A DNA stretch of 64,000 nt, from positions 23,782 to 87,781 of the forward strand of contig NZ_FOQF01000013.1 of assembly GCF_900113655.1 (NCBI RefSeq). Reading direction: 5' to 3'. Both the position numbers and the translations under genes were made by a program. The number at the start of each line of letters is the position of its first letter. Position 1 is the first letter of the stretch. The notes under the pieces are model-generated. The model saw only the letters and a program-made list of their open reading frames with translations, was not told the DNA's origin and searched no databases. Source of the stretch: Pseudobutyrivibrio sp. OR37 (lineage in GTDB: Bacteria > Bacillota > Clostridia > Lachnospirales > Lachnospiraceae). Below are positions 1 to 64,000 of this stretch, in pieces.

Positions 1-922
1 GCATATCTGTTGGGAAACCTGGATATGGAAGTGTAGTTACGTGTGTATGTGTAAGCTTACGTCCCTTAGCAATAACTCTAACAGCATCATCATATTCTTC
101 GATTACGCAGCCTGCCTCAATAAGCTTTGCTGAAGTAGCTTCCAAATGCTTAGGAATAACATTCTTAATAAGAACATCACCGTGTGTAGCCGCAGCAGCA
201 CACATATATGTACCAGCCTCAATCTGATCTGGAATAACAGCGTATGTAGTACCGTGAAGCTTCTGTACGCCTACGATACGGATAACATCAGTACCAGCAC
301 CACGGATATTAGCACCCATACTGTTAAGGAAGGATGCGACATCAACAACGTGTGGCTCCTTTGCTGCATTTTCGATAGTAGTCTTACCTTCTGCAAGTAC
401 AGCAGCAAGCATGATATTGATAGTAGCACCTACTGATACCTTATCAAGGTAAATATGGCTACCTGCAAGCTTGTCTGCTCTAGCAGACCAAAGTCCGTAA
501 GATACATCAACATTTGCTCCAAGAGCCTTGAGTCCCTTTACGTGTAAATCGATTGGACGTGATCCTATAAGGCAACCGCCTGGAAGTGCAACCTCTGCAC
601 TTTTATATTTGCCCAATAGTGCTCCCATTAAATAATAAGAAGCACGAATCTTTTTGATGTATTCGTAATCTACTGAAAGTCTATTGATGGTTGAACCATT
701 AATCTCAACTGTATGATCATCCACACGGTTAATCTTTGCACCAATGTCTTCAATAGCGCCAATCAAAACATTAATATCTTTAACATTTGGCAGATTTTCT
801 ATTGTAACAGTCTCGTCTGTCATAATGGCACCAGCCAAAATACCAAGTGCTGCGTTTTTGGCACCGCTTATCTCTACCTCTCCTGAAAGCGCTGTGCCGC
901 CCTTAATCACATACTGTTCCAT
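1..922 (-). CDS. murA: UDP-N-acetylglucosamine 1-carboxyvinyltransferase (MurA), 3' part outside window
   Basis: First committed step of peptidoglycan synthesis in the cytoplasm: transfer of enolpyruvate from PEP to UDP-GlcNAc. The frame reads from ATG at 922 without a stop to the window edge, about 307 of some 420 residues. Seen: the N-terminal GAKNAAL stretch with the Lys-Asn pair at about residues 22-23, and LPGGCLIGSRPIDLH, whose Cys (about residue 117) matches the PEP-binding, fosfomycin-targeted cysteine of the family. An AGGAG ribosome site precedes the start. It lies downstream of, and is separated by a hairpin terminator from, the ABC exporter operon. The gene is cut only by the window boundary. 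MurA or the paralogue MurZ/MurA2 cannot be told apart here. Confidence 0.95.
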   Translation of the reverse strand, partial: MEQYVIKGGTALSGEVEISGAKNAALGILAGAIMTDETVTIENLPNVKDINVLIGAIEDIGAKINRVDDHTVEINGSTINRLSVDYEYIKKIRASYYLMGALLGKYKSAEVALPGGCLIGSRPIDLHVKGLKALGANVDVSYGLWSARADKLAGSHIYLDKVSVGATINIMLAAVLAEGKTTIENAAKEPHVVDVASFLNSMGANIRGAGTDVIRIVGVQKLHGTTYAVIPDQIEAGTYMCAAAATHGDVLIKNVIPKHLEATSAKLIEAGCVIEEYDDAVRVIAKGRKLTHTHVTTLPYPGFPTDM

Positions 923-961
923 TTTATCTCCTATAACCTCTAACTTAAGAAACGAGTCATT

Positions 962-990
962 AAAAAGGAATCGGCTACGCTGATTCCTCT
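962..990 (-). terminator. Rho-independent terminator of the ABC exporter operon
   Basis: On the minus strand AGGAATC pairs with GATTCCT (plus-strand arms 966-972 and 982-988), extended inward to a three-base loop and followed by a run of Ts (plus-strand As at 962-966). The hairpin overlaps the stop codon of the preceding ABC gene and separates it from murA. Confidence 0.75.
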
Positions 991-2723
991 TTAGACTGAC
1001 TCTGATATAATTTAGCATAAAAGCCGTTTTTCTGCAACAATTCCTTATGACTTCCTTGCTCAACTATACTTCCATCTTTTACAAAGAGAATTACGTCCGC
1101 TTCTCTAATAGTTGATAGTCTGTGGGCTACTATAAAAGTAGTTCTGCCCTTCATCATCTTATTAAATGCTGATTGTATTTTCTGTTCTGTTCTTGTATCT
1201 ATTGAACTAGTAGCTTCATCTAATATTAACATCGGTGGGATGTTAAGCATTACTCTTGTAATACATAACAGCTGCATCTGTCCTTGGGATAATGATACAC
1301 CCACTGAAGAAAGGATTGTATCATACCCATAAGGCATCCTTTTTATGAAGCTGTGAGCATAAGTAGCCTTCGCAGCCTCCATTATTTCTTCATCAGTGGC
1401 ATTTGGATTTGCCATCTTTAGATTGTCCTTTACGCTGGCATTCTTAAGCCAGGTCTCCTGCAGTACCATTCCAAAGCTTTGACGCAAATCGTTAATCGGA
1501 ATATCCCTAATATCAACACCATCTATAAGGATTTGGCCCTTATCAATATCATAAAATCTCATAAGAAGATTAATGATTGTACTTTTTCCTGCACCAGTTG
1601 GACCAACAATGGCAATTCGCTGTCCACTCTTTACTGAAAGATTGAGATTCTCGATAAGCTTCTTATTCTTATCATAAGAAAAGAATACGTCCTTGAATTC
1701 AATGTTTCCTTCTATTTCATTTAAGGACTGTTCCCCTTCATCAACCTCTACCTCAGCATCAATCATTTCAAACAATCTTGCTGCACAGGCAAGGGCATTT
1801 TGAAACTCTGTGATAACTCCTGATATTTCATTAAATGGCTTTGCATAAGTGCTGGCATATGATAAGAAGCTTGTAAGTCCACCGACTGTAATACCACCAG
1901 CGATTGCCATAATGGCTCCAAACACACCTACAGCTGCATAGATAATGTTGTTGATAAGTCTTGTGCTTGGATTAACTGTAGAAGAATAAAAGGTTGCCTT
2001 CATAGATGCATCTCTCAGGCTATTGTTCATAGTCTCAAATTCTTCTATTGCTCTGGACTCATAGTCCATATTTCTGACAATATTCTTGCCAGTAATCATT
2101 TCTTCTATATAAGAAGTTTCAGTTCCTCTAAGCTTTGCCTGTTCCCCAAAAAACTTATAGGTCTTTTCAGAAATAAATTTTGCAAGTAATAGCGATAATG
2201 GTGTGGCTATTATTACTATCAAAGCTATTTTCACTGAAATCATCAACATAAAATAGATAGTACCAAGTATTGTAAGCACACCTGTGAAGAACTGAGTAAA
2301 GCCCATCAAAAGACCATCTGCAAATGTATCAGCATCTGAAACGATACGGCTTACATAATCGCCATGTGGATGTGAATCTATCTGAGACAGCTTCATGTGC
2401 TGCAGCTTTTTAAAGGCTCTGTCTCGAAGGCTCTTTGTAACGCTATAGGTAATGGCATTATTCACCCTGTTCATAATCCACTGTGTAAAGAAGGTTGCAG
2501 CCACTGTCACAGCCATCTGCTGTAATACAGCTATAAGATTATCGTAATCAATCTCTCCCGGTGCAACAATGCAATCCACTGCCTTACCTGTAAGAATAGG
2601 AATTCTAAGTGTCAGGTATACGGTTGCCAGTGCACAGATAATAGAAAGGATTATCTGTATACCATAGCTTTTTAATTCTATTAAAACACGATTTAATATA
2701 TTTGCTTGAGATTTATTATTCAT
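975..2723 (-). CDS. ABC exporter half-transporter, catalytically complete subunit
   Basis: Fused transmembrane domain (about six helices, residues 20-310) and nucleotide-binding domain of the MsbA/LmrA/BmrCD type. Seen in the ATPase: Walker A GPTGAGKS near residue 375, signature LSQGQ, Walker B with catalytic Glu (LILDEATSS) and H-loop His (VAHRLSTI). Its start overlaps the stop of the upstream partner by 8 bp, so the two are probably translationally coupled and form a heterodimer. The substrate cannot be read from sequence; a multidrug or peptide/lipid exporter is most likely. This is the last gene of the long minus-strand run before a terminator. Confidence 0.9.
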   Translation of the reverse strand: MNNKSQANILNRVLIELKSYGIQIILSIICALATVYLTLRIPILTGKAVDCIVAPGEIDYDNLIAVLQQMAVTVAATFFTQWIMNRVNNAITYSVTKSLRDRAFKKLQHMKLSQIDSHPHGDYVSRIVSDADTFADGLLMGFTQFFTGVLTILGTIYFMLMISVKIALIVIIATPLSLLLAKFISEKTYKFFGEQAKLRGTETSYIEEMITGKNIVRNMDYESRAIEEFETMNNSLRDASMKATFYSSTVNPSTRLINNIIYAAVGVFGAIMAIAGGITVGGLTSFLSYASTYAKPFNEISGVITEFQNALACAARLFEMIDAEVEVDEGEQSLNEIEGNIEFKDVFFSYDKNKKLIENLNLSVKSGQRIAIVGPTGAGKSTIINLLMRFYDIDKGQILIDGVDIRDIPINDLRQSFGMVLQETWLKNASVKDNLKMANPNATDEEIMEAAKATYAHSFIKRMPYGYDTILSSVGVSLSQGQMQLLCITRVMLNIPPMLILDEATSSIDTRTEQKIQSAFNKMMKGRTTFIVAHRLSTIREADVILFVKDGSIVEQGSHKELLQKNGFYAKLYQSQSKEESA

Positions 2724-4467
2724 TTACAGCCTCCTCTCTAGGATACTGACAATAATATATCTCCTGATATGTCTCGCAGTCCTTTATAAGCTTGTCATGA
2801 TTTCCAAGTCCAACACACTTACCATCATCTAACACTAATATCTGATCTGCCTCAAGCACTGATGATGCCCTCTGAGAAACTATTATAAGTGTTGGATGCC
2901 ATGGCAGATTCATAAGTGCCTTTTTAAGTTTTGCTTCTGTAGCAAGATCAAGGGCACTGGCTGAATCGTCCAGCATAATATATTTAGGCTGCCCCACAAG
3001 AGCTCTTGCAATTGTAAGACGCTGTCTTTGTCCTCCGGAGAAGTTGGCGCCTTTGCCTTTAACCTCTGTATCGATGCCGCCATCCTTTGCCTCAACAAAA
3101 TCAAGCGCCTGCGCTATATTAAGTGCCGATTTAATTTCTCTATCATCTGGCTCAGAACCATTCATTTCCATATTGCTTCTAACAGTGCCACTAAAAAGAT
3201 AGGCCTTCTGTGGAACTATACCAAAGCATTTAGCCAAGTAGCTATCATCAAACTGATTTACATTTGTGCCCCCAATTTCGATAGCACCCTTTGTAACATC
3301 ATAAGTATGATTTAGCAATTTAAGAAGTGTACTCTTACCCGAACCTGTACCACCTATGATGCCCAAGGTAGAACCTGCTGGTATTTCTAAGCTAATATCC
3401 TCAAGGTCCATATCTGCTGTACCATTGTAGCTAAATGATACATTTTTTATGGAGATTGCCTGAGGATTATTAGAGCCTCCTATAATTAAACCGTCATTTA
3501 ATTTATTATCAAAATATCTTTCGTCCGACTTCATCTCCATAAGCTCCTGAACTCTGTCTGCTGATGGAAATGCCTTCATCAAAAGTACGATTAGGTTGGC
3601 AAGCTTAATCAGCTCTACCAAAATCTGACTCATGTAGTTTACCAAAGCTACTACATCACCCTGCAGGATAAATCCATTATCAACTCTGTGCATTGCCACA
3701 TAGATTAAAACAACTATGCCAAGGTTTACTACTACATAGGTAACTGGATTGAGCAGTGCTGAAATCTTACCAGTATTAATCTGCATAGTAGCAAGCTCAC
3801 CAGTCTTTGCTTCGAAGCCTGACTTCTCCTGCTCCACCTGGCAAAAGGCTCTGAGCACTCTTGAGCCTTCCAAATTTTCGGAAACAGCATGAAGCACTTT
3901 TTCTAATCTGGCAGCGATTGTTTTATATCTAGGAAGTGTATAGCGCATAATGAAATACACTATTATTGAAAGCAATGCTACTACTAATATAAAAATAAAT
4001 GCTGATTTAATATCAACTATAAATGCCATTACAATGGCACCACCTACTATAAATGGTGAACGCAAGAATAATCTCAGCACCATGTTGATAGCATTTTGAA
4101 TCTGATTAATATCATTTGTGATTCGAGTGGTAAGAACTTCCTCACCTATCTTTTCCTTTGTGCCCTGGGACAAGGACATTATCTTTGCAAACAATGCCTG
4201 TCTTATTTCTGCTGCTGTAAATACTGCAACATAAGCACTGAAATACTGGGCTGTGATTGAAAACATAAGGCCAACAACTGCCAGTAATAAAAGAACCCCA
4301 CTCATCTTAATGATGTAGTGGGTGTCCGAGGTTGCGATACCCTTGTTAATGATTGATGCCATAACAAGTGGTACTAAAAGCTCAAATACCGCCTCTAACA
4401 TTTTGAAGAGTGGGGCTAAAAATGCCTTAATTTTATATTTTTTGAGATAGTTTAAAACAAAACTCAT
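2716..4467 (-). CDS. ABC exporter half-transporter, degenerate-site subunit
   Basis: Second half of the heterodimeric exporter, with an N-terminal six-helix membrane domain and a C-terminal ATPase domain. Walker A GGTGSGKS (near residue 375) and signature FSGGQ are intact, but the catalytic Glu after Walker B is Asp (IMLDDSASALD) and the switch His is Gln (VSQRASS). This is the usual signature of the non-hydrolysing site in asymmetric exporters such as BmrC/D or TM287/288. The gene starts 3 bp after the upstream lipoprotein gene, suggesting one transcript. Paralogous to the pair at 46526-50199. Confidence 0.9.
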   Translation of the reverse strand: MSFVLNYLKKYKIKAFLAPLFKMLEAVFELLVPLVMASIINKGIATSDTHYIIKMSGVLLLLAVVGLMFSITAQYFSAYVAVFTAAEIRQALFAKIMSLSQGTKEKIGEEVLTTRITNDINQIQNAINMVLRLFLRSPFIVGGAIVMAFIVDIKSAFIFILVVALLSIIVYFIMRYTLPRYKTIAARLEKVLHAVSENLEGSRVLRAFCQVEQEKSGFEAKTGELATMQINTGKISALLNPVTYVVVNLGIVVLIYVAMHRVDNGFILQGDVVALVNYMSQILVELIKLANLIVLLMKAFPSADRVQELMEMKSDERYFDNKLNDGLIIGGSNNPQAISIKNVSFSYNGTADMDLEDISLEIPAGSTLGIIGGTGSGKSTLLKLLNHTYDVTKGAIEIGGTNVNQFDDSYLAKCFGIVPQKAYLFSGTVRSNMEMNGSEPDDREIKSALNIAQALDFVEAKDGGIDTEVKGKGANFSGGQRQRLTIARALVGQPKYIMLDDSASALDLATEAKLKKALMNLPWHPTLIIVSQRASSVLEADQILVLDDGKCVGLGNHDKLIKDCETYQEIYYCQYPREEAVNE

Positions 4468-4470
4468 AAA

Positions 4471-5589
4471 TTACTCCGCTTCTGTTTCCTCAGTAGTCTC
4501 ATCTGATGTTTCTTCAGATGTTTCCTCTGTCTCCCCGTCTGCTGTAGTATCTTCTGTTTCTTCTGTAGATTCTTCCTTTGTTTCAGGAGCCTTGAAAAGT
4601 GAATCGAACTGAACCTTTTCCCAAACCTTATCATTTACCTTCCAAGTGATTGCTTCCTTCCACTCATCCATGAGCTTATCAAAAGCTTCAGACTGAAGTG
4701 ACTCTCTCTTGCTCTGTGAAGCATCCTCATCATGGTCTGCTGTAAGCTTAATTACATACATGCCAGTTCCTTCAACTGTAATGACGCCTGACTGCTCGCC
4801 CTCTTTAAGCTTTTCAGCTTCCTTGATAACGGACATGTCCATTGATTCATCCTCTGACTCACCCTTAAGGTAAGAGAAGTTCTGAGTTGTAAGACCAAGC
4901 TCTTCAACCTTAGCATCAAAATCCTCTGATGTAGAAAGCTCCTTTGCCTGAGTCTTCATTTCTGCAATTTCGTCATCAGTTAAGTCTGTCTTATTGCCAT
5001 CTGCATCAGTCTTGCCTGTTGTATCAAATAGCACGTAGCTAAATGAACGCATCCAGCAATCCTCATCCTTTATATCAGGATCTGCAGCTTCCTTTGCAGC
5101 CTTGCTTACAAGTGTATAGTAAGTTCTGTACTCAAGATATTCTTTAACATATTCCTCTGTAGCACCCATTGCCTTAAGAGATTCTTTATCATTGTCAGAA
5201 ATGAACTTCTTTGCTGCTTCTGCAATATCGTTCTTCTGCTCCTTTGATAATTTTACCCCATAATCATCAGCGTGAACCTTTGCAAGATACTGAGATTCCA
5301 TATCCTCAAGCACGCCATCCTTTGTGTCTTCCTGAAGTGTCGAACCACTTCCTGACATATCAGACTTCCACATATCCTCGCCGTAATATGCAAGAAGATA
5401 CTGGTCATACATAGCCTGCTGATATCTTGCTGCAAAGTTACCATATCCAAGAGAAATAGTATCCTTTGTGCCATCCTCTGTCTTAATTGTTACAAGTGTC
5501 TCGTTAGGATTGATTTTACTGCAGCCTGTCATCATAACTACTGCTGATAATGCAGTAAGTCCTGCTGCCTTAACCATTTTTTTATTCAT
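4471..5589 (-). CDS. SurA/PrsA-like peptidyl-prolyl isomerase-type lipoprotein
   Basis: Probably an extracytoplasmic membrane-anchored folding factor. The lipobox VMMTGC gives a lipidated Cys at residue 23. The middle of the protein is helix-rich with SurA N-domain character. Towards the end VEGTGMYVIKLT resembles the last strand of parvulin-type PPIases, but a full parvulin domain is not obvious, so isomerase activity is unproven. The tail is a Glu/Thr-rich low-complexity segment of about 40 residues. The start at 5589 is chosen because AGGAGG lies just upstream; a start 10 codons earlier would lack this site. It is 3 bp upstream of the ABC pair and behind its own promoter-like sequence at 5638-5666. 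Confidence 0.75.
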   Translation of the reverse strand: MNKKMVKAAGLTALSAVVMMTGCSKINPNETLVTIKTEDGTKDTISLGYGNFAARYQQAMYDQYLLAYYGEDMWKSDMSGSGSTLQEDTKDGVLEDMESQYLAKVHADDYGVKLSKEQKNDIAEAAKKFISDNDKESLKAMGATEEYVKEYLEYRTYYTLVSKAAKEAADPDIKDEDCWMRSFSYVLFDTTGKTDADGNKTDLTDDEIAEMKTQAKELSTSEDFDAKVEELGLTTQNFSYLKGESEDESMDMSVIKEAEKLKEGEQSGVITVEGTGMYVIKLTADHDEDASQSKRESLQSEAFDKLMDEWKEAITWKVNDKVWEKVQFDSLFKAPETKEESTEETEDTTADGETEETSEETSDETTEETEAE

Positions 5590-5637
5590 TATAAATTCCT
5601 CCTGAGTGTCCCCACCCAAATATTTTCAAGCCTTTTT

Positions 5638-5666
5638 ATTATAATTAATCCTCGTGAATTATACAA
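5638..5666 (-). promoter_or_regulatory. Sigma-A type promoter for the lipoprotein/ABC operon
   Basis: On the minus strand TTGTAT (5661-5666) and TATAAT (5638-5643) are separated by 17 bp, about 40 bp upstream of the lipoprotein start. This suggests the lipoprotein and ABC genes can be expressed separately from mfd. Confidence 0.6.
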
Positions 5667-5706
5667 GGCATGCCATGCATTAAGGCTGTTTTACGTAGCT
5701 TCGTCC

Positions 5707-8700
5707 TTATTCCTCCACCTTCAGCGTCTTCAAATCAAGCAAAAAGTCCTGCAGGTACTCGAAAACCTCGGATGGTTTGATGCGTGTGTTAGCTCTGGTA
5801 TTAAATATAAATGCCGGGTTCTTAGGGTCTGCCGCAAAGGTGATGTGTGGATTGTTGCGCTCTAAAAGAGCAGGAATCTGAACCACGTCTATCTTGGCCT
5901 TTTCGTACATGACGATGCGGATGATGTCACCCTTTTGCTCGATGGCTGATACATAAGCATCGTGAGCCTTCACGCGAAGCATTGCCACCCAAAGCAGATT
6001 CTGGACGCATCGCTTTGGTTCGCCGAAGCGGTCCACAAGCTCGTCAAGCATATCATCTCTTGCTTCCTCGCTGTCGATAGCAGCAATACGCTTGTAGATA
6101 TCGATACGCTGCTCTTCGTTTGATACGTAGGTATCTGGAAGATATGCTTCGATATTGATATCCACTGAGGTGTTGAAGTTTTCTTCCTTCACCTCGCCCT
6201 TTTCTATCTTTACGGCCTCGTTAAGCATCTTGCAATATAAATCGTAACCTACTGCAGTCATGTTGCCGTGCTGTTCCACACCTAACAGATTTCCAGCTCC
6301 ACGTATCTCCAAATCTCGCATGGCGATTTTAAAGCCAGAGCCTAAATCTGTAAATTCCTTAATAGCGGCAAGACGCTTCTCTGCAACTTCCTTTAGCATC
6401 TTGTCTCTTCTATACATTAAAAACGCATATGCGGTACGATTACTTCGGCCTACTCGTCCACGAAGCTGATATAACTGAGATAATCCCATGTTGTCAGAAT
6501 CATGAATGATTATCGTATTTACGTTAGAAATATCCAGACCTATTTCAATGATGGTGGTAGCTACAAGCACATCAATCTCGTGATTGATAAACTGCATCAT
6601 GACATCCTCAACCTTTGCCTCGGTCATCTGACCATGGATATATCCCACTGTTGCCTCTGGAACCAGGCGCTCTATTTCCGCAGCCATATCCTGAATGCCT
6701 CGCACTCTGTTGAATACGTAGTACACCTGTCCATCTCTTGCCATCTCACGCACAATGGCTTCACGCACCATTTCTTCGTTGTATTCAAATACAAAGGTCT
6801 GGATTGGCGTACGCTCCATTGGCGCCTCATCCAGTACACTCATGTCACGGATTCCGACCAAAGACATGTGAAGTGTACGAGGAATTGGTGTAGCAGAAAG
6901 GGACAGCACATCTACTGTCTTTTTCATCTGCTTGATGCGCTCCTTATGATTAACACCAAATCGCTGCTCCTCATCTATGATAAGAAGTCCTAAATCCTTA
7001 AATTCTACGTCCTTTGAAAGCAGGCGGTGTGTACCGATGACGATATCTACCATGCCCTTTTTCAAATCCTCAATAGTCTTTTTCTGCTCCGCAGCGGTTC
7101 TAAATCTACATAGCAATCCCATGTTTACAGGATAGCCACCCATTCTTTGAACGAAGTTATTATAATGCTGCTGCGCAAGGATAGTTGTAGGCACCAGATA
7201 TGCAACCTGCTTGCCTTCCTGAACAGCCTTAAATGCAGCTCGCATAGCAACCTCTGTTTTACCAAAGCCTACGTCACCACAGATAAGTCTATCCATGATT
7301 TTCTTTGATTCCATATCCTTCTTTACGGCATCAATAGCTGTAAGCTGACCTTCTGTTTCCTCGTATGGAAAGCTTTCTTCAAATTCCTTCTGCCATACGG
7401 TATCAGGACCATACACAAATCCATCTGTATTTTGGCGAAGTGCGTACAAATCCACCAGCTCCTTGGCAACTACACCAACAGCCGATTGAACCTTCTGCTT
7501 TGTTCTGGTCCATTCCTGAGTGCCGGCACCAAGACTGTTGAGCTTTGGTTTCTTGCCATCAGGACCAGAATATTTCTGTATCATATCAAGCTGGGAAGTA
7601 AGCACATACAGATTGCTGCCCTTAGCATACTCAATCTTTATATAATCGCGGATTACCTTGTCCACTTCCATTTGCTCGGTTCCCTTGTACACGCCCAATC
7701 CATAATTTTCATGAACAACATAATCTCCAACGTGAAGATCCTGGAATGAAGAAATAGATTCGCCCTCGTATTTCTTTACCCTGCGCTTTTTCTTACGAAC
7801 ATGTCCAAAGATATCTCCGTCAGACAGCATTACAAAGGCAGAATTAGGATAATCAAATCCTCTTTTAATATTTCCAACACACAACATTGTTTCCCCAGGA
7901 TTGATTTTATGATCTAAATCAGTGGTGAAATATGCGTTTAATCCTTCATCTAACAGATCCTGTGCCAGACGCTGCCCCTTTGTGGATGAGCTGGTCACAA
8001 GTAGCACCTTGTATTTACGCTTCTTGTACTGGAGCAATTCCTTAGTCAATAGCTCAAATGAACCGTTGTACGCATTAACACCCTGCACTGCAATGCTGAA
8101 GTGGTCTGCTGATTTAAGCAACTTATTTTTAGCATCCAAAACAGACATAAGTGTAGTAGGGTATTTTTCGATTCTTCCGAATATCTCCGACACGCTGTAA
8201 AGCATTTCCATCTGGCCCTTTAGCATGTAGCCAGCCTCAACGCGGCGTGTCATGGCATCAGCAAATTCAGTTTCTGTAACCTCGCCTTTGTTTATTACCT
8301 TCTGAACCTCGTCAATAAACACGTAGGTTCCCTTTGGCATGAAATCTATAAATGAACCCAGCTTGTCGCAGAAGTAAGTGAGATTTGTTTCAAGCTCCTG
8401 GGATAATCCCCATTCTCTTGTCTCCTCCACAACTCTGTCGGCATAGGTTTTCAGATGATATGCCTCTTCCGTTTTCATTTCCTTACGATACTGTTCATAG
8501 CGCTCATCTCGTTCGGCTTCAATCTTCTGAAGACCAGCCTCCACCTCGTCAGCCCCCAGTATTAGCTCGACCGCAGGAAAAATTAAAACAGAATTTATAT
8601 TTTCGATAGACTTCTGATTGCTGGCATCGTAGGTACGAATGCTATCAACCTCGTCACCCCACAGCTCAATACGAACTGGCAAATCCGAAGTAAGTGGGAA

Positions 8701-9234
8701 CACATCGATGATTCCACCTCTAACTGCAAACTCACCTGGATGCTCGCAGGTACCCACATTTTCATAGCCCATGGCAACCAGCTTGCGGCGCAATGCCTCA
8801 AGCTCGATTGTATCCGTATCAGATATAGCAACCACACCATCCTCGAAATAAGAAAGTGCAGGCAGCTTATTCATTAACGCATCTATGGTGGTTATTACAG
8901 TACATGAATTATTGCTGATAACTGCCTCTATGGCGCTCATACGCTCGCGTGTAAGGGCGTTACCTCTGATATCCGACTGGTAAAACAGGAAATCCTTTGC
9001 AGGGAAAAATACCGTATTTTCATCGTAAAAACGATATTCCTCCACAATCTCCCTTGCCTTTAATTCATCTGCTGTAATAATCAGCTTATAATCAACGTCA
9101 TGGCCTATACCAAAAATAAGGTGCGCCTTATCGGCACACCCTGTTATATCATAGACTTTACCGCGGCGAGAAAGAGCCTCACGAAGAGACTCCACCGCTG
9201 TTAAATTTTCAAATGGTTCTAAAAATGTTTTCAT
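5707..9234 (-). CDS. mfd: Transcription-repair coupling factor Mfd
   Basis: ATP-driven translocase that removes RNA polymerase stalled at DNA lesions and recruits UvrA. At 1,175 residues it has full family length. Domains in order: UvrB-like N-terminal region, RNA-polymerase-interacting CarD-like domain (VGDYVVHENYGLGVYKG near residue 505), RecG-like helicase core with Walker A GDVGFGKTE near 653 and DEEQ box (IIDEEQRFGV) near 755, helicase motifs (QLRGRVGRSNR) and a C-terminal TRCF domain. It begins 2 bp after the SulP gene with only a weak ribosome site, so translation is probably coupled to it. In many Firmicutes mfd follows pth; here pth is about 8 kb upstream, on the far side of the pilus-like cluster. 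Confidence 0.98.
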   Translation of the reverse strand: MKTFLEPFENLTAVESLREALSRRGKVYDITGCADKAHLIFGIGHDVDYKLIITADELKAREIVEEYRFYDENTVFFPAKDFLFYQSDIRGNALTRERMSAIEAVISNNSCTVITTIDALMNKLPALSYFEDGVVAISDTDTIELEALRRKLVAMGYENVGTCEHPGEFAVRGGIIDVFPLTSDLPVRIELWGDEVDSIRTYDASNQKSIENINSVLIFPAVELILGADEVEAGLQKIEAERDERYEQYRKEMKTEEAYHLKTYADRVVEETREWGLSQELETNLTYFCDKLGSFIDFMPKGTYVFIDEVQKVINKGEVTETEFADAMTRRVEAGYMLKGQMEMLYSVSEIFGRIEKYPTTLMSVLDAKNKLLKSADHFSIAVQGVNAYNGSFELLTKELLQYKKRKYKVLLVTSSSTKGQRLAQDLLDEGLNAYFTTDLDHKINPGETMLCVGNIKRGFDYPNSAFVMLSDGDIFGHVRKKKRRVKKYEGESISSFQDLHVGDYVVHENYGLGVYKGTEQMEVDKVIRDYIKIEYAKGSNLYVLTSQLDMIQKYSGPDGKKPKLNSLGAGTQEWTRTKQKVQSAVGVVAKELVDLYALRQNTDGFVYGPDTVWQKEFEESFPYEETEGQLTAIDAVKKDMESKKIMDRLICGDVGFGKTEVAMRAAFKAVQEGKQVAYLVPTTILAQQHYNNFVQRMGGYPVNMGLLCRFRTAAEQKKTIEDLKKGMVDIVIGTHRLLSKDVEFKDLGLLIIDEEQRFGVNHKERIKQMKKTVDVLSLSATPIPRTLHMSLVGIRDMSVLDEAPMERTPIQTFVFEYNEEMVREAIVREMARDGQVYYVFNRVRGIQDMAAEIERLVPEATVGYIHGQMTEAKVEDVMMQFINHEIDVLVATTIIEIGLDISNVNTIIIHDSDNMGLSQLYQLRGRVGRSNRTAYAFLMYRRDKMLKEVAEKRLAAIKEFTDLGSGFKIAMRDLEIRGAGNLLGVEQHGNMTAVGYDLYCKMLNEAVKIEKGEVKEENFNTSVDINIEAYLPDTYVSNEEQRIDIYKRIAAIDSEEARDDMLDELVDRFGEPKRCVQNLLWVAMLRVKAHDAYVSAIEQKGDIIRIVMYEKAKIDVVQIPALLERNNPHITFAADPKNPAFIFNTRANTRIKPSEVFEYLQDFLLDLKTLKVEE

Positions 9235-9236
9235 AA

Positions 9237-10883
9237 TTATTTGCCTATAATTTTTTCTGCTCTATCAAGTGCTGCATCAATATTTGGTGCGAAGTTCTCC
9301 TCTCCTACGATGCTAATGAAATCAGCCTTCTCCATCATGTGTCTTGGCTGCTCGTTTACGTGTGAGAATACTACTGTTACGCCCTTAGCCTTAGCGCGCT
9401 CTACAAGGTCTCTTAAAGCTCTAAGTGCTGTAACATCAATAGCTGGAACTGAACGCATTCTGATAACAAGTACCTTTGTGAAGCGCTTTACATTGATATC
9501 ATTTGCAAGCATATCTGAAACACCGAAGAAAAGAGGTCCTGTGATTTCGAATACACGGATTTCCTTTTCAACTGCTCTAAGGTCATCAACGAATTCCTCG
9601 TCGTCTGACTGATATGTCCAACCACTTACATGTGTCTCCTCGCTCATTCTCTTGATGAAAAGGATACATGCAACAATCATACCCCACTCAATAGCAACAA
9701 CAAGGTCGAATACTACTGTAAGGATGAATGTAAGTACAAGTACGATGATATCTGACTTTGGAGCATATTTTACAAGTCTTACGAATGGTCTCCACTGGCA
9801 CATGTTGTAAGCTACCTGGAAAAGAATAGCTGCGATACATGGCATTGGGATGAACTTTGCATAAGGCATAAGTACTACAAGTACGATTAAAAGTGTGATT
9901 GAATGAACCATACCTGCGATTGGTGTACGTCCACCGTTTTTGATGTTGGCAGCTGTACGTGCAATAGCGCCTGTAGCTGGGATACCACCAAATAAAACTG
10001 AGCCGATGTTACCGATACCCTGACCGATAAGCTCCTGATTACTTCTGTGCTTGCTGTTTACCATACCATCGGCAACTACTGCAGAAAGAAGTGATTCGAT
10101 AGCTGCAAGGATTGCGATTGTAAATGCATTAGGCATTTCATTTCTAACTATTGCAAGTGAGAAATGTGGCACTGAAAGGCTTGGAAGTCCTGCCTTTAAA
10201 TCTGGATAAAGTGTTCCGATTGTATTTACGTTAAGGTGTAAGCCCTGAACGATTGCGATACTAACAAATACTGCGATGATAGATGCTGGTATCTTTGAGA
10301 AAAACTTAGGCCAGATAATAAGCACTGCAAGGCAGATAATACCTACCATCATTGCCTGAACGTTGAGTGAATCGATGTTTGCAAAGAATACTTTTAACTT
10401 ATCAATTGTCTCGATTGGCTTTTCGCCACGGAAATCTACACCAAAGAAATCCTTAAACTGACCAATAAGAATAGTAACTGCGATTCCGGCTGTGAATCCT
10501 GTTGTGATTGTGTATGGTATGAATTTGATAAGTGCTCCGGCTTTTACTATACCTAAGATTATCAAAATGATACCTGCCATGATAGTTGCGATGATAAGAC
10601 CATCCATACCATCTGTGGCAATGATTCCTGCTACGATTGTAGCAAATGCAGCTGTTGGACCAGCTATCTGAACTGTACTTCCTCCGAAGAAGGAAATCAA
10701 AAAGCCAGCCACGATTGCTGTATATAAACCTGGCTCTGGGCCAACTCCTGACGCAAGCGCCAAGGCAATAGAAAGTGGCAATGCAATGATTGCCACGATG
10801 ATTCCTGATACTAAATCTTTAAAGAACTGCTCCTTGCTATAATTTTTCATGCAAGTAAACAGCATAGGTTTAAAACTTTCCAT
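9237..10883 (-). CDS. SulP (SLC26) family anion transporter with STAS domain
   Basis: Inner-membrane transporter with roughly 12-14 helices over residues 20-410, followed by a cytoplasmic STAS domain (about 430-548, with VLVIRMRSVPAIDVTALRAL matching the sulphate-transporter/anti-sigma-antagonist fold). Members carry sulphate, bicarbonate, dicarboxylates or other anions; the substrate cannot be assigned from sequence. The STAS serine position reads as Asp (AIDVTA), seen in some members. It sits 4 bp downstream of pilT and 2 bp upstream of mfd, so the three are likely co-transcribed, with no obvious functional link. Confidence 0.9.
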   Translation of the reverse strand: MESFKPMLFTCMKNYSKEQFFKDLVSGIIVAIIALPLSIALALASGVGPEPGLYTAIVAGFLISFFGGSTVQIAGPTAAFATIVAGIIATDGMDGLIIATIMAGIILIILGIVKAGALIKFIPYTITTGFTAGIAVTILIGQFKDFFGVDFRGEKPIETIDKLKVFFANIDSLNVQAMMVGIICLAVLIIWPKFFSKIPASIIAVFVSIAIVQGLHLNVNTIGTLYPDLKAGLPSLSVPHFSLAIVRNEMPNAFTIAILAAIESLLSAVVADGMVNSKHRSNQELIGQGIGNIGSVLFGGIPATGAIARTAANIKNGGRTPIAGMVHSITLLIVLVVLMPYAKFIPMPCIAAILFQVAYNMCQWRPFVRLVKYAPKSDIIVLVLTFILTVVFDLVVAIEWGMIVACILFIKRMSEETHVSGWTYQSDDEEFVDDLRAVEKEIRVFEITGPLFFGVSDMLANDINVKRFTKVLVIRMRSVPAIDVTALRALRDLVERAKAKGVTVVFSHVNEQPRHMMEKADFISIVGEENFAPNIDAALDRAEKIIGK

Positions 10884-10887
10884 TAAA

Positions 10888-11994
10888 TCAAACTCCTAAT
10901 CTTCTTCCTAGCATTTCTGCATTAACTGCATACTCCATTGCTGTTTCTTTTGTAATTTTGCCTGCCTGAACAAGCTTGAATAAGCTAGAGTCCATAGAAA
11001 CCATATCTTCAGTGTCGCTAGAATAAATAACACCTTCGATTTGTGGCACCTTATTTTCTCTAATCATGTTTCTGATGGCTGGTGTAACTGTCATAACCTC
11101 AAATGCAGGCACAAGTGTGCCATCTACTGTTGGCACCAGCTGCTGAGATACAACCGCCTTTATAACCATAGAAAGCTGTAATGCTATCTGGTGTTGTTGC
11201 TCTGATGGAAAAACATCGATAATTCTGTCGATGGTGTTTGCTGCGCCAATGGTATGCAATGTAGACAGTATCAAATGACCTGTCTCAGCCGCGGTCATTG
11301 CAACGGAAATGGTTTCAGCATCACGCATTTCTCCAAGCAAGATAACATCAGGACTCTGTCTAAGTGATGCACGAAGTGCTGTCACATAGTTCTCTGTATC
11401 TAAGTGGATTTCTCGCTGTGACACTATTGATTTGGCGTGTCTGTGAAGGTACTCCACTGGGTCCTCTAATGTAATAATGTGTTTATTATAATTTTTATTT
11501 ATTTTATCAACGATGCAAGACAAAGTGGTAGACTTACCACTTCCTGCAGGACCAGTAACCAGTACTAATCCCTTTGATTCGTTTGACAGCTTGATAACTG
11601 ACTCTGGAATCATAAGCTCCTGATAATCAGGCAATGTAAATGTGATTATGCGAATGACTGCCGCATAGGTACCCCTCTGCTTAAAGGCATTCACTCTGAA
11701 TCTCGATACATCCTTAATAGCGAATGAAAAATCATCATCGCCATATTCTTTATACTTTGAAATGTCTCTTCCTGCAAGCTCATATATTTGCTCTACCAAG
11801 GCCTTGGCATTATCAGGCTTAACTACGCCATCGTCTGGCTCTGACTTTTCATCATATCCATCCTCCAATTCAGAGCGAGTCAATACCATATCGTTTACTC
11901 TAAAAGAAACCTCACGGCCTGTGATTATGAACATATCTGATGCCTTATATTTTTTAACAGCATCTGTCAAATAGCTTACAATGTTTACACTCAT
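10888..11994 (-). CDS. pilT: PilT-type ATPase of a pilus/type II secretion-like system
   Basis: Cytoplasmic hexameric ATPase of the PilT/GspE superfamily. Seen: Walker A GPAGSGKST near residue 149, His/Asp boxes, and PDVILLGEMRDAETI as Walker B region. Near the C terminus AIRNMIREN matches the PilT-specific AIRNLIRE element, so it is closer to the retraction ATPase PilT than to PilB. ATG at 11994 is preferred because AGAGGGGA lies 7 bp upstream; an ATG seven codons earlier overlaps the previous gene's stop and has no such site. It is the only pilus ATPase seen in the cluster, so it may drive both assembly and retraction, or assembly may be provided elsewhere. Confidence 0.88.
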   Translation of the reverse strand: MSVNIVSYLTDAVKKYKASDMFIITGREVSFRVNDMVLTRSELEDGYDEKSEPDDGVVKPDNAKALVEQIYELAGRDISKYKEYGDDDFSFAIKDVSRFRVNAFKQRGTYAAVIRIITFTLPDYQELMIPESVIKLSNESKGLVLVTGPAGSGKSTTLSCIVDKINKNYNKHIITLEDPVEYLHRHAKSIVSQREIHLDTENYVTALRASLRQSPDVILLGEMRDAETISVAMTAAETGHLILSTLHTIGAANTIDRIIDVFPSEQQHQIALQLSMVIKAVVSQQLVPTVDGTLVPAFEVMTVTPAIRNMIRENKVPQIEGVIYSSDTEDMVSMDSSLFKLVQAGKITKETAMEYAVNAEMLGRRLGV

Positions 11995-12007
11995 ACTCAA
12001 ATCCCCT

Positions 12008-12370
12008 CTAATCATCTATTGTTATGACAGGTTGTGAACTTTCTGCCTCCCAATTAGATGAGTTATCCACAGTGAATCTAACAATTTCACCTTTATCCAC
12101 CTTGACATTTAACACCTGATTTTCATTAATATCAACTGTAAATTCCTGATCAGCCCAATTAGAGGCCGCTATTTTCTCGTAGGCTTCGTTAGAAGCTGCG
12201 TAATATTCATCAGTGTGTTCCTTAAGCTTTTGGCTTAAATTGTAGTTATTATGACTGGAGGATATGGCAAGCGCCGCTATAACCGCAAACGCCATACTAA
12301 TCAAAATAACCACCATCAGAGATGTTCCAATATTTATTATTGTCCTGCTTTCACGTTTCTTTTGCTCCAT
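12008..12370 (-). CDS. Small pilus-cluster membrane protein (pseudopilin-like)
   Basis: A 120-residue protein with a basic N terminus (MEQKKRESR), one hydrophobic helix (about residues 17-37) and a soluble, acidic C-terminal part ending in short predicted strands. This is the outline of a minor pilin, but the helix start lacks the Gly/Glu5 prepilin motif. Similar small proteins with a helix followed by YKLSxK-like text are, to my recollection, common beside pilT/gspF in Lachnospiraceae; the exact family was not identified. It lies between the prepilin-like gene (8 bp upstream) and pilT, whose ribosome site lies right after this gene's stop codon. Confidence 0.6.
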   Translation of the reverse strand: MEQKKRESRTIINIGTSLMVVILISMAFAVIAALAISSSHNNYNLSQKLKEHTDEYYAASNEAYEKIAASNWADQEFTVDINENQVLNVKVDKGEIVRFTVDNSSNWEAESSQPVITIDD

Positions 12371-12378
12371 GGATTCAC

Positions 12379-12762
12379 CTATTTAAGTGCCTTTTCCACC
12401 TCAAGTGCGTATATTTCCTCGTCAGTAATAGTTGATACTACCACATGCATACTCTGGCAATCGCCCCTTTTATCTGGCTCTACCACTATACTTGTAACCT
12501 TATAGGAGGCCTTATCGTCGCTCACCTCATTCCAATTTTCATCAAAATAATAGGTATCACCCTTGTAATTATAGGTGGCAAGATATTCCTCTGCAGCATT
12601 AGTGGCAAGATTAACAGCCTCAGTCAATTCCTTGGCTTGCCCACTTTTAGCATAGCTTCCAGCAAAGCACTGGACGCAAACAGCTGAAACTATAATAAAG
12701 AAAAAAATCGAAAACATCAGCTCAGTCATGAAGATTCTAGAGCCATTATTCCTGTTTTTCAT
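12379..12762 (-). CDS. Prepilin-like protein with MTEL motif
   Basis: A 127-residue protein. Residues 10-30 (IFMTELMFSIFFFIIVSA) resemble the class III/IV prepilin N-terminal helix: if cleavage occurred before Ile, the Glu would be at mature position 5, as in pilins. The usual Gly before the cleavage site is replaced by Arg. The rest is a small soluble domain (about residues 45-127) with two Cys residues (29 and about 101). GGAGGTG lies 6 bp before the ATG. It overlaps the preceding DUF4860-like gene by 17 bp. No prepilin peptidase gene is in the window. Confidence 0.6.
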   Translation of the reverse strand: MKNRNNGSRIFMTELMFSIFFFIIVSAVCVQCFAGSYAKSGQAKELTEAVNLATNAAEEYLATYNYKGDTYYFDENWNEVSDDKASYKVTSIVVEPDKRGDCQSMHVVVSTITDEEIYALEVEKALK

Positions 12763-13240
12763 CTGGCACCTCCACCGACTTCAGTCCGATAGTGACAGGT
12801 ATTGCATTCCCTGATGTATCCTCAATGTTGATTTCTATCTTATCATCATCAGAACTTAGCTTCATATTGTTTATCTTTAGAATTTTGTTACCAAAATCTG
12901 CTGTAGCCTCCGAGCCTTCCTTGGCCGTAAGCTCCATTAAATAGCCATCATATTCATATATATAAAGGCTTACCCCATCTGCCTCTGCAAGCTTCAGACA
13001 TGCTTTGCCATCGATGGTGTCAATAGTGATTGCACCTGCCTCATCATGAGCCCTCGCCTGCTCCCTGATATAAGAGGTTGCAACCCTGAGATTTCCGTTT
13101 TCTTCATTTGCGTATACTACGGATTTATAGGAATTTACAGCCATCAAAAGAACACTCACTCCGGAAAAAGTGAATATCAAAAACAATACCATCAAAAACA
13201 CGATATCTATATTGTGTCTTCTTAGCTGGTTCTTTTTCAA
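12746..13240 (-). CDS. DUF4860-like membrane-anchored pilus-cluster protein
   Basis: A 164-residue protein with RRHNIDIVFLMVLFLIF at the N terminus, a single membrane helix (about residues 9-33) and a beta-rich outer domain. I recall the HNID(V/I)VF start as typical of the DUF4860 family found beside GspF/PilT genes in Clostridia; no function is established. It probably acts as a minor pilin-like or scaffold component. It overlaps the next gene by 17 bp and follows the upstream gene by 20 bp. Confidence 0.6.
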   Translation of the reverse strand: MKKNQLRRHNIDIVFLMVLFLIFTFSGVSVLLMAVNSYKSVVYANEENGNLRVATSYIREQARAHDEAGAITIDTIDGKACLKLAEADGVSLYIYEYDGYLMELTAKEGSEATADFGNKILKINNMKLSSDDDKIEINIEDTSGNAIPVTIGLKSVEVPDEKQE

Positions 13241-13260
13241 GGCTGCTCCTTTCCGATATA

Positions 13261-13614
13261 CTATCTATCCAAATTGATTATACTGACCTCTGGGCGCATA
13301 TTACTTCCATAGATTACATAATCAACTCTAAACTGCTCTTCATCATATATAATGCCGTAGTGCTCCTTCAGATAATCAAAGCTCTGTGGGTATCTTCCCT
13401 CTGTCACGTAGCACTGCACAATAGCCCTGTCTATGGCATCTGAAAGACTCTGCTGCTGTTCCTTGGCGGAACCCTTTGTAGTCTGACTTACCACAAACAA
13501 AAATATAACGAAGATTATGATAAATATCACAACCGATATAATGGTGCTTTCCACACCATATTTCTTTCTAATTTCATGAATGCCATCAAGGCTTCCAAAT
13601 CTGGTTCTTCCCAT
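13261..13614 (-). CDS. Small single-pass membrane protein of the pilus cluster
   Basis: A 117-residue protein with a cytoplasmic stretch of about 22 residues, one long hydrophobic helix (about 25-44) and an outer domain containing the string CYVTEGRYPQSFDYLKEHYG. That string is reminiscent of small pseudopilin-like proteins that align a Tyr-Pro turn after the first helix. No cleavage motif is visible. It starts 1 bp after the gspF stop codon, so the two are translationally coupled. Function unknown beyond its place in the cluster. Confidence 0.6.
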   Translation of the reverse strand: MGRTRFGSLDGIHEIRKKYGVESTIISVVIFIIIFVIFLFVVSQTTKGSAKEQQQSLSDAIDRAIVQCYVTEGRYPQSFDYLKEHYGIIYDEEQFRVDYVIYGSNMRPEVSIINLDR

Positions 13615-13615
13615 A

Positions 13616-14668
13616 TTAAATCATCCCCGACATAATGTTAAGAAGTGGCAACATTACTGAAAGTAAAATGATACCAACGATTACAGAAAGAATTATTACA
13701 AGAGTAGGCTCAACCACTGCGATGAAATCGTTTATCTCATCATCAGCCTCCTCCTGATAGGTGCTGGCTACCTTCTCTAGAACTGTTTCCATATTTCCAG
13801 TTTTAGCTCCAAGAATAGCCATTCTTCCATATAATCCACCAAATATACCTGATAGCGAAAAGGCCTTTCCTATATCCATTGATTCAGCAAAGGCATCCTT
13901 GCACTTTTCAATCTTTGTCTCAAATTCTGGGGCGTCCACGATTCTTCCACTTACATCAAGCGCCTGCATTACATCCATACCACTTGATAAAGTCATTGCC
14001 ATGGCAGATGCAAATCTGCTGGTAGAAATCTTTGAATGAATTGATTTGAAGCGACGGCTTCTGTACAAAAGAGTAATTCTTCTGCTCTTGCCCCATTCGC
14101 TCTTATTAAGTGCGATTACATATATAATCACTGCGAGAAGTATGATAAGAAGCAGCACCCCATGTGCCTTCATAAACAATCCCACAGCTAAAAAGCCTCC
14201 AGACAGACCATCCATGGTACCGCCAAGCTGCTTAAATACTCTGTTAAATACTGGCATGATTTCTGTAACCAGCACAATGATAATCACAAGCATCATCACC
14301 ACCATCATAAGAGGATAGGTTACAGCGCTGCGTATTGCATTGCTGATAGCCATTTCTCTTGAATAATGAGCGGCCAGATTAGTAAGCACTGTATCCATCT
14401 TACCTGTGGTTTCTCCCATTTTTACCATCTCTACAAAATAATCTGGAAAAACCTCCACCTGCTCGATAGCCCTTGAAAGAGAACCTGTTTCTCCTACAAT
14501 CTGCTCCATCTGTGTGAGAAGCTCTTTCTCCTCTCCACCCTGGGACTCATCCAGCATCATAGTGATTGCCTGTATTGATGAAACACCACTGCTAATCATC
14601 ATTCCCATTTCGTCCGAGAATGCGTATAACTCCTCTGAAGTTAGCTTTTTTCTAATATTTTCACCCAT
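13616..14668 (-). CDS. Type II secretion/type IV pilus inner-membrane platform protein (GspF/PilC family)
   Basis: Integral membrane platform that couples the ATPase to pilin assembly. At 350 residues it is shorter than PilC (about 400). It carries two T2SSF repeats, recognisable by the paired motifs GETTGKMDTVLTNLA (about residue 90) and GAKTGNMETVLEKVA (about 290). Three membrane segments lie near 115-135, 165-190 and 320-345. It is the first core gene of the pilus-like cluster, 10 bp after the transglutaminase-like lipoprotein gene. Confidence 0.9.
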   Translation of the reverse strand: MGENIRKKLTSEELYAFSDEMGMMISSGVSSIQAITMMLDESQGGEEKELLTQMEQIVGETGSLSRAIEQVEVFPDYFVEMVKMGETTGKMDTVLTNLAAHYSREMAISNAIRSAVTYPLMMVVMMLVIIIVLVTEIMPVFNRVFKQLGGTMDGLSGGFLAVGLFMKAHGVLLLIILLAVIIYVIALNKSEWGKSRRITLLYRSRRFKSIHSKISTSRFASAMAMTLSSGMDVMQALDVSGRIVDAPEFETKIEKCKDAFAESMDIGKAFSLSGIFGGLYGRMAILGAKTGNMETVLEKVASTYQEEADDEINDFIAVVEPTLVIILSVIVGIILLSVMLPLLNIMSGMI

Positions 14669-14678
14669 AATAACACCC

Positions 14679-15644
14679 TTAATATTTATATTTCAGTTGA
14701 TAGTATGTATCATCTTCCCTATATTTCTTAACTGTGCTGTTACTTGCATAAGATCCAAGTGTGGGATCCATCAGCGTCCATTCCTTACCATCAAACTGGA
14801 TAATCTTGTCTATCCAGCCAGTCTCTTTAGTGTATACCGAAATCCATGCATGATATTCCGTTCCCGCATAGCCGATTTCCAGTCTGGTAGGAATCCCCTG
14901 TGACCTAAGCATGGCTCCCATAAGGGATGCATAGTCAAAACATATTCCCTTGCCTGTTGCCAAGGTTTCATCAACCGTAGGAATGTAGCCCGACTGCACT
15001 GTTTCGGCCTTGTCGTAGTCGTAGGTTACATTCTTGGTGATGTAATGATAGACGTTCTGAACCACCTCAATATCAGTGTTGGCTCCCGCCGCCAGCTCCT
15101 GTCCCTTCTGCACCGCCTTTGAGTTGATATTAAAATCAACATAAGCATTTGGATACAGGAACATGCTATATTCATCTTTTAGGGTTACGTTCACTGACTG
15201 AGTAAATGCTGCTGCATACTGGTCATCATGTAGGTTCTCGTACACGCCGATTTTGTAGGTTCCACTACCTTCTGATAGAGGGTAAACATCGTACTGCCCG
15301 TCCAAATCCATCAGGTAGTTGTAGGTGTTTCCTGCTGGCGTTTCAATAAGCATTCTTACCTTAGCTGCGCTTCCTGTGTATTTCACCATCACGTATCCAT
15401 CTTTGGCATTGCTGGAATCAATGGATGCATCACTGTTGCCGTGCACATCCACTCCCGAGGCCTCTGGCACCAATACTTGGATACCATTGCCTCGCTTGCC
15501 GCTTGATTCCTTAGCCACCGCCTCATTGGATGCAGATTCCGTGACAGTTTGGCCATTAATCTTTGCTGCCACGTCATTATCCTGACAAGAAGTCACACTA
15601 AGACTCAGAACAATCAGTGAAAGCAAATAGTGTAATCTTCTCAT
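14679..15644 (-). CDS. Transglutaminase-like (cysteine protease fold) lipoprotein
   Basis: Surface lipoprotein with lipobox LSVTSC (Cys20) and a C-terminal transglutaminase-core domain. The catalytic triad is complete: Cys235 in GKGICFDYA, His265 in TEYHAWI and Asp293 in TLMDPT. Such domains act as proteases, peptide cross-linkers or peptidoglycan-associated enzymes; which applies is unknown. About 150 residues of beta-rich sequence precede it. GGAGGAAG sits just before the ATG. It is 10 bp upstream of gspF, so the enzyme may process or cross-link the pilus-like structure; this link is inference from position. Confidence 0.85.
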   Translation of the reverse strand: MRRLHYLLSLIVLSLSVTSCQDNDVAAKINGQTVTESASNEAVAKESSGKRGNGIQVLVPEASGVDVHGNSDASIDSSNAKDGYVMVKYTGSAAKVRMLIETPAGNTYNYLMDLDGQYDVYPLSEGSGTYKIGVYENLHDDQYAAAFTQSVNVTLKDEYSMFLYPNAYVDFNINSKAVQKGQELAAGANTDIEVVQNVYHYITKNVTYDYDKAETVQSGYIPTVDETLATGKGICFDYASLMGAMLRSQGIPTRLEIGYAGTEYHAWISVYTKETGWIDKIIQFDGKEWTLMDPTLGSYASNSTVKKYREDDTYYQLKYKY

Positions 15645-15669
15645 TTGCTTCCTCCGCTCACTGCCCGTT

Positions 15670-16089
15670 TTATTTATTTAATATTCTAACAAGCTCCACT
15701 TCGCTGTTAAAGCTATATTCCTTATCTTCTGATTTACTGTAAATCATTCCCTGCCAGGTAGCGTTATCTCTACCTGTAACCATAATGATATAAGCCTTTC
15801 TCTTGCATAAATCCAAAAGCTTTTCTGTGTCAAAAAGCTTTTCCTTTGGATCAATATCTACAAGCTTAAGTGTAGGTAAGGTCTTTTTGAAGGATCTATA
15901 CTTAATCTTCTGAGCAGGATATTCCAATGCGTCCAAAAAAGAATTAACTATATTAAAGAAATCATCTACATCATTAAATTCTTCTGGCTCATTTTCGTAG
16001 CAATTGTAAAGCTCTCCCTTAAAGCCTTCATTCTTAAGAGTAATACCTACACAATTGTGCATTCTTTTCATTCTATCTGAAATTGCCAT
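15670..16089 (-). CDS. Unknown 139-residue protein coupled to the BTAD regulator
   Basis: Not recognised. No signal peptide or membrane segment; mixed alpha/beta composition with 17 Lys and many acidic residues. The C-terminal half has alternating strands (KAYIIMVTGRDNATWQGMIY, then SFNSEVELVRIL), suggesting a small beta-barrel or PilZ-like fold, but this is only an impression. The ATG shares one base with the stop of the regulator gene (TAATG), so both are co-translated and may act together. It is probably cytoplasmic. Confidence 0.6.
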   Translation of the reverse strand: MAISDRMKRMHNCVGITLKNEGFKGELYNCYENEPEEFNDVDDFFNIVNSFLDALEYPAQKIKYRSFKKTLPTLKLVDIDPKEKLFDTEKLLDLCKRKAYIIMVTGRDNATWQGMIYSKSEDKEYSFNSEVELVRILNK

Positions 16090-17336
16090 TATTCCTCACC
16101 TCTTACAATATCCTGCAGCTCATCGGTGTCGTTGTCTGTGCCTGCACTTGCAAGATTAACAGGCGCCAAATGATACTTAATGTATCTCTTTCTTGATTCC
16201 TTGCTAAGATTTTCGTTGATTCGTGTCTGAACCAATACACAATCCTCCTGAGTGATATCAAGAAGGAGTACTACAAACTGATTATTGCTGTATCTGGCAT
16301 ACATATCGCCACCTCTTGCAGAAGTGCGGATTGCTTCAGATAGTTCGTCAGCAAGAGTATCTAATCTGTCTGACTCGTTAAGAGCAAAGCCCTTGCCATC
16401 AGTGATTGTGCAAAGCATAAGCCATGCAGCCTGTCCTGAACGGCGAATAACTCTCTTTATATATCTGTAGCTTTCAACAAATACAGGGTATGTGCAGTAG
16501 AAGGCGCCCTCGATATCTTCCTTTGAAGTATCAAGGTTCTTCTTAACCTCGCTAATCATATCTGTATTATTCTTAACCTGCTCGCCAAGTTTCTCAAGCT
16601 GCTCTGCCATACTTGCAGATACAGATACACCAAGCTCCTCAAACATAAGAGTCTCTGTATCTTCATAAAGCTTAAGAGCATCTTTTGTGTTACCCTCTTC
16701 GATGAGAGCCTCCATTTCGTATGTCTGCCATCCATCATAAGGATAAATCTTGTTAGCCTTATGGCTGAGCTTGTACATATCTGCATAATCCTTCTGTACC
16801 TTGTACATTTCAAGGAGCTGCTTTAAGCATCTGTCGAAAAGCTTCTTTAATCTAACCTGTGTGGTAACAACCCACTCGTACCCACTAAGTGTAGGTAGGA
16901 AATCACCGTTGTAAAGCTCTAGAGCTTCCTCTAAAAGCTTCTGCTGCTCGCTAACATCCTCTGCGCTAAGAGCCTTCTTGGCAGTCTCTTCGAAAAGTAC
17001 AGCATCACACTCAACCTTTACATTAGGATTAATTCGATAAGTACCTCTTTTAATATATACGTAATCCTCATCTGGGATTCCGATACTAAGAAGTGCCTTT
17101 CTAAGTCTAAACACGATAGCTCTAAGGCTGTTTGACTCATCAGCTATTTCCTCGTTGTGGAACAAATTATAGATAACCTGATCTCTTGCTATTCCATTCT
17201 GATGATAAAGTAACATCTGGAATAGCTGATTAACCTTTGTTGTGTTATTTCTTTCTAAGACGATAGGTACATCCTTACAAGAAATATCCACGGTTCCTAA
17301 AAAATTAGCTTTAAAAATTACATTTGGTTCGTACAT
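16089..17336 (-). CDS. BTAD-family transcriptional regulator with C-terminal degenerate GGDEF-like domain
   Basis: Likely the regulator of the downstream operon. Domains in order: an OmpR/SARP-type winged helix (residues 8-105, with RAIVFRLRKAL as recognition helix and a YIKRGTYRINP wing), a bacterial transcriptional activator domain of TPR-like helices (about 110-260), a short linker, and a C-terminal domain (about 275-400). In this last domain YARYSNNQFVVLLLD aligns with the RYGGDEFVVLLP hairpin of diguanylate cyclases; the GGDEF residues are SNNQF, so catalysis is not expected. First gene of the long minus-strand run, with a clear promoter 62 bp upstream. Confidence 0.78.
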   Translation of the reverse strand: MYEPNVIFKANFLGTVDISCKDVPIVLERNNTTKVNQLFQMLLYHQNGIARDQVIYNLFHNEEIADESNSLRAIVFRLRKALLSIGIPDEDYVYIKRGTYRINPNVKVECDAVLFEETAKKALSAEDVSEQQKLLEEALELYNGDFLPTLSGYEWVVTTQVRLKKLFDRCLKQLLEMYKVQKDYADMYKLSHKANKIYPYDGWQTYEMEALIEEGNTKDALKLYEDTETLMFEELGVSVSASMAEQLEKLGEQVKNNTDMISEVKKNLDTSKEDIEGAFYCTYPVFVESYRYIKRVIRRSGQAAWLMLCTITDGKGFALNESDRLDTLADELSEAIRTSARGGDMYARYSNNQFVVLLLDITQEDCVLVQTRINENLSKESRKRYIKYHLAPVNLASAGTDNDTDELQDIVRGEE

Positions 17337-17398
17337 GGCTCTCCCTTTTTCTCTATTAATTATTTTATATAATATAGTTCAATATCATTACATTTTTT

Positions 17399-17427
17399 AG
17401 TATAGAATAACAAAACGTTATTGTAAA
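17399..17427 (-). promoter_or_regulatory. Promoter of the BTAD/pilus operon with a palindrome in the spacer
   Basis: On the minus strand TTTACA (17422-17427) and TATACT (17399-17404) are 17 bp apart. The spacer contains the inverted repeat AATAAC-AAAAC-GTTATT (17406-17422), placed where a bound protein would block RNA polymerase. Confidence 0.65.
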
Positions 17428-17437
17428 TAACTAAATT

Positions 17438-17468
17438 AAAAAATAGCCTGCATAGAATCTATGCAGGC
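17438..17468 (-). terminator. Rho-independent terminator of glgC-glgD-spoVG-pth
   Basis: Plus-strand arms GCCTGCATA (17446-17454) and TATGCAGGC (17460-17468), a perfect 9-bp stem. On the minus strand it is followed by TATTTTTTAA. It lies 7 bp after the pth stop codon. Confidence 0.85.
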
Positions 17469-17474
17469 CACTTT

Positions 17475-18050
17475 CTAATCAATTTTTTCTTTTACATTGT
17501 ATTTATTCATTGCAGCATCCATGTCTCCTTCAAGGAACATCTCTACCGCTCCGATTACCTTGTCAAATGATGCATCTACCTTTTCACGGTCCTCGGCATT
17601 ATAGCGACCCAAAACATGAGCTACCATATCACCGTTTTCGCACTCTCCTACTCCCACTCTGATTCTTGGGAATACGTTGCTATCTAGTCTCGCAATAATA
17701 TTTTTAAGACCATTATGACCACCAGCAGAGCCCTTCTTTCTTACTCTGATGTTACCTGTTGACAGAGATACATCATCTGAAATGATGACTAGCTCTGTCT
17801 CTGGATCCACATCATAGTAATCAACAAGTGGCTGTACGCATTCACCGCTAAGGTTCATATAGGTCATAGGCTTCGCCAAAATTACTTTATGGCCATTTAT
17901 TATGCCCTTTCCAACAATGCCCTTTTGTTCTTTTTGATTCACATCAATTCCAAAATGCTTTGAAAGGGCGTCTATCGCCTCAAACCCAACGTTATGTCGG
18001 GTTCCTTCATACTTTCTTTCTGGATTACCTAGACCAACTATTAAATACAT
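17475..18050 (-). CDS. pth: Peptidyl-tRNA hydrolase
   Basis: Releases tRNA from peptidyl-tRNAs dropped by ribosomes. The 191 residues match the family. Seen: VGLGNPERKYEGTRHNVGF with catalytic His20, the Asn of MTYMNLSG, and the SAGGHNGLKNI loop. It starts 6 bp after the spoVG stop and ends at a strong terminator, so it is the last gene of glgC-glgD-spoVG-pth. Confidence 0.97.
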   Translation of the reverse strand: MYLIVGLGNPERKYEGTRHNVGFEAIDALSKHFGIDVNQKEQKGIVGKGIINGHKVILAKPMTYMNLSGECVQPLVDYYDVDPETELVIISDDVSLSTGNIRVRKKGSAGGHNGLKNIIARLDSNVFPRIRVGVGECENGDMVAHVLGRYNAEDREKVDASFDKVIGAVEMFLEGDMDAAMNKYNVKEKID

Positions 18051-18056
18051 AAAACT

Positions 18057-18317
18057 TTACTCTGGGAACTCTTCCTTGTACTTGTTAAGAATCATTGTCT
18101 GCATCTGCTCTCTTGTTGTTGAACGGATTGGATGAGCAATGTCCTTGTAACCACCTTCAGAACCACGTCTTGAAGGCATTGCTATAAATAGTCCCTTATC
18201 TCCTTCAATAATCTTGATGTCGTGAATTACAAACTCCTCGTCGATTGTTACAGAAACAACCGCTTTCATCTTGCCTTCCTTCTCAATCTTGCGAATTCTA
18301 ATGTCTGTAATTTGCAT
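18057..18317 (-). CDS. spoVG: Septation/RNA-binding regulator SpoVG
   Basis: Small nucleic-acid-binding regulator, 86 residues. The text is typical: [10 protein letters not shown] at the start and [20 protein letters not shown] in the middle. ATG at 18317 is chosen because GGAGG lies 8-9 bp upstream; a start 10 codons earlier would run into glgD. It lies 4 bp after the glgD stop codon. Presence of spoVG does not prove sporulation, as many non-sporulating Lachnospiraceae keep it. Confidence 0.95.
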
Positions 18318-18321
18318 TTTG

Positions 18322-19455
18322 TTATACCTCCCCAACTGGCATATCATATCTGTTTTTGTTACCGGTTACGATGCGGATACCATTCTCCCCAATATATGTT
18401 GATCCGCTGAGCAATGTCTCATGGCTTTCAACAATACAATTCTCTACATGTACGTTATCACCAATGTATGCTCCATTTAAAATGACGCAGTTTTTAACAA
18501 CTGAATTGTTTCCTACAAACGCCTTTTTAAATAGTACAGAATTCTCTACTGTGCTGTTTATAATGCAACCACCAGCAACAAGTGAATTTGTGACCTTAGA
18601 ACCTGTATTAAATTTAGCAGGTGGCAGGTCGTGAGTCTTGGAAAATACGCCAGGCTCGGTATGGAAGAAGCTATCTCTAACATCCTTTCTAAGGAAATCC
18701 ATGTTAGCTTTGAAATAGCTATCTACGTCTGCAAGATTAGCCCAATAACCTTCCATCTTGTAGCCGTAAATCTTCTTCATGTTTTTATATCTAATGAGAA
18801 TATCTGTTACAAAGTTGTATCTGCCCTCTCTATTGCATTCCTCCAACAAATCGATAAGAGCTCTTCTGCGGATGACATAGACACCTGCTGAAACGATATC
18901 TGAATTTGCAACCATTGGCTTCTCTTCAAATTCAACGATTCTGCCGTCTCTATCCATCTCTACTACACCGTAGCGGTTGATGTCGTCTCCCTCAGGAAGC
19001 TTTGCACATACTACTGTGATATCAGCCTGCTTTTTGATGTGATAATCTAAAACTTTATTGAAATCCAGCTTGTAAACACAATCACCACTTGCGATTATAA
19101 CATAAGGTTCGTGTCTCTTCTTCAAGAAATCAATATTTTGCCAAATGGCATCGGCAGTACCTCTGTACCACCAGCTATTATTAGTAGTAACTGTTGGTGT
19201 GAAAAGGAAGAGACCTCCCTGCTTTCTACCAAAGTTCCACCATTTTGATGAGTTAAGATGCTCGTTCAATGAGCGTGCGTTGTACTGTGAAAGTACTGCT
19301 ACTGTCTGGATGTGTGAATTTGTCATGTTTGAAAGAACAAAATCGATACATCTGTAGCTTCCGCCCACTGGCATCGCTGCAATAGCGCGCTTTTCTGTAA
19401 GCTGCTGCATTCTGCTTGAGTTACCACCTGCTAGTATAATTCCTAATGCTTTCAT
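18322..19455 (-). CDS. glgD: Glucose-1-phosphate adenylyltransferase, GlgD subunit
   Basis: Partner of GlgC in glycogen synthesis (ADP-glucose formation). N-terminal nucleotidyltransferase fold (residues 1-240) begins [17 protein letters not shown] and a left-handed beta-helix of hexapeptide repeats follows (about 280-365). In the signature loop GGNSSRM differs from the GGxGxRL of GlgC, in keeping with GlgD being a modulating rather than catalytic subunit in Firmicutes. Its start overlaps the glgC stop by 4 bp. Confidence 0.93.
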
Positions 19456-20783
19456 AATCGATCACCTGCCTTGATAATGTAGCCGCCACTAGCTAACTGT
19501 CCGTCAGGATAATCTGCCTCGCTAGTCTCGCCCTTGATAGCTGTATTTTTGCCAATAGTAACGTTTGCTGGTATTACGGAATTCTCTCCGATAACTGCAA
19601 GTCCAAATGAGTAGATGCTTGCATTCAGCTTGCTCTCTGCTTCTTCGCCTTGACCAATCTTTGTTCCTTCACCAACAACAGTGTTCTCTGCAATAATCGA
19701 TTTATCTATTACGCAATTCTTACCGATGATAGCCCCTTCCATTATGATTGAATCACGTACTACCGTGCCTTCATCAATCACAACGCCAGCGCCTAAAACT
19801 GAATTATAAACCTCGCCATAAATCTGTGCTCCTGCACCAACAATAGCCTTTTCAACTATCGCTGTGCCAGCAATGAACTGTGGCTCGATGATATTTTGAT
19901 TAGTGTATATTTTCCAAAATTCTTCGTATAAGTTAAACTCTGGAATCAAATCAATCAACTCCATATTGGCTTCCCAATATGATCCAAGTGTTCCTACATC
20001 CTTCCAATAGCTATTGAATTCGTAGGCATACATTGGTGCCCCCTTCTCGTGGAGATAAGGAAGTACATGCTTACCAAAATCACAGTTGCTTTGGTCTCTA
20101 AGGGCTAGCAATGACTCCTTTAATGCTTTCCAGCTAAAGATGTAAATACCCATTGAAGCAAGGTTGCTTCGTGGATTAGCTGGCTTCTCCTCAAATTCAC
20201 TGATGCGCTTTTCATCATCAGCAATAACTACTCCAAAACGTGATGCCTCCTCAATAGGAACTGGAATAACAGCGATTGTAACATCGGCACCCTTAGCCTT
20301 ATGAAAATCTAACATGGCTTCATAATCCATTTTATAGATGTGGTCTCCTGAAAGGATAAGCACATACTCTGGATTATAGTTCTCCATGTACTTAAGGTTT
20401 TGGAAAATTGCATTGGCTGTACCAGAATACCACTCACTTGTATCGCTCTTCTCGTATGGAGGAAGAACGGTTACTCCGCCATTATTTCTGTCCAAATCCC
20501 AAGGAATACCAATTCCGATGTGAGAATTAAGGACTAATGGCTGATACTGAGTCAGTACGCCAACTGTATCAATGCCTGAATTGATACAATTTGAAAGAGG
20601 AAAATCGATAATACGATACTTTCCCCCGAAAGAAACTGCTGGCTTTGCTACGTCGGAGGTTAATACTCCTAGTCTGCTTCCCTGCCCGCCAGCCAGAAGC
20701 ATTGCGATCATTTCTTTTCTAATCATCCTATCATCTGCCTTTCTCGTGGTGTCAGTCAAGGATGTGCCCATAAAATAACCCAT
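19452..20783 (-). CDS. glgC: Glucose-1-phosphate adenylyltransferase, catalytic GlgC subunit
   Basis: Makes ADP-glucose for glycogen. Seen: the nucleotide-binding loop [39 protein letters not shown] and [11 protein letters not shown], then a C-terminal hexapeptide beta-helix. ATG at 20783 is chosen: AAAGGGGAG lies 6 bp upstream and the product is 443 residues, near the family's 380-430. An upstream in-frame start would add 35 residues of unlike composition. First gene of glgC-glgD-spoVG-pth, divergent from murC. Confidence 0.93.
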
Positions 20784-20869
20784 AGCACTCCCCTTTGTAA
20801 CATTAGTATAGCAAATGCCACTATTTACTGCAATATTATTAATAATTTTTACCAAACCATTGTTAATTG

Positions 20870-20898
20870 TTTGACAATTCACTGTCAAATTCTACAAT
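20870..20898 (+). promoter_or_regulatory. Candidate promoter in the glgC-murC gap, -35 boxes in both directions
   Basis: TTTGACA and TGTCAAA form a perfect 7-bp inverted repeat (20870-20889), giving a consensus -35 hexamer on each strand. On the plus strand TTGACA (20871-20876) lies 16 bp from TACAAT (20893-20898), pointing at murC. The minus-strand -10 is poor (TAACAA). A second -10-like TATAAT at 20966-20971 lies just before the murC ribosome site. Confidence 0.5.
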
Positions 20899-20987
20899 TT
20901 CGTCTTTTCAACTTGCATGTGACACGTTTTGGGGGTAGAGTTATGTAGGTAAAATTTTGTAAATATATAATTAAAGAAGGAACACTT

Positions 20988-22367
20988 ATGTATAAAATCG
21001 ATTTTAACAACAAAATACATGTGCACTTCATAGGAATTGGCGGCATCAGTATGTCTGGTCTTGCTGAAATCCTTCTTGGTGCAGGATTTACTATTTCCGG
21101 CTCTGACCGTGACGCTTCAGACCTTACTAAACATCTTGAAGCTCTCGGCGCCATCGTAAATTATCCACAGGCGGCAGCAAATATCACTGAAGATATCGAC
21201 CTTATCGTTTATACTGCTGCAATTCATGAGGATAACCCAGAGTTCGTAGCTGCCAAGGCTTCTGGCAAGCCAATGCTTACAAGAGCAGAGCTCCTTGGTG
21301 AGATTATGGAAAACTACGCCCGCTCAATCGCTGTAGCAGGCACACATGGCAAGACCACTACCACATCAATGATTAGCCAGATTATACTTGAAACTGCTGA
21401 TGATCCTACTATCTCTGTAGGCGGTATTCTTGATGCCATCCACAGCAATGTTCATGTTGGCGACAGTGATGTTTTCATTACAGAAGCATGTGAGTACACA
21501 AATTCCTACCACTCCTTCTTCCCTAAGTACAACATCATTCTTAACGTAGAGGCAGACCACCTTGATTTCTTCAAGAATCTTGAGAACTATCGCGCTTCCT
21601 TCAAGAAGTTCGCAGGCAACACTGCTGATGACGGTATCTTGATTATTAACAACGAAATTGATGATGTAGCTTACTTTACTGAAGGACTTAAGTGCCAGGT
21701 TATCACTTACTCACTTAACAAGGATGCAGATATTTATCCTTCAGATATTGAATACAACGAAAAGGGCTGTGCAAGCTTTGTACCTGTATATCACGGCAAG
21801 GCTTACGATAAGGTTACCCTTAACGTACCTGGTGTTCACAACATTTCAAACGCTCTTGCAGCCATCGCTTTATCTATCGAGATGGGTATTTCTTACCAGA
21901 ATATACTTGCTGGTCTCGCTAAATTTGGCGGCGCTCACAGACGTTTCGAATACAAGGGTACCTACAACGGTGCCACTGTTATTGATGATTATGCACACCA
22001 CCCAACAGAGATTTCTGCCAGCCTTGCAGCTGCAGCAAACTATCCACATAACAGATTGATTGTTTGCTTCCAGTCTCATACTTACACACGTACACTTAGC
22101 TTCCTTGACGAGTTCGCTCAGGCTCTTAGCGTGGCTGATATAGTATTACTTGCAGATATCTATCCTGCAAGAGAGCCAGACATTTATGGTGTAAGTGCAA
22201 AAGACATTGCCGATAGAATCGAAAAAATAGGAACGGAAGTTCACTATTTAGGCTCTTTTGAGGCTTGCGAAAAATTTTTACAAAAAAATCTTTTGAACAA
22301 CGACTTGTTGATAACTATGGGTGCCGGAGACGTGTATTTAGTAGGAGAGCATCTATTAGCTAACTAG
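20988..22367 (+). CDS. murC: UDP-N-acetylmuramate--L-alanine ligase
   Basis: Adds L-Ala to UDP-MurNAc in cytoplasmic peptidoglycan synthesis. At 459 residues it has family length. Seen: the N-terminal Rossmann start HFIGIGGISMSGLAEIL, the ATP loop VAGTHGKTTTTSMI (near residue 110), the acidic FITEACEY and VEADHLDFF, and HHPTEISASL in the C-terminal domain. AAGAAGG precedes ATG. First of a short plus-strand group; separated from dnaD by its own terminator and DnaA-box arrays. Confidence 0.97.
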   Translation: MYKIDFNNKIHVHFIGIGGISMSGLAEILLGAGFTISGSDRDASDLTKHLEALGAIVNYPQAAANITEDIDLIVYTAAIHEDNPEFVAAKASGKPMLTRAELLGEIMENYARSIAVAGTHGKTTTTSMISQIILETADDPTISVGGILDAIHSNVHVGDSDVFITEACEYTNSYHSFFPKYNIILNVEADHLDFFKNLENYRASFKKFAGNTADDGILIINNEIDDVAYFTEGLKCQVITYSLNKDADIYPSDIEYNEKGCASFVPVYHGKAYDKVTLNVPGVHNISNALAAIALSIEMGISYQNILAGLAKFGGAHRRFEYKGTYNGATVIDDYAHHPTEISASLAAAANYPHNRLIVCFQSHTYTRTLSFLDEFAQALSVADIVLLADIYPAREPDIYGVSAKDIADRIEKIGTEVHYLGSFEACEKFLQKNLLNNDLLITMGAGDVYLVGEHLLAN

Positions 22368-22408
22368 TTTTCCACATTATCCACATTTTTCCACGGATTT
22401 TATTCACG
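22368..22408 (+). promoter_or_regulatory. DnaA-box array 1 (right after murC)
   Basis: Head-to-tail 9-mers on the plus strand: TTTTCCACA (22368-22376), perfect TTATCCACA (22377-22385), TTTTCCACG (22387-22395) and TTATTCACG (22400-22408). The consensus is TTATNCACA. The perfect box and the next two also form most of the stem of the murC terminator. Confidence 0.6.
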
Positions 22409-22429
22409 GAAAAGTGTGGATTTTTTTTT
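22379..22429 (+). terminator. Rho-independent terminator of murC
   Basis: A 14-bp stem: arm 22379-22392 pairs with 22408-22421 with a single G-U, loop of 15 bases, followed directly by nine Ts (22421-22429). Both arms contain DnaA-box-like sequence, so the site may have two functions. Confidence 0.85.
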
Positions 22430-22455
22430 GCCATTTTTTCAAGGGCTCGTAATAT

Positions 22456-22482
22456 TTATCCACATTATCCACATTAGCCACA
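22456..22482 (+). promoter_or_regulatory. DnaA-box array 2 (upstream of dnaD-like gene)
   Basis: Three abutting 9-mers: TTATCCACA (22456-22464), TTATCCACA (22465-22473) and TTAGCCACA (22474-22482). Two are perfect and one differs at a single base. All point toward the dnaD-like gene and end about 60 bp before its -10 element. They are not part of any hairpin I can see. Confidence 0.8.
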
Positions 22483-22519
22483 AACCCTTTATTTACAAGG
22501 CTTCCGGCCCTTCGACCTC

Positions 22520-22548
22520 TTTTCATTTCAATTCTACTTTGCTATAAT
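22520..22548 (+). promoter_or_regulatory. Promoter of the dnaD-dnaC-prs group
   Basis: TTTTCA (22520-22525), 17 bp, then an extended -10 TGCTATAAT (22540-22548). Expected transcription start is about 26 bp before the ATG at 22581. Confidence 0.7.
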
Positions 22549-22580
22549 TTGACTCAGTTTTGAGGGAGAGGATAATAATT

Positions 22581-23684
22581 ATGGCTGACATCATGCTACA
22601 TACCAGTACTAATTCTGGTTTTACTTGCATTTCTAATACTTTTATTGACGATTTCATGAAAGATGCCAATGGAGAGTACGTAAAGATTTACCTTTACTTA
22701 CTGCGTTGTCTAAATCGAGAGGATTATGATTTTTCCATCTCACAGTTGGCGGACTGCTTAGACCACACAGAAAAGGATATCATGCGAGCTTTCACTTATT
22801 GGGAGAAAGTGGGATTGCTCCGTCTTGAGTACTCTGAGGACAATGAACTTACTGGAATCTGTCTAGTGGATGTGAATGGCAAGAAATCATTCACATCAGT
22901 AAACAATTCTGCAGCACCATACGTTGCTATTACTGCTACTATGCCTGCAGTTTCAAATATACCAATACCAGTTCCATTTAAACCAAGCTACACACCAGAC
23001 GAATTGGACGCCTTCAAGGAGGAGGACGAAGTATCAGACTTAATCTTCGCCACACAGACTTACCTTGGACGACCACTTTCAACATCTGATACAAACACCT
23101 TGTTATTCTGGTATGACGGTTTACACATGTCTGTTGATTTAATTCAGTATCTCATCGAGACATGCCTTGATAATGGACACACAAGCTTCCATTACATGGA
23201 TACCGTTGCTAGAAATTGGACTGAAGATGGTATTACCACAGTAGAGGATGCTAGAAAATCATCTAGCGCTCATACAAACACTGTTTACTCTATCAAGAAG
23301 GCTCTTGGCATTGGAAACAGAGAGTTGGTTGAGTCTGAGCTCAACTATATCGACAAATGGGCAAACACCTACATGTTTAGCCTTGATATCATATTAGAGG
23401 CTTGTGAACGCACTATTGCAGCTACAAATAAGCCAAGCTTCAAATATGCAGATTCTATTTTATCAAGCTGGAACAAGGCATCCGTTAGAACACTTGATGA
23501 TATTGCCCTTCTTGATCAGGAATTCACAAAGGCTTCCGTTGCAAGACTCTCTGAGGCAAGATTAAAGGCTGCTTCAAACGCCAATACATCTGCCAGAGCT
23601 AAATCAAACAACAAGTTTTTAAACTTCGAACAGCGTCAGAATTACGACTTTAATGCTTTGGAGAAAAAATTACTTGGAAACTAA
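22581..23684 (+). CDS. DnaD-domain replication initiation protein
   Basis: Probable primosome protein of the DnaD/DnaB(Bsu) family that helps DnaA load the replicative helicase. The N-terminal winged-helix region (residues 15-95: FIDDFMKDANGEYVKIYLYL, then ISQLADCLDHTEKDI) is followed by a linker and two DnaD C-terminal-type helical domains (about 150-225 and 240-300; WTEDGITTVEDAR and SWNKASVRTLDDI are the repeated YxxxIxxxWxxxGI-like motif). ATG at 22581 follows AGGGAGAGG; an earlier TTG in frame is not needed. The tandem DnaD repeat is notable. Followed after 15 bp by the helicase loader gene. Confidence 0.85.
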   Translation: MADIMLHTSTNSGFTCISNTFIDDFMKDANGEYVKIYLYLLRCLNREDYDFSISQLADCLDHTEKDIMRAFTYWEKVGLLRLEYSEDNELTGICLVDVNGKKSFTSVNNSAAPYVAITATMPAVSNIPIPVPFKPSYTPDELDAFKEEDEVSDLIFATQTYLGRPLSTSDTNTLLFWYDGLHMSVDLIQYLIETCLDNGHTSFHYMDTVARNWTEDGITTVEDARKSSSAHTNTVYSIKKALGIGNRELVESELNYIDKWANTYMFSLDIILEACERTIAATNKPSFKYADSILSSWNKASVRTLDDIALLDQEFTKASVARLSEARLKAASNANTSARAKSNNKFLNFEQRQNYDFNALEKKLLGN

Positions 23685-23699
23685 AAGGGAGGTATCTAT

Positions 23700-24689
23700 A
23701 TGGCACTCACTAATGAGCAATATGATGCACTTATGAGAGAATATAATCATAAGCAATCTAGAAACAATCAAATTGTATCTTTCCGTACTAAGGAATTGTA
23801 TTCTGCCGTACCTTCACTCTCTTCACTTGATGAAGAGGTTTCTAAAGTATCTATATCTTCTATCACATCTATCTTTGAAGGCAAGGATGTAGCTTCTGCT
23901 TCTGCCGATTCAAAGATAAAGCTTGAAGCTCTTAAACATAAACGTATCGAGCTCATGAAGGCCGCTGGTTTCCCAGAGGATTATCTTGAGCCTCCATACG
24001 ATTGTCCAGATTGTAAAGACACAGGCTATGTTAATGGAAAGCGCTGCCACTGCTTTAAGCAGGCTGCCATTAATATAGTCTATGGTCAGTCTAATATCAG
24101 CAACATTTTATCAAAAGAAAACTTCGAGGCGTTTGACCTCAATATGTACGATGATGACTATTATGAGCCAGATTCTGAGCTTAGTGCTCGGTCTAATGCT
24201 GAAATAGCACTAGAAAGAGCCACTAATTTTGTGCAGAATTTTAAGCAAAAAGGTGGTAATCTCTTGTTGCTTGGTAAGACAGGATGTGGTAAGACCTTCT
24301 TGTCTAACTGCATCGCAAAAGCTCTACTAGACCAGGGTATCTCGGTTATTTATTTCACATCAAGCGAACTGTTTAGAGTTTTTGAAGAACAAACATTTAA
24401 GAAGAATGCTAACGTAGCAGAGCTTCACAATCATATTTTTGATTGCGATTTATTAATAATCGATGATTTAGGCACAGAGTTCCAGAATTCATTCACTACA
24501 GCCCGCCTATTTCAATGTTTGAACGAAAGATTACTTCGTAACAAATCAACAATTATTTCCACAAATCTCTCTCTAAAAGAATTGAGAGACACTTACAGCG
24601 AACGTATTACTTCACGAGTATTTTCAAACTATGATGTGATTAAGCTCATAGGTAATGATATTCGTATGAAAAAAGTAATATCAAAATAA
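23700..24689 (+). CDS. DnaC/DnaI-type helicase-loader ATPase
   Basis: AAA+ ATPase expected to load the DnaB-type helicase with the adjacent DnaD-like protein. Seen: a Zn-binding cluster CPDCKDTGYVNGKRCHC (from about residue 102), Walker A LGKTGCGKT near 191, Walker B LLIIDDLG near 258 and a sensor-like STNLSLKEL. At 329 residues it is longer than E. coli DnaC (245) and close to B. subtilis DnaI (311). GGGAGGT is 7-8 bp before ATG. The pairing with a dnaD-like gene supports a chromosomal, not phage, role. Confidence 0.87.
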   Translation: MALTNEQYDALMREYNHKQSRNNQIVSFRTKELYSAVPSLSSLDEEVSKVSISSITSIFEGKDVASASADSKIKLEALKHKRIELMKAAGFPEDYLEPPYDCPDCKDTGYVNGKRCHCFKQAAINIVYGQSNISNILSKENFEAFDLNMYDDDYYEPDSELSARSNAEIALERATNFVQNFKQKGGNLLLLGKTGCGKTFLSNCIAKALLDQGISVIYFTSSELFRVFEEQTFKKNANVAELHNHIFDCDLLIIDDLGTEFQNSFTTARLFQCLNERLLRNKSTIISTNLSLKELRDTYSERITSRVFSNYDVIKLIGNDIRMKKVISK

Positions 24690-24716
24690 TAATTTAATAG
24701 TATCAAGGAGCAAAAC

Positions 24717-25895
24717 ATGCCAAATAATGAAATCGTGTTGGAAAACACACCACCTATGGCTGAGCTTGGATTAATTCCACACAAGAGCTGTACAGCCATC
24801 TCGGAGCGAGTTAATGACTACCTTCTTAAGTGGAGACAGGAGCGCAAAAGCGACCAGTCTATCATCACTTTAGCAGGTTACCGTAGTGATTCCTACATTG
24901 TTGATGCTGATTGCCCACGTTTCGGTTCAGGCGAAGCAAAGGGTATTATTAAACAGTCTGTTCGTGGACTTGATTTATACATCCTTGTTGATGTAACAAA
25001 TTACAGCCTCACTTACACTGTTTGTGGCCATGAGAACCACATGAGTCCAGATGATATTTTCTGTGACCTTAAGCGTATCATCGCTGCAGCTATGGGAAAA
25101 GCAAAGCGTATCACTGTTATTATTCCATTCCTTTATGAAGGAAGACAGCATCGTAGAAGTGCTCGTGAATCCCTTGATTGTGCTATGGCACTTCAGGAAC
25201 TCGTTAACATGGGTGTTGATAACATCATCACATTTGATGCTCACGACCCACGTGTTCAGAATGCGATTCCTCTTCACAGCTTTGAGACAGTTTCACCTAC
25301 ATACCAGTTCCTTAAGGGCATCTTTAAGAACTGCAAGGACTTAAAGCTTGATAATGATAACCTTATGATTATTTCACCTGATGAAGGTGGTACAAAGCGT
25401 GCCGTATATATGGCATCTGTTTTAGGTGTTAATGTTGGTATGTTCTACAAGCGTCGTGATTACAGCCGTATCGTAGATGGACGTAATCCTATCGTCGCTC
25501 ACGAATTCCTTGGAAATGATGTTGCTGGTAAGGACGTAATCATCGTTGATGATATGATTTCTTCAGGCGAGTCTATGATAGATGTTGCTACAGAGCTTAA
25601 GAAGCGTAATGCTAATCGTATCTTCGTAGTAGCTACATTCGGACTCTTCACAAATGGTATGGCTAAATTCGATAAGGCTGTTGAAGACGGTATCATTTAC
25701 CGCGTTGTTACAACAAACCTTACATACCTTCCAGAAGAAGTTCAGAATAAGGACTACTTCATCAAGTGCGATATGTCTAAGTACATCGCTTACATCATCG
25801 ATACTCTTAATCATGAGTGCTCAATTTCAGAGCTTCTCAATCCATACGGACGTATCGAAAAGCTTATTACTCGTTACAAAAACGGCGAATATTAA
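24717..25895 (+). CDS. prs: Ribose-phosphate pyrophosphokinase, long form
   Basis: Makes PRPP from ribose 5-phosphate and ATP for nucleotide, His and Trp synthesis. Seen: the PRPP-binding signature VIIVDDMISSGES near residue 275, the ATP-binding region YEGRQHRRSARESLDCA, and FDAHDPRVQNAIP matching the FDLHxxQIQGFF region. The 392 residues exceed the usual 310-320 by about 70, mainly at both ends and in the region 210-250. CAAGGAG precedes the ATG. Last gene of this plus-strand group, running into the hairpin repeat at 25896. Confidence 0.9.
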   Translation: MPNNEIVLENTPPMAELGLIPHKSCTAISERVNDYLLKWRQERKSDQSIITLAGYRSDSYIVDADCPRFGSGEAKGIIKQSVRGLDLYILVDVTNYSLTYTVCGHENHMSPDDIFCDLKRIIAAAMGKAKRITVIIPFLYEGRQHRRSARESLDCAMALQELVNMGVDNIITFDAHDPRVQNAIPLHSFETVSPTYQFLKGIFKNCKDLKLDNDNLMIISPDEGGTKRAVYMASVLGVNVGMFYKRRDYSRIVDGRNPIVAHEFLGNDVAGKDVIIVDDMISSGESMIDVATELKKRNANRIFVVATFGLFTNGMAKFDKAVEDGIIYRVVTTNLTYLPEEVQNKDYFIKCDMSKYIAYIIDTLNHECSISELLNPYGRIEKLITRYKNGEY

Positions 25896-25998
25896 AAAAG
25901 CCTTCCCCTCGAGGGGAAGGTGGCCCGAAGGGTCGGATGAGGTGTTCCCTCATCAGTCACCTTCGGTGACAGCTTCTCCCATAGGGAGAAGCCTTTTT
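25896..25998. repeat. Multi-hairpin intergenic element, copy 1
   Basis: About 100 bp between the convergent prs and LTA-synthase genes. It holds, in order: A-run, CCTTCCCC/GGGGAAGG hairpin, GGATGAGG paired with CCCTCATC, TCACC-TTC-GGTGA hairpin, CTTCTCCC/GGGAGAAG hairpin, T-run. The inverse-oriented copy at 55847 shares all blocks. As placed it would terminate transcription from both sides. Confidence 0.85.
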
Positions 25999-28179
25999 TT
26001 ATTCTTCTGCATCTTCTTCACTTTCTTCTATTTCAGGTTCCTCTTCCACGTAATTAGGATCGTAAACCTTATATTCGTTTGACTCCCTAAATACTGTGTT
26101 AGAGCTTCCCATCTGACATACCTCAATGGTGTCCCCATTAGCTACATCAGAAATGTTTATTGAAAGTACCTGGCCACTTTCGTATTTTGTAGGCACCTGT
26201 TCGCCGTTTACAAATACTTTAGACCATTTGGTGAATTCATCACCGTATATGTGCAGCCTTCCATTAAAGAAGTATGCGCTATCAATTACAACATCATTTA
26301 CGCCCATCACAAGGTCTGATGGCTCGTACTTAGTACCGTCCTCATAAGTATATCTATCTCCGTATAGGATATCATACTGAAGCATTTTAAGATTGTTCAT
26401 ATAGTCGCTAGAACCATATTTCTTACCCTCTGCCATAGCTGTCTGGTGGTAAGCGTTTATATTACCATTATGTACATCCAGGCGATTTAAAAACTCTGAT
26501 ACAAGCTGATATGCAGCTAAATCCTCATCCACCTTTTCCATACCGAAGTTGTTCCAGGTGAAGTATTTTGTCTTGTAAAGATCACCAGTAGCTACCTCGC
26601 TATCTGTAAGTCCCATTGTAGGAAGGTGATCACCAAACATGATTACAAGTGTATCCTCGCCTCTTGCATCAAGTGCTTCGATGTATTTCTTAACAAAATC
26701 GTCTACGTTGTAGATACGATTAATGTAATAGCTCCAAGCATTCTGCTCTTCTTCTGTCTTACCCTTTGCATTAACCTTGATGACTGGGTCCTCTTCTACA
26801 GGATAAGTAGGATAAGCGCCGTGGCCCTCAACTGTGATAGTGTACACAAAATCAGGATTATCATCTGAATCCATAGCATCTACAGTGGCATCGATTAGGA
26901 TGTCGTCTGTAGGCCAGTTGCCAAGTGGTGTGTAATCTGTAATATCCAAAAGCTCTTTAGATGTAAAGGTATCAAAGCCCATCATTGAAAAGGCGTTGGC
27001 ACGTGAATAGAAATTACCACCATTATTGTGAACTACGTGAGTGCTATAGCCATTGTCGGAAAGAACATCGGCGTAGCTTTCGCAATCTGTTTCCTTGATG
27101 ATGGTCTTCTGTGGATACTCACCTGGTCCAAAGAAGCTACAGCTCATACCTGTAAGCACCTCAAACTCAGAATTACATGTACCAGCTCCAACTACAGGCA
27201 CGATACAGTGACCTGTTGAATAATTCTGCTCCAACGAATGGATGAATGGGATTGGATCCTCGCTTGTCTCCAAAAACTCTGATTCAGATACATCGTAGAA
27301 GGATTCCAGCAACATAACTACGATGTTAGGCTGTGACTTATCCTCCGATGGAATCTCGATAGTGTTTACATAGGAAGCATCCTTCTCTATGATATCGTCA
27401 ATCTTATTCTTTGAATATCCAAATGGTCTGTTCATTCCTCTATCAAGGACTGATGTTGAAAAGCCATACAAATATCCGTAATCCAAATATCCCTGAGCAA
27501 GATTGCCGAAGTAGGATGTCATGATACCTGACTGTCTAAGCAATATTGTTGATGGATAGAGAGATATGAACAATGCTGCTACTAATATAAGCCTCTGCCA
27601 AAATGGCTTTGGATTGGCCTTCTTAGGACCCTTTGCCATGTAAATAGACATTAATATAATGTAAATAACAAGCGCAATGACCGCTATCATGGCTTCCTGT
27701 GCAGAGAAGTAATTAGAATCCTGCATTGTAAGCAAATCGCCAATCATGTAGAGGTCGGTGTAACCGAATGGTGAAACACGATTCAACAGAATGATGCAAT
27801 TTATAATACCAAGTATTATAAAGAACATACTGACGAATACTCGCCACCAGCCTCGCCTTTTGCTAAGAAAGACAATTGATAATGCAACAAACACGCAATA
27901 TGAATTAAATAGGTAAGGACCTGTGTGGTCTACCACGAATCCGCAGGCTGCTGCAAATGAGTGTCTGGACATCCATTCCATAACAAATATTATGAGTAAA
28001 GCAAGTGGTATGTGCATTGGGAAGGCGTAGTCGCTCCAAAGCATCATCCATGTCTTGTGTAACTTGCTATTAAGATAGCCCTGCACCAACTTGGAATTAC
28101 CAAATTTTACAAAAGGTATTTTTATAACTTTCCCCAACCAGCTAAAGCCGGTTTTGATTTTCGTTAATAATTTTTTCAT
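25999..28179 (-). CDS. LTA synthase/phosphoglycerol transferase-family membrane sulfatase
   Basis: Membrane enzyme expected to polymerise or transfer glycerol phosphate (lipoteichoic acid or glycan decoration). About five membrane helices in residues 45-215 are followed by an extracellular sulfatase-fold domain (about 270-600). Catalytic features: VVMLLESFYD with metal-binding Glu, nucleophile Thr near residue 331 in GAGTCNSEFEVLTG, FGDHLPTMG near 513. A beta-rich C-terminal extension (about 620-705) and an acidic tail (EEEPEIEESEEDAEE) go beyond the classic LtaS length of about 650. GGAGGATTC precedes ATG. Confidence 0.9.
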   Translation of the reverse strand: MKKLLTKIKTGFSWLGKVIKIPFVKFGNSKLVQGYLNSKLHKTWMMLWSDYAFPMHIPLALLIIFVMEWMSRHSFAAACGFVVDHTGPYLFNSYCVFVALSIVFLSKRRGWWRVFVSMFFIILGIINCIILLNRVSPFGYTDLYMIGDLLTMQDSNYFSAQEAMIAVIALVIYIILMSIYMAKGPKKANPKPFWQRLILVAALFISLYPSTILLRQSGIMTSYFGNLAQGYLDYGYLYGFSTSVLDRGMNRPFGYSKNKIDDIIEKDASYVNTIEIPSEDKSQPNIVVMLLESFYDVSESEFLETSEDPIPFIHSLEQNYSTGHCIVPVVGAGTCNSEFEVLTGMSCSFFGPGEYPQKTIIKETDCESYADVLSDNGYSTHVVHNNGGNFYSRANAFSMMGFDTFTSKELLDITDYTPLGNWPTDDILIDATVDAMDSDDNPDFVYTITVEGHGAYPTYPVEEDPVIKVNAKGKTEEEQNAWSYYINRIYNVDDFVKKYIEALDARGEDTLVIMFGDHLPTMGLTDSEVATGDLYKTKYFTWNNFGMEKVDEDLAAYQLVSEFLNRLDVHNGNINAYHQTAMAEGKKYGSSDYMNNLKMLQYDILYGDRYTYEDGTKYEPSDLVMGVNDVVIDSAYFFNGRLHIYGDEFTKWSKVFVNGEQVPTKYESGQVLSINISDVANGDTIEVCQMGSSNTVFRESNEYKVYDPNYVEEEPEIEESEEDAEE

Positions 28180-28266
28180 GAATCCTCCGTAAAACCTAAG
28201 ACAGTATGAAAAAATAGTGTTACAATAAAATTTACTCCGATTTAATAAATATCGAAAGTCTAACGG

Positions 28267-28295
28267 ATTATAACACTTTATTTTTTAATAAGCAA
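28267..28295 (-). promoter_or_regulatory. Promoter of the LTA-synthase gene
   Basis: On the minus strand TTGCTT (28290-28295), 17 bp, then extended -10 TGTTATAAT with TATAAT at 28267-28272. About 90 bp upstream of the start codon. Confidence 0.65.
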
Positions 28296-28309
28296 GAAAG
28301 CGAGATTAT

Positions 28310-30859
28310 ATGAAATTACAGTTCTATAAAAAAGGCATACCTACCAAAATTATCAAAAGATCTGGCATTTTATTTGCCATTTTTATCTGTGCCGTAATCT
28401 TCTTTGAAATAATCACAAACATTACTGAAACAAAGGAGGTTACCAAGCTAGCCAAGCCTTCCCTTCCTATTGTTTCTGTTAATTATCTGCAGGATGCTTC
28501 CAGTCAGCTTCACGGCTATGTTTCAAAAATGGACCCAGCTTACATGCGTGATGCCATAATCCCACTGGATGCCAATCGTACAGTTTCATTATCTATAGAC
28601 GCCAAAAAATACGATATAGATAATGTTTCCTATGAAATACGCTCACTTGATACTCAGCGAAACATCTCCAACAACGATTTAGATTACACCACCGAAGATG
28701 GCATAATCACAGCCAGCTTCCAGGCGGAAAATCTTATCGAAAAGAATGAAGAGTATCTTCTTATCATTACTCTCACCAGTGGAGACAAGGAAATCTACTA
28801 TTACACCCGTATAATGCAGCCAGACGGATGCCACGAGGAAGAGATACTTGATTTCGCCCAGTATTTCCATAATACAGCCCTTTCAGAGGACGCTACAGAC
28901 CTTGCTACCTATATCGAGCCAAAATCTACTGAAAGCAATGATTTGAACCATGTAACCATTAATTCAAATCTATCTCAGGTTTCCTACGGTACCTTTGACG
29001 GACAGCAGGTAGGTGATTGCAACATCGCCCTCACCGATATCAGTACCAATTACGTAAGCCTTACTCTTTCCTATGTGTTATCAAGAGACAATTTTGATAA
29101 GAAGGAATATTATTCTTGCTCAGAAGACTTCCGTATTCGCTACACCTCCGATAGAATTTATCTGCTGGCCTACGACAGAACCATGAATCAGATTTTGGAT
29201 GCCAATTCTGTGGATTTTGCCGATAATGTGCTATCAATCGGCATTACCAATCCTGATTTACAGTATCTTTCAAACGAAACAGGTACTATTGTTTCCTTCG
29301 TTCAGAACGGCTCACTTTACGAATACAATCAGACAGACCGCAAGATTAAGCAGATTTTCAGCTTTATTGATGATGCCACTGATATCCGTTCCGTTTACGA
29401 CCAGCATCAGATTCTTCTATTAAATATAGATGAAAGCGGAACCATGGATTACGTCGTATACGGATACATGAATTCAGGCAGTCACGAAGGCGAATGCGGT
29501 ATCAATTTGTTCCACTATGATGCCATCGAGGATACCTCTACCGAGCAGGTTTTCATCACCTCTACAAGCTCTTACCAGATTTTGAACGCCAACTTCTCAG
29601 AGCTTTTGTATGAAACAGCGGATAACGATTTCTACATCATGGTCAACGGCACACTCCTTTACATGTCTCTAAACGAGCTGACCACCAAGGAGCTTATGAC
29701 AGGCCTGGATGATGCTAAATATGCTGTGTCCGGCTCCCGCAGATATTTCGCCTGGATGGATGAGGAAAACATGTCCGATACCATTCATATCATGGATTTG
29801 GAGACTGGCTCTTCCTTCGATATTACAGCAGGCAACGGACAGCTTCTAAAGCCACTTGAATTTTTGGATGATGATTTAATATACGGTACTCTAAATAAAA
29901 ACGATATTACTACTGACGGTGCAGGCTCTACTATTTACCCTATGTACAAGCTCACCATTGCCGATGTTTCTCAGGGTAACAGTCGCGAGCTTATGACCTA
30001 CCAGAAGCGTGGTTACTATATTACTGATACTTCAATCGATTCCTACACTATTTACCTGGAAAGAATCCAGATTGGTCAGGATGGCATTATTACTGCTGCA
30101 GACCCTGATACCATCAAAAATAGCGCCGGAGAACAGAACAAGGCTGTTGATATAGCCCTTGCTACAGATGATGTTAAACAGCAGATTGTAACCCTTACAA
30201 TGGCACCTTTAGCTGAAGACGAAAAGCTGGGCCGAATCGATTATGATATTACAGGACTTGTGCTAGCTGATGCAGGCAGAAACATCTCTGTATCTTCAGC
30301 AAGCAGCTCAACTCAGTACTATGTATATGTTGGAAATAAGGTTGCCATCGCAACAGACGATTTACTATCTGCAATTACCCTTGCAGATGAAGAAATGGGA
30401 ATAGTATTAGATAATACCCCTAAATATATATGGAAACGAGGCCGTAAGGCTTATCAGAATTCAATTTCAGATATTGCTGTAGGCTCAAGCGATTCCGAGG
30501 CTTCAGGCTCTGCCAAGGCACTATCGGCAATGCTTGTAAATGCTGGGGAAAATGTGCAGGTTCACACACTATTAGAATCTGGAGAAACACCTATCTCCAT
30601 CCTAAGAAAGACTCTTAAGGATTATGATATTTTAGATTTAACTGGTGCCAGCCTTACACAGGTGCTATATTACGTAAACCAGGGCATCCCGGTATATGCT
30701 TACACTGGTGAAGACACTGCAGTGCTCATCGTAGGATATGATGCTTCATCTATCTCCTACTTCAATCCTACTACCAGCTCTGTCGGTAAAATGGGCATCA
30801 CCGAAGCCACTGAATATTTCTCAACCTTCGGAAACGTATTTGTATCTTATATCAAATAA
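28310..30859 (+). CDS. Large single-pass membrane protein with C-terminal C39-peptidase-like domain lacking the catalytic Cys
   Basis: An 849-residue protein: a short basic N terminus, one membrane helix (about residues 19-37), a long extracytoplasmic region of beta-rich, WD/propeller-like text (about 230-600, with LYEYNQTDRKIKQIF and similar strands), and a C-terminal domain of about 110 residues resembling papain-like C39 peptidases (VLYYVNQGIPVYAY, AVLIVGYD, FNPTT). Where a catalytic Cys is expected the helix reads GSAKALSAMLVNAG, and the His before AVLIVGYD is Thr, so it is probably a binding module rather than an enzyme. The ribosome site is weak. Divergent from LTA synthase, suggesting a cell-envelope role. 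The family was not identified. Confidence 0.6.
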   Translation: MKLQFYKKGIPTKIIKRSGILFAIFICAVIFFEIITNITETKEVTKLAKPSLPIVSVNYLQDASSQLHGYVSKMDPAYMRDAIIPLDANRTVSLSIDAKKYDIDNVSYEIRSLDTQRNISNNDLDYTTEDGIITASFQAENLIEKNEEYLLIITLTSGDKEIYYYTRIMQPDGCHEEEILDFAQYFHNTALSEDATDLATYIEPKSTESNDLNHVTINSNLSQVSYGTFDGQQVGDCNIALTDISTNYVSLTLSYVLSRDNFDKKEYYSCSEDFRIRYTSDRIYLLAYDRTMNQILDANSVDFADNVLSIGITNPDLQYLSNETGTIVSFVQNGSLYEYNQTDRKIKQIFSFIDDATDIRSVYDQHQILLLNIDESGTMDYVVYGYMNSGSHEGECGINLFHYDAIEDTSTEQVFITSTSSYQILNANFSELLYETADNDFYIMVNGTLLYMSLNELTTKELMTGLDDAKYAVSGSRRYFAWMDEENMSDTIHIMDLETGSSFDITAGNGQLLKPLEFLDDDLIYGTLNKNDITTDGAGSTIYPMYKLTIADVSQGNSRELMTYQKRGYYITDTSIDSYTIYLERIQIGQDGIITAADPDTIKNSAGEQNKAVDIALATDDVKQQIVTLTMAPLAEDEKLGRIDYDITGLVLADAGRNISVSSASSSTQYYVYVGNKVAIATDDLLSAITLADEEMGIVLDNTPKYIWKRGRKAYQNSISDIAVGSSDSEASGSAKALSAMLVNAGENVQVHTLLESGETPISILRKTLKDYDILDLTGASLTQVLYYVNQGIPVYAYTGEDTAVLIVGYDASSISYFNPTTSSVGKMGITEATEYFSTFGNVFVSYIK

Positions 30860-30867
30860 TTTAGTCC

Positions 30868-30948
30868 GTAAGTTACATTAACAAGCTTAATAATTCCACG
30901 CTCATAGATTATTCGCTTAGGAATCATTAAAGCTTGTTAATTACTTAC
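30868..30948. repeat. Long imperfect inverted repeat between convergent genes
   Basis: Arms 30868-30897 and 30920-30948 share GTAAGT, a perfect 12-bp core ATTAACAAGCTT and AAT(A/G)ATTCC, around a 22-base loop. There is no T-run, so it is not a standard intrinsic terminator, though it lies where transcription from both sides must end. Confidence 0.7.
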
Positions 30949-30952
30949 TCAT

Positions 30953-31603
30953 CTAAAGGCTATAGATAAATAATAATATTGCTACATAATAAGTCGCGAG
31001 GTTCAGGTAGTGGACCCCGCGCTTATTTTTTATATGACTAAAATGATAGAAATATAAAAATAATATTGTGAAATCACTGATTAAAAACAGCACACCTGCT
31101 CTTCCAAGCCATGGCAGCCCGTTCAAGCCACATTCTACGGCCTTTAAGGTCATTGTAGATACAAAATAGCAATAGATAAGGCATGGAACAAATAGGGAGC
31201 CCATGTGCAAATGACACCAATGCCTCATACCTACTAATATGAGACATGGTACTATTGGGAAGATATACACCATGGCGCTGGTTTTATCGCTAATTCTGCA
31301 CATATAATTAAGGAAACCCACATGTCCCAACATAAACGCTATGATTCCAAGAACCATAAACTGCTTTCTAAGATAGGTATTATACAAGCCCATCAGAATA
31401 TCTCCCACAAAGCATGCTAAAAGGGCCCATATCAGAAGTCCCAGCTTTTCACTGTAGTAATAATTCAAAAAGAAAATCACCAAAAAGGAGATGCTACACA
31501 CCACCTTTAGAGGGACGTAGTATCTCCTTGAATATCTATTATCACATACAGCAAATAATGCAATTATAAGTGCTACATAAATAATAGTTTCTGCTATAAT
31601 CAT
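30953..31603 (-). CDS. YhhN-family (lysoplasmalogenase-like) membrane protein
   Basis: A 216-residue protein that is almost entirely membrane helix (seven or eight segments). Family-like marks: CFVGDILMGLY, LGIIAFMLGHVGFL and GVLFLISDFTILFLYFYHF, matching the LGDxLLM, FLxGHxxY and LFxxSDxxLA motifs of YhhN/TMEM86 proteins. Relatives include alkenyl ether-lipid hydrolases, which would suit plasmalogen-containing clostridia, but activity is unproven for bacterial members. It lies 12 bp downstream of the anchored surface protein and is the last gene of that operon. Confidence 0.75.
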   Translation of the reverse strand: MIIAETIIYVALIIALFAVCDNRYSRRYYVPLKVVCSISFLVIFFLNYYYSEKLGLLIWALLACFVGDILMGLYNTYLRKQFMVLGIIAFMLGHVGFLNYMCRISDKTSAMVYIFPIVPCLILVGMRHWCHLHMGSLFVPCLIYCYFVSTMTLKAVECGLNGLPWLGRAGVLFLISDFTILFLYFYHFSHIKNKRGVHYLNLATYYVAILLFIYSL

Positions 31604-31615
31604 TTTTCCACCTGA

Positions 31616-33289
31616 CTATTCGTCATCGTTCCTCCCTGATATTATTGCTTCAAGCTTTCTCTGATTACCTAAAAGGATAGCACCTGCACCTAGCATAAAG
31701 ATAGCAAGGCAAAGAAGATATCTGCTATCAAAGCCATCCGCTGTTTTTGGTGTTGTATCCTTTACGTGACCAGCTGAAATAGAGCCATCACTGCTTACTT
31801 TATAGGTAACTGTAGTTGTTGTCTTGCCCTCTGTTACCCTAAGAATTGTCTCTGCATATCCATCCACATACTCAAATCTGACTATATGGTCGCCAATGGA
31901 AAACAGCTTAACAAATCCTCCTGTAAAAGTAAGGATAGTGGAACCAGAAGCAATGGTATATCTATTTGGATCTATTCTAACCTGATCCACGAAAATACCT
32001 GTAAGCTTGCTAACTTCGCCGTTGCAAACAATCTTGACTGGTCCATTCTCTCTAACTATTGTCTGATTAGCTCCCTCAATAACCTGGTATTTAGCCATAA
32101 GTGATGAATCAATCTCACTCTTTAATACTGGCTGATTACCTGTTACTGCTGGTGTTGCTGAAGCACTGCTACTACTGCTACCGCCTTCAGTATTTCCTCC
32201 AGGTGTTGGTGCAGGAGTAGAGCCTGTTGCCTTATATTTGAAGGTTACATTCTGAGTTGCTGCACTTGTAACCTCATATTTTGTAGTATCACCAAATACC
32301 TTGTAACCATTATGTGTTACAGGAATTATTATTATACCTACCTTGTAATGATTAGCTTGACCCACATTAGTCGAAACCTTTGTCACGCCCTTGCTGTCGT
32401 AGAATTCCTCTGTGATAGTTACCAAAGGATCACTTGAGCTTGCCTGCTCAACAAAGGTAAATGTGTAGGTCTTGTCTGTGACAACTGGTGCCTTCTCATC
32501 CCATTTGTAGGTGATGTCGTTTTCGTCTGTCAGCACTGTTAAAACTGGAGCTGTTGGAACTGCTGTTGTTGTTCCTCCATCAATAGTGCCACTAGTTTCA
32601 CCACTTGCTTTTATTAATCTATATTGAAGTGCATAAGTCTCGGTAGGAGTTGGGGTAGGTGGATTTATATCTGACTCTGAATAATAAATGGTAATATGTC
32701 TGGTTTCTGTCTCTCTTGCAAGGAAAAACTGGGAAACTACTGATTGCTCCTGACTTGTGGATCCTAAGCAGTAAACCACTGTATTATTAGCTGGCCATTT
32801 ATTTGCCTGTGTACCAAATGATGTAATCTGGTCTCCACCTCTTGAACCTGCAAAACGAAGAACGTTTACACTACTTTCACTGAAAGCATCCTGAGCAATT
32901 CTTGTTACAGTTTCAGGCACTGTAAAATCCTCACCTGCTCCTGCTGGAACCTTCTTTAAGGTAGCTCCTCCATCTTCATATTCTGCTTCTGTACTATCGG
33001 AAGCATCTGCTTTAACTATTGGCTGCTGAACAGCTTCCTCTACTACTGGCTCAGAAGGTGTCTCTACAGCCTCTTGTATCTCTTCCTCAAGTATTTCTCT
33101 TTCAGGCTCTAAATTCTCCTCAATCACCTCAGCCCCTGGAACTGGTTCAGCGGCAATTTCCTGCAAAACAGGCTCTTCCTCTAAATCTGCCTCAGAGGTA
33201 GAACTGCCATAGAACATGACTCCTGTGAGAATAATAGATGCGCTAATAAGAATACATCCTGTCTTTTTTAAAAATCCCTTTTTCACCAT
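31616..33289 (-). CDS. Cell-wall-anchored surface protein with PKTAD-type sorting signal
   Basis: A 557-residue secreted protein. Signal peptide (KKGFLKKTGCILISASIILT), an acidic Pro/Glu-rich linker, a short BspA/LRR5-like stretch (VPETVTRIAQDAFSESSVNVLRF), a MucBP-like strand region, a Ser-rich spacer (GGSSSSSASA) and a beta domain. The C terminus reads TPKTADGF (about 513-520), a hydrophobic segment and a charged tail GNQRKLEAIISGRNDDE, the layout of a sortase substrate with PKTAD in place of LPXTG. ATG at 33289 is chosen since an ATG 26 codons earlier lies inside the sortase gene without a ribosome site. Directly downstream of the sortase, its likely anchoring enzyme. Confidence 0.8.
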   Translation of the reverse strand: MVKKGFLKKTGCILISASIILTGVMFYGSSTSEADLEEEPVLQEIAAEPVPGAEVIEENLEPEREILEEEIQEAVETPSEPVVEEAVQQPIVKADASDSTEAEYEDGGATLKKVPAGAGEDFTVPETVTRIAQDAFSESSVNVLRFAGSRGGDQITSFGTQANKWPANNTVVYCLGSTSQEQSVVSQFFLARETETRHITIYYSESDINPPTPTPTETYALQYRLIKASGETSGTIDGGTTTAVPTAPVLTVLTDENDITYKWDEKAPVVTDKTYTFTFVEQASSSDPLVTITEEFYDSKGVTKVSTNVGQANHYKVGIIIIPVTHNGYKVFGDTTKYEVTSAATQNVTFKYKATGSTPAPTPGGNTEGGSSSSSASATPAVTGNQPVLKSEIDSSLMAKYQVIEGANQTIVRENGPVKIVCNGEVSKLTGIFVDQVRIDPNRYTIASGSTILTFTGGFVKLFSIGDHIVRFEYVDGYAETILRVTEGKTTTTVTYKVSSDGSISAGHVKDTTPKTADGFDSRYLLCLAIFMLGAGAILLGNQRKLEAIISGRNDDE

Positions 33290-33329
33290 AGCTTTCACCC
33301 TTAACCCAAGTTTATAGACGCTAGTGTTG

Positions 33330-34508
33330 TTATCTGACTCTCTTGGCCACAACAAACATTCGTCCATCCTCGGTGTAGGTGTTGCAAGTACTGAGAGTCA
33401 GTATCTTGTCAGTCGCACTTATGTCGATTGTCTCGTCATAAACTGATAAACTTTGGATATTGTCTAGGAACTCCTGAAGCTCGCTGCCTGTTACTGCGTT
33501 GATGAAATTGTAGTATTTGTAGTTTTCATCGTCATCATAGCCTACCGCCGATAAGCCCACGCCTACAATTTCGTACTCCTGCTCTTCATATAGAGTTTTA
33601 AAGATTATCGTTTTATGCGACTGATAGTAATCCTCTTTCAAGAAACGCTTTAACCCACCAAACATTTCTCCAGAACGCATATTGTGTCCGTAAATGATGG
33701 TGTTTGTAGTAGGATTTACTATGTCACAACGATAATCAACGAATAAAGTACCTTTTGTACTATTCTTTCCATAGAAATCCCGTCTCAAATAATACTCTGG
33801 TTCGCTTACTGTCTGCATCACAGGGTAGTTGATGTCTGTATCTACTACCTCCAAAATCCCCACTAAATCAGGATTTTGCTGATATAAATCCACCAATTCA
33901 GGAAGAATATCACGGTCCTCTGGTGCATAATCCTTGTCCCAAGGACTCACAATCATATCCTCTGTTATCTCATTGGAATTTGCGGATTTATTAGACACTT
34001 CGTCCCCATTTGAGTTCTCTACAGAATCTATATCGTCATTTTCATTGTTAATATTAACGTTTTTTTGTGAATTATTAGTGTCCTGAGCGGACTTGACTTC
34101 TTGTTGAATTTTCGCCAATCGTCTGGTTTCCATTACCTCTTTGATTTCTACTGTGGCATATATACCAATAAGTAGAACTGCCATGGCAACAAAAACCACA
34201 CCAAGTCTTCTGGAGCTCTTGGCCTTTGTAGCAGCTTCCTCTATGATTTCTCTATCATCTAATAGTCCGGCAGATTTGTTTGCCACAATATCAGCAATAT
34301 GCTCTGTATACTGTGCCCCAATTGGACTGTTAAAAGTGATAATTCCATCGCGAATATCGTTATAAAGACGCAAAGCTACCTCTGGATCTTGGATATCAAG
34401 CTCCTCATTGATGCACTCTATTTTCTTTACGTCCTCTTGGGCTGCACGATATTCATAGTGGGTTTCAAATTCAAACCCTCCTATGATGAACCTTTTTTTC
34501 TCTGCCAT
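33330..34508 (-). CDS. Class B sortase with N-terminal cytoplasmic extension
   Basis: Transpeptidase that links surface proteins to peptidoglycan. Catalytic residues are visible: His in TIIYGHNMRSGEMFGG (near 275), Cys375 in LTLSTCNTY and Arg383 in DGRMFVV; the large helix-containing loop before Cys marks class B. At 392 residues it is much longer than SrtB (about 240). A soluble N-terminal part (residues 1-99, GGFEFETHYEYRAAQEDVKK) precedes the only membrane helix (100-120), followed by an Asn/Asp-rich linker. The extra part would lie in the cytoplasm. It overlaps no functional part of the downstream surface gene. AGAAGG precedes ATG. Confidence 0.88.
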   Translation of the reverse strand: MAEKKRFIIGGFEFETHYEYRAAQEDVKKIECINEELDIQDPEVALRLYNDIRDGIITFNSPIGAQYTEHIADIVANKSAGLLDDREIIEEAATKAKSSRRLGVVFVAMAVLLIGIYATVEIKEVMETRRLAKIQQEVKSAQDTNNSQKNVNINNENDDIDSVENSNGDEVSNKSANSNEITEDMIVSPWDKDYAPEDRDILPELVDLYQQNPDLVGILEVVDTDINYPVMQTVSEPEYYLRRDFYGKNSTKGTLFVDYRCDIVNPTTNTIIYGHNMRSGEMFGGLKRFLKEDYYQSHKTIIFKTLYEEQEYEIVGVGLSAVGYDDDENYKYYNFINAVTGSELQEFLDNIQSLSVYDETIDISATDKILTLSTCNTYTEDGRMFVVAKRVR

Positions 34509-34530
34509 ACATCAGTACCTTCTAAATAGA

Positions 34531-34559
34531 ATTCTACCTAAAAGCATTTGTTCTAGCAA
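34531..34559 (-). promoter_or_regulatory. Promoter of sortase-surface protein-YhhN operon
   Basis: On the minus strand TTGCTA (34554-34559), 17 bp, then TAGAAT (34531-34536), about 22 bp before the sortase ATG. With the terminator at 34603 it separates this operon from the giant gene. Confidence 0.6.
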
Positions 34560-34602
34560 TTCTCTTTATTTGAAAATATTGTGAACAATTAATTTTAACC
34601 GC

Positions 34603-34638
34603 AAAAGGGAGGCCAGGAGCTTTCGCTCTTAGCCTCCC
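34603..34638 (-). terminator. Rho-independent terminator of the giant surface gene
   Basis: Arms GGGAGGC (34607-34613) and GCCTCCC (34632-34638) plus inner GAGC/GCTC around TTTC. Minus-strand Ts follow (plus As at 34603-34606). About 20 bp after the stop codon. Confidence 0.8.
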
Positions 34639-34656
34639 AAATAATATGGCTTTTAA

Positions 34657-37600
34657 TTATTTAACAATGGCTTCAACATACTCTGACTGGTTAACTGGCT
34701 CCAGCTTACCTGTTACATCAGATATTGCATAGCCCTTTACGTAGTAGTAGTAGGTTACTCCACTGCTAAGGTTTGTATTAGTATATGCTCCTGTATCACG
34801 TGGTACTATCGCGCAAAGTGTTCCCTTGCTTGTAGTATCTGTTGAACGATAGATGTAGTAAACCAATACATTTCCGCCAGTAGGCAGTGTAATTGTTGCC
34901 TTTGTAGGGTCGCTTGCGCTTCTTGTAGCAGTAATAGATGAGGTTTCCACTGATGTAGTATCTTCCACATCCTTTGGTGCACTATAGATTGTTACTCCCT
35001 CTTCTGGCTCAGCGTAAGCCTTTGCAGTAATCCTGTATGTAGTGCTACCCTTAAGACCTTCTAGCTTGTACTCATTAGTGTTTCCAACAATTCTTGTGGT
35101 CATATATGCTCTATATGTACCATCGCTCTGCTTAACCTCTACCTTAAGCTGAGTGCCCTTTGAAAACAATTCCTTAACCCACTTAACAGTTAATGAATCA
35201 CCTGTCTTATCTATTACACGCAGGTTTGCCACACTCTGCAGGCCAATTGTAAATTGACAGGTTCTAGAGCCTGTAAGATTACCTGATAACTTGTCAGCGT
35301 TTGCATTTAATACGATTGCACAATCATCTTCTGCTGTACTATATACATTGTTTCCGTAATCAACCTCGTAGTCTCCAGTATTAGTCTCTTCGTCATAAAG
35401 CTTGAATTTATATATCTGCTCACTACTATCAGGATCCTGAAGATTTTTAGATTTAATGCTTACAGCAAATCCTGGCTCCACTGCCTCTCCTGTATATCTG
35501 TGGAAATCTCTATCCCATTCCACAATACATTCATCAATTGGTCTGGCTACGATATTGTAGGTGGTTCTTGCTGTGTTGTTTGTCTGTCTTCCAACATCAT
35601 AGGTGATTACAGCCTCGATTGTTCCCTTATCAGTAAACGCAGGCTTATCCTCAGCCTTGTTAGGGTCAATCTTAATGTTATCCTTAAAATATTCAACGGC
35701 TGTAATATTTGCTGTGGATACATTAAGTGTAAACTTTGGAATTATTGGATAGCCAGTATACTTATAATCACCTTCATTGTTATTAACGTATATTTCACTC
35801 TCGTTAAAATCAATATCGTATCGTACCGTCCTATCACCCTTCCAATACCTAGACTCAACGCCTGAATAAATTACACTACCATAAGATATAAAGTTGTCTG
35901 TTTCTCCCGAACCAGAGAATTTATAATCCGTTCCTGCTTCAAGTACCACATCTCTAGGGTAATCTACAGTCGCTACTAATACCAGATAGATTCTTGGATT
36001 ACCAAATGTTATTTCCGAACCTGTGTATATCTGTCTAGGCGTTCCGGCAATCAGGTTTTTATTAGAATCCTCATAGTATGCCACTACCTGATCTTCATTA
36101 CTCAAATTACCCATAATATCAAAGTATAGTTCCTTAGTGCCTGTGTAGTTGTTTACACCAGTTATAACAACCCTTGCCTGGCCTGGTATAACGTTGTCGA
36201 AATATTGTACCTTAAAGTCACCTTCCTCAGTATTTTCATCATACTGTACCAGTGGCTCTCCACCATTAGTCACTCTTACTGCTGGTGTTAACTCGCGTCC
36301 CGTGTAATCCTGAGGTTCATCCAAGCCTTCAGCAAATTCTGCAACGAAATCCTCCTGTGAGATATCTCTTGCCACTATAATATATCTAAAAGTATATTTA
36401 ATAGATGCACTACCTACGTAATAATTACCTGATGATGTAGGATCATTAGCTCCTTCGCCTGTATTTTTAAATGTAATTACAACTTCACCACAGGTTATAA
36501 TGTCACCATTATCACCAAAGATTGTCTTGGTATTATCATTGTTATATGTGATTTCTAAGTCGCCATTTTCCCCGCTGCTAATCTGAGATATTCCATTACC
36601 ACTTCCAAGAGTATTATCATATACTGCTATGGTTGGCTGTATTGGTGTTCCACTATATATGCCATAGTAGTAATCAACATATTTAACAGCCTGATCATCT
36701 GTTAAATTATGAGCCTTTAGGTATTTCTTTGCAGTTTCTTCATTTAATCTGGACAATCCTGATACCTTAAAGCTTAATACTGTCTTATCTTCAAATGAAC
36801 CATCAGCCTTTTTATTTTTAGCTACAGGGTCTTTTTCTGTTGTAAAGTAATCTCCATGCGCTGCTATAGTTTGTAGATTCTCGATAACAGGTTCAGCTTC
36901 TATCTTTTTTCTGCGAATTCTATATCGTTGAATCATGGTTCCACAGTAGTCGCCTTTACCTGTTATAACTACATATTTGTAGCCAGCATTAGTAGAGATA
37001 CCGTTACTTGATGTAGCTTCATTTCCTAAGGCATCTGTGATTGATACACTATAATCCTTTGTGCTAGATAGTCGCTTATTATCAGAAGAAAGTACCTCTG
37101 GTGTAGGCTCCTGTGGACGACCATTGTAGTCATACGACCAGGCCGCACCTGTTGAATCATAGCTACTATATTGTTCTAAGCGCTCATATGTATGAATAAC
37201 ACCTGAATTATCAGTTACTTTATATCGAACTATCAGTCCCTGATTATTAATATTCTTACCGATGTTGTATGGTAATGTGATTTCACCTGTATAATCTCCC
37301 TGACCTGTAATGGTTATTGCAGGAGAGGTAGCTGCAACTAATGCATGATTATCATCTGTAGCCCTATTTACCCATTCAGCAGTTCCTGCTGTCTGGGCAT
37401 TTCTTACAGATAATGTGAAATCCCTTTCTTCTAGTAGCTCATAATCCTTTGTTGGAATAATAGGGTCTTTAAGGCCCCTATCTATAATTGTTACTACTGG
37501 AATATTATCTTCATCTTCCTTAACAGTTGTACAATCATAGACGCGGATTTCCAAAGTATCAGAACCTAATCCACCTGTTGTTATAAAGCCAGGCTTATAA

Positions 37601-40600
37601 TCTGCTGCTGTAGTAAAATCAGATTCCTTTAATGGTCTCCATGTGCCTTCAAATCCAGGCTTGCCAGTTGATGGCTTAGTATTAGTGTAGTAATAGTGAT
37701 AATTGTTTGGTAATGAACGTGCTTTAATTGTAAAATCAATTATTCTTGCACCCTCACAGTTATTCTGACCTGTTACTACCAGCTTATAATCACCCATGGC
37801 TTTCAATTCTTTTGAACCATCAGGGGAATCTAGTATTTCAACAGTATAGTCACCTGTTCCGTCTGCTTTGCCTACTAATGGAGTTTCTACGCCATTATGA
37901 ACAACAGATAACTTTAGCACACTATACTCATCCTGCTTAGCACCTGTAAACTCTGCTGCAAATTTATTTTCATCTACATCATTGTGGTCAGTCAGCTTAT
38001 CTACTATTTTTACTTCACTATTAGTTTCTACATTTAATCGTTCAATAGTAAATGGCACCGATATTGTAGATATTGCTGTTTCTCCCTGATATTCGCCAGT
38101 ATAGTTACCTTTATTTACAGCTTCTATAGTAACTTTTGGCATCAGGTCTTTATTCCAGGTTCTAGGGTCATCATTACCCATAGCTACAGCAGTTGCTATA
38201 GAGCTATTATTAGTATAATCAACTATAGTATAATCTGTACCTTCTCTAAGTTCCGTAGTACCATTTTTAATAGTTACAGTAGGCTCTACTTCAAGACCAT
38301 TTCCTGTACCAATGTAGTAGGCATCTCCAAAGGATATTAGACAATCCTTCAGTGCCTTCTTTTTGATTACAAATGTAGTATCCTCATTGGTTCCAGAATA
38401 GTTGTTTATACCTGTTACAATTACTGTTGCTGTACCAGCCTTTATATTGTTCCTGTAGGTTACACTATAATCTTTATTTTCAGTTAATGTTATAGCACCA
38501 TTTTGAATCTTTACTGTTACCTTTGGAGTTATTGCCTTTCCGGTATATTCGAAGCTGTCATTATCCAAAGTAATTGCTGCATCTGCTATGCTGATTCCTG
38601 AAATACGGAACTGTGCCTCACCTGTTCCTGTACAGTAATCCTCTCCTACTGCACTAGCTGAAAACGTTACTGTATATTTTCCCATATCTGTCTTTGCTGT
38701 AGGATCAATTTCCACAAGTGGTGTAGCCCCCTTTGGATATATTGGAGTTTCACCATCTTGATCAGTAATAGTTGTGATGTCTGCAAAAATATATGGACTG
38801 CCTGTATATCCCACCTGCTGTACGCCGTCAACAACAGAGGCATTTGTAAATGTAACAATAGCTTTTGTTAAATCATATTTAATATAGAACTCAAGAGTTT
38901 TTCCTTCATCTCCTGTTCCACTTCTCATGAAATATCTACTGTTCGCTGTAGCCTCTATATGGGCTTTCCACTTTCCAGCGGCTTTTGCCACATCTGTATA
39001 CTTACCGTCAATACCTTCATAATACAGAACATAATCCACATCATCTCCTTCTTCATGACGATGTATTGTCTGGTCTGCATCAATTGTGATAGGTGCAGGA
39101 TTAGCACCTATATCACCTAGGCCTCTAATGGTTGGGGTTACAGGATTATTGGTATATATGTACTGTCCATTTCCTGCTATCTTCAAGTCTGCATAATTTG
39201 AAAGACTAATTAAGAAGCATACAACCTTACCTGTGTCCGCTTTTACATTTGTGGCTTTACCTACACAGTTATACTTTCCTTCTACAGTTATGCTTCCATC
39301 AGGGCCTGGTTTGCCCTCTCTATCACGGGTTATAGTATAGTTGGTAAGCGTCTTTACTATATCAGTTACACCGTCTGCTGCCTTTTCAGTAATTGTAGGG
39401 GCAGCAAGAGTCTCTGTCCATGTACCAGCAGTACCACCTATTTTTCTATATTTTATAATAGGCTTAACTTCTGGAGATGGATTTCCCTGACTATCTAATT
39501 CATATCTTTCGTTTTCGATAGTTACCTTTGCCCAGTCATGACCTAAATTCAGCACAATATTAAACGGAATCTTGCAATATCCACTGTAAATACCCTTACC
39601 TTTTACAAAGATGTAGTTATTCTGGTACGAAGGATTAGAATCTGACCATATAGCTGTGTCAAATGTTGTCTCTCCAAACTGATTTTTAAAGACTTCAGTT
39701 TGAGTTTCTTCATATGATTCTACCAGTTCATAATCTCTTCCATATACAAGTTCATCGCCGCCTTTTGCTGTAGCAAGTGTCAGCGTAGCTGCTTTGATTC
39801 TTGCAAAGGTTATTTTTTCTGCGGTATATTCCAAATCACTTAACGTTCCATAGAATTCTTTAATATTATTGCTGGCGATCTTATAGTTGATAGTTATTGT
39901 CTGTTCTACATACTTATCACCCTTTGTCTTTATGGTAATAGTAAGATTCTCATCTAGCTTCACCTTACCCATCTGCTCGTCCATACTTGGATAGCTTACT
40001 ATGTCATAATCTTCGCCTAGTATTAATTCCTTAGTTCCATTTGTTGCTGTCAATTTAAGTATAGGAAGCTGTGCCTGATTTTCTTTGTATGTATAAAGTG
40101 CTCCTAAATCAAGGGTTTGTGTTTCTTTAGAATTAATTGATTTTGCATCGGTGTCAGGGGTATTAGTATCTTTCTTACCACTAACAATAACATAACCCTT
40201 ATTTACCGAAATAGTATATTCTACAGTATCTGTAAAGTTTCCAACACCTTCTACATATTTCTTAAGATTAGAACCGATTTCGTTTCCAATCATTATTGGA
40301 TAGCCTACTAAATCCTTATCTTTTTCTAACTGATAATTTTGGTCTGCATTACCATATCTAAATCTATATTCCTTATGATATTCTGATTCTCCTCCGTTGT
40401 ATTCGATTGATGTTGCAGTATCACCTGTTTCACTTATTCTAGCTTCTGTAGGCTTGATACTTTGTGGCATAATTCTTACAAAGATGTCAATAGGCTTATT
40501 ACCGTCTTCACTATAATAGCCCTTACTACCATCCATAGTTACAGAATACTTTAATACATTATAATTGCCATCTTTACTTCCAGCTCTTCTTGAATCATAC

Positions 40601-43600
40601 AATGAATCTCCTTCAAGACCTATTGAGCTTTCAGGTGAACGATCACTTATAGTAAATGAACCCTCTAAATTCTCATTGCCATCCTTTGAATAAAGGATAA
40701 CCTTAGGTGCATGATTTCCTCTATAAGGTATTTCCAGTGGATTATCCAAAGAATTACCTTTTTGGCCCAAGCTTACCTTTACAGGCCAAATATCGCCTGT
40801 AAGATTTTCAGGATTTCCAGTGGAATCAAATGTACCACTTTGAATTGATACCAATACTTCACTAACCTTTGTTCCAACTGTATATTCTCTTTCTACTATA
40901 CCTGTATATTTGCCTTTGCCCTCAATTACAGCATATTTAACACCTGCTTTAGTTGTAGCAGGCACACTATGAGCTTTATCATCCCAGCAAGTTACTACAT
41001 AATCCTGATCCTGGCCTTCAACCAAAGTGCTGGTTCCATACTTAATTGTAAAAGTAGGTCTGACTACATTTGTAGGATTAAAAGCCAAATCCTTTGTATA
41101 AACAATATTAGTGTCATTAAAATTACTGATATCTACTCGTAAAATCTTAAAGTAAACAATGGCATCATTTCCATTGTAAGCATTTATACCTGTTATTCGT
41201 AAATATGGCCATGTAGATGTAGAATACTCACCTTCAGCTCCTACTTTATCTGTATTGTAATATCCATATCCATAATCTGTCTTACGACCATTTTTGTTAA
41301 GAACTTCCCCTGTTACTGGATTGATTACTACAGGAGCACCATAATTATTTGTTCCGTTATATGTAGCATTAAGGTCGCAATAATAATATCTTGTTCCTGT
41401 ATTTACAAAATCATCCTTTGTAATAATTGCAGATTTTCCATTAATAGAAATCTGATATTCGTCCCTACTGCTTGTAATATTAAACGGTACTATAACACTT
41501 CCTGTTAAATTATTCTTTCCAGTAATTGTTACTGTCGCCGGATTATTAGGTTTTGATGGCTGTACATTGTTATCATAACTAACGCTAAAGTTTGCACTCT
41601 CAAGCGTAGCCTCTGTATATATATATTTTTCTGTAAATGTACTATTACTGATTTTTACATTTACTGATGGATATTGAGGCTTCCCATTATATGCATAGCT
41701 ACTAGGCTCCACAGTAGCTGTTGCTGTTCCTGTGGCGCCAAGTGTTGCAGGCTTGATGGTATAGGTCTTCGAAGATGTAGATCCACTGTAATTACCTTTA
41801 CCTACAATCTTGTAGGATACGCCTTGTGAAGTAACATTTACCCTATCGCCTGTATACTCAATTTCATAATCGTCTCCATAGCTAAGATAATCACTACCGT
41901 ATGTTACTTTAATATCATAGTCTGTAACATTCCCGTTAGAAGCCGTTTCTAACAGCTGATCTTTATTATCAAATATCTTTTCGCGTGTTGATGTTCTATC
42001 ATCTATCCTGATTGCTGCATCATTAATAGTCCTTGGCACAACATTATATATAGCTGTTACTGTGCCACCGCCTGCATATTGTCCACCAGCTTTCGCTGTT
42101 ACTTTGATATACTTTGTTCCTACTGCAGAGGTTATATCTGATCTATCATTTGGCTCGCTTGTATCATCATCAACTTCAATTTTGTAATCACTTTCAGATA
42201 AAGTATTTCCTCCCACAAGAACCTTTATTGTTGGAATATCCGCTGTCTTATTAAAGGTTCTATTGTAACCTGTTTTATAATATCCATTTGTATCCTTATC
42301 TTTATTTGTGCCATTGTACATTTGACCATCTATTATTCTGATGGTCATGTTTAGTGCATAATCTGGCTCAATTGTATATCCCGCTGATAATGAAGAACCA
42401 CTCTCAAAATTCTTACCTGCTGCTCTAAGCACCAGGGATGGAGAATCAGTTGTATTAGTATGATTCAGCGCTGGTTGATAAGATATTGTATACTCCTGAT
42501 TATTAGTATTATCTATTCTAATATCATCCCCAGCATCACCTGTGGTATTTAATGTAACATAGAAATCTCCATCTGTAGTTGAATCCTTGCTACATTCCTT
42601 TGGCTCAATAGGGTTTCCTGTATATTTGAATTTACCAGTATTATTAACCCAATTTACTTTTGCCTCACTTAATGATCTAGGATAAATTCTAAATCCTGGT
42701 GTTTTGATACTACCTGTATATCCACTCTTTAAAGTAACAACAATCTCCTTTAATCCGGCATTTTTTGAATCTTTATCTGTAGTATCTACTGTATTAATTG
42801 TAGCTGTTGCATTGGTTTTATTAATGGTTCCTGCTGGAAGAGGTTGATTTTGCATATCATAGAATATTAAATCGCTCCAATCGCCATTAGCATCACAATG
42901 AGCATCTAAATCATAATCTTTTCCCGTGTACTCATAGTATTTTGAGAACTGGGAATTTGGATTCAGTTCGACTCTGACTACCTGGTCAATAGAACTTCCC
43001 CTTATCACTTTTTCAACATTCACTGTACCTGTGTAATTTCCCTGACCTGTAATCTTGTATGTGTATTTTATTCCATCGGTTGCAAATTCAGTTTTCTCTA
43101 TTGAAGCTGTAATATCTCCATTTTTAAACACAGGTGTAGCAGGCAAAGCATTATTTGTATTTATCTTTGTAATATCTTTAACTTCACCATTTTCAATGCT
43201 AAAATCTGCTCCAGCAAAGGCAGTTGTATCCGTAATATCTAATGGATTAATCTTAAATACTCTATCATAAGAATAAGTCTTACTTGCGTTATAGTAGTAT
43301 TTGATATTTATGTGTGCCGTACCAACGTTTGTATTGGTAGATTCATCGCATCTACTAATAGTATATGGATATGTAAGTGACGATACGCTGGTAACACCTG
43401 TTCCATATGGTGAAGATTTCACTGTTGTGTCTGTTGCGTAGTAATACGAAGACACAGTTCCCCCAGTTCCTGTTGTATTTACTGCTACTACTGGAACTAC
43501 TCCAGTTCCTGTGTAGCTTTCAGTATGACTTACTACTCCTTCCTTACTGCTATCCCCACCGAGCTTTATATCCACTATATGTACAGTTACATTAACTGAG

Positions 43601-45381
43601 CTGGTCTTATTTGTATTCCTATATGTAGCCTTCAGTGTTACCATTCCTGGCTTTAATGCATTTAGCTTTACTGCCATTGGATTTGATGAAACTGATTCAA
43701 TGCTTACCAAATCTGTGGAACTAGGCTCTACTGTCCAATTTATAGTTCTTTCAGCTGCAGCTTCATTAAGAACAGCTGTCAATGTATCTGTTTCACCAAT
43801 TGCATATACTGCTTCACTAGCTGAAGCCATCTTGTTATTTTCTGAATTCACTGATGCAATTTCGTAAGAATCATTTGGAATATCAGTTACCTCGATAGTA
43901 TCACCTGACACAACTTGAAATATTCCATTATACCCCGTCTCTGCGCTCCAGATATCACCCTTACTAATGTATGTAGTCGAATCTCCATTATTATATTTGA
44001 AATATACATGGTTACTTGGGGAAGATTCAAAAGCTACTACAACTGAATAGCTGTATCCTCCTGATACATACCCATTTCCAGTTACCTTTTCCCTTAGCGG
44101 AATTCTTACATTTTGCCATCCTACGCTATCGGCATGTACTGTAACTGATCCATTTGATTCTGATGCTAAAGTACCATCTGTAGGATCATCTCCTTGGCGC
44201 AAATTCTTATAGGATTGTGCTGTAAATACATAATCACCTATTGCATCTGCATAGAAATCGAAGCCTGCATATAATGCTCTAGTATATTTACCTGCTTCTG
44301 CAGTTCCAATATAAGCCACGTGATTATAATCATAAATTTCAACATAATCACTGGTACCTACTTGACCTGTAACATAAGTACTAAAGTGCTCAGCATCAAA
44401 GCTTACATCCTCGCCTGATGCATCAGCTTCAATCTCCGTTACACTGTAGTCATCTTCAATTCTGAATACTGTTACTTCCTCATCTGGAACCTCATCAAGC
44501 TTATTAACAGATTCAAATGTAACCTTTACAGTATTATTGTCATAATCTGGTTGATACTTGTTTCCATGACGGTCATAAATAGTGATGTCGTAGGCTGCAT
44601 ATGCTTTGAACACACCTTCATCCAGATAATCATTAACAATATTCTCCATTGCCTTCTTACCAACGTAGTAGATTGTTACGTCAGCATTTCTTGGCATTTC
44701 ACCTTCTACAGTTACAGTTGTTCCTAATATTTCCTTTGAAAATTTCTGATATGTAAGTGACATATCCTCATATCCACAAAGGCGGCATACTCCGTTTTCA
44801 TCAAAATCACAATAATCTGTCCCTTGCTCCTCGCCACACTTTGAGCATCTGATGATATGTGTTCCATCACCATTAGAGATGTATTCCATCTCATGCTCAC
44901 ATTCTTCATCTTCTTCTGTCTCTTCTTCAGCTTCCTCTACGATAACTTCTTCTTCCTCTTCAGTTACTTCTTCACTATCTATATTTTCAGGGTTTGGGGT
45001 ATTGGCATCATCTACAGACTCCTTTGGTTCTTCTGGAGTCTCGTTTTGTTCTATTGGATTTCCGTTTTCATCTACTGCTGGCTGTGGGTCTGATGGCTCT
45101 GCCGGTGTTTCTGGATCAGTAGCTTCTGTTTCATCAGCTGGCTGCTCCTCTGTCACGTCCGCTATATCCTCTGCCTGTGGCTCTGCCGGCATATCCACTG
45201 ATTCAGGCGCAGGTGTAGCCTCTGGCTCTGCACTGGCATCAGTACTGTCCACACTTTCCTCCGTAATTATTTCATCGCTTGTAGCTAAGGAGAAGAAATC
45301 ATCTCCCATCATTGATGTCACAAGCAACATCGCCAGCAAAAATGCTGTCAATCTTTTGAAGAAATTTAATCTGCTGTTCAT
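34657..45381 (-). CDS. Giant secreted repeat protein (3,574 residues) with FN3-like C terminus
   Basis: Signal peptide (residues 1-33, RLTAFLLAMLLVTSMM), then a Pro/Glu/Asp-rich acidic segment to about 160, then a six-Cys patch (161, 179, 182, 191, 199, 202) with two CxxC pairs that may bind zinc, a Big2-like region (about 520-620), and roughly 2,700 residues of divergent repeats of the type YTGxxIxPxVxVxxGxxxLxxxxDYxVxYxNNxxxGxAxVxVTGxGNYTG; fourteen clear GxxNYTG-type ends were counted. The C terminus has two FN3-like modules (about 3390-3574; KVEVKQSDGTYRAY, GSTTYRITAKAY). No LPXTG, GW, SLH or choline-binding anchor is visible. Likely adhesin or surface layer-associated protein; ligand unknown. 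AAAGGGGA precedes ATG; own terminator downstream. Confidence 0.88.
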   Translation of the reverse strand: MNSRLNFFKRLTAFLLAMLLVTSMMGDDFFSLATSDEIITEESVDSTDASAEPEATPAPESVDMPAEPQAEDIADVTEEQPADETEATDPETPAEPSDPQPAVDENGNPIEQNETPEEPKESVDDANTPNPENIDSEEVTEEEEEVIVEEAEEETEEDEECEHEMEYISNGDGTHIIRCSKCGEEQGTDYCDFDENGVCRLCGYEDMSLTYQKFSKEILGTTVTVEGEMPRNADVTIYYVGKKAMENIVNDYLDEGVFKAYAAYDITIYDRHGNKYQPDYDNNTVKVTFESVNKLDEVPDEEVTVFRIEDDYSVTEIEADASGEDVSFDAEHFSTYVTGQVGTSDYVEIYDYNHVAYIGTAEAGKYTRALYAGFDFYADAIGDYVFTAQSYKNLRQGDDPTDGTLASESNGSVTVHADSVGWQNVRIPLREKVTGNGYVSGGYSYSVVVAFESSPSNHVYFKYNNGDSTTYISKGDIWSAETGYNGIFQVVSGDTIEVTDIPNDSYEIASVNSENNKMASASEAVYAIGETDTLTAVLNEAAAERTINWTVEPSSTDLVSIESVSSNPMAVKLNALKPGMVTLKATYRNTNKTSSVNVTVHIVDIKLGGDSSKEGVVSHTESYTGTGVVPVVAVNTTGTGGTVSSYYYATDTTVKSSPYGTGVTSVSSLTYPYTISRCDESTNTNVGTAHINIKYYYNASKTYSYDRVFKINPLDITDTTAFAGADFSIENGEVKDITKINTNNALPATPVFKNGDITASIEKTEFATDGIKYTYKITGQGNYTGTVNVEKVIRGSSIDQVVRVELNPNSQFSKYYEYTGKDYDLDAHCDANGDWSDLIFYDMQNQPLPAGTINKTNATATINTVDTTDKDSKNAGLKEIVVTLKSGYTGSIKTPGFRIYPRSLSEAKVNWVNNTGKFKYTGNPIEPKECSKDSTTDGDFYVTLNTTGDAGDDIRIDNTNNQEYTISYQPALNHTNTTDSPSLVLRAAGKNFESGSSLSAGYTIEPDYALNMTIRIIDGQMYNGTNKDKDTNGYYKTGYNRTFNKTADIPTIKVLVGGNTLSESDYKIEVDDDTSEPNDRSDITSAVGTKYIKVTAKAGGQYAGGGTVTAIYNVVPRTINDAAIRIDDRTSTREKIFDNKDQLLETASNGNVTDYDIKVTYGSDYLSYGDDYEIEYTGDRVNVTSQGVSYKIVGKGNYSGSTSSKTYTIKPATLGATGTATATVEPSSYAYNGKPQYPSVNVKISNSTFTEKYIYTEATLESANFSVSYDNNVQPSKPNNPATVTITGKNNLTGSVIVPFNITSSRDEYQISINGKSAIITKDDFVNTGTRYYYCDLNATYNGTNNYGAPVVINPVTGEVLNKNGRKTDYGYGYYNTDKVGAEGEYSTSTWPYLRITGINAYNGNDAIVYFKILRVDISNFNDTNIVYTKDLAFNPTNVVRPTFTIKYGTSTLVEGQDQDYVVTCWDDKAHSVPATTKAGVKYAVIEGKGKYTGIVEREYTVGTKVSEVLVSIQSGTFDSTGNPENLTGDIWPVKVSLGQKGNSLDNPLEIPYRGNHAPKVILYSKDGNENLEGSFTISDRSPESSIGLEGDSLYDSRRAGSKDGNYNVLKYSVTMDGSKGYYSEDGNKPIDIFVRIMPQSIKPTEARISETGDTATSIEYNGGESEYHKEYRFRYGNADQNYQLEKDKDLVGYPIMIGNEIGSNLKKYVEGVGNFTDTVEYTISVNKGYVIVSGKKDTNTPDTDAKSINSKETQTLDLGALYTYKENQAQLPILKLTATNGTKELILGEDYDIVSYPSMDEQMGKVKLDENLTITIKTKGDKYVEQTITINYKIASNNIKEFYGTLSDLEYTAEKITFARIKAATLTLATAKGGDELVYGRDYELVESYEETQTEVFKNQFGETTFDTAIWSDSNPSYQNNYIFVKGKGIYSGYCKIPFNIVLNLGHDWAKVTIENERYELDSQGNPSPEVKPIIKYRKIGGTAGTWTETLAAPTITEKAADGVTDIVKTLTNYTITRDREGKPGPDGSITVEGKYNCVGKATNVKADTGKVVCFLISLSNYADLKIAGNGQYIYTNNPVTPTIRGLGDIGANPAPITIDADQTIHRHEEGDDVDYVLYYEGIDGKYTDVAKAAGKWKAHIEATANSRYFMRSGTGDEGKTLEFYIKYDLTKAIVTFTNASVVDGVQQVGYTGSPYIFADITTITDQDGETPIYPKGATPLVEIDPTAKTDMGKYTVTFSASAVGEDYCTGTGEAQFRISGISIADAAITLDNDSFEYTGKAITPKVTVKIQNGAITLTENKDYSVTYRNNIKAGTATVIVTGINNYSGTNEDTTFVIKKKALKDCLISFGDAYYIGTGNGLEVEPTVTIKNGTTELREGTDYTIVDYTNNSSIATAVAMGNDDPRTWNKDLMPKVTIEAVNKGNYTGEYQGETAISTISVPFTIERLNVETNSEVKIVDKLTDHNDVDENKFAAEFTGAKQDEYSVLKLSVVHNGVETPLVGKADGTGDYTVEILDSPDGSKELKAMGDYKLVVTGQNNCEGARIIDFTIKARSLPNNYHYYYTNTKPSTGKPGFEGTWRPLKESDFTTAADYKPGFITTGGLGSDTLEIRVYDCTTVKEDEDNIPVVTIIDRGLKDPIIPTKDYELLEERDFTLSVRNAQTAGTAEWVNRATDDNHALVAATSPAITITGQGDYTGEITLPYNIGKNINNQGLIVRYKVTDNSGVIHTYERLEQYSSYDSTGAAWSYDYNGRPQEPTPEVLSSDNKRLSSTKDYSVSITDALGNEATSSNGISTNAGYKYVVITGKGDYCGTMIQRYRIRRKKIEAEPVIENLQTIAAHGDYFTTEKDPVAKNKKADGSFEDKTVLSFKVSGLSRLNEETAKKYLKAHNLTDDQAVKYVDYYYGIYSGTPIQPTIAVYDNTLGSGNGISQISSGENGDLEITYNNDNTKTIFGDNGDIITCGEVVITFKNTGEGANDPTSSGNYYVGSASIKYTFRYIIVARDISQEDFVAEFAEGLDEPQDYTGRELTPAVRVTNGGEPLVQYDENTEEGDFKVQYFDNVIPGQARVVITGVNNYTGTKELYFDIMGNLSNEDQVVAYYEDSNKNLIAGTPRQIYTGSEITFGNPRIYLVLVATVDYPRDVVLEAGTDYKFSGSGETDNFISYGSVIYSGVESRYWKGDRTVRYDIDFNESEIYVNNNEGDYKYTGYPIIPKFTLNVSTANITAVEYFKDNIKIDPNKAEDKPAFTDKGTIEAVITYDVGRQTNNTARTTYNIVARPIDECIVEWDRDFHRYTGEAVEPGFAVSIKSKNLQDPDSSEQIYKFKLYDEETNTGDYEVDYGNNVYSTAEDDCAIVLNANADKLSGNLTGSRTCQFTIGLQSVANLRVIDKTGDSLTVKWVKELFSKGTQLKVEVKQSDGTYRAYMTTRIVGNTNEYKLEGLKGSTTYRITAKAYAEPEEGVTIYSAPKDVEDTTSVETSSITATRSASDPTKATITLPTGGNVLVYYIYRSTDTTSKGTLCAIVPRDTGAYTNTNLSSGVTYYYYVKGYAISDVTGKLEPVNQSEYVEAIVK

Positions 45382-45433
45382 AGGCCAATTCCCCTTTGTT
45401 AGAACCCTTTTCTAACGTCTTTCCTAATGATTT

Positions 45434-45480
45434 TGTAGTGAATTTTGCATACAAAAAAAAGACATAGACATTCCACTACA
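45434..45480. promoter_or_regulatory. Inverted repeat upstream of the giant gene
   Basis: Arms TGTAGTG (45434-45440) and CACTACA (45474-45480), centres 40 bp apart, in the AT-rich leader of the giant gene. The spacing is about four helical turns, as for a looped or dimeric regulator; a standard -35/-10 pair was not clear. Confidence 0.3.
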
Positions 45481-45572
45481 TTATCAATATCGGAAAATAA
45501 CATTATTAAGTTTACAGACAACTGGCGTTATAAATATGAATTTTCTATGAATTTAACAATAAGATTTTAACT

Positions 45573-46184
45573 TTAGATTTCTACCAGACACTTAAACAAA
45601 AGCTCTTCAAAAGGCTCATAGTTAAGCACAGCACTTTCCTTGCTTGCAAGAATCATATCGTTCTTAGTGGTTTTTGAAAAATCTATATCAAAGTGCTGAC
45701 TGTTTTTGCAAATATATTCTATAAACACACGCTGGGCTCTGCCATTGCCCTCTCTAAATGGATGAATCATGTTTATCTCACCAATCAGGTAAGCCAGTCT
45801 TTTAGACATAACTTCCTTGTCATCCACATCCAGCAGATAATTATTCTGAATTATCCACTCTTGCACTTTTTTAAATTCGATTTCTATGAATTGTGTCAGG
45901 CAGAAAATGGTGCCCTTTGAAATGTCGACTGTGCGAATCTCCCCCGCCCAATCATAGATATCCTGAAACAGATAGCGATGAATGGCCTGAAGATGCTGTA
46001 AAGAAAAATCGCCAGGTATAGGACGCTTGACGATTTCAAAATAACGCGCTGAACTAAGCTCCTGTTCTACCTTAAAGAGCTCCTCTTTATCGCGAATATC
46101 CAATTTGTTTTTAAGGATATGAGTGTGTGGATAACAGTACTGGCCGTTATCTTCGTACTCATAACGGTAATATTCATCCATCAT
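45573..46184 (-). CDS. Fic-domain protein (AMPylase-type toxin)
   Basis: A 203-residue Fic protein with the complete active-site motif HPFREGNGRAQR (His141 to Arg152) and a flap region GTIFCLTQFIE. The inhibitory SxxxE helix is not in this protein but in the small upstream protein, so this is a class I arrangement as in VbhT/VbhA or FicT/FicA. Known relatives transfer AMP to DNA gyrase/topoisomerase IV or other targets; the target here is unknown. It starts 4 bp after the antitoxin gene. No mobile-element marks are near. Confidence 0.9.
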   Translation of the reverse strand: MMDEYYRYEYEDNGQYCYPHTHILKNKLDIRDKEELFKVEQELSSARYFEIVKRPIPGDFSLQHLQAIHRYLFQDIYDWAGEIRTVDISKGTIFCLTQFIEIEFKKVQEWIIQNNYLLDVDDKEVMSKRLAYLIGEINMIHPFREGNGRAQRVFIEYICKNSQHFDIDFSKTTKNDMILASKESAVLNYEPFEELLFKCLVEI

Positions 46185-46188
46185 AGGC

Positions 46189-46353
46189 TTATCCTACTGA
46201 AACATACCTTGATGTAATCTCACGGACCACATCCTCTACATCAACCTCGTTCTCTATAATCATTCTGCCTCTCTCTAGTTCCTTAGCTGTAAGAATCATA
46301 TCCTCCATGGCAAATGATGCTGAGACACTGGCTATTTTCTCATCTGTGGACAT
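46189..46353 (-). CDS. VbhA-like antitoxin of the Fic toxin
   Basis: A 54-residue protein. The text SFAMEDMILTAKELERG resembles the VbhA/FicA inhibitory helix (S/T)xxxE(G/N), with Ser13 and Glu17, but the last position is Asp18 rather than Gly/Asn. ATG at 46353 is chosen because AAGGAG lies 7 bp upstream; starts 8 or 11 codons earlier lack a good site. Gene order antitoxin-toxin with a 4-bp gap supports the pairing. Confidence 0.75.
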   Translation of the reverse strand: MSTDEKIASVSASFAMEDMILTAKELERGRMIIENEVDVEDVVREITSRYVSVG

Positions 46354-46443
46354 TAGTCTCTCCTTATTTATCGTCATTATTTTCATATAATCTAACCATT
46401 TCCCCTATATATACCCACATTTACCTTCAAAAAACTTAAGCTT

Positions 46444-46452
46444 ATTATATCA
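46444..46452 (-). promoter_or_regulatory. Extended -10 promoter of the Fic module
   Basis: On the minus strand TGATATAAT (TATAAT at 46444-46449) about 90 bp upstream of the antitoxin start; only a poor T-rich -35 lies 17 bp away. Confidence 0.4.
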
Positions 46453-46482
46453 TATAATGGTTTTCTAAAAAACCTTGTTCAC

Positions 46483-46522
46483 AAAAAGGTTGTAGTTGAC
46501 ATTTCTATCAACTACAACCTTT
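46483..46522 (-). terminator. Rho-independent terminator of the MarR-ABC operon
   Basis: A perfect 15-bp stem: 46485-46499 pairs with 46508-46522 around an 8-base loop; minus-strand Ts follow (plus As at 46483-46487). Just after the ABC stop codon at 46526. Confidence 0.85.
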
Positions 46523-46525
46523 ATT

Positions 46526-48436
46526 TTAAGCATTCTGAATTTTTCCTGTATATAACTGGTAGTATTTACCGCCTTCCTGAATCAGCTCCTCATGGTTACC
46601 ACGCTCTATAATGCGTCCCTGGTCAAGAACCATGATGCAATCAGAGTTTCTGATAGTTGAAAGTCTGTGGGCAATTACGAAGGTTGTACGTCCGTGCATC
46701 AGCTTATCCATACCATCCTGTACAATCTTTTCTGTACGAGTATCGATAGATGATGTAGCCTCGTCAAGGATAAGTACTGGTGGATCTGCGATGGCAGCTC
46801 TGGCAATGGCAAGCAGCTGTCTCTGTCCCTGTGAAAGGTTACCGCCATCACCCTTGATTACTGTATTGTAGCCCTGTGGCAATCTGCGGATAAAGCTATC
46901 TGCATTTGCAAGCTTTGCTGCTGCAATTACCTCTTCTTCAGTGGCATCCAGCTTTCCGTATCGAATGTTATCAGCGATAGTACCTGTAAACAGGTGTGTA
47001 TCCTGAAGTACGATACCGAGTGAACGGCGTAAATCTGCCTTCTTAATCTTGTTAATGTTGATTCCATCGTATCTGATTTTACCATCAGCGATGTCATAGA
47101 ATCTGTTGATAAGGTTTGTGATTGTGGTCTTACCTGCACCTGTTGCACCAACAAAGGCTATCTTCTGGCCTGGTGTTGCAAACAGCTTGATGTTGTGAAG
47201 TACTGTCTTATCAGGGTTGTAAGCAAAATCTACATCATCAAATACGATGTCACCAGTAAGCTTCACATATGTTGTTGTGCCCTCTGCCTTGTGGAAGTGC
47301 TTCCAAGCCCACATTCCTGTGTGCTCCTCGCACTCAACGATTTCACCGTTTTCCTCCTTGGCATTTACAAGCATTACGTAGCCTTCATCTGTCTCTGGCT
47401 TCTCGTCAATAAGGCCGAATACACGCTCGGCACCAGCCATTGCAAGTACGATAGACTGGAACTGCTGTGATACCTGCATGATAGGCATGATGAATGAACG
47501 AGTAAACTGAAGGAATGATACAAGTGCACCAAGTGTAAGGCCTGTCCATCCGTTAAGAGCAAGTGTTCCACCTACTACCGCGCAGATTACGTAGTTTACG
47601 TTACCCATCTGAGCGTTAACTGGTCCTAAGCAGTTTGCAAGTCTGTTAGCCTTGTAAGCATTGTTGTAAAGCTGCTCATTAAGCTCCTGGAACTTCTCCA
47701 TTGCTTCTTCTTCATGGCAGAATACCTTAACTACCTTCTGACCATTCATGATTTCTTCGATGTTACCGTTTACTGCACCAAGTGCCTTCTGCTGCTGGCG
47801 GAAATACTTTCCTGATGTACCAGCAAGTGTCTTTGTAATAAGGATGATTACTGCAATCATCGCTATTGTTACGCCTGTAAGTGTAGGCGAAAGAAGTAGC
47901 ATATAAACAAATACTGTTACGATAGTGATTGCACTGTTAAACATCTGTGGGAATGACTGTGAAATCATCTGACGGAGTGTATCAATATCGTTTGTGTAGA
48001 TAGACATGATATCGCCGTGGGCATGTGTATCGAAGTAGCGGATTGGTAAATCCTCCATCTTCTCAAACATTTCATCACGAAGGTCTCTAAGTGTTCCCTG
48101 ACCTACGAAAATCATAATCCAGTTGTAAGCGAAGGTTGCTGCGATACCTACTGCATAATATCCAATCAAGTGGAAGATGGCATCCTTAAGTGGGCCAAAG
48201 TCCTTGCTTCCAGTTTCAAGCATTGGAAGAATGTAGGAATCGATAAGCTGCTGCATAAATGCTGTTCCCTTGGCATTACATATTACCGAAAGGAAAATGC
48301 AGATTATTACTGCAACAAGGTGGATTGGATATCTTCCACCCACATATTTTACAAGGCGGCCAAGCACTCCACGTCTAGCGGCCTTCTGTTCTTTTGTCAG
48401 CTTTGGTACTGATCCTGGTTGTGGTCCTCTAGGCAT
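46526..48436 (-). CDS. ABC exporter half-transporter, catalytically complete subunit
   Basis: A 636-residue fused membrane/ATPase protein of the multidrug exporter family. Walker A GATGAGKT near 429, signature LSQGQRQLL, Walker B LILDEATSS with catalytic Glu and switch His in VIAHRLSTI. An N-terminal extension of about 25 residues (PRGPQPGSVPKLTKEQK) and an insert near 355-390 make it longer than its paralogue at 975-2723. Overlaps the upstream partner by 1 bp and ends at a strong terminator. The MarR gene upstream suggests inducible export of a toxic compound. Confidence 0.9.
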   Translation of the reverse strand: MPRGPQPGSVPKLTKEQKAARRGVLGRLVKYVGGRYPIHLVAVIICIFLSVICNAKGTAFMQQLIDSYILPMLETGSKDFGPLKDAIFHLIGYYAVGIAATFAYNWIMIFVGQGTLRDLRDEMFEKMEDLPIRYFDTHAHGDIMSIYTNDIDTLRQMISQSFPQMFNSAITIVTVFVYMLLLSPTLTGVTIAMIAVIILITKTLAGTSGKYFRQQQKALGAVNGNIEEIMNGQKVVKVFCHEEEAMEKFQELNEQLYNNAYKANRLANCLGPVNAQMGNVNYVICAVVGGTLALNGWTGLTLGALVSFLQFTRSFIMPIMQVSQQFQSIVLAMAGAERVFGLIDEKPETDEGYVMLVNAKEENGEIVECEEHTGMWAWKHFHKAEGTTTYVKLTGDIVFDDVDFAYNPDKTVLHNIKLFATPGQKIAFVGATGAGKTTITNLINRFYDIADGKIRYDGININKIKKADLRRSLGIVLQDTHLFTGTIADNIRYGKLDATEEEVIAAAKLANADSFIRRLPQGYNTVIKGDGGNLSQGQRQLLAIARAAIADPPVLILDEATSSIDTRTEKIVQDGMDKLMHGRTTFVIAHRLSTIRNSDCIMVLDQGRIIERGNHEELIQEGGKYYQLYTGKIQNA

Positions 48437-50199
48437 TAGTCCTCGCCTCCTTCCTCTGCTTTATCGAAGTCGCCGCTGCCGGCGCCTGTCTGCTGCTCAA
48501 AGATTTCTTTGTAGATTTCGTTTCTAGCCATAAGCTCTTCATGAGTACCGAAATCATTAAGCTTTCCATCGTCCATAACGATGATTCTATCTGCATCCAT
48601 AACGGATGAAATACGCTGTGCAATAATAAGCTTTGTTGTATTTGGAATCTCTTCTCTGAAAGCACGTCTGATGCTTGCATCTGTAGCTGTATCAACGGCA
48701 GATGTTGAGTCATCAAGGATAAGAATCCTTGGCTTCTTAAGAAGAGCTCTGGCGATACAAAGTCTCTGGCGCTGTCCACCAGATACGTTAGTTCCGCCCT
48801 GCTCGATATAAGTATCATAGCCGTCTGGGAACCTTTCGATGAATTCGTCTGCGCAGGCAAGCTTTGCTGCACGTCTTACTTCTTCATCTGTGGCATTCTT
48901 ATCGCCCCATCTAAGGTTTTCAGCAATAGTGCCAGAGAAAAGCACGTTGTTCTGAAGCACTACAGAAACCTGGTTTCTGATGGTCTCCACATCATAATCC
49001 TTTACATTGTGGCCGCCAACGATTACCTCGCCTTCGTCCACATCATATAGACGTGAAATCATAGATACAAGTGTTGATTTTGCTGAACCTGTTCCACCAA
49101 GCACTCCGATAGTCTCACCTGACTTAATCTCAAGATTAATATGGTCAAGTACTGGTCTTTCAGCTGTCTTGTTATAACCAAATACTACATCCTTGAACTG
49201 GATTGAACCGTCTGGTACTTCATAGATTGGGTTCTCTCCGTTTGTGATTGTAGTCTTTTCTTCAAGTACCTCGTAGATACGCTTGATGCTGGCTACTGAC
49301 ATTGTAATCATGATGAAAATCATAGCGAAGAACATAAGTGACATAAGAATGTTCATGCAGTATGAGAACAATGATACAAGCTCACCAGTTGTAAGTGTGC
49401 CATCTACAACGATGAAGTGGGCACCGAACCAGCTGATTAGGATGATACATACGTATACAACTAAGTTCATCATTGGCATTGTTGTAGCAATCATCTTTTC
49501 TGCAGATGTGGCTGCCTTATAAATGCCCTGGCTGGCTGTTGTAAATTTTGACTTTTCGTAGGCTTCTCTAACGTATGCCTTAACTACTCTGATGCCTGTG
49601 ATATTTTCCTGCACCGATGCATTCAAATCATCGTATTTTCTAAATAAAGTCTCAAAAAGCTTTCTAGTCTTGACCATTACAAATCCCATAAAAGCAAGGA
49701 TAAGGATCATTGCAATTAGGAAGTTTGATGCAAGTCGGGCATTAATTCTGAATGAAAGCACCATGGCAACAATAACTGTTACTGGGGCTCTAAAGCCCAT
49801 TCTTAATACCATTATGAAAGCGTTCTGCACGTTTGTAACATCTGTTGTAAGACGTGTTACCAGACCTGCTGTTGAAAACTTATCAATGTTTTCAAATGAG
49901 AAGGTCTGGATGTTTTCAAACATCTTGTTACGAAGGTTCTTAGCAAGTCCTGCTGATGCTTTTGAACCAAGCACCGCTCCCATGATACCTCCGAATAAAC
50001 CGATTACCGCGCAGATAATCATATATCCACCTATTCGGTAAATCTCACCCATGTTTCCTGCTTCAACACCCTTATCTACAAGGTCTGCAATAAGAAGTGG
50101 AATAACCATTTCCATGGCAACCTCGAGAATCATGAATACAGGGGTGAGTATTGCCGAAAGGGTGTACTCTTTTGTTTCCTGTAATAATCGTTTTACCAA
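48436..50199 (-). CDS. ABC exporter half-transporter, degenerate-site subunit
   Basis: A 587-residue partner of the preceding subunit. Walker A reads GGTGSAKS (near 366), with Ala in place of the usual Gly before Lys, signature VSGGQRQRL is intact, Walker B ends LILDDSTSAVD with Asp in the catalytic Glu position, and the switch His is Gln (IAQRISSV). So one of the two ATP sites is non-canonical, as in heterodimeric exporters. The gene follows the MarR gene by 3 bp. Confidence 0.9.
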   Translation of the reverse strand: MVKRLLQETKEYTLSAILTPVFMILEVAMEMVIPLLIADLVDKGVEAGNMGEIYRIGGYMIICAVIGLFGGIMGAVLGSKASAGLAKNLRNKMFENIQTFSFENIDKFSTAGLVTRLTTDVTNVQNAFIMVLRMGFRAPVTVIVAMVLSFRINARLASNFLIAMILILAFMGFVMVKTRKLFETLFRKYDDLNASVQENITGIRVVKAYVREAYEKSKFTTASQGIYKAATSAEKMIATTMPMMNLVVYVCIILISWFGAHFIVVDGTLTTGELVSLFSYCMNILMSLMFFAMIFIMITMSVASIKRIYEVLEEKTTITNGENPIYEVPDGSIQFKDVVFGYNKTAERPVLDHINLEIKSGETIGVLGGTGSAKSTLVSMISRLYDVDEGEVIVGGHNVKDYDVETIRNQVSVVLQNNVLFSGTIAENLRWGDKNATDEEVRRAAKLACADEFIERFPDGYDTYIEQGGTNVSGGQRQRLCIARALLKKPRILILDDSTSAVDTATDASIRRAFREEIPNTTKLIIAQRISSVMDADRIIVMDDGKLNDFGTHEELMARNEIYKEIFEQQTGAGSGDFDKAEEGGED

Positions 50200-50202
50200 T
50201 CT

Positions 50203-50685
50203 CTAGTCCTCCTTTTTTAGCATTATATGTGATTTATACTTTCTGACATTTTGCTGCATTTTGTCTAACACCTTTACAACTACCTCGATATCCTCTTCAG
50301 AAATACTGTCAGTCATAAAATCCTCAACTTCCATGATTTTGGCCTCAGTAGTGAGGTTTAATTCACGTCCCTTATCGGTCACGACAATCTGCTTTTTTCT
50401 GCCATCTCCATCTACAGGAACCTTTTCTATCAGCTCTTCTTTTTCAAAAATTTGTATAATATCAGCTAATGTAGACTTTGGAAGATGGAAAATCTGCTCC
50501 AAATCCTTTTGAAAAATAGGCTCTGTCTGACGGACAAAATAAGCTAAAAGCCATCCATTTTTTGAGGCTGTGCTGCAGCTTTTGGCATCGCTAAGGCCTC
50601 TATTTACGGCGTTTTTCACCTCGCGGCTTAAGCAATCACATAAAAAACCTAAATGTGTTCTACTATCAAATTCTTTATGATCCAT
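50203..50685 (-). CDS. MarR-family transcriptional regulator
   Basis: A 160-residue winged-helix repressor, likely sensing a substrate of the exporter encoded next to it. Seen: the recognition region FHLPKSTLADIIQIFEKEEL, wing VPVDGDGRKKQIVVTDKG, and flanking dimerisation helices. ATG at 50685 is preferred (AAGGAG 6 bp upstream); an upstream in-frame start would read through the promoter and operator. First gene of MarR-ABC-ABC. Confidence 0.9.
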   Translation of the reverse strand: MDHKEFDSRTHLGFLCDCLSREVKNAVNRGLSDAKSCSTASKNGWLLAYFVRQTEPIFQKDLEQIFHLPKSTLADIIQIFEKEELIEKVPVDGDGRKKQIVVTDKGRELNLTTEAKIMEVEDFMTDSISEEDIEVVVKVLDKMQQNVRKYKSHIMLKKED

Positions 50686-50697
50686 AGTTCTCCTTTC

Positions 50698-50740
50698 GTC
50701 CGATTTCGGATAGTCCGAATCCGAATAGTCCGAGTTCGAA
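50698..50740 (-). promoter_or_regulatory. Operator of the MarR operon
   Basis: Perfect palindrome TTCGGA-TAG-TCCGAA (50705-50719) with a second partial copy AATAGTCCGAG 15 bp on (50724-50734) and TTCGAA (50735-50740). It lies just downstream of the -10 box, where a bound repressor would block transcription. Confidence 0.65.
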
Positions 50741-50749
50741 CTAATCGCA

Positions 50750-50778
50750 ATTATACACCTGAATTTGTGTCCAATCAA
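50750..50778 (-). promoter_or_regulatory. Promoter of MarR-ABC-ABC
   Basis: On the minus strand TTGATT (50773-50778), 17 bp, TATAAT (50750-50755). Transcription would start near 50743, directly before the palindromic operator. Confidence 0.75.
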
Positions 50779-50907
50779 TAAACAAATTCTAAAAAAACTA
50801 TTAAAAATTCCACGAGGGGTTTTTTCCGTGGTATAGTAGACAAAGAGTATAACTCACGTTATTTATTGTCAGTATAAATAATTAATATCATAAAAAGGAG
50901 TATGCAA

Positions 50908-51468
50908 ATGAGAGAAAGAAGTAAAGATTTAAGAGTAAGGAGAACCCTCACTGCAGTCAGAAAAGCATTCAATGACCTTGTATTGGCTCGTAATTACAAT
51001 GAAATCTCTATCACTGACCTCACTGAAAAAGCCGGAATTAACAGAAAAACATTTTACTTGCATTATTCTTCACTAGATGATTTGGTTTCCGAAGTTGAAG
51101 AGGAAATGTCTAGAGAAATTCTTGATAATATTGGCGAATACGCAAAAAAACTTGACCTCGAAGGTTGTATAACTTATTTCTACAAATACCTTGAGTCTTG
51201 TTCAAAGGTTGAAAAGAAGCTTATGTGTGATGAGCACTATGCATTTTTCTACAACGAGGTTGTAGATACTGTTTTGAAGAGCGATGAATTTTCTAAGTTC
51301 TTCTCAATGACACAGCATCCTTCAATCGTTCGTTCTTATACCAAGGCCATCACGGCTATCTATAAGGACTGGCTAAAGGAAGGAAAAGATACAGATTTCT
51401 CTGTACTTACTGATACTGCTAGTAAGCTTCTTGGAAGCGGATACTCAGGTATCATCAACAGAAACTAA
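50908..51468 (+). CDS. TetR-family transcriptional regulator
   Basis: A 186-residue regulator. The N-terminal helix-turn-helix is clear (ISITDLTEKAGINRKTFYLHY), with a C-terminal ligand domain of about 130 residues with no recognised sub-family. The second of two close ATGs is used: AAAAAGGAG lies 7 bp before 50908 but only 1 bp before the first ATG. Divergent from the MarR operon, so it may control the same exporter or be regulated with it; position is the only evidence. Confidence 0.85.
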   Translation: MRERSKDLRVRRTLTAVRKAFNDLVLARNYNEISITDLTEKAGINRKTFYLHYSSLDDLVSEVEEEMSREILDNIGEYAKKLDLEGCITYFYKYLESCSKVEKKLMCDEHYAFFYNEVVDTVLKSDEFSKFFSMTQHPSIVRSYTKAITAIYKDWLKEGKDTDFSVLTDTASKLLGSGYSGIINRN

Positions 51469-51471
51469 TTA

Positions 51472-51520
51472 TTAAAAAAATAACTCCTGGTAGCTAATGC
51501 CTACCAGGAGTTTTATTTTC
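51472..51520. terminator. Bidirectional terminator between tetR and ROK kinase genes
   Basis: A perfect 11-bp stem (51483-51493 with 51501-51511), 7-base loop, As before and Ts after, so it works for both converging genes. Confidence 0.85.
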
Positions 51521-52458
51521 TAAAGGATTAATTTCATAGCTCCGTAGATACCAGCATCATTTCCTAATGATGCAAGTACAATCTTTGAATTGCGGCAGCC
51601 ATGGAAAGCAATCTGGTTGAATCTGTATTCAACTTCATCTACTAAATACTGTCCAGCCTTAGAAACACCGCCTCCGATAACGAATGCTTCTGGATTTACA
51701 ACACAAGAAATAACCTGAAGGCCCTGTGCAAGGTACTCACATGCTCTCTTAGCAATTTCCTTTGCAACTACATCACCCTTCTTAGCCTCGTCAAATACAG
51801 CCTTTGCATCAAGCTGCTCTACTGTTCTAAGAGTGCTCTCATCTTCATTCTGAGCAAGACGAATCTTAGCTAATCTAGCGATACCTGTAGCTGAGCAATA
51901 CTGCTCAAGACATCCATGATTTCCACATCCGCATACATTTTCCTCTGTGTAATTAACTCTGATGTGTCCGATTTCACCTGCTGCACCATGAGCACCAGAG
52001 ATGATTTCGTCATTAATGATGACACCGCCACCTACACCAGTTCCAAGTGTTACCATAACTGAGCTGGAATATTCCTTTGCAGCACCCATCCATGATTCTC
52101 CAAGAGCTGCTACATTAGCATCATTACCAGCTTTAACCTTAAGACCACCAAGGCACTCAGAAAACTCTTTTTCTACATTGAATACGCCCCATCCAAGGTT
52201 TACGCATCTATTAACCACGCCTTCTGCTGATACAGGGCCTGGGATTCCGATACCAACACCAACCACATCATCTGATGCGATATTCTTTTCTTCCATCTTT
52301 TTTACAACAGTCTGTGCTAAATTCTTAAGAATATTAACACCGCCGTTTGATGTATCTGTAGGCACTTCCCACTTCTCAAGAAGCTCTCCTTCAGCTGTAA
52401 ATAACCCACACTTACATGTTGTGCCACCTAAATCTAGTCCAAAACCATACTTTGCCAT
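51520..52458 (-). CDS. ROK-family glucokinase
   Basis: Sugar kinase of the ROK family, probably glucose phosphorylation by ATP. Seen: ATP loop LDLGGTTCKCG at the N terminus, VTLGTGVGGGVIIND, sugar-contact region AAGEIGHIRVNY, and the zinc motif VCGCGNHGCLEQYCS. At 312 residues it is of family length. ATG at 52458 has GGAGG 10 bp upstream; an ATG six codons earlier has none. Follows the PBP1A gene by 27 bp, likely on one transcript. Confidence 0.9.
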   Translation of the reverse strand: MAKYGFGLDLGGTTCKCGLFTAEGELLEKWEVPTDTSNGGVNILKNLAQTVVKKMEEKNIASDDVVGVGIGIPGPVSAEGVVNRCVNLGWGVFNVEKEFSECLGGLKVKAGNDANVAALGESWMGAAKEYSSSVMVTLGTGVGGGVIINDEIISGAHGAAGEIGHIRVNYTEENVCGCGNHGCLEQYCSATGIARLAKIRLAQNEDESTLRTVEQLDAKAVFDEAKKGDVVAKEIAKRACEYLAQGLQVISCVVNPEAFVIGGGVSKAGQYLVDEVEYRFNQIAFHGCRNSKIVLASLGNDAGIYGAMKLIL

Positions 52459-52485
52459 TTTTTTAATATCCTCCATATATCTAAT

Positions 52486-54651
52486 CTATTCTTCAACCAC
52501 TGGTTCTGTTGTGGTAGTAATCTGTACATCTGTAGCATTATCTGGTATTACCCCCTCTGGTACTTCTGTACCCTCAAACGTTTGAGTAATAACCTGATAT
52601 GTGCCTTCACCATCAGTCACTTCAGGGTTCTCCTGATCAAACTCACCAAACTCTCCTTCAGGACCTGCCTCTTGTTCATCAGCATCCTGTACAACGACTG
52701 GCTTTTTAAACTCTGCAGGAAGCTTCCCCTCATGGATTTTGACCATGAAATCCTGCCAAATAGCTGCTGGATAGGATGAACCTGTTAGACCAGGCACCTT
52801 CTTAGGCTGATCATAGCCTACCCAAATACTGGTGGTGTAGTATTTACTATATCCTACAAACCAACCATCTCTATTATCATTGGTAGTGCCTGTTTTGCCT
52901 GCCGCAGGCATATCACCCAGGGATGTTCCCCTTGCCGTTCCGTCAGTCAACACTGATTGTAGCATATCTGTCATGTTTCGTGCAGCATTTTCTTCATAAA
53001 CTTTAACATCTTCTTGGTTACCTTCAAAAATAACGTTACCCACAGAATCTTTTATCTTTAATATGCAGGTTGGCTCCCTGGTATATCCGTCGTTATATAT
53101 GGTTGCATAGCCCTTTGCCATCTCAAGCGGGCTCACTCCTACCGTAAATCCACCCAGGCAGGCAGCCATTCCATAGTCCTCTTTTCCAATATGAGAGAAG
53201 CCTAATGCTTTAAGATAATCTATGCCTTTATCTGGTGTAATTTCTGTATATAATTGCCACGCTATTGTGTTTTTAGAGGTTGATACTGCATCCCTTAAAG
53301 TTATCTCTCCGCTATATCTTCCACTGGCATTTTCCGGGCCATCTTCTATTTTTTCATCCACAACTATTGTATCTGGCGTATATCCCATTTCCAGTGCAGG
53401 GGTATAAACCAACAGCGGCTTGATAGAGCTTCCCGGCTGTCTAAAGCTTTGGAAGGCACGATTCAGGGTGTATCCGTTTACCTCCTGGCTTCGACCTCCA
53501 ACTATGGCGTTTACCATGCCAGTCTCATTGTCTATGCACACTCCTGCAGATTGAAGTGAATAGATTCCCTCTTCATTAACATCAGTGAATTCCTCCAGCT
53601 GCTTATCTATGGAATTCTGGAGCTCTTCTTGCATATCCAAATCTATCGAAGTGTAGATTCTATAGCCCGATGTAAATAGCCCCTGATTGCACTCGTTGTA
53701 TTTATCATTATAGGATTTCTCGTAAATCCCCTTTTCCTCATCTGTTTTAAAATCATTCTTGAATTCAAAGCCATCTGCCGCCATAAGCGCCCTGGTAGCG
53801 CAGTAATATACATAGGTCTCCACATAATTATTCTTTATACTATCTGGCCTTTGCAGACTGATGGTTTCCTTTTTAGTCTTGTTATAGGTAGCCTCAGATA
53901 TTACACCATCATTTTTCATGGCTGTAAGTATCAGATTTCTTCTAGTGATTGTGTTTTCCGGATTTACTACTGGATCGTAGTAGGTTGGTGAATTAGGAAT
54001 TGCCAGTAGATAGCATATCTGAGCCAAATCCAGCTCAGATATATCCTTGCTAAAATAGCCTTTTGCTGCGGCCTCCATGCCGTAGTAGCCATTCGCAAAA
54101 TATACGTTATTTAGATAAAACTCTAGAATTTGCTCCTTAGAATACTTCTTTTCCAGCTCGGAGGCTATGAATATCTCTTCCAACTTACGCTGCCAGGTCT
54201 TTTCATTGCTTAGGAAAATGGTTCTGGCTAGCTGCATGGTGATGGTACTACCGCCCTGTGCCAGCTCCTTATCCTTAATCATTACATAGGCAGCTCTGGC
54301 AATGGCCTTATAATCCACGCCGTTATGCTCGAAAAACTTCTTATCCTCAATAGATACAAGGGCCTTTATGGCATCCTCCGGTATTTCGTTATAGGTGATA
54401 TAATAAACATCCTTTTCGCCCTTTAGCACAGAAATGGTATCGCCCTTCTTATCGTACACCTCACTGGTTTCCGTCTGTCTAAAGGTATTTTGGTTAGATT
54501 TGCGCACTAAAAGATTGGCTTCTGTCTTTAATTCAGAAACCTGGGCTGCATACCCACTCACGTAATAATACGTAACACCCCCAATTACTACGAGCAGTAG
54601 CACTATTTGGATTTTGATTAATCTAAGGATTTTTTTATCCCTGGATTTCAT
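52486..54651 (-). CDS. Bifunctional class A penicillin-binding protein
   Basis: Peptidoglycan glycosyltransferase/transpeptidase. One N-terminal membrane anchor (about residues 12-33), then GT51 domain (IEDKKFFEHNGVDYKAI with catalytic Glu; QGGSTITMQLAR), then transpeptidase with SxxK (SSIK near 407), STSKNT and KTG (GKTGTT near 586), and a Glu/Thr-rich tail of about 70 residues. The 721 residues fit PBP1A/PBP2A-type proteins. The ribosome site (AGAAGG) is close to the ATG. Confidence 0.95.
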   Translation of the reverse strand: MKSRDKKILRLIKIQIVLLLVVIGGVTYYYVSGYAAQVSELKTEANLLVRKSNQNTFRQTETSEVYDKKGDTISVLKGEKDVYYITYNEIPEDAIKALVSIEDKKFFEHNGVDYKAIARAAYVMIKDKELAQGGSTITMQLARTIFLSNEKTWQRKLEEIFIASELEKKYSKEQILEFYLNNVYFANGYYGMEAAAKGYFSKDISELDLAQICYLLAIPNSPTYYDPVVNPENTITRRNLILTAMKNDGVISEATYNKTKKETISLQRPDSIKNNYVETYVYYCATRALMAADGFEFKNDFKTDEEKGIYEKSYNDKYNECNQGLFTSGYRIYTSIDLDMQEELQNSIDKQLEEFTDVNEEGIYSLQSAGVCIDNETGMVNAIVGGRSQEVNGYTLNRAFQSFRQPGSSIKPLLVYTPALEMGYTPDTIVVDEKIEDGPENASGRYSGEITLRDAVSTSKNTIAWQLYTEITPDKGIDYLKALGFSHIGKEDYGMAACLGGFTVGVSPLEMAKGYATIYNDGYTREPTCILKIKDSVGNVIFEGNQEDVKVYEENAARNMTDMLQSVLTDGTARGTSLGDMPAAGKTGTTNDNRDGWFVGYSKYYTTSIWVGYDQPKKVPGLTGSSYPAAIWQDFMVKIHEGKLPAEFKKPVVVQDADEQEAGPEGEFGEFDQENPEVTDGEGTYQVITQTFEGTEVPEGVIPDNATDVQITTTTEPVVEE

Positions 54652-54695
54652 TTACCTTCTACCCCCAAAAGTGTGTCCTACTTCTATAGTACCAT

Positions 54696-54715
54696 AATGT
54701 CATTTCTTTGACATT
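54696..54715. promoter_or_regulatory. Palindrome between PBP and galactose mutarotase genes
   Basis: Perfect 7-bp arms AATGTCA (54696-54702) and TGACATT (54709-54715) around 6 bases, in the 160-bp divergent gap. Could be an operator; no T-run makes it a poor terminator. No fully convincing promoter was found beside it. Confidence 0.35.
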
Positions 54716-54811
54716 TTTACCTTTAAAAATTTGTTTTTTATTTTTATAATCTTGTATTTAAAGCCTTTTACTCGTAATATAGATATAGTCTAAAAATAGG
54801 GAGGTTTTACC

Positions 54812-55846
54812 GTGGAAAAAGAAAAAATTGGTGTCACCAAAAACGGTGAAGATATCATTGCCTACACTCTTATCAATGAAAATGGTATGCAGGCAAAAAT
54901 AATGAACTTCGGCTGTAATCTGCTTGAGCTTTGGGTTCCAGATTCAGAAGGAATTCTTTCAGATGTTGTTTTAGGATATGAAAATATTGAAGATTATTTT
55001 GTAAATGGCCCAGGCTTCGGTTGCTGCATCTGCCCTAATGGCAATCGCATCGGCGATAGCAAATTCACTCTCAATGGTGTTGAATACAAGCTTGATGCCA
55101 ACGATGGCAAGAACAATCTTCATTCAGGCTTCCATCCTATGCACAAGCGCATTTGGCATGTGGAATCAGTAGATGATAAGCACATCACATTCACATGCCA
55201 CAAGGCTGATATGGAATGTGGTTTCCCAGGAGAAATGGACATCACTATCACATATACATTAGGTGATGACAACTCAATTCGCCTTGATTATTCAGGCATT
55301 TCAGATGTTGATACAATATTCAACCCAACTAACCATTCATACTTCAATCTTAATGGTCACGATACTGGTTCAGTTATGGATCACATCGTTTGGGTGGATG
55401 CAGACAGATATACTCACACAGATTCAGAGTCTATCCCACATGGCGAATGCCCCGAAGTTAAAGGAACTCCAATGGATTTCACTACTCCAAAGGCTCTTAG
55501 CAAGGATACAGATGCTGATTACGACCAGCTTAACTGGGCAGGCGGATTTGACCACAACTATTGCTTAAATCATCACACATTAGATAAGCCAAGTTGCACA
55601 CTTGAATCAACTCAGAGCGGCAGAAAGATGGAAGTTTACACAGATTTACCTGGTATGCAGCTATATGCTGGTAACTATCTTGATACATCTCACATCGGTA
55701 AGGGCGGATGTGTTTACGACAAGCGTCACGGCGTATGCTTCGAGTCACAGTTCTTCCCAAATGCCATCAACGTACCAGAGTTTGATCAGCCAATCGCAAA
55801 AGCTGGCGTTAAGGCTCACTCAACTACAATTTATAAATTTGTATAA
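54812..55846 (+). CDS. galM: Aldose 1-epimerase (galactose mutarotase)
   Basis: Interconverts the alpha and beta anomers of galactose/glucose in the cytoplasm. Seen: NRIGDSKFTLNG, LHSGFHPMHKRIW, the His region FNPTNHSYFNLNGHD with catalytic His, and FESQFFPNAIN containing the catalytic Glu. The 344 residues match. GTG start with GGAGGT 5 bp upstream (54800-54805). It converges with the transketolase genes across the second copy of the hairpin element. Confidence 0.93.
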   Translation: MEKEKIGVTKNGEDIIAYTLINENGMQAKIMNFGCNLLELWVPDSEGILSDVVLGYENIEDYFVNGPGFGCCICPNGNRIGDSKFTLNGVEYKLDANDGKNNLHSGFHPMHKRIWHVESVDDKHITFTCHKADMECGFPGEMDITITYTLGDDNSIRLDYSGISDVDTIFNPTNHSYFNLNGHDTGSVMDHIVWVDADRYTHTDSESIPHGECPEVKGTPMDFTTPKALSKDTDADYDQLNWAGGFDHNYCLNHHTLDKPSCTLESTQSGRKMEVYTDLPGMQLYAGNYLDTSHIGKGGCVYDKRHGVCFESQFFPNAINVPEFDQPIAKAGVKAHSTTIYKFV

Positions 55847-55966
55847 AAAAAGGCTTCCCCCTTTGGGGGAAGCTGGCACCGAAGGTGACTGATGAGGGCT
55901 TTACTACAATTGACCCTCATCCGGCTGCTTCGCATCCACCTTCCCCCAGAGGGGGAAGGCTTTTTT
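55847..55966. repeat. Multi-hairpin intergenic element, copy 2
   Basis: About 120 bp between convergent galM and transketolase genes, in opposite orientation to copy 1 at 25896. Shared blocks: GCCTTCCCC/GGGGAAGG, CGGATGAGG, CCCTCATCAGTCACCTTCGG and GCTTC...GAAGCC. Differs in the central loop, which is longer by about 20 bp. Ends on runs of As and Ts. Confidence 0.85.
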
Positions 55967-56905
55967 TTATATAAAAGCTTTAATCTGCTTGTAGATACCT
56001 TCTGCATCTAATTCATACTTAGCAAGAAGCTTAACAGCAGGGCCTGACTCTCCGAATGTATCCTTCACGCCGATGCGAAGCATCTTTGTTGGGCACTTCT
56101 CTGAAAGAACCTCTGCAACAGCTCCACCAAGACCACCGATAACAGAGTGCTCTTCTACAGTTACAACCTTACCTGTCTTTGATGCACTCTTTACGATAAG
56201 GTCTGCATCGATAGGCTTGATTGTGTGGATGTTGATAACCTCAGCATCAATTCCATCCTCTGCTAACTTCTTAGCAGCCTCAAGAGATTCGTTAACCTCA
56301 AGACCTGTAGCAATGATTGTAAGGTCCTTGCCCTCTTTAAGAACAACACCCTTACCAATCTCAAACTTGTAATCTGGTCTGTCGTTGATTACAGGTACTG
56401 CAAGACGTCCAAATCTAAGGTAAACTGGACCATCCATCTTGTAAGCAGCCTCTACAGCAGCCTTTGCTTCTACATCATCAGAAGGGTTGATGATTGTCAT
56501 GCCTGGGATTGTACGCATAAGAGCGATATCCTCGTTACACTGATGTGAAGCACCATCCTCACCTACTGAAATACCAGCGTGAGTAGCACCAATCTTTACA
56601 TTAAGGTGTGGGTAACCAACTGAGTTACGTACCTGCTCAAAAGCACGTCCTGCTGCAAACATAGCGAATGATGAGCAGAATGGAACCTTTCCTGTTGATG
56701 CGATACCAGCAGCGATACCAACCATGTTTGACTCAGCAATACCACAGTCGATGTGACGCTCTGGGAAAGCCTTTCTAAAAATACCTGTCTTTGTAGCCTC
56801 TGCTAAATCTGCATCAAGAACTACTAAATTATCATATTTCTCACCGAGAGCAACAAGAGCGTTACCGTAGCTCTCACGAGTTGCGATTTTCTTTACGTCT
56901 GCCAT
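55967..56905 (-). CDS. Transketolase, C-terminal subunit
   Basis: Pyrimidine-binding and C-terminal domains of a split transketolase (pentose phosphate pathway). At 312 residues it is the usual length of the small-gene half. Seen: the Glu-containing CGIAESNMVGIAAG (Glu contacts the thiamine ring), HAGISVGEDGASHQ and the C-terminal domain GKVVTVEEHSVIGGLGGAV. Starts 2 bp after the N-terminal subunit gene. Confidence 0.95.
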   Translation of the reverse strand: MADVKKIATRESYGNALVALGEKYDNLVVLDADLAEATKTGIFRKAFPERHIDCGIAESNMVGIAAGIASTGKVPFCSSFAMFAAGRAFEQVRNSVGYPHLNVKIGATHAGISVGEDGASHQCNEDIALMRTIPGMTIINPSDDVEAKAAVEAAYKMDGPVYLRFGRLAVPVINDRPDYKFEIGKGVVLKEGKDLTIIATGLEVNESLEAAKKLAEDGIDAEVINIHTIKPIDADLIVKSASKTGKVVTVEEHSVIGGLGGAVAEVLSEKCPTKMLRIGVKDTFGESGPAVKLLAKYELDAEGIYKQIKAFI

Positions 56906-56907
56906 TC

Positions 56908-57732
56908 TTACTCACCAGCCTTTCCTAATTCTTCCATTGCGATAGCATACTCCTCATCGTTAGGAGCTTTTCCATGCCATCCTACCTGGTTTTCCATAAA
57001 TGAAATGCCCTTACCCTTAACAGTCTTCATGATGATAGCTGTTGGCATTCCCTTTGTCTCTCTAGCCTCTTTGAAAGCTGCACGAAGCTGGTCAAAGTCA
57101 TTACCGTCTGCAACTTCTACCACGTGGAAGTTGAAAGCGCGGAACTTATCTGGAATTGGGTATGGTGTATTAACAACATCTACAGGTCCATCAATCTGAA
57201 GACCATTGTTATCAACGATTACTACAAGGTTATCAAGCTTCTTAGCGCCGGCAAACATTGCTGCCTCCCAAACCTGACCTTCCTGGATTTCACCATCACC
57301 TAAAAGTGTGTAAACTCTGTATGAATCATTTGAAAGCTTAGCAGAAAGTGCCATTCCTGTTGCTACAGAAATTCCCTGGCCAAGTGAACCAGATGAAGCA
57401 TCAATACCTGGTGTATGCTGAACACATGGATGTCCCTGAAGGTGGCTTCCAATGCTACGAAGTCCCTTTAAATCTTCTACTGGGAAGAATCCGCGCTGTG
57501 CCAATGTTGAATAAAGGCCTGGTGCTGTGTGTCCCTTAGAAAGTACAAATCTGTCTCTGTCTGCCTTCTTTGGATCCTTTGGGTCGATATTCATCTCCTC
57601 AAAGTAAAGGTATGTGAATACCTCTGTTGCTGAAAGTGATCCGCCTGGATGTCCAGCTTTTGCAGCATGAACACCTTCAATGATGCCCTTGCGAACCTCA
57701 GTAGCAATTTTCTTTAGCTCTTGGTTTGTCAT
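56908..57732 (-). CDS. Transketolase, N-terminal (TPP-binding) subunit
   Basis: Diphosphate-binding half of a split transketolase, 274 residues. The TPP motif is LLGDGEIQEGQVWEAAMF through to VDNNG; further marks are HAAKAGHPGGSLSATE and SKGHTAPGLYS. ATG at 57732 is chosen because TAGGAGGAG lies 5 bp upstream; an ATG six codons earlier lacks it. Two-gene transketolases are frequent in Clostridia and archaea. Confidence 0.95.
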   Translation of the reverse strand: MTNQELKKIATEVRKGIIEGVHAAKAGHPGGSLSATEVFTYLYFEEMNIDPKDPKKADRDRFVLSKGHTAPGLYSTLAQRGFFPVEDLKGLRSIGSHLQGHPCVQHTPGIDASSGSLGQGISVATGMALSAKLSNDSYRVYTLLGDGEIQEGQVWEAAMFAGAKKLDNLVVIVDNNGLQIDGPVDVVNTPYPIPDKFRAFNFHVVEVADGNDFDQLRAAFKEARETKGMPTAIIMKTVKGKGISFMENQVGWHGKAPNDEEYAIAMEELGKAGE

Positions 57733-57773
57733 TTTTCTCCTCCTATACAATTAAATGGTTTACCCATTGTATA

Positions 57774-59201
57774 TTATCTCATTTCGTCTAGAGTAATCAG
57801 CATGATGTTCTTTATTGCTGACGAAATGGTAATAGCATTTTCATGAAATCCCGCATTTGCGAAGACTATATAGAATGCATCCCCATGTCTGTGTAACTGC
57901 TTTGTTTTTTCAATCAACGATTTAAGCTGTGCAACCTCAATCGGTTCGTTTACATAGTAGCATTGAGCAAATATTGTGGCTGGATTGCCTTCACATTTAC
58001 CTAAAGATACTAAATCGAAACCATCTGTTGTGCCAGTTTCATCGTCATTAACCCACCAATTTCCAATTTCTTCAACTGTGAATGGCAACATGTTTTTGTC
58101 GCTTCTATCCTTCAGATATTCGGCGCAAATCTTGATGAATACGTCCTTCATATATTCATCCATAACCTCTAATGCCCTATCCCATAAGGCATCCATGTTA
58201 CCTGATATATAATCATCGTAATTTGGCACCACTACCTTGTACCAGAATAATGTGCTCAAGTTTACGATTGAATAGCGTGTTTTCTTTCTATTTGTGATTT
58301 CAGTGATTGCAGTGTCCTTCTTACAAACTCCTACTGCCATCAGTGAATTCAAATAAGGAACCACCACATCCTTTGGCTTTTCAACCTCTGCGGATATCTG
58401 ATTAACTCTATTGATTCCCTTTGCAAGAGTGGTAAGCATATGATTGTAATATGCTAATTCTCTAAGCTCTGTGGCCATAACCGCTTCCGGGTTGATGCCA
58501 AGCTTAGTTTCTTTATCGAAAAATAGTTTTTTTGTAATTTCTTTAGCCTTATCCTCGGCTTCTACAGGCTTTAATCCAAGCTCTGGAGCATCCTCCACAC
58601 CAAGCAATGCTGCTACCCTTACAAGATTATAAGGGATACCACCTGTAATTCCGTATAAATATGCAGCCTCCTTTGGGCTTGCATCACCAAAGAACTGGCA
58701 TGAATCATAAAAACCTAATGGTTGTAACATTAAATCCAGGGAAATGGCATCCTTCCATAGGGCCTTCTTCCCTTTTATATATTTATCAACAAGCATGAAT
58801 GCATCAGAACAAAGCACAAGCTTTACTGGAAGATTCTTCCACTCACCAGTGATATATTCATGCAGCTTTTTATCAAAATCAGAATCTGCTTTAGCTATAT
58901 GGGGATATTGATCGATAATTATGAGTTGCTTGGTTTCTGAAGCACGTTTTGTGATTTCACTACAGAATCCATCAGCATCAAGAATTGAATCAGAGCCCAT
59001 AACCCTGCTTAAAAGCTCAAACTGGTGCTTACTAGTCGTTTCGTAGGCTTCAAAGAATATTCCTTCCTTACCCCCAAAGAATTCCTTTAAAAGCGCGGTT
59101 TTACCAATACCAATCTGACCAGAAATTATGGCTACGTCAGCATTATCTCCCTCATAAAACTTATTTAGCTTTTCTATCTCGTCACTTCTACCTTTAAACA
59201 T
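57774..59201 (-). CDS. ATPase of the archaeal-type/DUF234 family
   Basis: A 475-residue cytoplasmic P-loop protein. Walker A GQIGIGKT (residues 28-35), Walker B-like LIIIDQYPH, then a winged-helix-like middle part and a C-terminal DUF234 region that looks like a nuclease-type fold (FDLVSLGKCEGNPATIFAQCYY, then LKSLIEKTKQL). The Asp...Glu-x-Lys pattern of a PD-(D/E)XK nuclease is only partly visible (GKCE). Function unknown; such genes are widespread in anaerobes. 41 bp upstream of the transketolase genes, which may be coincidence. Confidence 0.75.
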   Translation of the reverse strand: MFKGRSDEIEKLNKFYEGDNADVAIISGQIGIGKTALLKEFFGGKEGIFFEAYETTSKHQFELLSRVMGSDSILDADGFCSEITKRASETKQLIIIDQYPHIAKADSDFDKKLHEYITGEWKNLPVKLVLCSDAFMLVDKYIKGKKALWKDAISLDLMLQPLGFYDSCQFFGDASPKEAAYLYGITGGIPYNLVRVAALLGVEDAPELGLKPVEAEDKAKEITKKLFFDKETKLGINPEAVMATELRELAYYNHMLTTLAKGINRVNQISAEVEKPKDVVVPYLNSLMAVGVCKKDTAITEITNRKKTRYSIVNLSTLFWYKVVVPNYDDYISGNMDALWDRALEVMDEYMKDVFIKICAEYLKDRSDKNMLPFTVEEIGNWWVNDDETGTTDGFDLVSLGKCEGNPATIFAQCYYVNEPIEVAQLKSLIEKTKQLHRHGDAFYIVFANAGFHENAITISSAIKNIMLITLDEMR

Positions 59202-59403
59202 AACACCTCTCCTTTACACTGCATAACGCGTGCAAACTCATGGTATCACGTTTCAACTATTACTGCAATATCACTAAATTAAAATACATTCACTTTTAAT
59301 TATTCTAAAGTAATTTAATGTTTGTTAATTTAACACTCATTACTTTAGCATTATCCCCTATTTTAATCAATAATGTAATATGTTTTTTTACCTTTTAATG
59401 GTC

Positions 59404-59436
59404 AAAAAAAGACCTGACGGCTGTCCTCCGTCAGGC
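59404..59436 (-). terminator. Rho-independent terminator of the radical SAM gene
   Basis: Arms CCTGACGG (59413-59420) and CCGTCAGG (59428-59435), followed on the minus strand by seven Ts (plus As at 59404-59410). About 18 bp after the stop codon. The remaining 200 bp to the ATPase gene are AT-rich and likely hold its promoter. Confidence 0.85.
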
Positions 59437-59453
59437 CAAGGGAAATCTATTAT

Positions 59454-60887
59454 TTACTCAACCTTATATGCATAGCCTTTTTCTTCTGCATTTGCATAGT
59501 TGATATATCCTTTTTGTCTATATGGATGAGCCATCCATAATCTATCTGCTGTATCCTTCCAGTTTTTTGCATATTCTGCGCACTTGCCGCATAAATGCTC
59601 TACCGGCTCTTCCTCCTGAACATCCGTTGAATGGGCTCCTGAACGTTTAACCATCTCCTGCAACAGCTCTGGATTTTCAAGCATTGGGCAAGGTCGAAGC
59701 ATATTATCGTTGAAAGGCTGTCCCTTTCTATATTCCATAAACAATGGTTGCTGCAGTGCCTCTAGTAGTGTATTCTGGCGGATATTTGCCCCTGAATAGT
59801 GAATAAATACGCAAGGCTCCACATCTCCCTTTGGATTGATATGGCAATAATTTCTTCCGCCTGCAATACATCCGCCTACAAACTCACCATCATTCTGGAA
59901 GTCCATAACATAGATTTCCTTTCCGCCCTTATTTCCACGGACCTCACGAAGTCTATGATAAATATATTCTCTTTGCTCTGGAGATGGCATTAGTTCTGGT
60001 GTTGCATTCATTCCTACTGGCATAAGGTGGAAATACCAGGCAAATCTTGATCCATGCTCAATAAGTAAATCAAAGAACTCATCAGATGTTACTGATTCCA
60101 TATTCTTAGCAGTATAGCATACTGAATTTCCAAAGATTAATCCATTTTCGTGTAATAAATCCATAGCCTTAAGGACCTTAGCGTATACTCCATCACCTCT
60201 ACGGAAATCGTTTGCATCCTCAAAACCTTCTAAGGAAATTGAAAGTGATAAGTTTCCAACTCTTTTCATTTCATCGCAGAAAGCCTGATCTACAAGGGTT
60301 CCGTTAGTATAGCTGTGGAAGGCACATTCATTATGCTTCTCACAAAGCTTTATCAAATCATCTTTTCTAACAAGAGGTTCACCACCTGTAAACATATAAA
60401 AGAATATGCCAAGTTCCTTACCCTGAGTAACAATGCTATCTAATTCCTCAAATGTAAGGTTAAGCTTATGGCCATATTCCGCAGCCCAACAGCCCTTGCA
60501 TCGCAGATTGCATGCACTTGTTGGGTCCATAAGGATTAACCATGGAATGTTGCAACCATATTTTTCTCTATTTTCTCTAATCATCTTTGTGCCTTTGAAG
60601 GCCGCCTGATATCCAAGGTTTAAAGCTGTCATCTTGGCAACATGTGGATTTGTTTCTGTTAGAAGTCTTGTAACATAGTTCATCCACTTCGAATCTTCTT
60701 GATTTATTAAATCTCTAGCTCCTGCAAAAGCTCCTGAACGGAAGCCCTTAGCATTTCCGCCCATCATTTTTTCTGTTAAATCTACAAGCTTTAATAAATT
60801 AGTCTTTGGGTCCTTTTTGATATTCTTAAGAACACCATCAATGGCTGCACCAAAAGCTGCACGTTCAACACTATCTTTAACTCCCAT
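59454..60887 (-). CDS. Radical SAM/SPASM-domain protein
   Basis: Iron-sulphur enzyme of the radical SAM superfamily. The 4Fe-4S motif is CNLRCKGC (Cys126, 130, 133), with TGGEPLVRKDDL downstream and a Cys-rich C-terminal SPASM-type region (CIAGGRNYCHINPKGDVEPC, later CPM and CGKCAEY) for additional clusters. An N-terminal part of about 110 residues (AFGAAIDGVLKNIKKDPKTN) precedes the core and resembles a helical unit. No peptide precursor gene is adjacent, so a RiPP role is not supported. Single-gene unit with its own terminator. Confidence 0.85.
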   Translation of the reverse strand: MGVKDSVERAAFGAAIDGVLKNIKKDPKTNLLKLVDLTEKMMGGNAKGFRSGAFAGARDLINQEDSKWMNYVTRLLTETNPHVAKMTALNLGYQAAFKGTKMIRENREKYGCNIPWLILMDPTSACNLRCKGCWAAEYGHKLNLTFEELDSIVTQGKELGIFFYMFTGGEPLVRKDDLIKLCEKHNECAFHSYTNGTLVDQAFCDEMKRVGNLSLSISLEGFEDANDFRRGDGVYAKVLKAMDLLHENGLIFGNSVCYTAKNMESVTSDEFFDLLIEHGSRFAWYFHLMPVGMNATPELMPSPEQREYIYHRLREVRGNKGGKEIYVMDFQNDGEFVGGCIAGGRNYCHINPKGDVEPCVFIHYSGANIRQNTLLEALQQPLFMEYRKGQPFNDNMLRPCPMLENPELLQEMVKRSGAHSTDVQEEEPVEHLCGKCAEYAKNWKDTADRLWMAHPYRQKGYINYANAEEKGYAYKVE

Positions 60888-61066
60888 TCTACGTCCTCCC
60901 TTTTACAGTTTTTCTACTTTTAGTATAGAAAACCCTTTAATTTTCACCATATACAAAAAATTTTTTTGATATACATTTTTAAACACATCTCTTTTTCTGT
61001 AATAGTATTTTATACACATTCTTTTTTTTGTATTCATACTACATTCGTATTTTGTTTCAATTATTG

Positions 61067-61075
61067 TGCTATAAT
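61067..61075 (+). promoter_or_regulatory. Extended -10 promoter of the phospholipase-family gene
   Basis: TGCTATAAT with TATAAT at 61070-61075, about 50 bp before the ATG at 61131; no good -35 at 17 bp. The 60888-61130 gap is otherwise very AT-rich. Confidence 0.5.
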
Positions 61076-61130
61076 TATGTAAAATTAAAGTTAAAATTCA
61101 GTATATTTTGTTTATTTATAAGGAGTTATT

Positions 61131-62126
61131 ATGCCTGGTTTTATTACTCATCTGCTCTTTGGTGAACAATCTATTTCATTTATTGAATCCGCGGATACAA
61201 GGTCTTTAATAGAAAGACATAAGACCGCTTTTTCCCTAGGTCTGCAAGGTCCTGATTTTTTCTTTTATCATATTCCTGCTTATCTATGCTATAAAAAGAA
61301 TATTGGGAATATCATGCACCGAAGCCGTACTATGATTTTCTTTGATTGTCTTTTTGATGCCAGAAACAGCTTTGAGGATGCTCATTCAAGAAGAATCTGC
61401 GACGCCTATATTCTTGGATTTATTGGACATTATTCATTAGATACTGTCTGTCATCCTTATATTTACTACAAAAGTGAACACTTTAAAAATATGAAGCAGG
61501 GTAAAGCTTACGATTTTGGACGACACGTGTCTTTAGAAACTGATATTGATCATATTGTACTAAACCATTACAAGCATGTTTTCCCTAGCGAATTTGATTA
61601 CGCTGGTTCCGTTTGTCCTTCTCCTAATGAAAAACGTGTAATCTCGGAGTTATTATATATCGCCATTAACAGAACTTATCCAGAAGATAAAATTCGTTTC
61701 GGTACAATACTTCATGCCATCAATTCCTTTATTAAGCTAAATGCAAAAATGAAGGATCCTTCTGGGCGTAAAAAAAGACGCATCAGGAAGATTGAACAAA
61801 TCTTCTTCAAATGCGCCGTAATTTCATCTATGATACCAAGTGATTCTATTATTAAATATGCTGATCCATGCAACGAGGAGCATAACACCTGGTATAATCC
61901 ATGGAACCCATCTGTTTTAAATATAGAAAGTGTATTTGATTTGATTAACAAATCCATGCCTGATTACATTGAACGAATGGATTTATATATGAAATCTTGT
62001 GGTAATACAGCTTTCATTGATTCAGAAACAGATGTCGTAAAAGAAACCAATCAATTTCTACATTACAGAAATAGTCTACTAGTAAGTTTGAGTGATTTAA
62101 GCTATTTAAGCGGTTTGCCTTTATAA
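61131..62126 (+). CDS. Zinc-dependent phospholipase C family protein
   Basis: A 331-residue protein of the PF00882-like group. Potential metal ligands: His near the N terminus (MPGFITHLLFGE), GLQGPDFFFYHIP, MHRSRTMI, GHYSLDTVCHPYIYY and DIDHIVLNHY, a pattern of spaced His/Asp found in this family. There is no signal peptide, so it is probably cytoplasmic; substrate unknown. AAGGAG lies 7 bp before the ATG. It converges with the dehydrogenase gene with 6 bp between stops. Confidence 0.8.
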   Translation: MPGFITHLLFGEQSISFIESADTRSLIERHKTAFSLGLQGPDFFFYHIPAYLCYKKNIGNIMHRSRTMIFFDCLFDARNSFEDAHSRRICDAYILGFIGHYSLDTVCHPYIYYKSEHFKNMKQGKAYDFGRHVSLETDIDHIVLNHYKHVFPSEFDYAGSVCPSPNEKRVISELLYIAINRTYPEDKIRFGTILHAINSFIKLNAKMKDPSGRKKRRIRKIEQIFFKCAVISSMIPSDSIIKYADPCNEEHNTWYNPWNPSVLNIESVFDLINKSMPDYIERMDLYMKSCGNTAFIDSETDVVKETNQFLHYRNSLLVSLSDLSYLSGLPL

Positions 62127-62132
62127 AAATGG

Positions 62133-63068
62133 TTATTTATTAAGGAACTCTTTAATCTGCCCGTAAATAATATCCATTAATCTATGGCGAGCCTCAACTG
62201 CAGCCCATGCAATATGAGGCGTAATAATAAGCTTGTTACTATCCTTTATAAGCTTTAAAGGATTTTCATTTGCCATTGGCTCAATATCAAGCACATCAAG
62301 GCCTGCCCCTGCAATAGTATTTGTATTTAATGCGTCAGCTAAATCTTTCTCAACAATAATAGGACCTCTTCCTACATTGATTAAAATAGCTGACTCTTTC
62401 ATCTTCTTAAATGCAGCTGCATTCATTAAATGCTCTGTATTCTTATCAAGAGGAGCGTGGATTGAAACTATATCCGATGTTGATAACAAGGTCTCAAAAT
62501 CCACTTCTTTGTAGATATCTGAATGGTTTTTTCCACTTGTAGAATAATAAATCACATTTGCTCCTAAACATGTAGCAATTTCAGCAACACGCTTACCTAT
62601 GGCTCCAAGACCTATTATTCCCCAGGTTTTACCATAAATTTCATTAAAATGCATCTCAAAATGGGTAAACAATTTATCATTTACATACTGCTCGGATTTA
62701 ACATAGTTATCATAATAATTAAGATGTTCCATTAAATACATAACTAATGCAAGAGTATGCTGCGCAACGGCCTCTGTAGAATATCCAGCAACGTTTCTCC
62801 ACTGGATTCCTCTCTTATCAAGATATTGCTTATCCAAATTATTAGTTCCTGTTGCTGTTACGCAAACAAGCTTTAAATTTTTTGCCATACCTATTGTTTG
62901 CTCATTAATAGGAACCTTATTCAAAACTATAATATCAGCTTCCTTTGTACGTTCAGCAGCCTCTTCTACTGTTGAATAATCATAAATAACTACTTCACCA
63001 AAATCATTAAAAGCAGATAAATCTATATCTTCTCCAATTGATTTTCTATCTAGAAATACAATTTTCAT
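62133..63068 (-). CDS. D-2-hydroxyacid dehydrogenase, NAD-dependent
   Basis: NAD(P)-dependent reduction of a 2-oxoacid such as hydroxypyruvate or glyoxylate. Seen: Rossmann motif GLGAIGKRVAE, catalytic Arg in NVGRGPII, Glu in LDIEPMANENP and His in ITPHIAWAA. At 311 residues it fits the glycerate dehydrogenase/hydroxypyruvate reductase subgroup. AAGGAGG precedes ATG. Exact substrate not assigned. Confidence 0.9.
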   Translation of the reverse strand: MKIVFLDRKSIGEDIDLSAFNDFGEVVIYDYSTVEEAAERTKEADIIVLNKVPINEQTIGMAKNLKLVCVTATGTNNLDKQYLDKRGIQWRNVAGYSTEAVAQHTLALVMYLMEHLNYYDNYVKSEQYVNDKLFTHFEMHFNEIYGKTWGIIGLGAIGKRVAEIATCLGANVIYYSTSGKNHSDIYKEVDFETLLSTSDIVSIHAPLDKNTEHLMNAAAFKKMKESAILINVGRGPIIVEKDLADALNTNTIAGAGLDVLDIEPMANENPLKLIKDSNKLIITPHIAWAAVEARHRLMDIIYGQIKEFLNK

Positions 63069-63136
63069 AGTGTTCCTCCTTAAACTAATCTTTAGTCATT
63101 ATGCCATAATTATATTAATTGAAAAAGGTATATAAC

Positions 63137-63166
63137 AAAAAAACTCTTCAGTAACAACTGAAGAGT
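63137..63166 (-). terminator. Terminator of the rRNA-tRNA operon
   Basis: A perfect 10-bp stem (63143-63152 with 63157-63166), 4-base loop, minus-strand T-run (plus As at 63137-63143). It directly follows tRNA-Phe. Confidence 0.88.
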
Positions 63167-63176
63167 AAAAAATAAG

Positions 63177-63249
<73 letters not shown>

Positions 63250-63255
63250 ACGTAG

Positions 63256-63329
63256 TTGCGGGAGATGGATTTGAACCACCGACCTCCGGGTTATGAGCCC
63301 GGCGAGCTTCCAGACTGCTCCATCCCGCG
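63256..63329 (-). tRNA. Initiator tRNA-fMet (CAT)
   Basis: A 74-nt cloverleaf beginning CGCGGGA. The first base C faces A at position 72 (a mismatch) and the anticodon stem has three G-C pairs (CCGGG/CCCGG), both marks of bacterial initiator tRNA. Confidence 0.95.
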
Positions 63330-63341
63330 ATAGTAATAAGA

Positions 63342-63423
63342 TGGGCGGTGGTGGATTCGAACCACCGAAGCAATTTGCAGCAGATTTACAGTCTGTCCCC
63401 TTTGGCCACTCGGGAAACCGCCC
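63342..63423 (-). tRNA. tRNA-Tyr (GTA)
   Basis: An 82-nt class II tRNA with a long variable arm; acceptor GGGCGGT, anticodon loop ACTGTAAATC, discriminator A. Confidence 0.95.
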
Positions 63424-63449
63424 ATATTAACAACATAGATTCAATTAAG

Positions 63450-63522
63450 TGGGACCTACAGGGCTCGAACCTGTGACCCTCTGCTTGTAAGGCAGATGCT
63501 CTCCCAGCTGAGCTAAGATCCC
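63450..63522 (-). tRNA. tRNA-Val (TAC)
   Basis: A 73-nt cloverleaf; acceptor GGGATCT/AGGTCCC (one T-G pair), anticodon loop CTTACAAG, discriminator A. Confidence 0.95.
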
Positions 63523-63534
63523 AGATAATATAAA

Positions 63535-63608
63535 CGACCCCAGAGGGACTTGAACCCTCGACCTCCGCCGTGACAGGGCGGCGCTCTAACCAACTGAGCC
63601 ATGAGGCC
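63535..63608 (-). tRNA. tRNA-Asp (GTC)
   Basis: A 74-nt cloverleaf; anticodon loop CTGTCACG and discriminator G, as expected for tRNA-Asp. First tRNA after 23S rRNA. Confidence 0.95.
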
Positions 63609-63681
63609 ATTTTATAAAGTTGATAACAACTTCAAAACTTCATACAGATTAAGAATTAATGCTACATTTTCTTTTTTAGAA

Positions 63682-64000
<319 letters not shown>

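Follow-up and report, generated by a model that had tools for sequence, protein, structure and literature searches.

The locus raises the question of why boxes for the replication initiator DnaA should stand in tandem ahead of genes for helicase loading, and whether they act on the promoter of those genes. To our knowledge little is known in bacteria about how the supply of helicase loader is matched to the initiator, and the direct targets of DnaA have been mapped mainly in model species. The analysed stretch (the window) covers 64,000 nucleotides of a contig of Pseudobutyrivibrio sp. OR37. An earlier note on this DNA had described two head-to-tail runs of boxes upstream of a dnaD-like and a dnaC/dnaI-like gene and had proposed either promoter control or titration of DnaA. 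The features are as follows.

20988-22367, forward strand: murC, UDP-N-acetylmuramate--L-alanine ligase, the upstream neighbour (TIGR01082, 459.9 bits, cut-off 335.1)
22368-22385, forward strand: array 1, two abutting boxes, TTTTCCACA at 22368-22376 and TTATCCACA at 22377-22385, directly 3′ of the murC stop codon
22379-22429, forward strand: predicted intrinsic terminator of murC, 14-bp stem (22379-22392 with 22408-22421) and T-run at 22421-22429
22456-22473, forward strand: array 2, two perfect abutting boxes, TTATCCACA at 22456-22464 and again at 22465-22473
22474-22482, forward strand: weaker third box TTAGCCACA, in register with array 2
22483-22503, forward strand: imperfect inverted repeat AACCC..AAGG, lying between array 2 and the promoter and conserved (mean identity 0.876 over 22483-22506)
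22520-22548, forward strand: predicted dnaD promoter, -35 TTTTCA at 22520-22525, 17 bp, extended -10 TG-C-TATAAT with its hexamer at 22543-22548
22581-23684, forward strand: dnaD-like gene, DnaB_2/DnaD domain, 367 aa (PF07261, 142.5 bits; TIGR01446, 88.4 bits)
23700-24689, forward strand: dnaC/dnaI-like AAA+ ATPase of the PRK06835 family, a predicted helicase loader, 329 aa (NF005304, 378 bits, cut-off 215)
24717-25895, forward strand: prs-like PRPP synthetase (NF005299, 567.5 bits, cut-off 327)

The profile matches to PF07261, TIGR01446 and NF005304 bear out the two genes that had been placed downstream of the arrays; the DnaI model gives the dnaC/dnaI-like protein 57.6 bits, which is under its cut-off of 228. 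The loader protein is 95% identical to its counterpart on a named contig of Pseudobutyrivibrio (Lachnospiraceae). The prs-like gene, on which the earlier note was silent, follows dnaC after a gap of 27 bp and is likely in one operon with dnaD and dnaC. Among our named loci, which are the best 80 of 566 relatives and hence a non-random set, all 79 with more than 1200 bp of downstream sequence have a prs-like gene less than 400 bp from dnaC on the same strand. As had been described, the boxes form two head-to-tail runs; there are five on the forward strand, abutting within each array, and three of them are perfect: array 1 has one of these and array 2 the other two. With all five boxes inside 115 bp and none off by more than one mismatch, the site fits the definition of a DnaA-box cluster outside oriC, namely at least three boxes at an average distance below 100 bp (quoted in the part of PMC7561715 used here). 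In the genome of 3.56 Mb, single TTATNCACA boxes number 207 as against 184 for a reversed-pattern control, with no clear enrichment, and therefore clustering alone was taken as evidence. Same-strand pairs of TTATNCACA no more than 30 bp apart number 4 genome-wide (1 in the reversed control), the sole abutting one being at the dnaD locus, and when up to 2 mismatches over the 18-mer are allowed the count of abutting pairs is 9, as against 1 in the reversed control, with 3 of the 9 at the dnaD locus and 6 elsewhere. The best abutting pair outside the dnaD locus has 1 mismatch (C23:16299); a cluster in that part of the same genome (C23:16266-16316) holds three minus-strand boxes, two of which abut with one mismatch. 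A search of 22200-22800 against Rfam gave no match up to an E-value of 1. The array site is genuine, and it is larger than had been described.

Within the genus, the abutting pair TTNTCCACATTNTCCACA occurs 56 times in 25 whole genomes of Pseudobutyrivibrio (the window's own included), and 47 of the 56 occurrences are upstream of dnaD. By this pattern both arrays are found in 22 of the 25 genomes and one array in 3; it is found in 5 of 16 other genomes of the order, where 3 of its 6 places are near the loader gene. On aligning 29 genus loci, 17 of the 18 columns of array 1 were invariant and both its boxes were perfect in 27 loci, the window being one of the two exceptions, while array 2 had a mean column identity of 0.944 and was absent in one locus. 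In 22 of the 29 the third 9-mer has YCACA at its end, so that relatives retain mainly this 3′ half. Over the same loci, mean identity is 0.905 in 22534-22550 (the -10 region), 0.891 at the 3′ end of murC and 0.984 in the 3′ arm of the terminator, and drops to 0.632 in the terminator arm and loop and to 0.641 between the two arrays. In the locus that is without array 2 (L008, from an 87% complete draft, G023), most of the inverted repeat is gone as well in one clean gap, which is either a natural deletion or an assembly fault.

Beyond the genus, the 80 named loci have abutting pairs no more than 400 bp from dnaD in 61 cases, and all 116 of 116 pairs are on the dnaD strand, with 3 pairs in the remaining 632 kb. 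An even draw of 146 genomes from the order Lachnospirales, with a loader match in 140, left 134 usable genomes after the removal of G038, four truncated loci (L240, L250, L253 and L062) and one with 58 bp upstream (L239). Abutting pairs were present in 64 of these, again with every pair (84 of 84) on the dnaD strand; as controls, the other 396 kb contain 5 pairs, and one of 2980 dinucleotide shuffles has a pair. It may be noted that the 400-bp limit overlooks more distant pairs, for instance in G042, and that in the order, named and phylum sets dnaD was taken to be the longest frame that ends close to the start of the loader gene, without gene-by-gene confirmation; in our first set of 61 genomes it was identified by sequence match. 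By family label the pairs are found in 13 of 15 genomes of f1, 13 of 13 of f22, 8 of 8 of f24 and 9 of 13 in both f8 and f5, more rarely in f2 (2 of 11) and f16 (3 of 7), and are absent in the sampled genomes of f11 (0 of 13), f17 (0 of 13), f19 (0 of 11) and f13 (0 of 3). For the phylum, 75 of 149 genomes had a match, two of them within the order; 18 of the other 73 were sampled and 15 were usable (L319, L326 and L329 were dropped), and none of these 15 genomes outside the order has abutting pairs. The expectation in the earlier note that the boxes are kept in relatives with the same gene order holds for 110 of 153 murC-adjacent loci, 43 being without abutting pairs. Where murC is non-adjacent or out of view, abutting boxes occur in 15 of 61 loci, and the upstream flank is short in several of these 15. 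As murC linkage and boxes share ancestry, their association is no proof that murC matters. The site is deeply conserved and probably regulatory. Five loci with no abutting boxes (L108, L140, L150, L152 and L153) carry TTATCCACA, a gap of about 14 bp and TTATCTACA near the dnaD promoter.

The extended -10 that had been placed at 22540 is there, TGC TATAAT starting at that position, with the weak -35-like TTTTCA at 22520. A promoter scan gave 13 promoter-like sites as compared to 11.9 in shuffles, i.e. no excess, and so the predicted promoter rests on its conservation. In the order and named sets together, an extended -10 lies no more than 130 bp downstream of the last pair in 70 of 125 tandem loci and is absent in 55; in shuffled spacers it turns up in 174 of 4950. 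Across 99 loci, of which 93 have distinct sequences and 6 repeat another, the spacing between the extended -10 and the last box of the array nearer the promoter is confined to 49-50, 57-60, 66-70, 77-80, 89, 97-100 and 115-121 bp with none between, so that it moves mostly in steps of about 10 bp (49, 59, 69, 79, 89, 99). These array-to-promoter steps of about 10 bp are new in this analysis. The 6 loci at 115-121 bp are a poor fit to the 10-bp comb; among them is L008, measured from array 1 as array 2 is missing there. For 34 spacers left after clustering at 60% identity, R is 0.71 at a period of 10 bp, 0.61 at 10.5 and 0.39 at 9, and none of 20,000 uniform draws reached the observed R at 10 or 10.5 bp. 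The control distances are unphased (R of 0.09 from the last box to the ATG and 0.13 from the -10 to the ATG). Two-box arrays taken alone (n=30) give R of 0.71 at 10 bp and 0.37 at 9, and loci with an exact TATAAT (n=25) give 0.74 at 10 bp. A dnaD tree gave 21 contrasts in which the loci differ by more than 3 bp, with a mean cosine at 10 bp of 0.52 for the last box (p 0.0001) and 0.62 for the first box (reached in 0 of 50,000). The last-box steps in these contrasts are 7-13 bp (12 cases), 17-24 bp (5), 31-32 bp (2), 49 and 70 bp. Steps of exactly 9 bp, which could be the gain or loss of a 9-bp box, make up 4 of the 21 last-box and 6 of the 21 first-box contrasts. Stricter clustering leaves only 7 two-box spacers at 50% identity (R of 0.56 at 9, 0.66 at 10 and 0.73 at 10.5 bp) and then 4 at 45% (0.72, 0.62 and 0.74), and 9 bp is then no longer separable from 10. 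The boxes thus have a conserved placement relative to the predicted promoter, which is a mark of DnaA-regulated promoters. As to the inverted repeat, related forms (AACCCTTGATTTTACTGGGTT) are present at dnaD promoters of other Lachnospiraceae and also stand alone as hairpins, for instance at C42:19522 in the genome of the window (G000) and beside a tRNA-Arg gene in another locus (L335); the search pattern used did not match the variant of the window itself, and the related hairpin was found elsewhere.

The boxes have a single orientation and are phased to the promoter, which combines a poor -35 with an extended -10, and an array lies upstream of the core promoter; together these features point to promoter control. 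We therefore consider it fairly probable that DnaA on the tandem arrays controls the predicted dnaD promoter from upstream, most likely by activating it; the preference for activation over repression is a judgement from geometry alone. With a transcription start assumed 7 nt downstream of the -10, array 2 would lie at about -99 to -73, where it could keep DnaA on the same helical face and in touch with RNA polymerase, and array 1 may add further DnaA, possibly via looping. More available DnaA would then give more DnaD, helicase loader and PRPP synthetase, and the supply of loader and of nucleotide precursors would thereby track the initiator. The predicted geometry is such that a shift of 5 bp would break control and one of 10 bp would be tolerated.

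DnaA could also bind the arrays and repress the dnaD promoter, as a homeostatic brake like that at the B. subtilis dnaA-dnaN promoter, and we regard this as rather unlikely. It has precedent, since in B. subtilis sda is activated but ywlC, vpr, yyzF-yydD, trmE-noc and ywcI-sacT are repressed (according to the sections of PMC4447404 consulted), and dnaA-dnaN is repressed too (in the portion of PMC13220808 consulted). Arrays 1 and 2 could moreover make a repressing loop, as the spacing between them has a best period of 11.1 bp (n=28, R 0.61; p 0.0008 with uniform and 0.0002 with smoothed draws), the scan being exploratory and post hoc. However, in the 99 loci the last box stops at least 49 bp short of the -10, with no overlap between them, and a poor -35 with an extended -10 suits activation better.

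Next in standing, and improbable to our mind, is that the arrays act as a sink or remodelling site for DnaA, like the B. subtilis clusters or E. coli datA and DARS, with any promoter control incidental. The consensus boxes are dense, and in 7 of the 8 long-contig genomes examined that bear the tandem boxes (G012, G057, G074, G081, G129, G158 and G166, the exception being G003) it is the half on the origin side that contains the locus, as reckoned from rounded sizes and contigs assumed circular. Initiation is early in a B. subtilis strain from which six clusters are missing (in the part of the review PMC5295017 available to us), yet the same part of that review assigns the clusters no significant role in initiation. 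A sink needs neither a single orientation to dnaD nor phasing to its promoter; the box-to-promoter distance is phased and the box-to-ATG distance is not, and for this reason promoter control is favoured over a pure sink. Of the two roles proposed earlier, promoter control thus comes out strengthened, and titration may still take place. No constrained position relative to oriC was seen among the few genomes with long contigs. In those bearing the pair, the distance between dnaA and the loader gene is 45 kb (G057), 108 kb (G129), 112 kb (G012), 179 kb (G158), 249 kb (G074), 470 kb (G081), about 0.83 Mb if the contig is circular (G166, rounded size) and about 1.05 Mb (G003, with two dnaA-like matches on that contig). 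Two genomes were left out of this count, G010 (a draft of Butyrivibrio fibrisolvens 16/4) and G033, which by our rule has no abutting pair; G062 and G149 are also without abutting pairs. A distance that varies so widely suits a local role and counts against a position-bound site such as datA, and a sink effect may coexist with promoter control. In G003, a near-complete member of the genus, the dnaA-like matches are at C1:65556 and C1:1000956, and their open frames are 473 and 465 aa long. A reading of the arrays as the origin itself was ruled out, as dnaA is on another contig (C36) than the dnaD locus (C70).

The binder of the arrays, we infer from sequence, is DnaA. The genome encodes a DnaA whose ATPase and box-binding domains score over the family cut-offs and whose translation contains GGRDHST, which we take to be the box-recognition signature of DnaA. 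The abutting spacing is absent among the consensus boxes at the dnaA locus of this genome, which leaves some room for a protein other than DnaA that reads the 9-mers. Against such a reader, which we hold to be very improbable, the same box recurs around dnaA in 6 copies (C36:38229-38587), and the 9-mer conforms to TTWTNCACA, the E. coli consensus (as quoted in the stated part of PMC7561715).

The second box of array 1 overlaps the 5′ arm of the murC terminator hairpin, which had gone unnoticed in the earlier note; it pairs with a downstream TGTGGAT arm that is followed by the T-run, and of the two arrays only array 1 has such a stable stem and T-run as an intrinsic terminator has. The hairpin has a free energy of -19.7 kcal/mol (z -5.0), and an equally stable one was formed in 0 of 200 shuffles. 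(A separate hairpin scan with loops restricted to 3-8 nt does not have this terminator in its output.) Array 1 commonly starts directly 3′ of the murC stop codon across loci, and the design is common to 52 of 80 loci that have array 1 at this place (8 of 4000 mononucleotide shuffles); the other 28 keep array 1 and fail the terminator test, L114, L124 and L133 having a similar hairpin by eye. That the repeats are kept for this RNA hairpin, with no protein involved, is the least credible explanation, for despite the pairing of box 2 in those 52 loci, 28 retain the array without passing the test, and box 1 of array 1 and the whole of array 2 lie outside the stem and are highly conserved. The hairpin alone does not explain array 1, since box 1 is outside the stem and is equally conserved. 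With DnaA control of the promoter as the preferred reading, one box of array 1 would double as a terminator arm and insulate dnaD from murC.

A wider proposal, which is tentative and carries more doubt than confidence, is that throughout Lachnospirales DnaA may be a direct, helix-phased activator of the operon for DnaD, loader and PRPP synthetase in a feed-forward arrangement by which the initiator brings about production of the loading machinery that acts after it, the same 9-mer serving as a terminator arm that shields the operon from murC. The conserved site would then point to one specific operon in a major gut and rumen group. The nearest idea is in the Caulobacter DnaA regulon, where the dnaB helicase gene and dnaQ have predicted boxes (Hottes et al. 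2005, according to the part of PMC8203912 used) and DnaA is tied to transcription of helicase machinery. There, however, it is the helicase gene and here the helicase-loading genes, and the phylum is another. DnaA-regulated promoters of B. subtilis likewise have boxes in promoter regions, with DnaA as a transcription factor, but their targets are others and their layout differs from the abutting twin arrays here. In the parts of the sources consulted, dnaD, dnaB-dnaI and murC are absent from the 20 strongest in vitro DnaA regions of B. subtilis (PMC4447404) and from eight direct gene sets (PMC8203912), and dnaD and dnaB-dnaI are not named among the B. subtilis direct targets (PMC11019786, PMC12371093, PMC13220808, PMC5295017 and PMC7561715). 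Among the open-access titles and abstract openings listed, none deals with DnaA boxes at dnaD or helicase-loader promoters. The B. subtilis DnaA-box clusters are alike in being clusters outside oriC in Bacillota, but theirs is a joint effect on initiation timing (in the section of PMC5295017 consulted), whereas here it is orientation and phase at one promoter. E. coli datA and DARS also have several DnaA boxes outside oriC; datA works with IHF and DARS2 with IHF and Fis, and both affect the nucleotide state of DnaA (same section of PMC5295017). The position in the genome, unlike theirs, is not conserved here.

Some members of the genus have a second box cluster, found in G009 (locus L338, contig C23) and G005 (L340, C13), the two resembling each other on visual comparison. 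The frame downstream of it in L338 contains GKGGVGKS, a motif that we take to be that known from Mrp/NBP35 ATPases. This second cluster is possibly another DnaA target.
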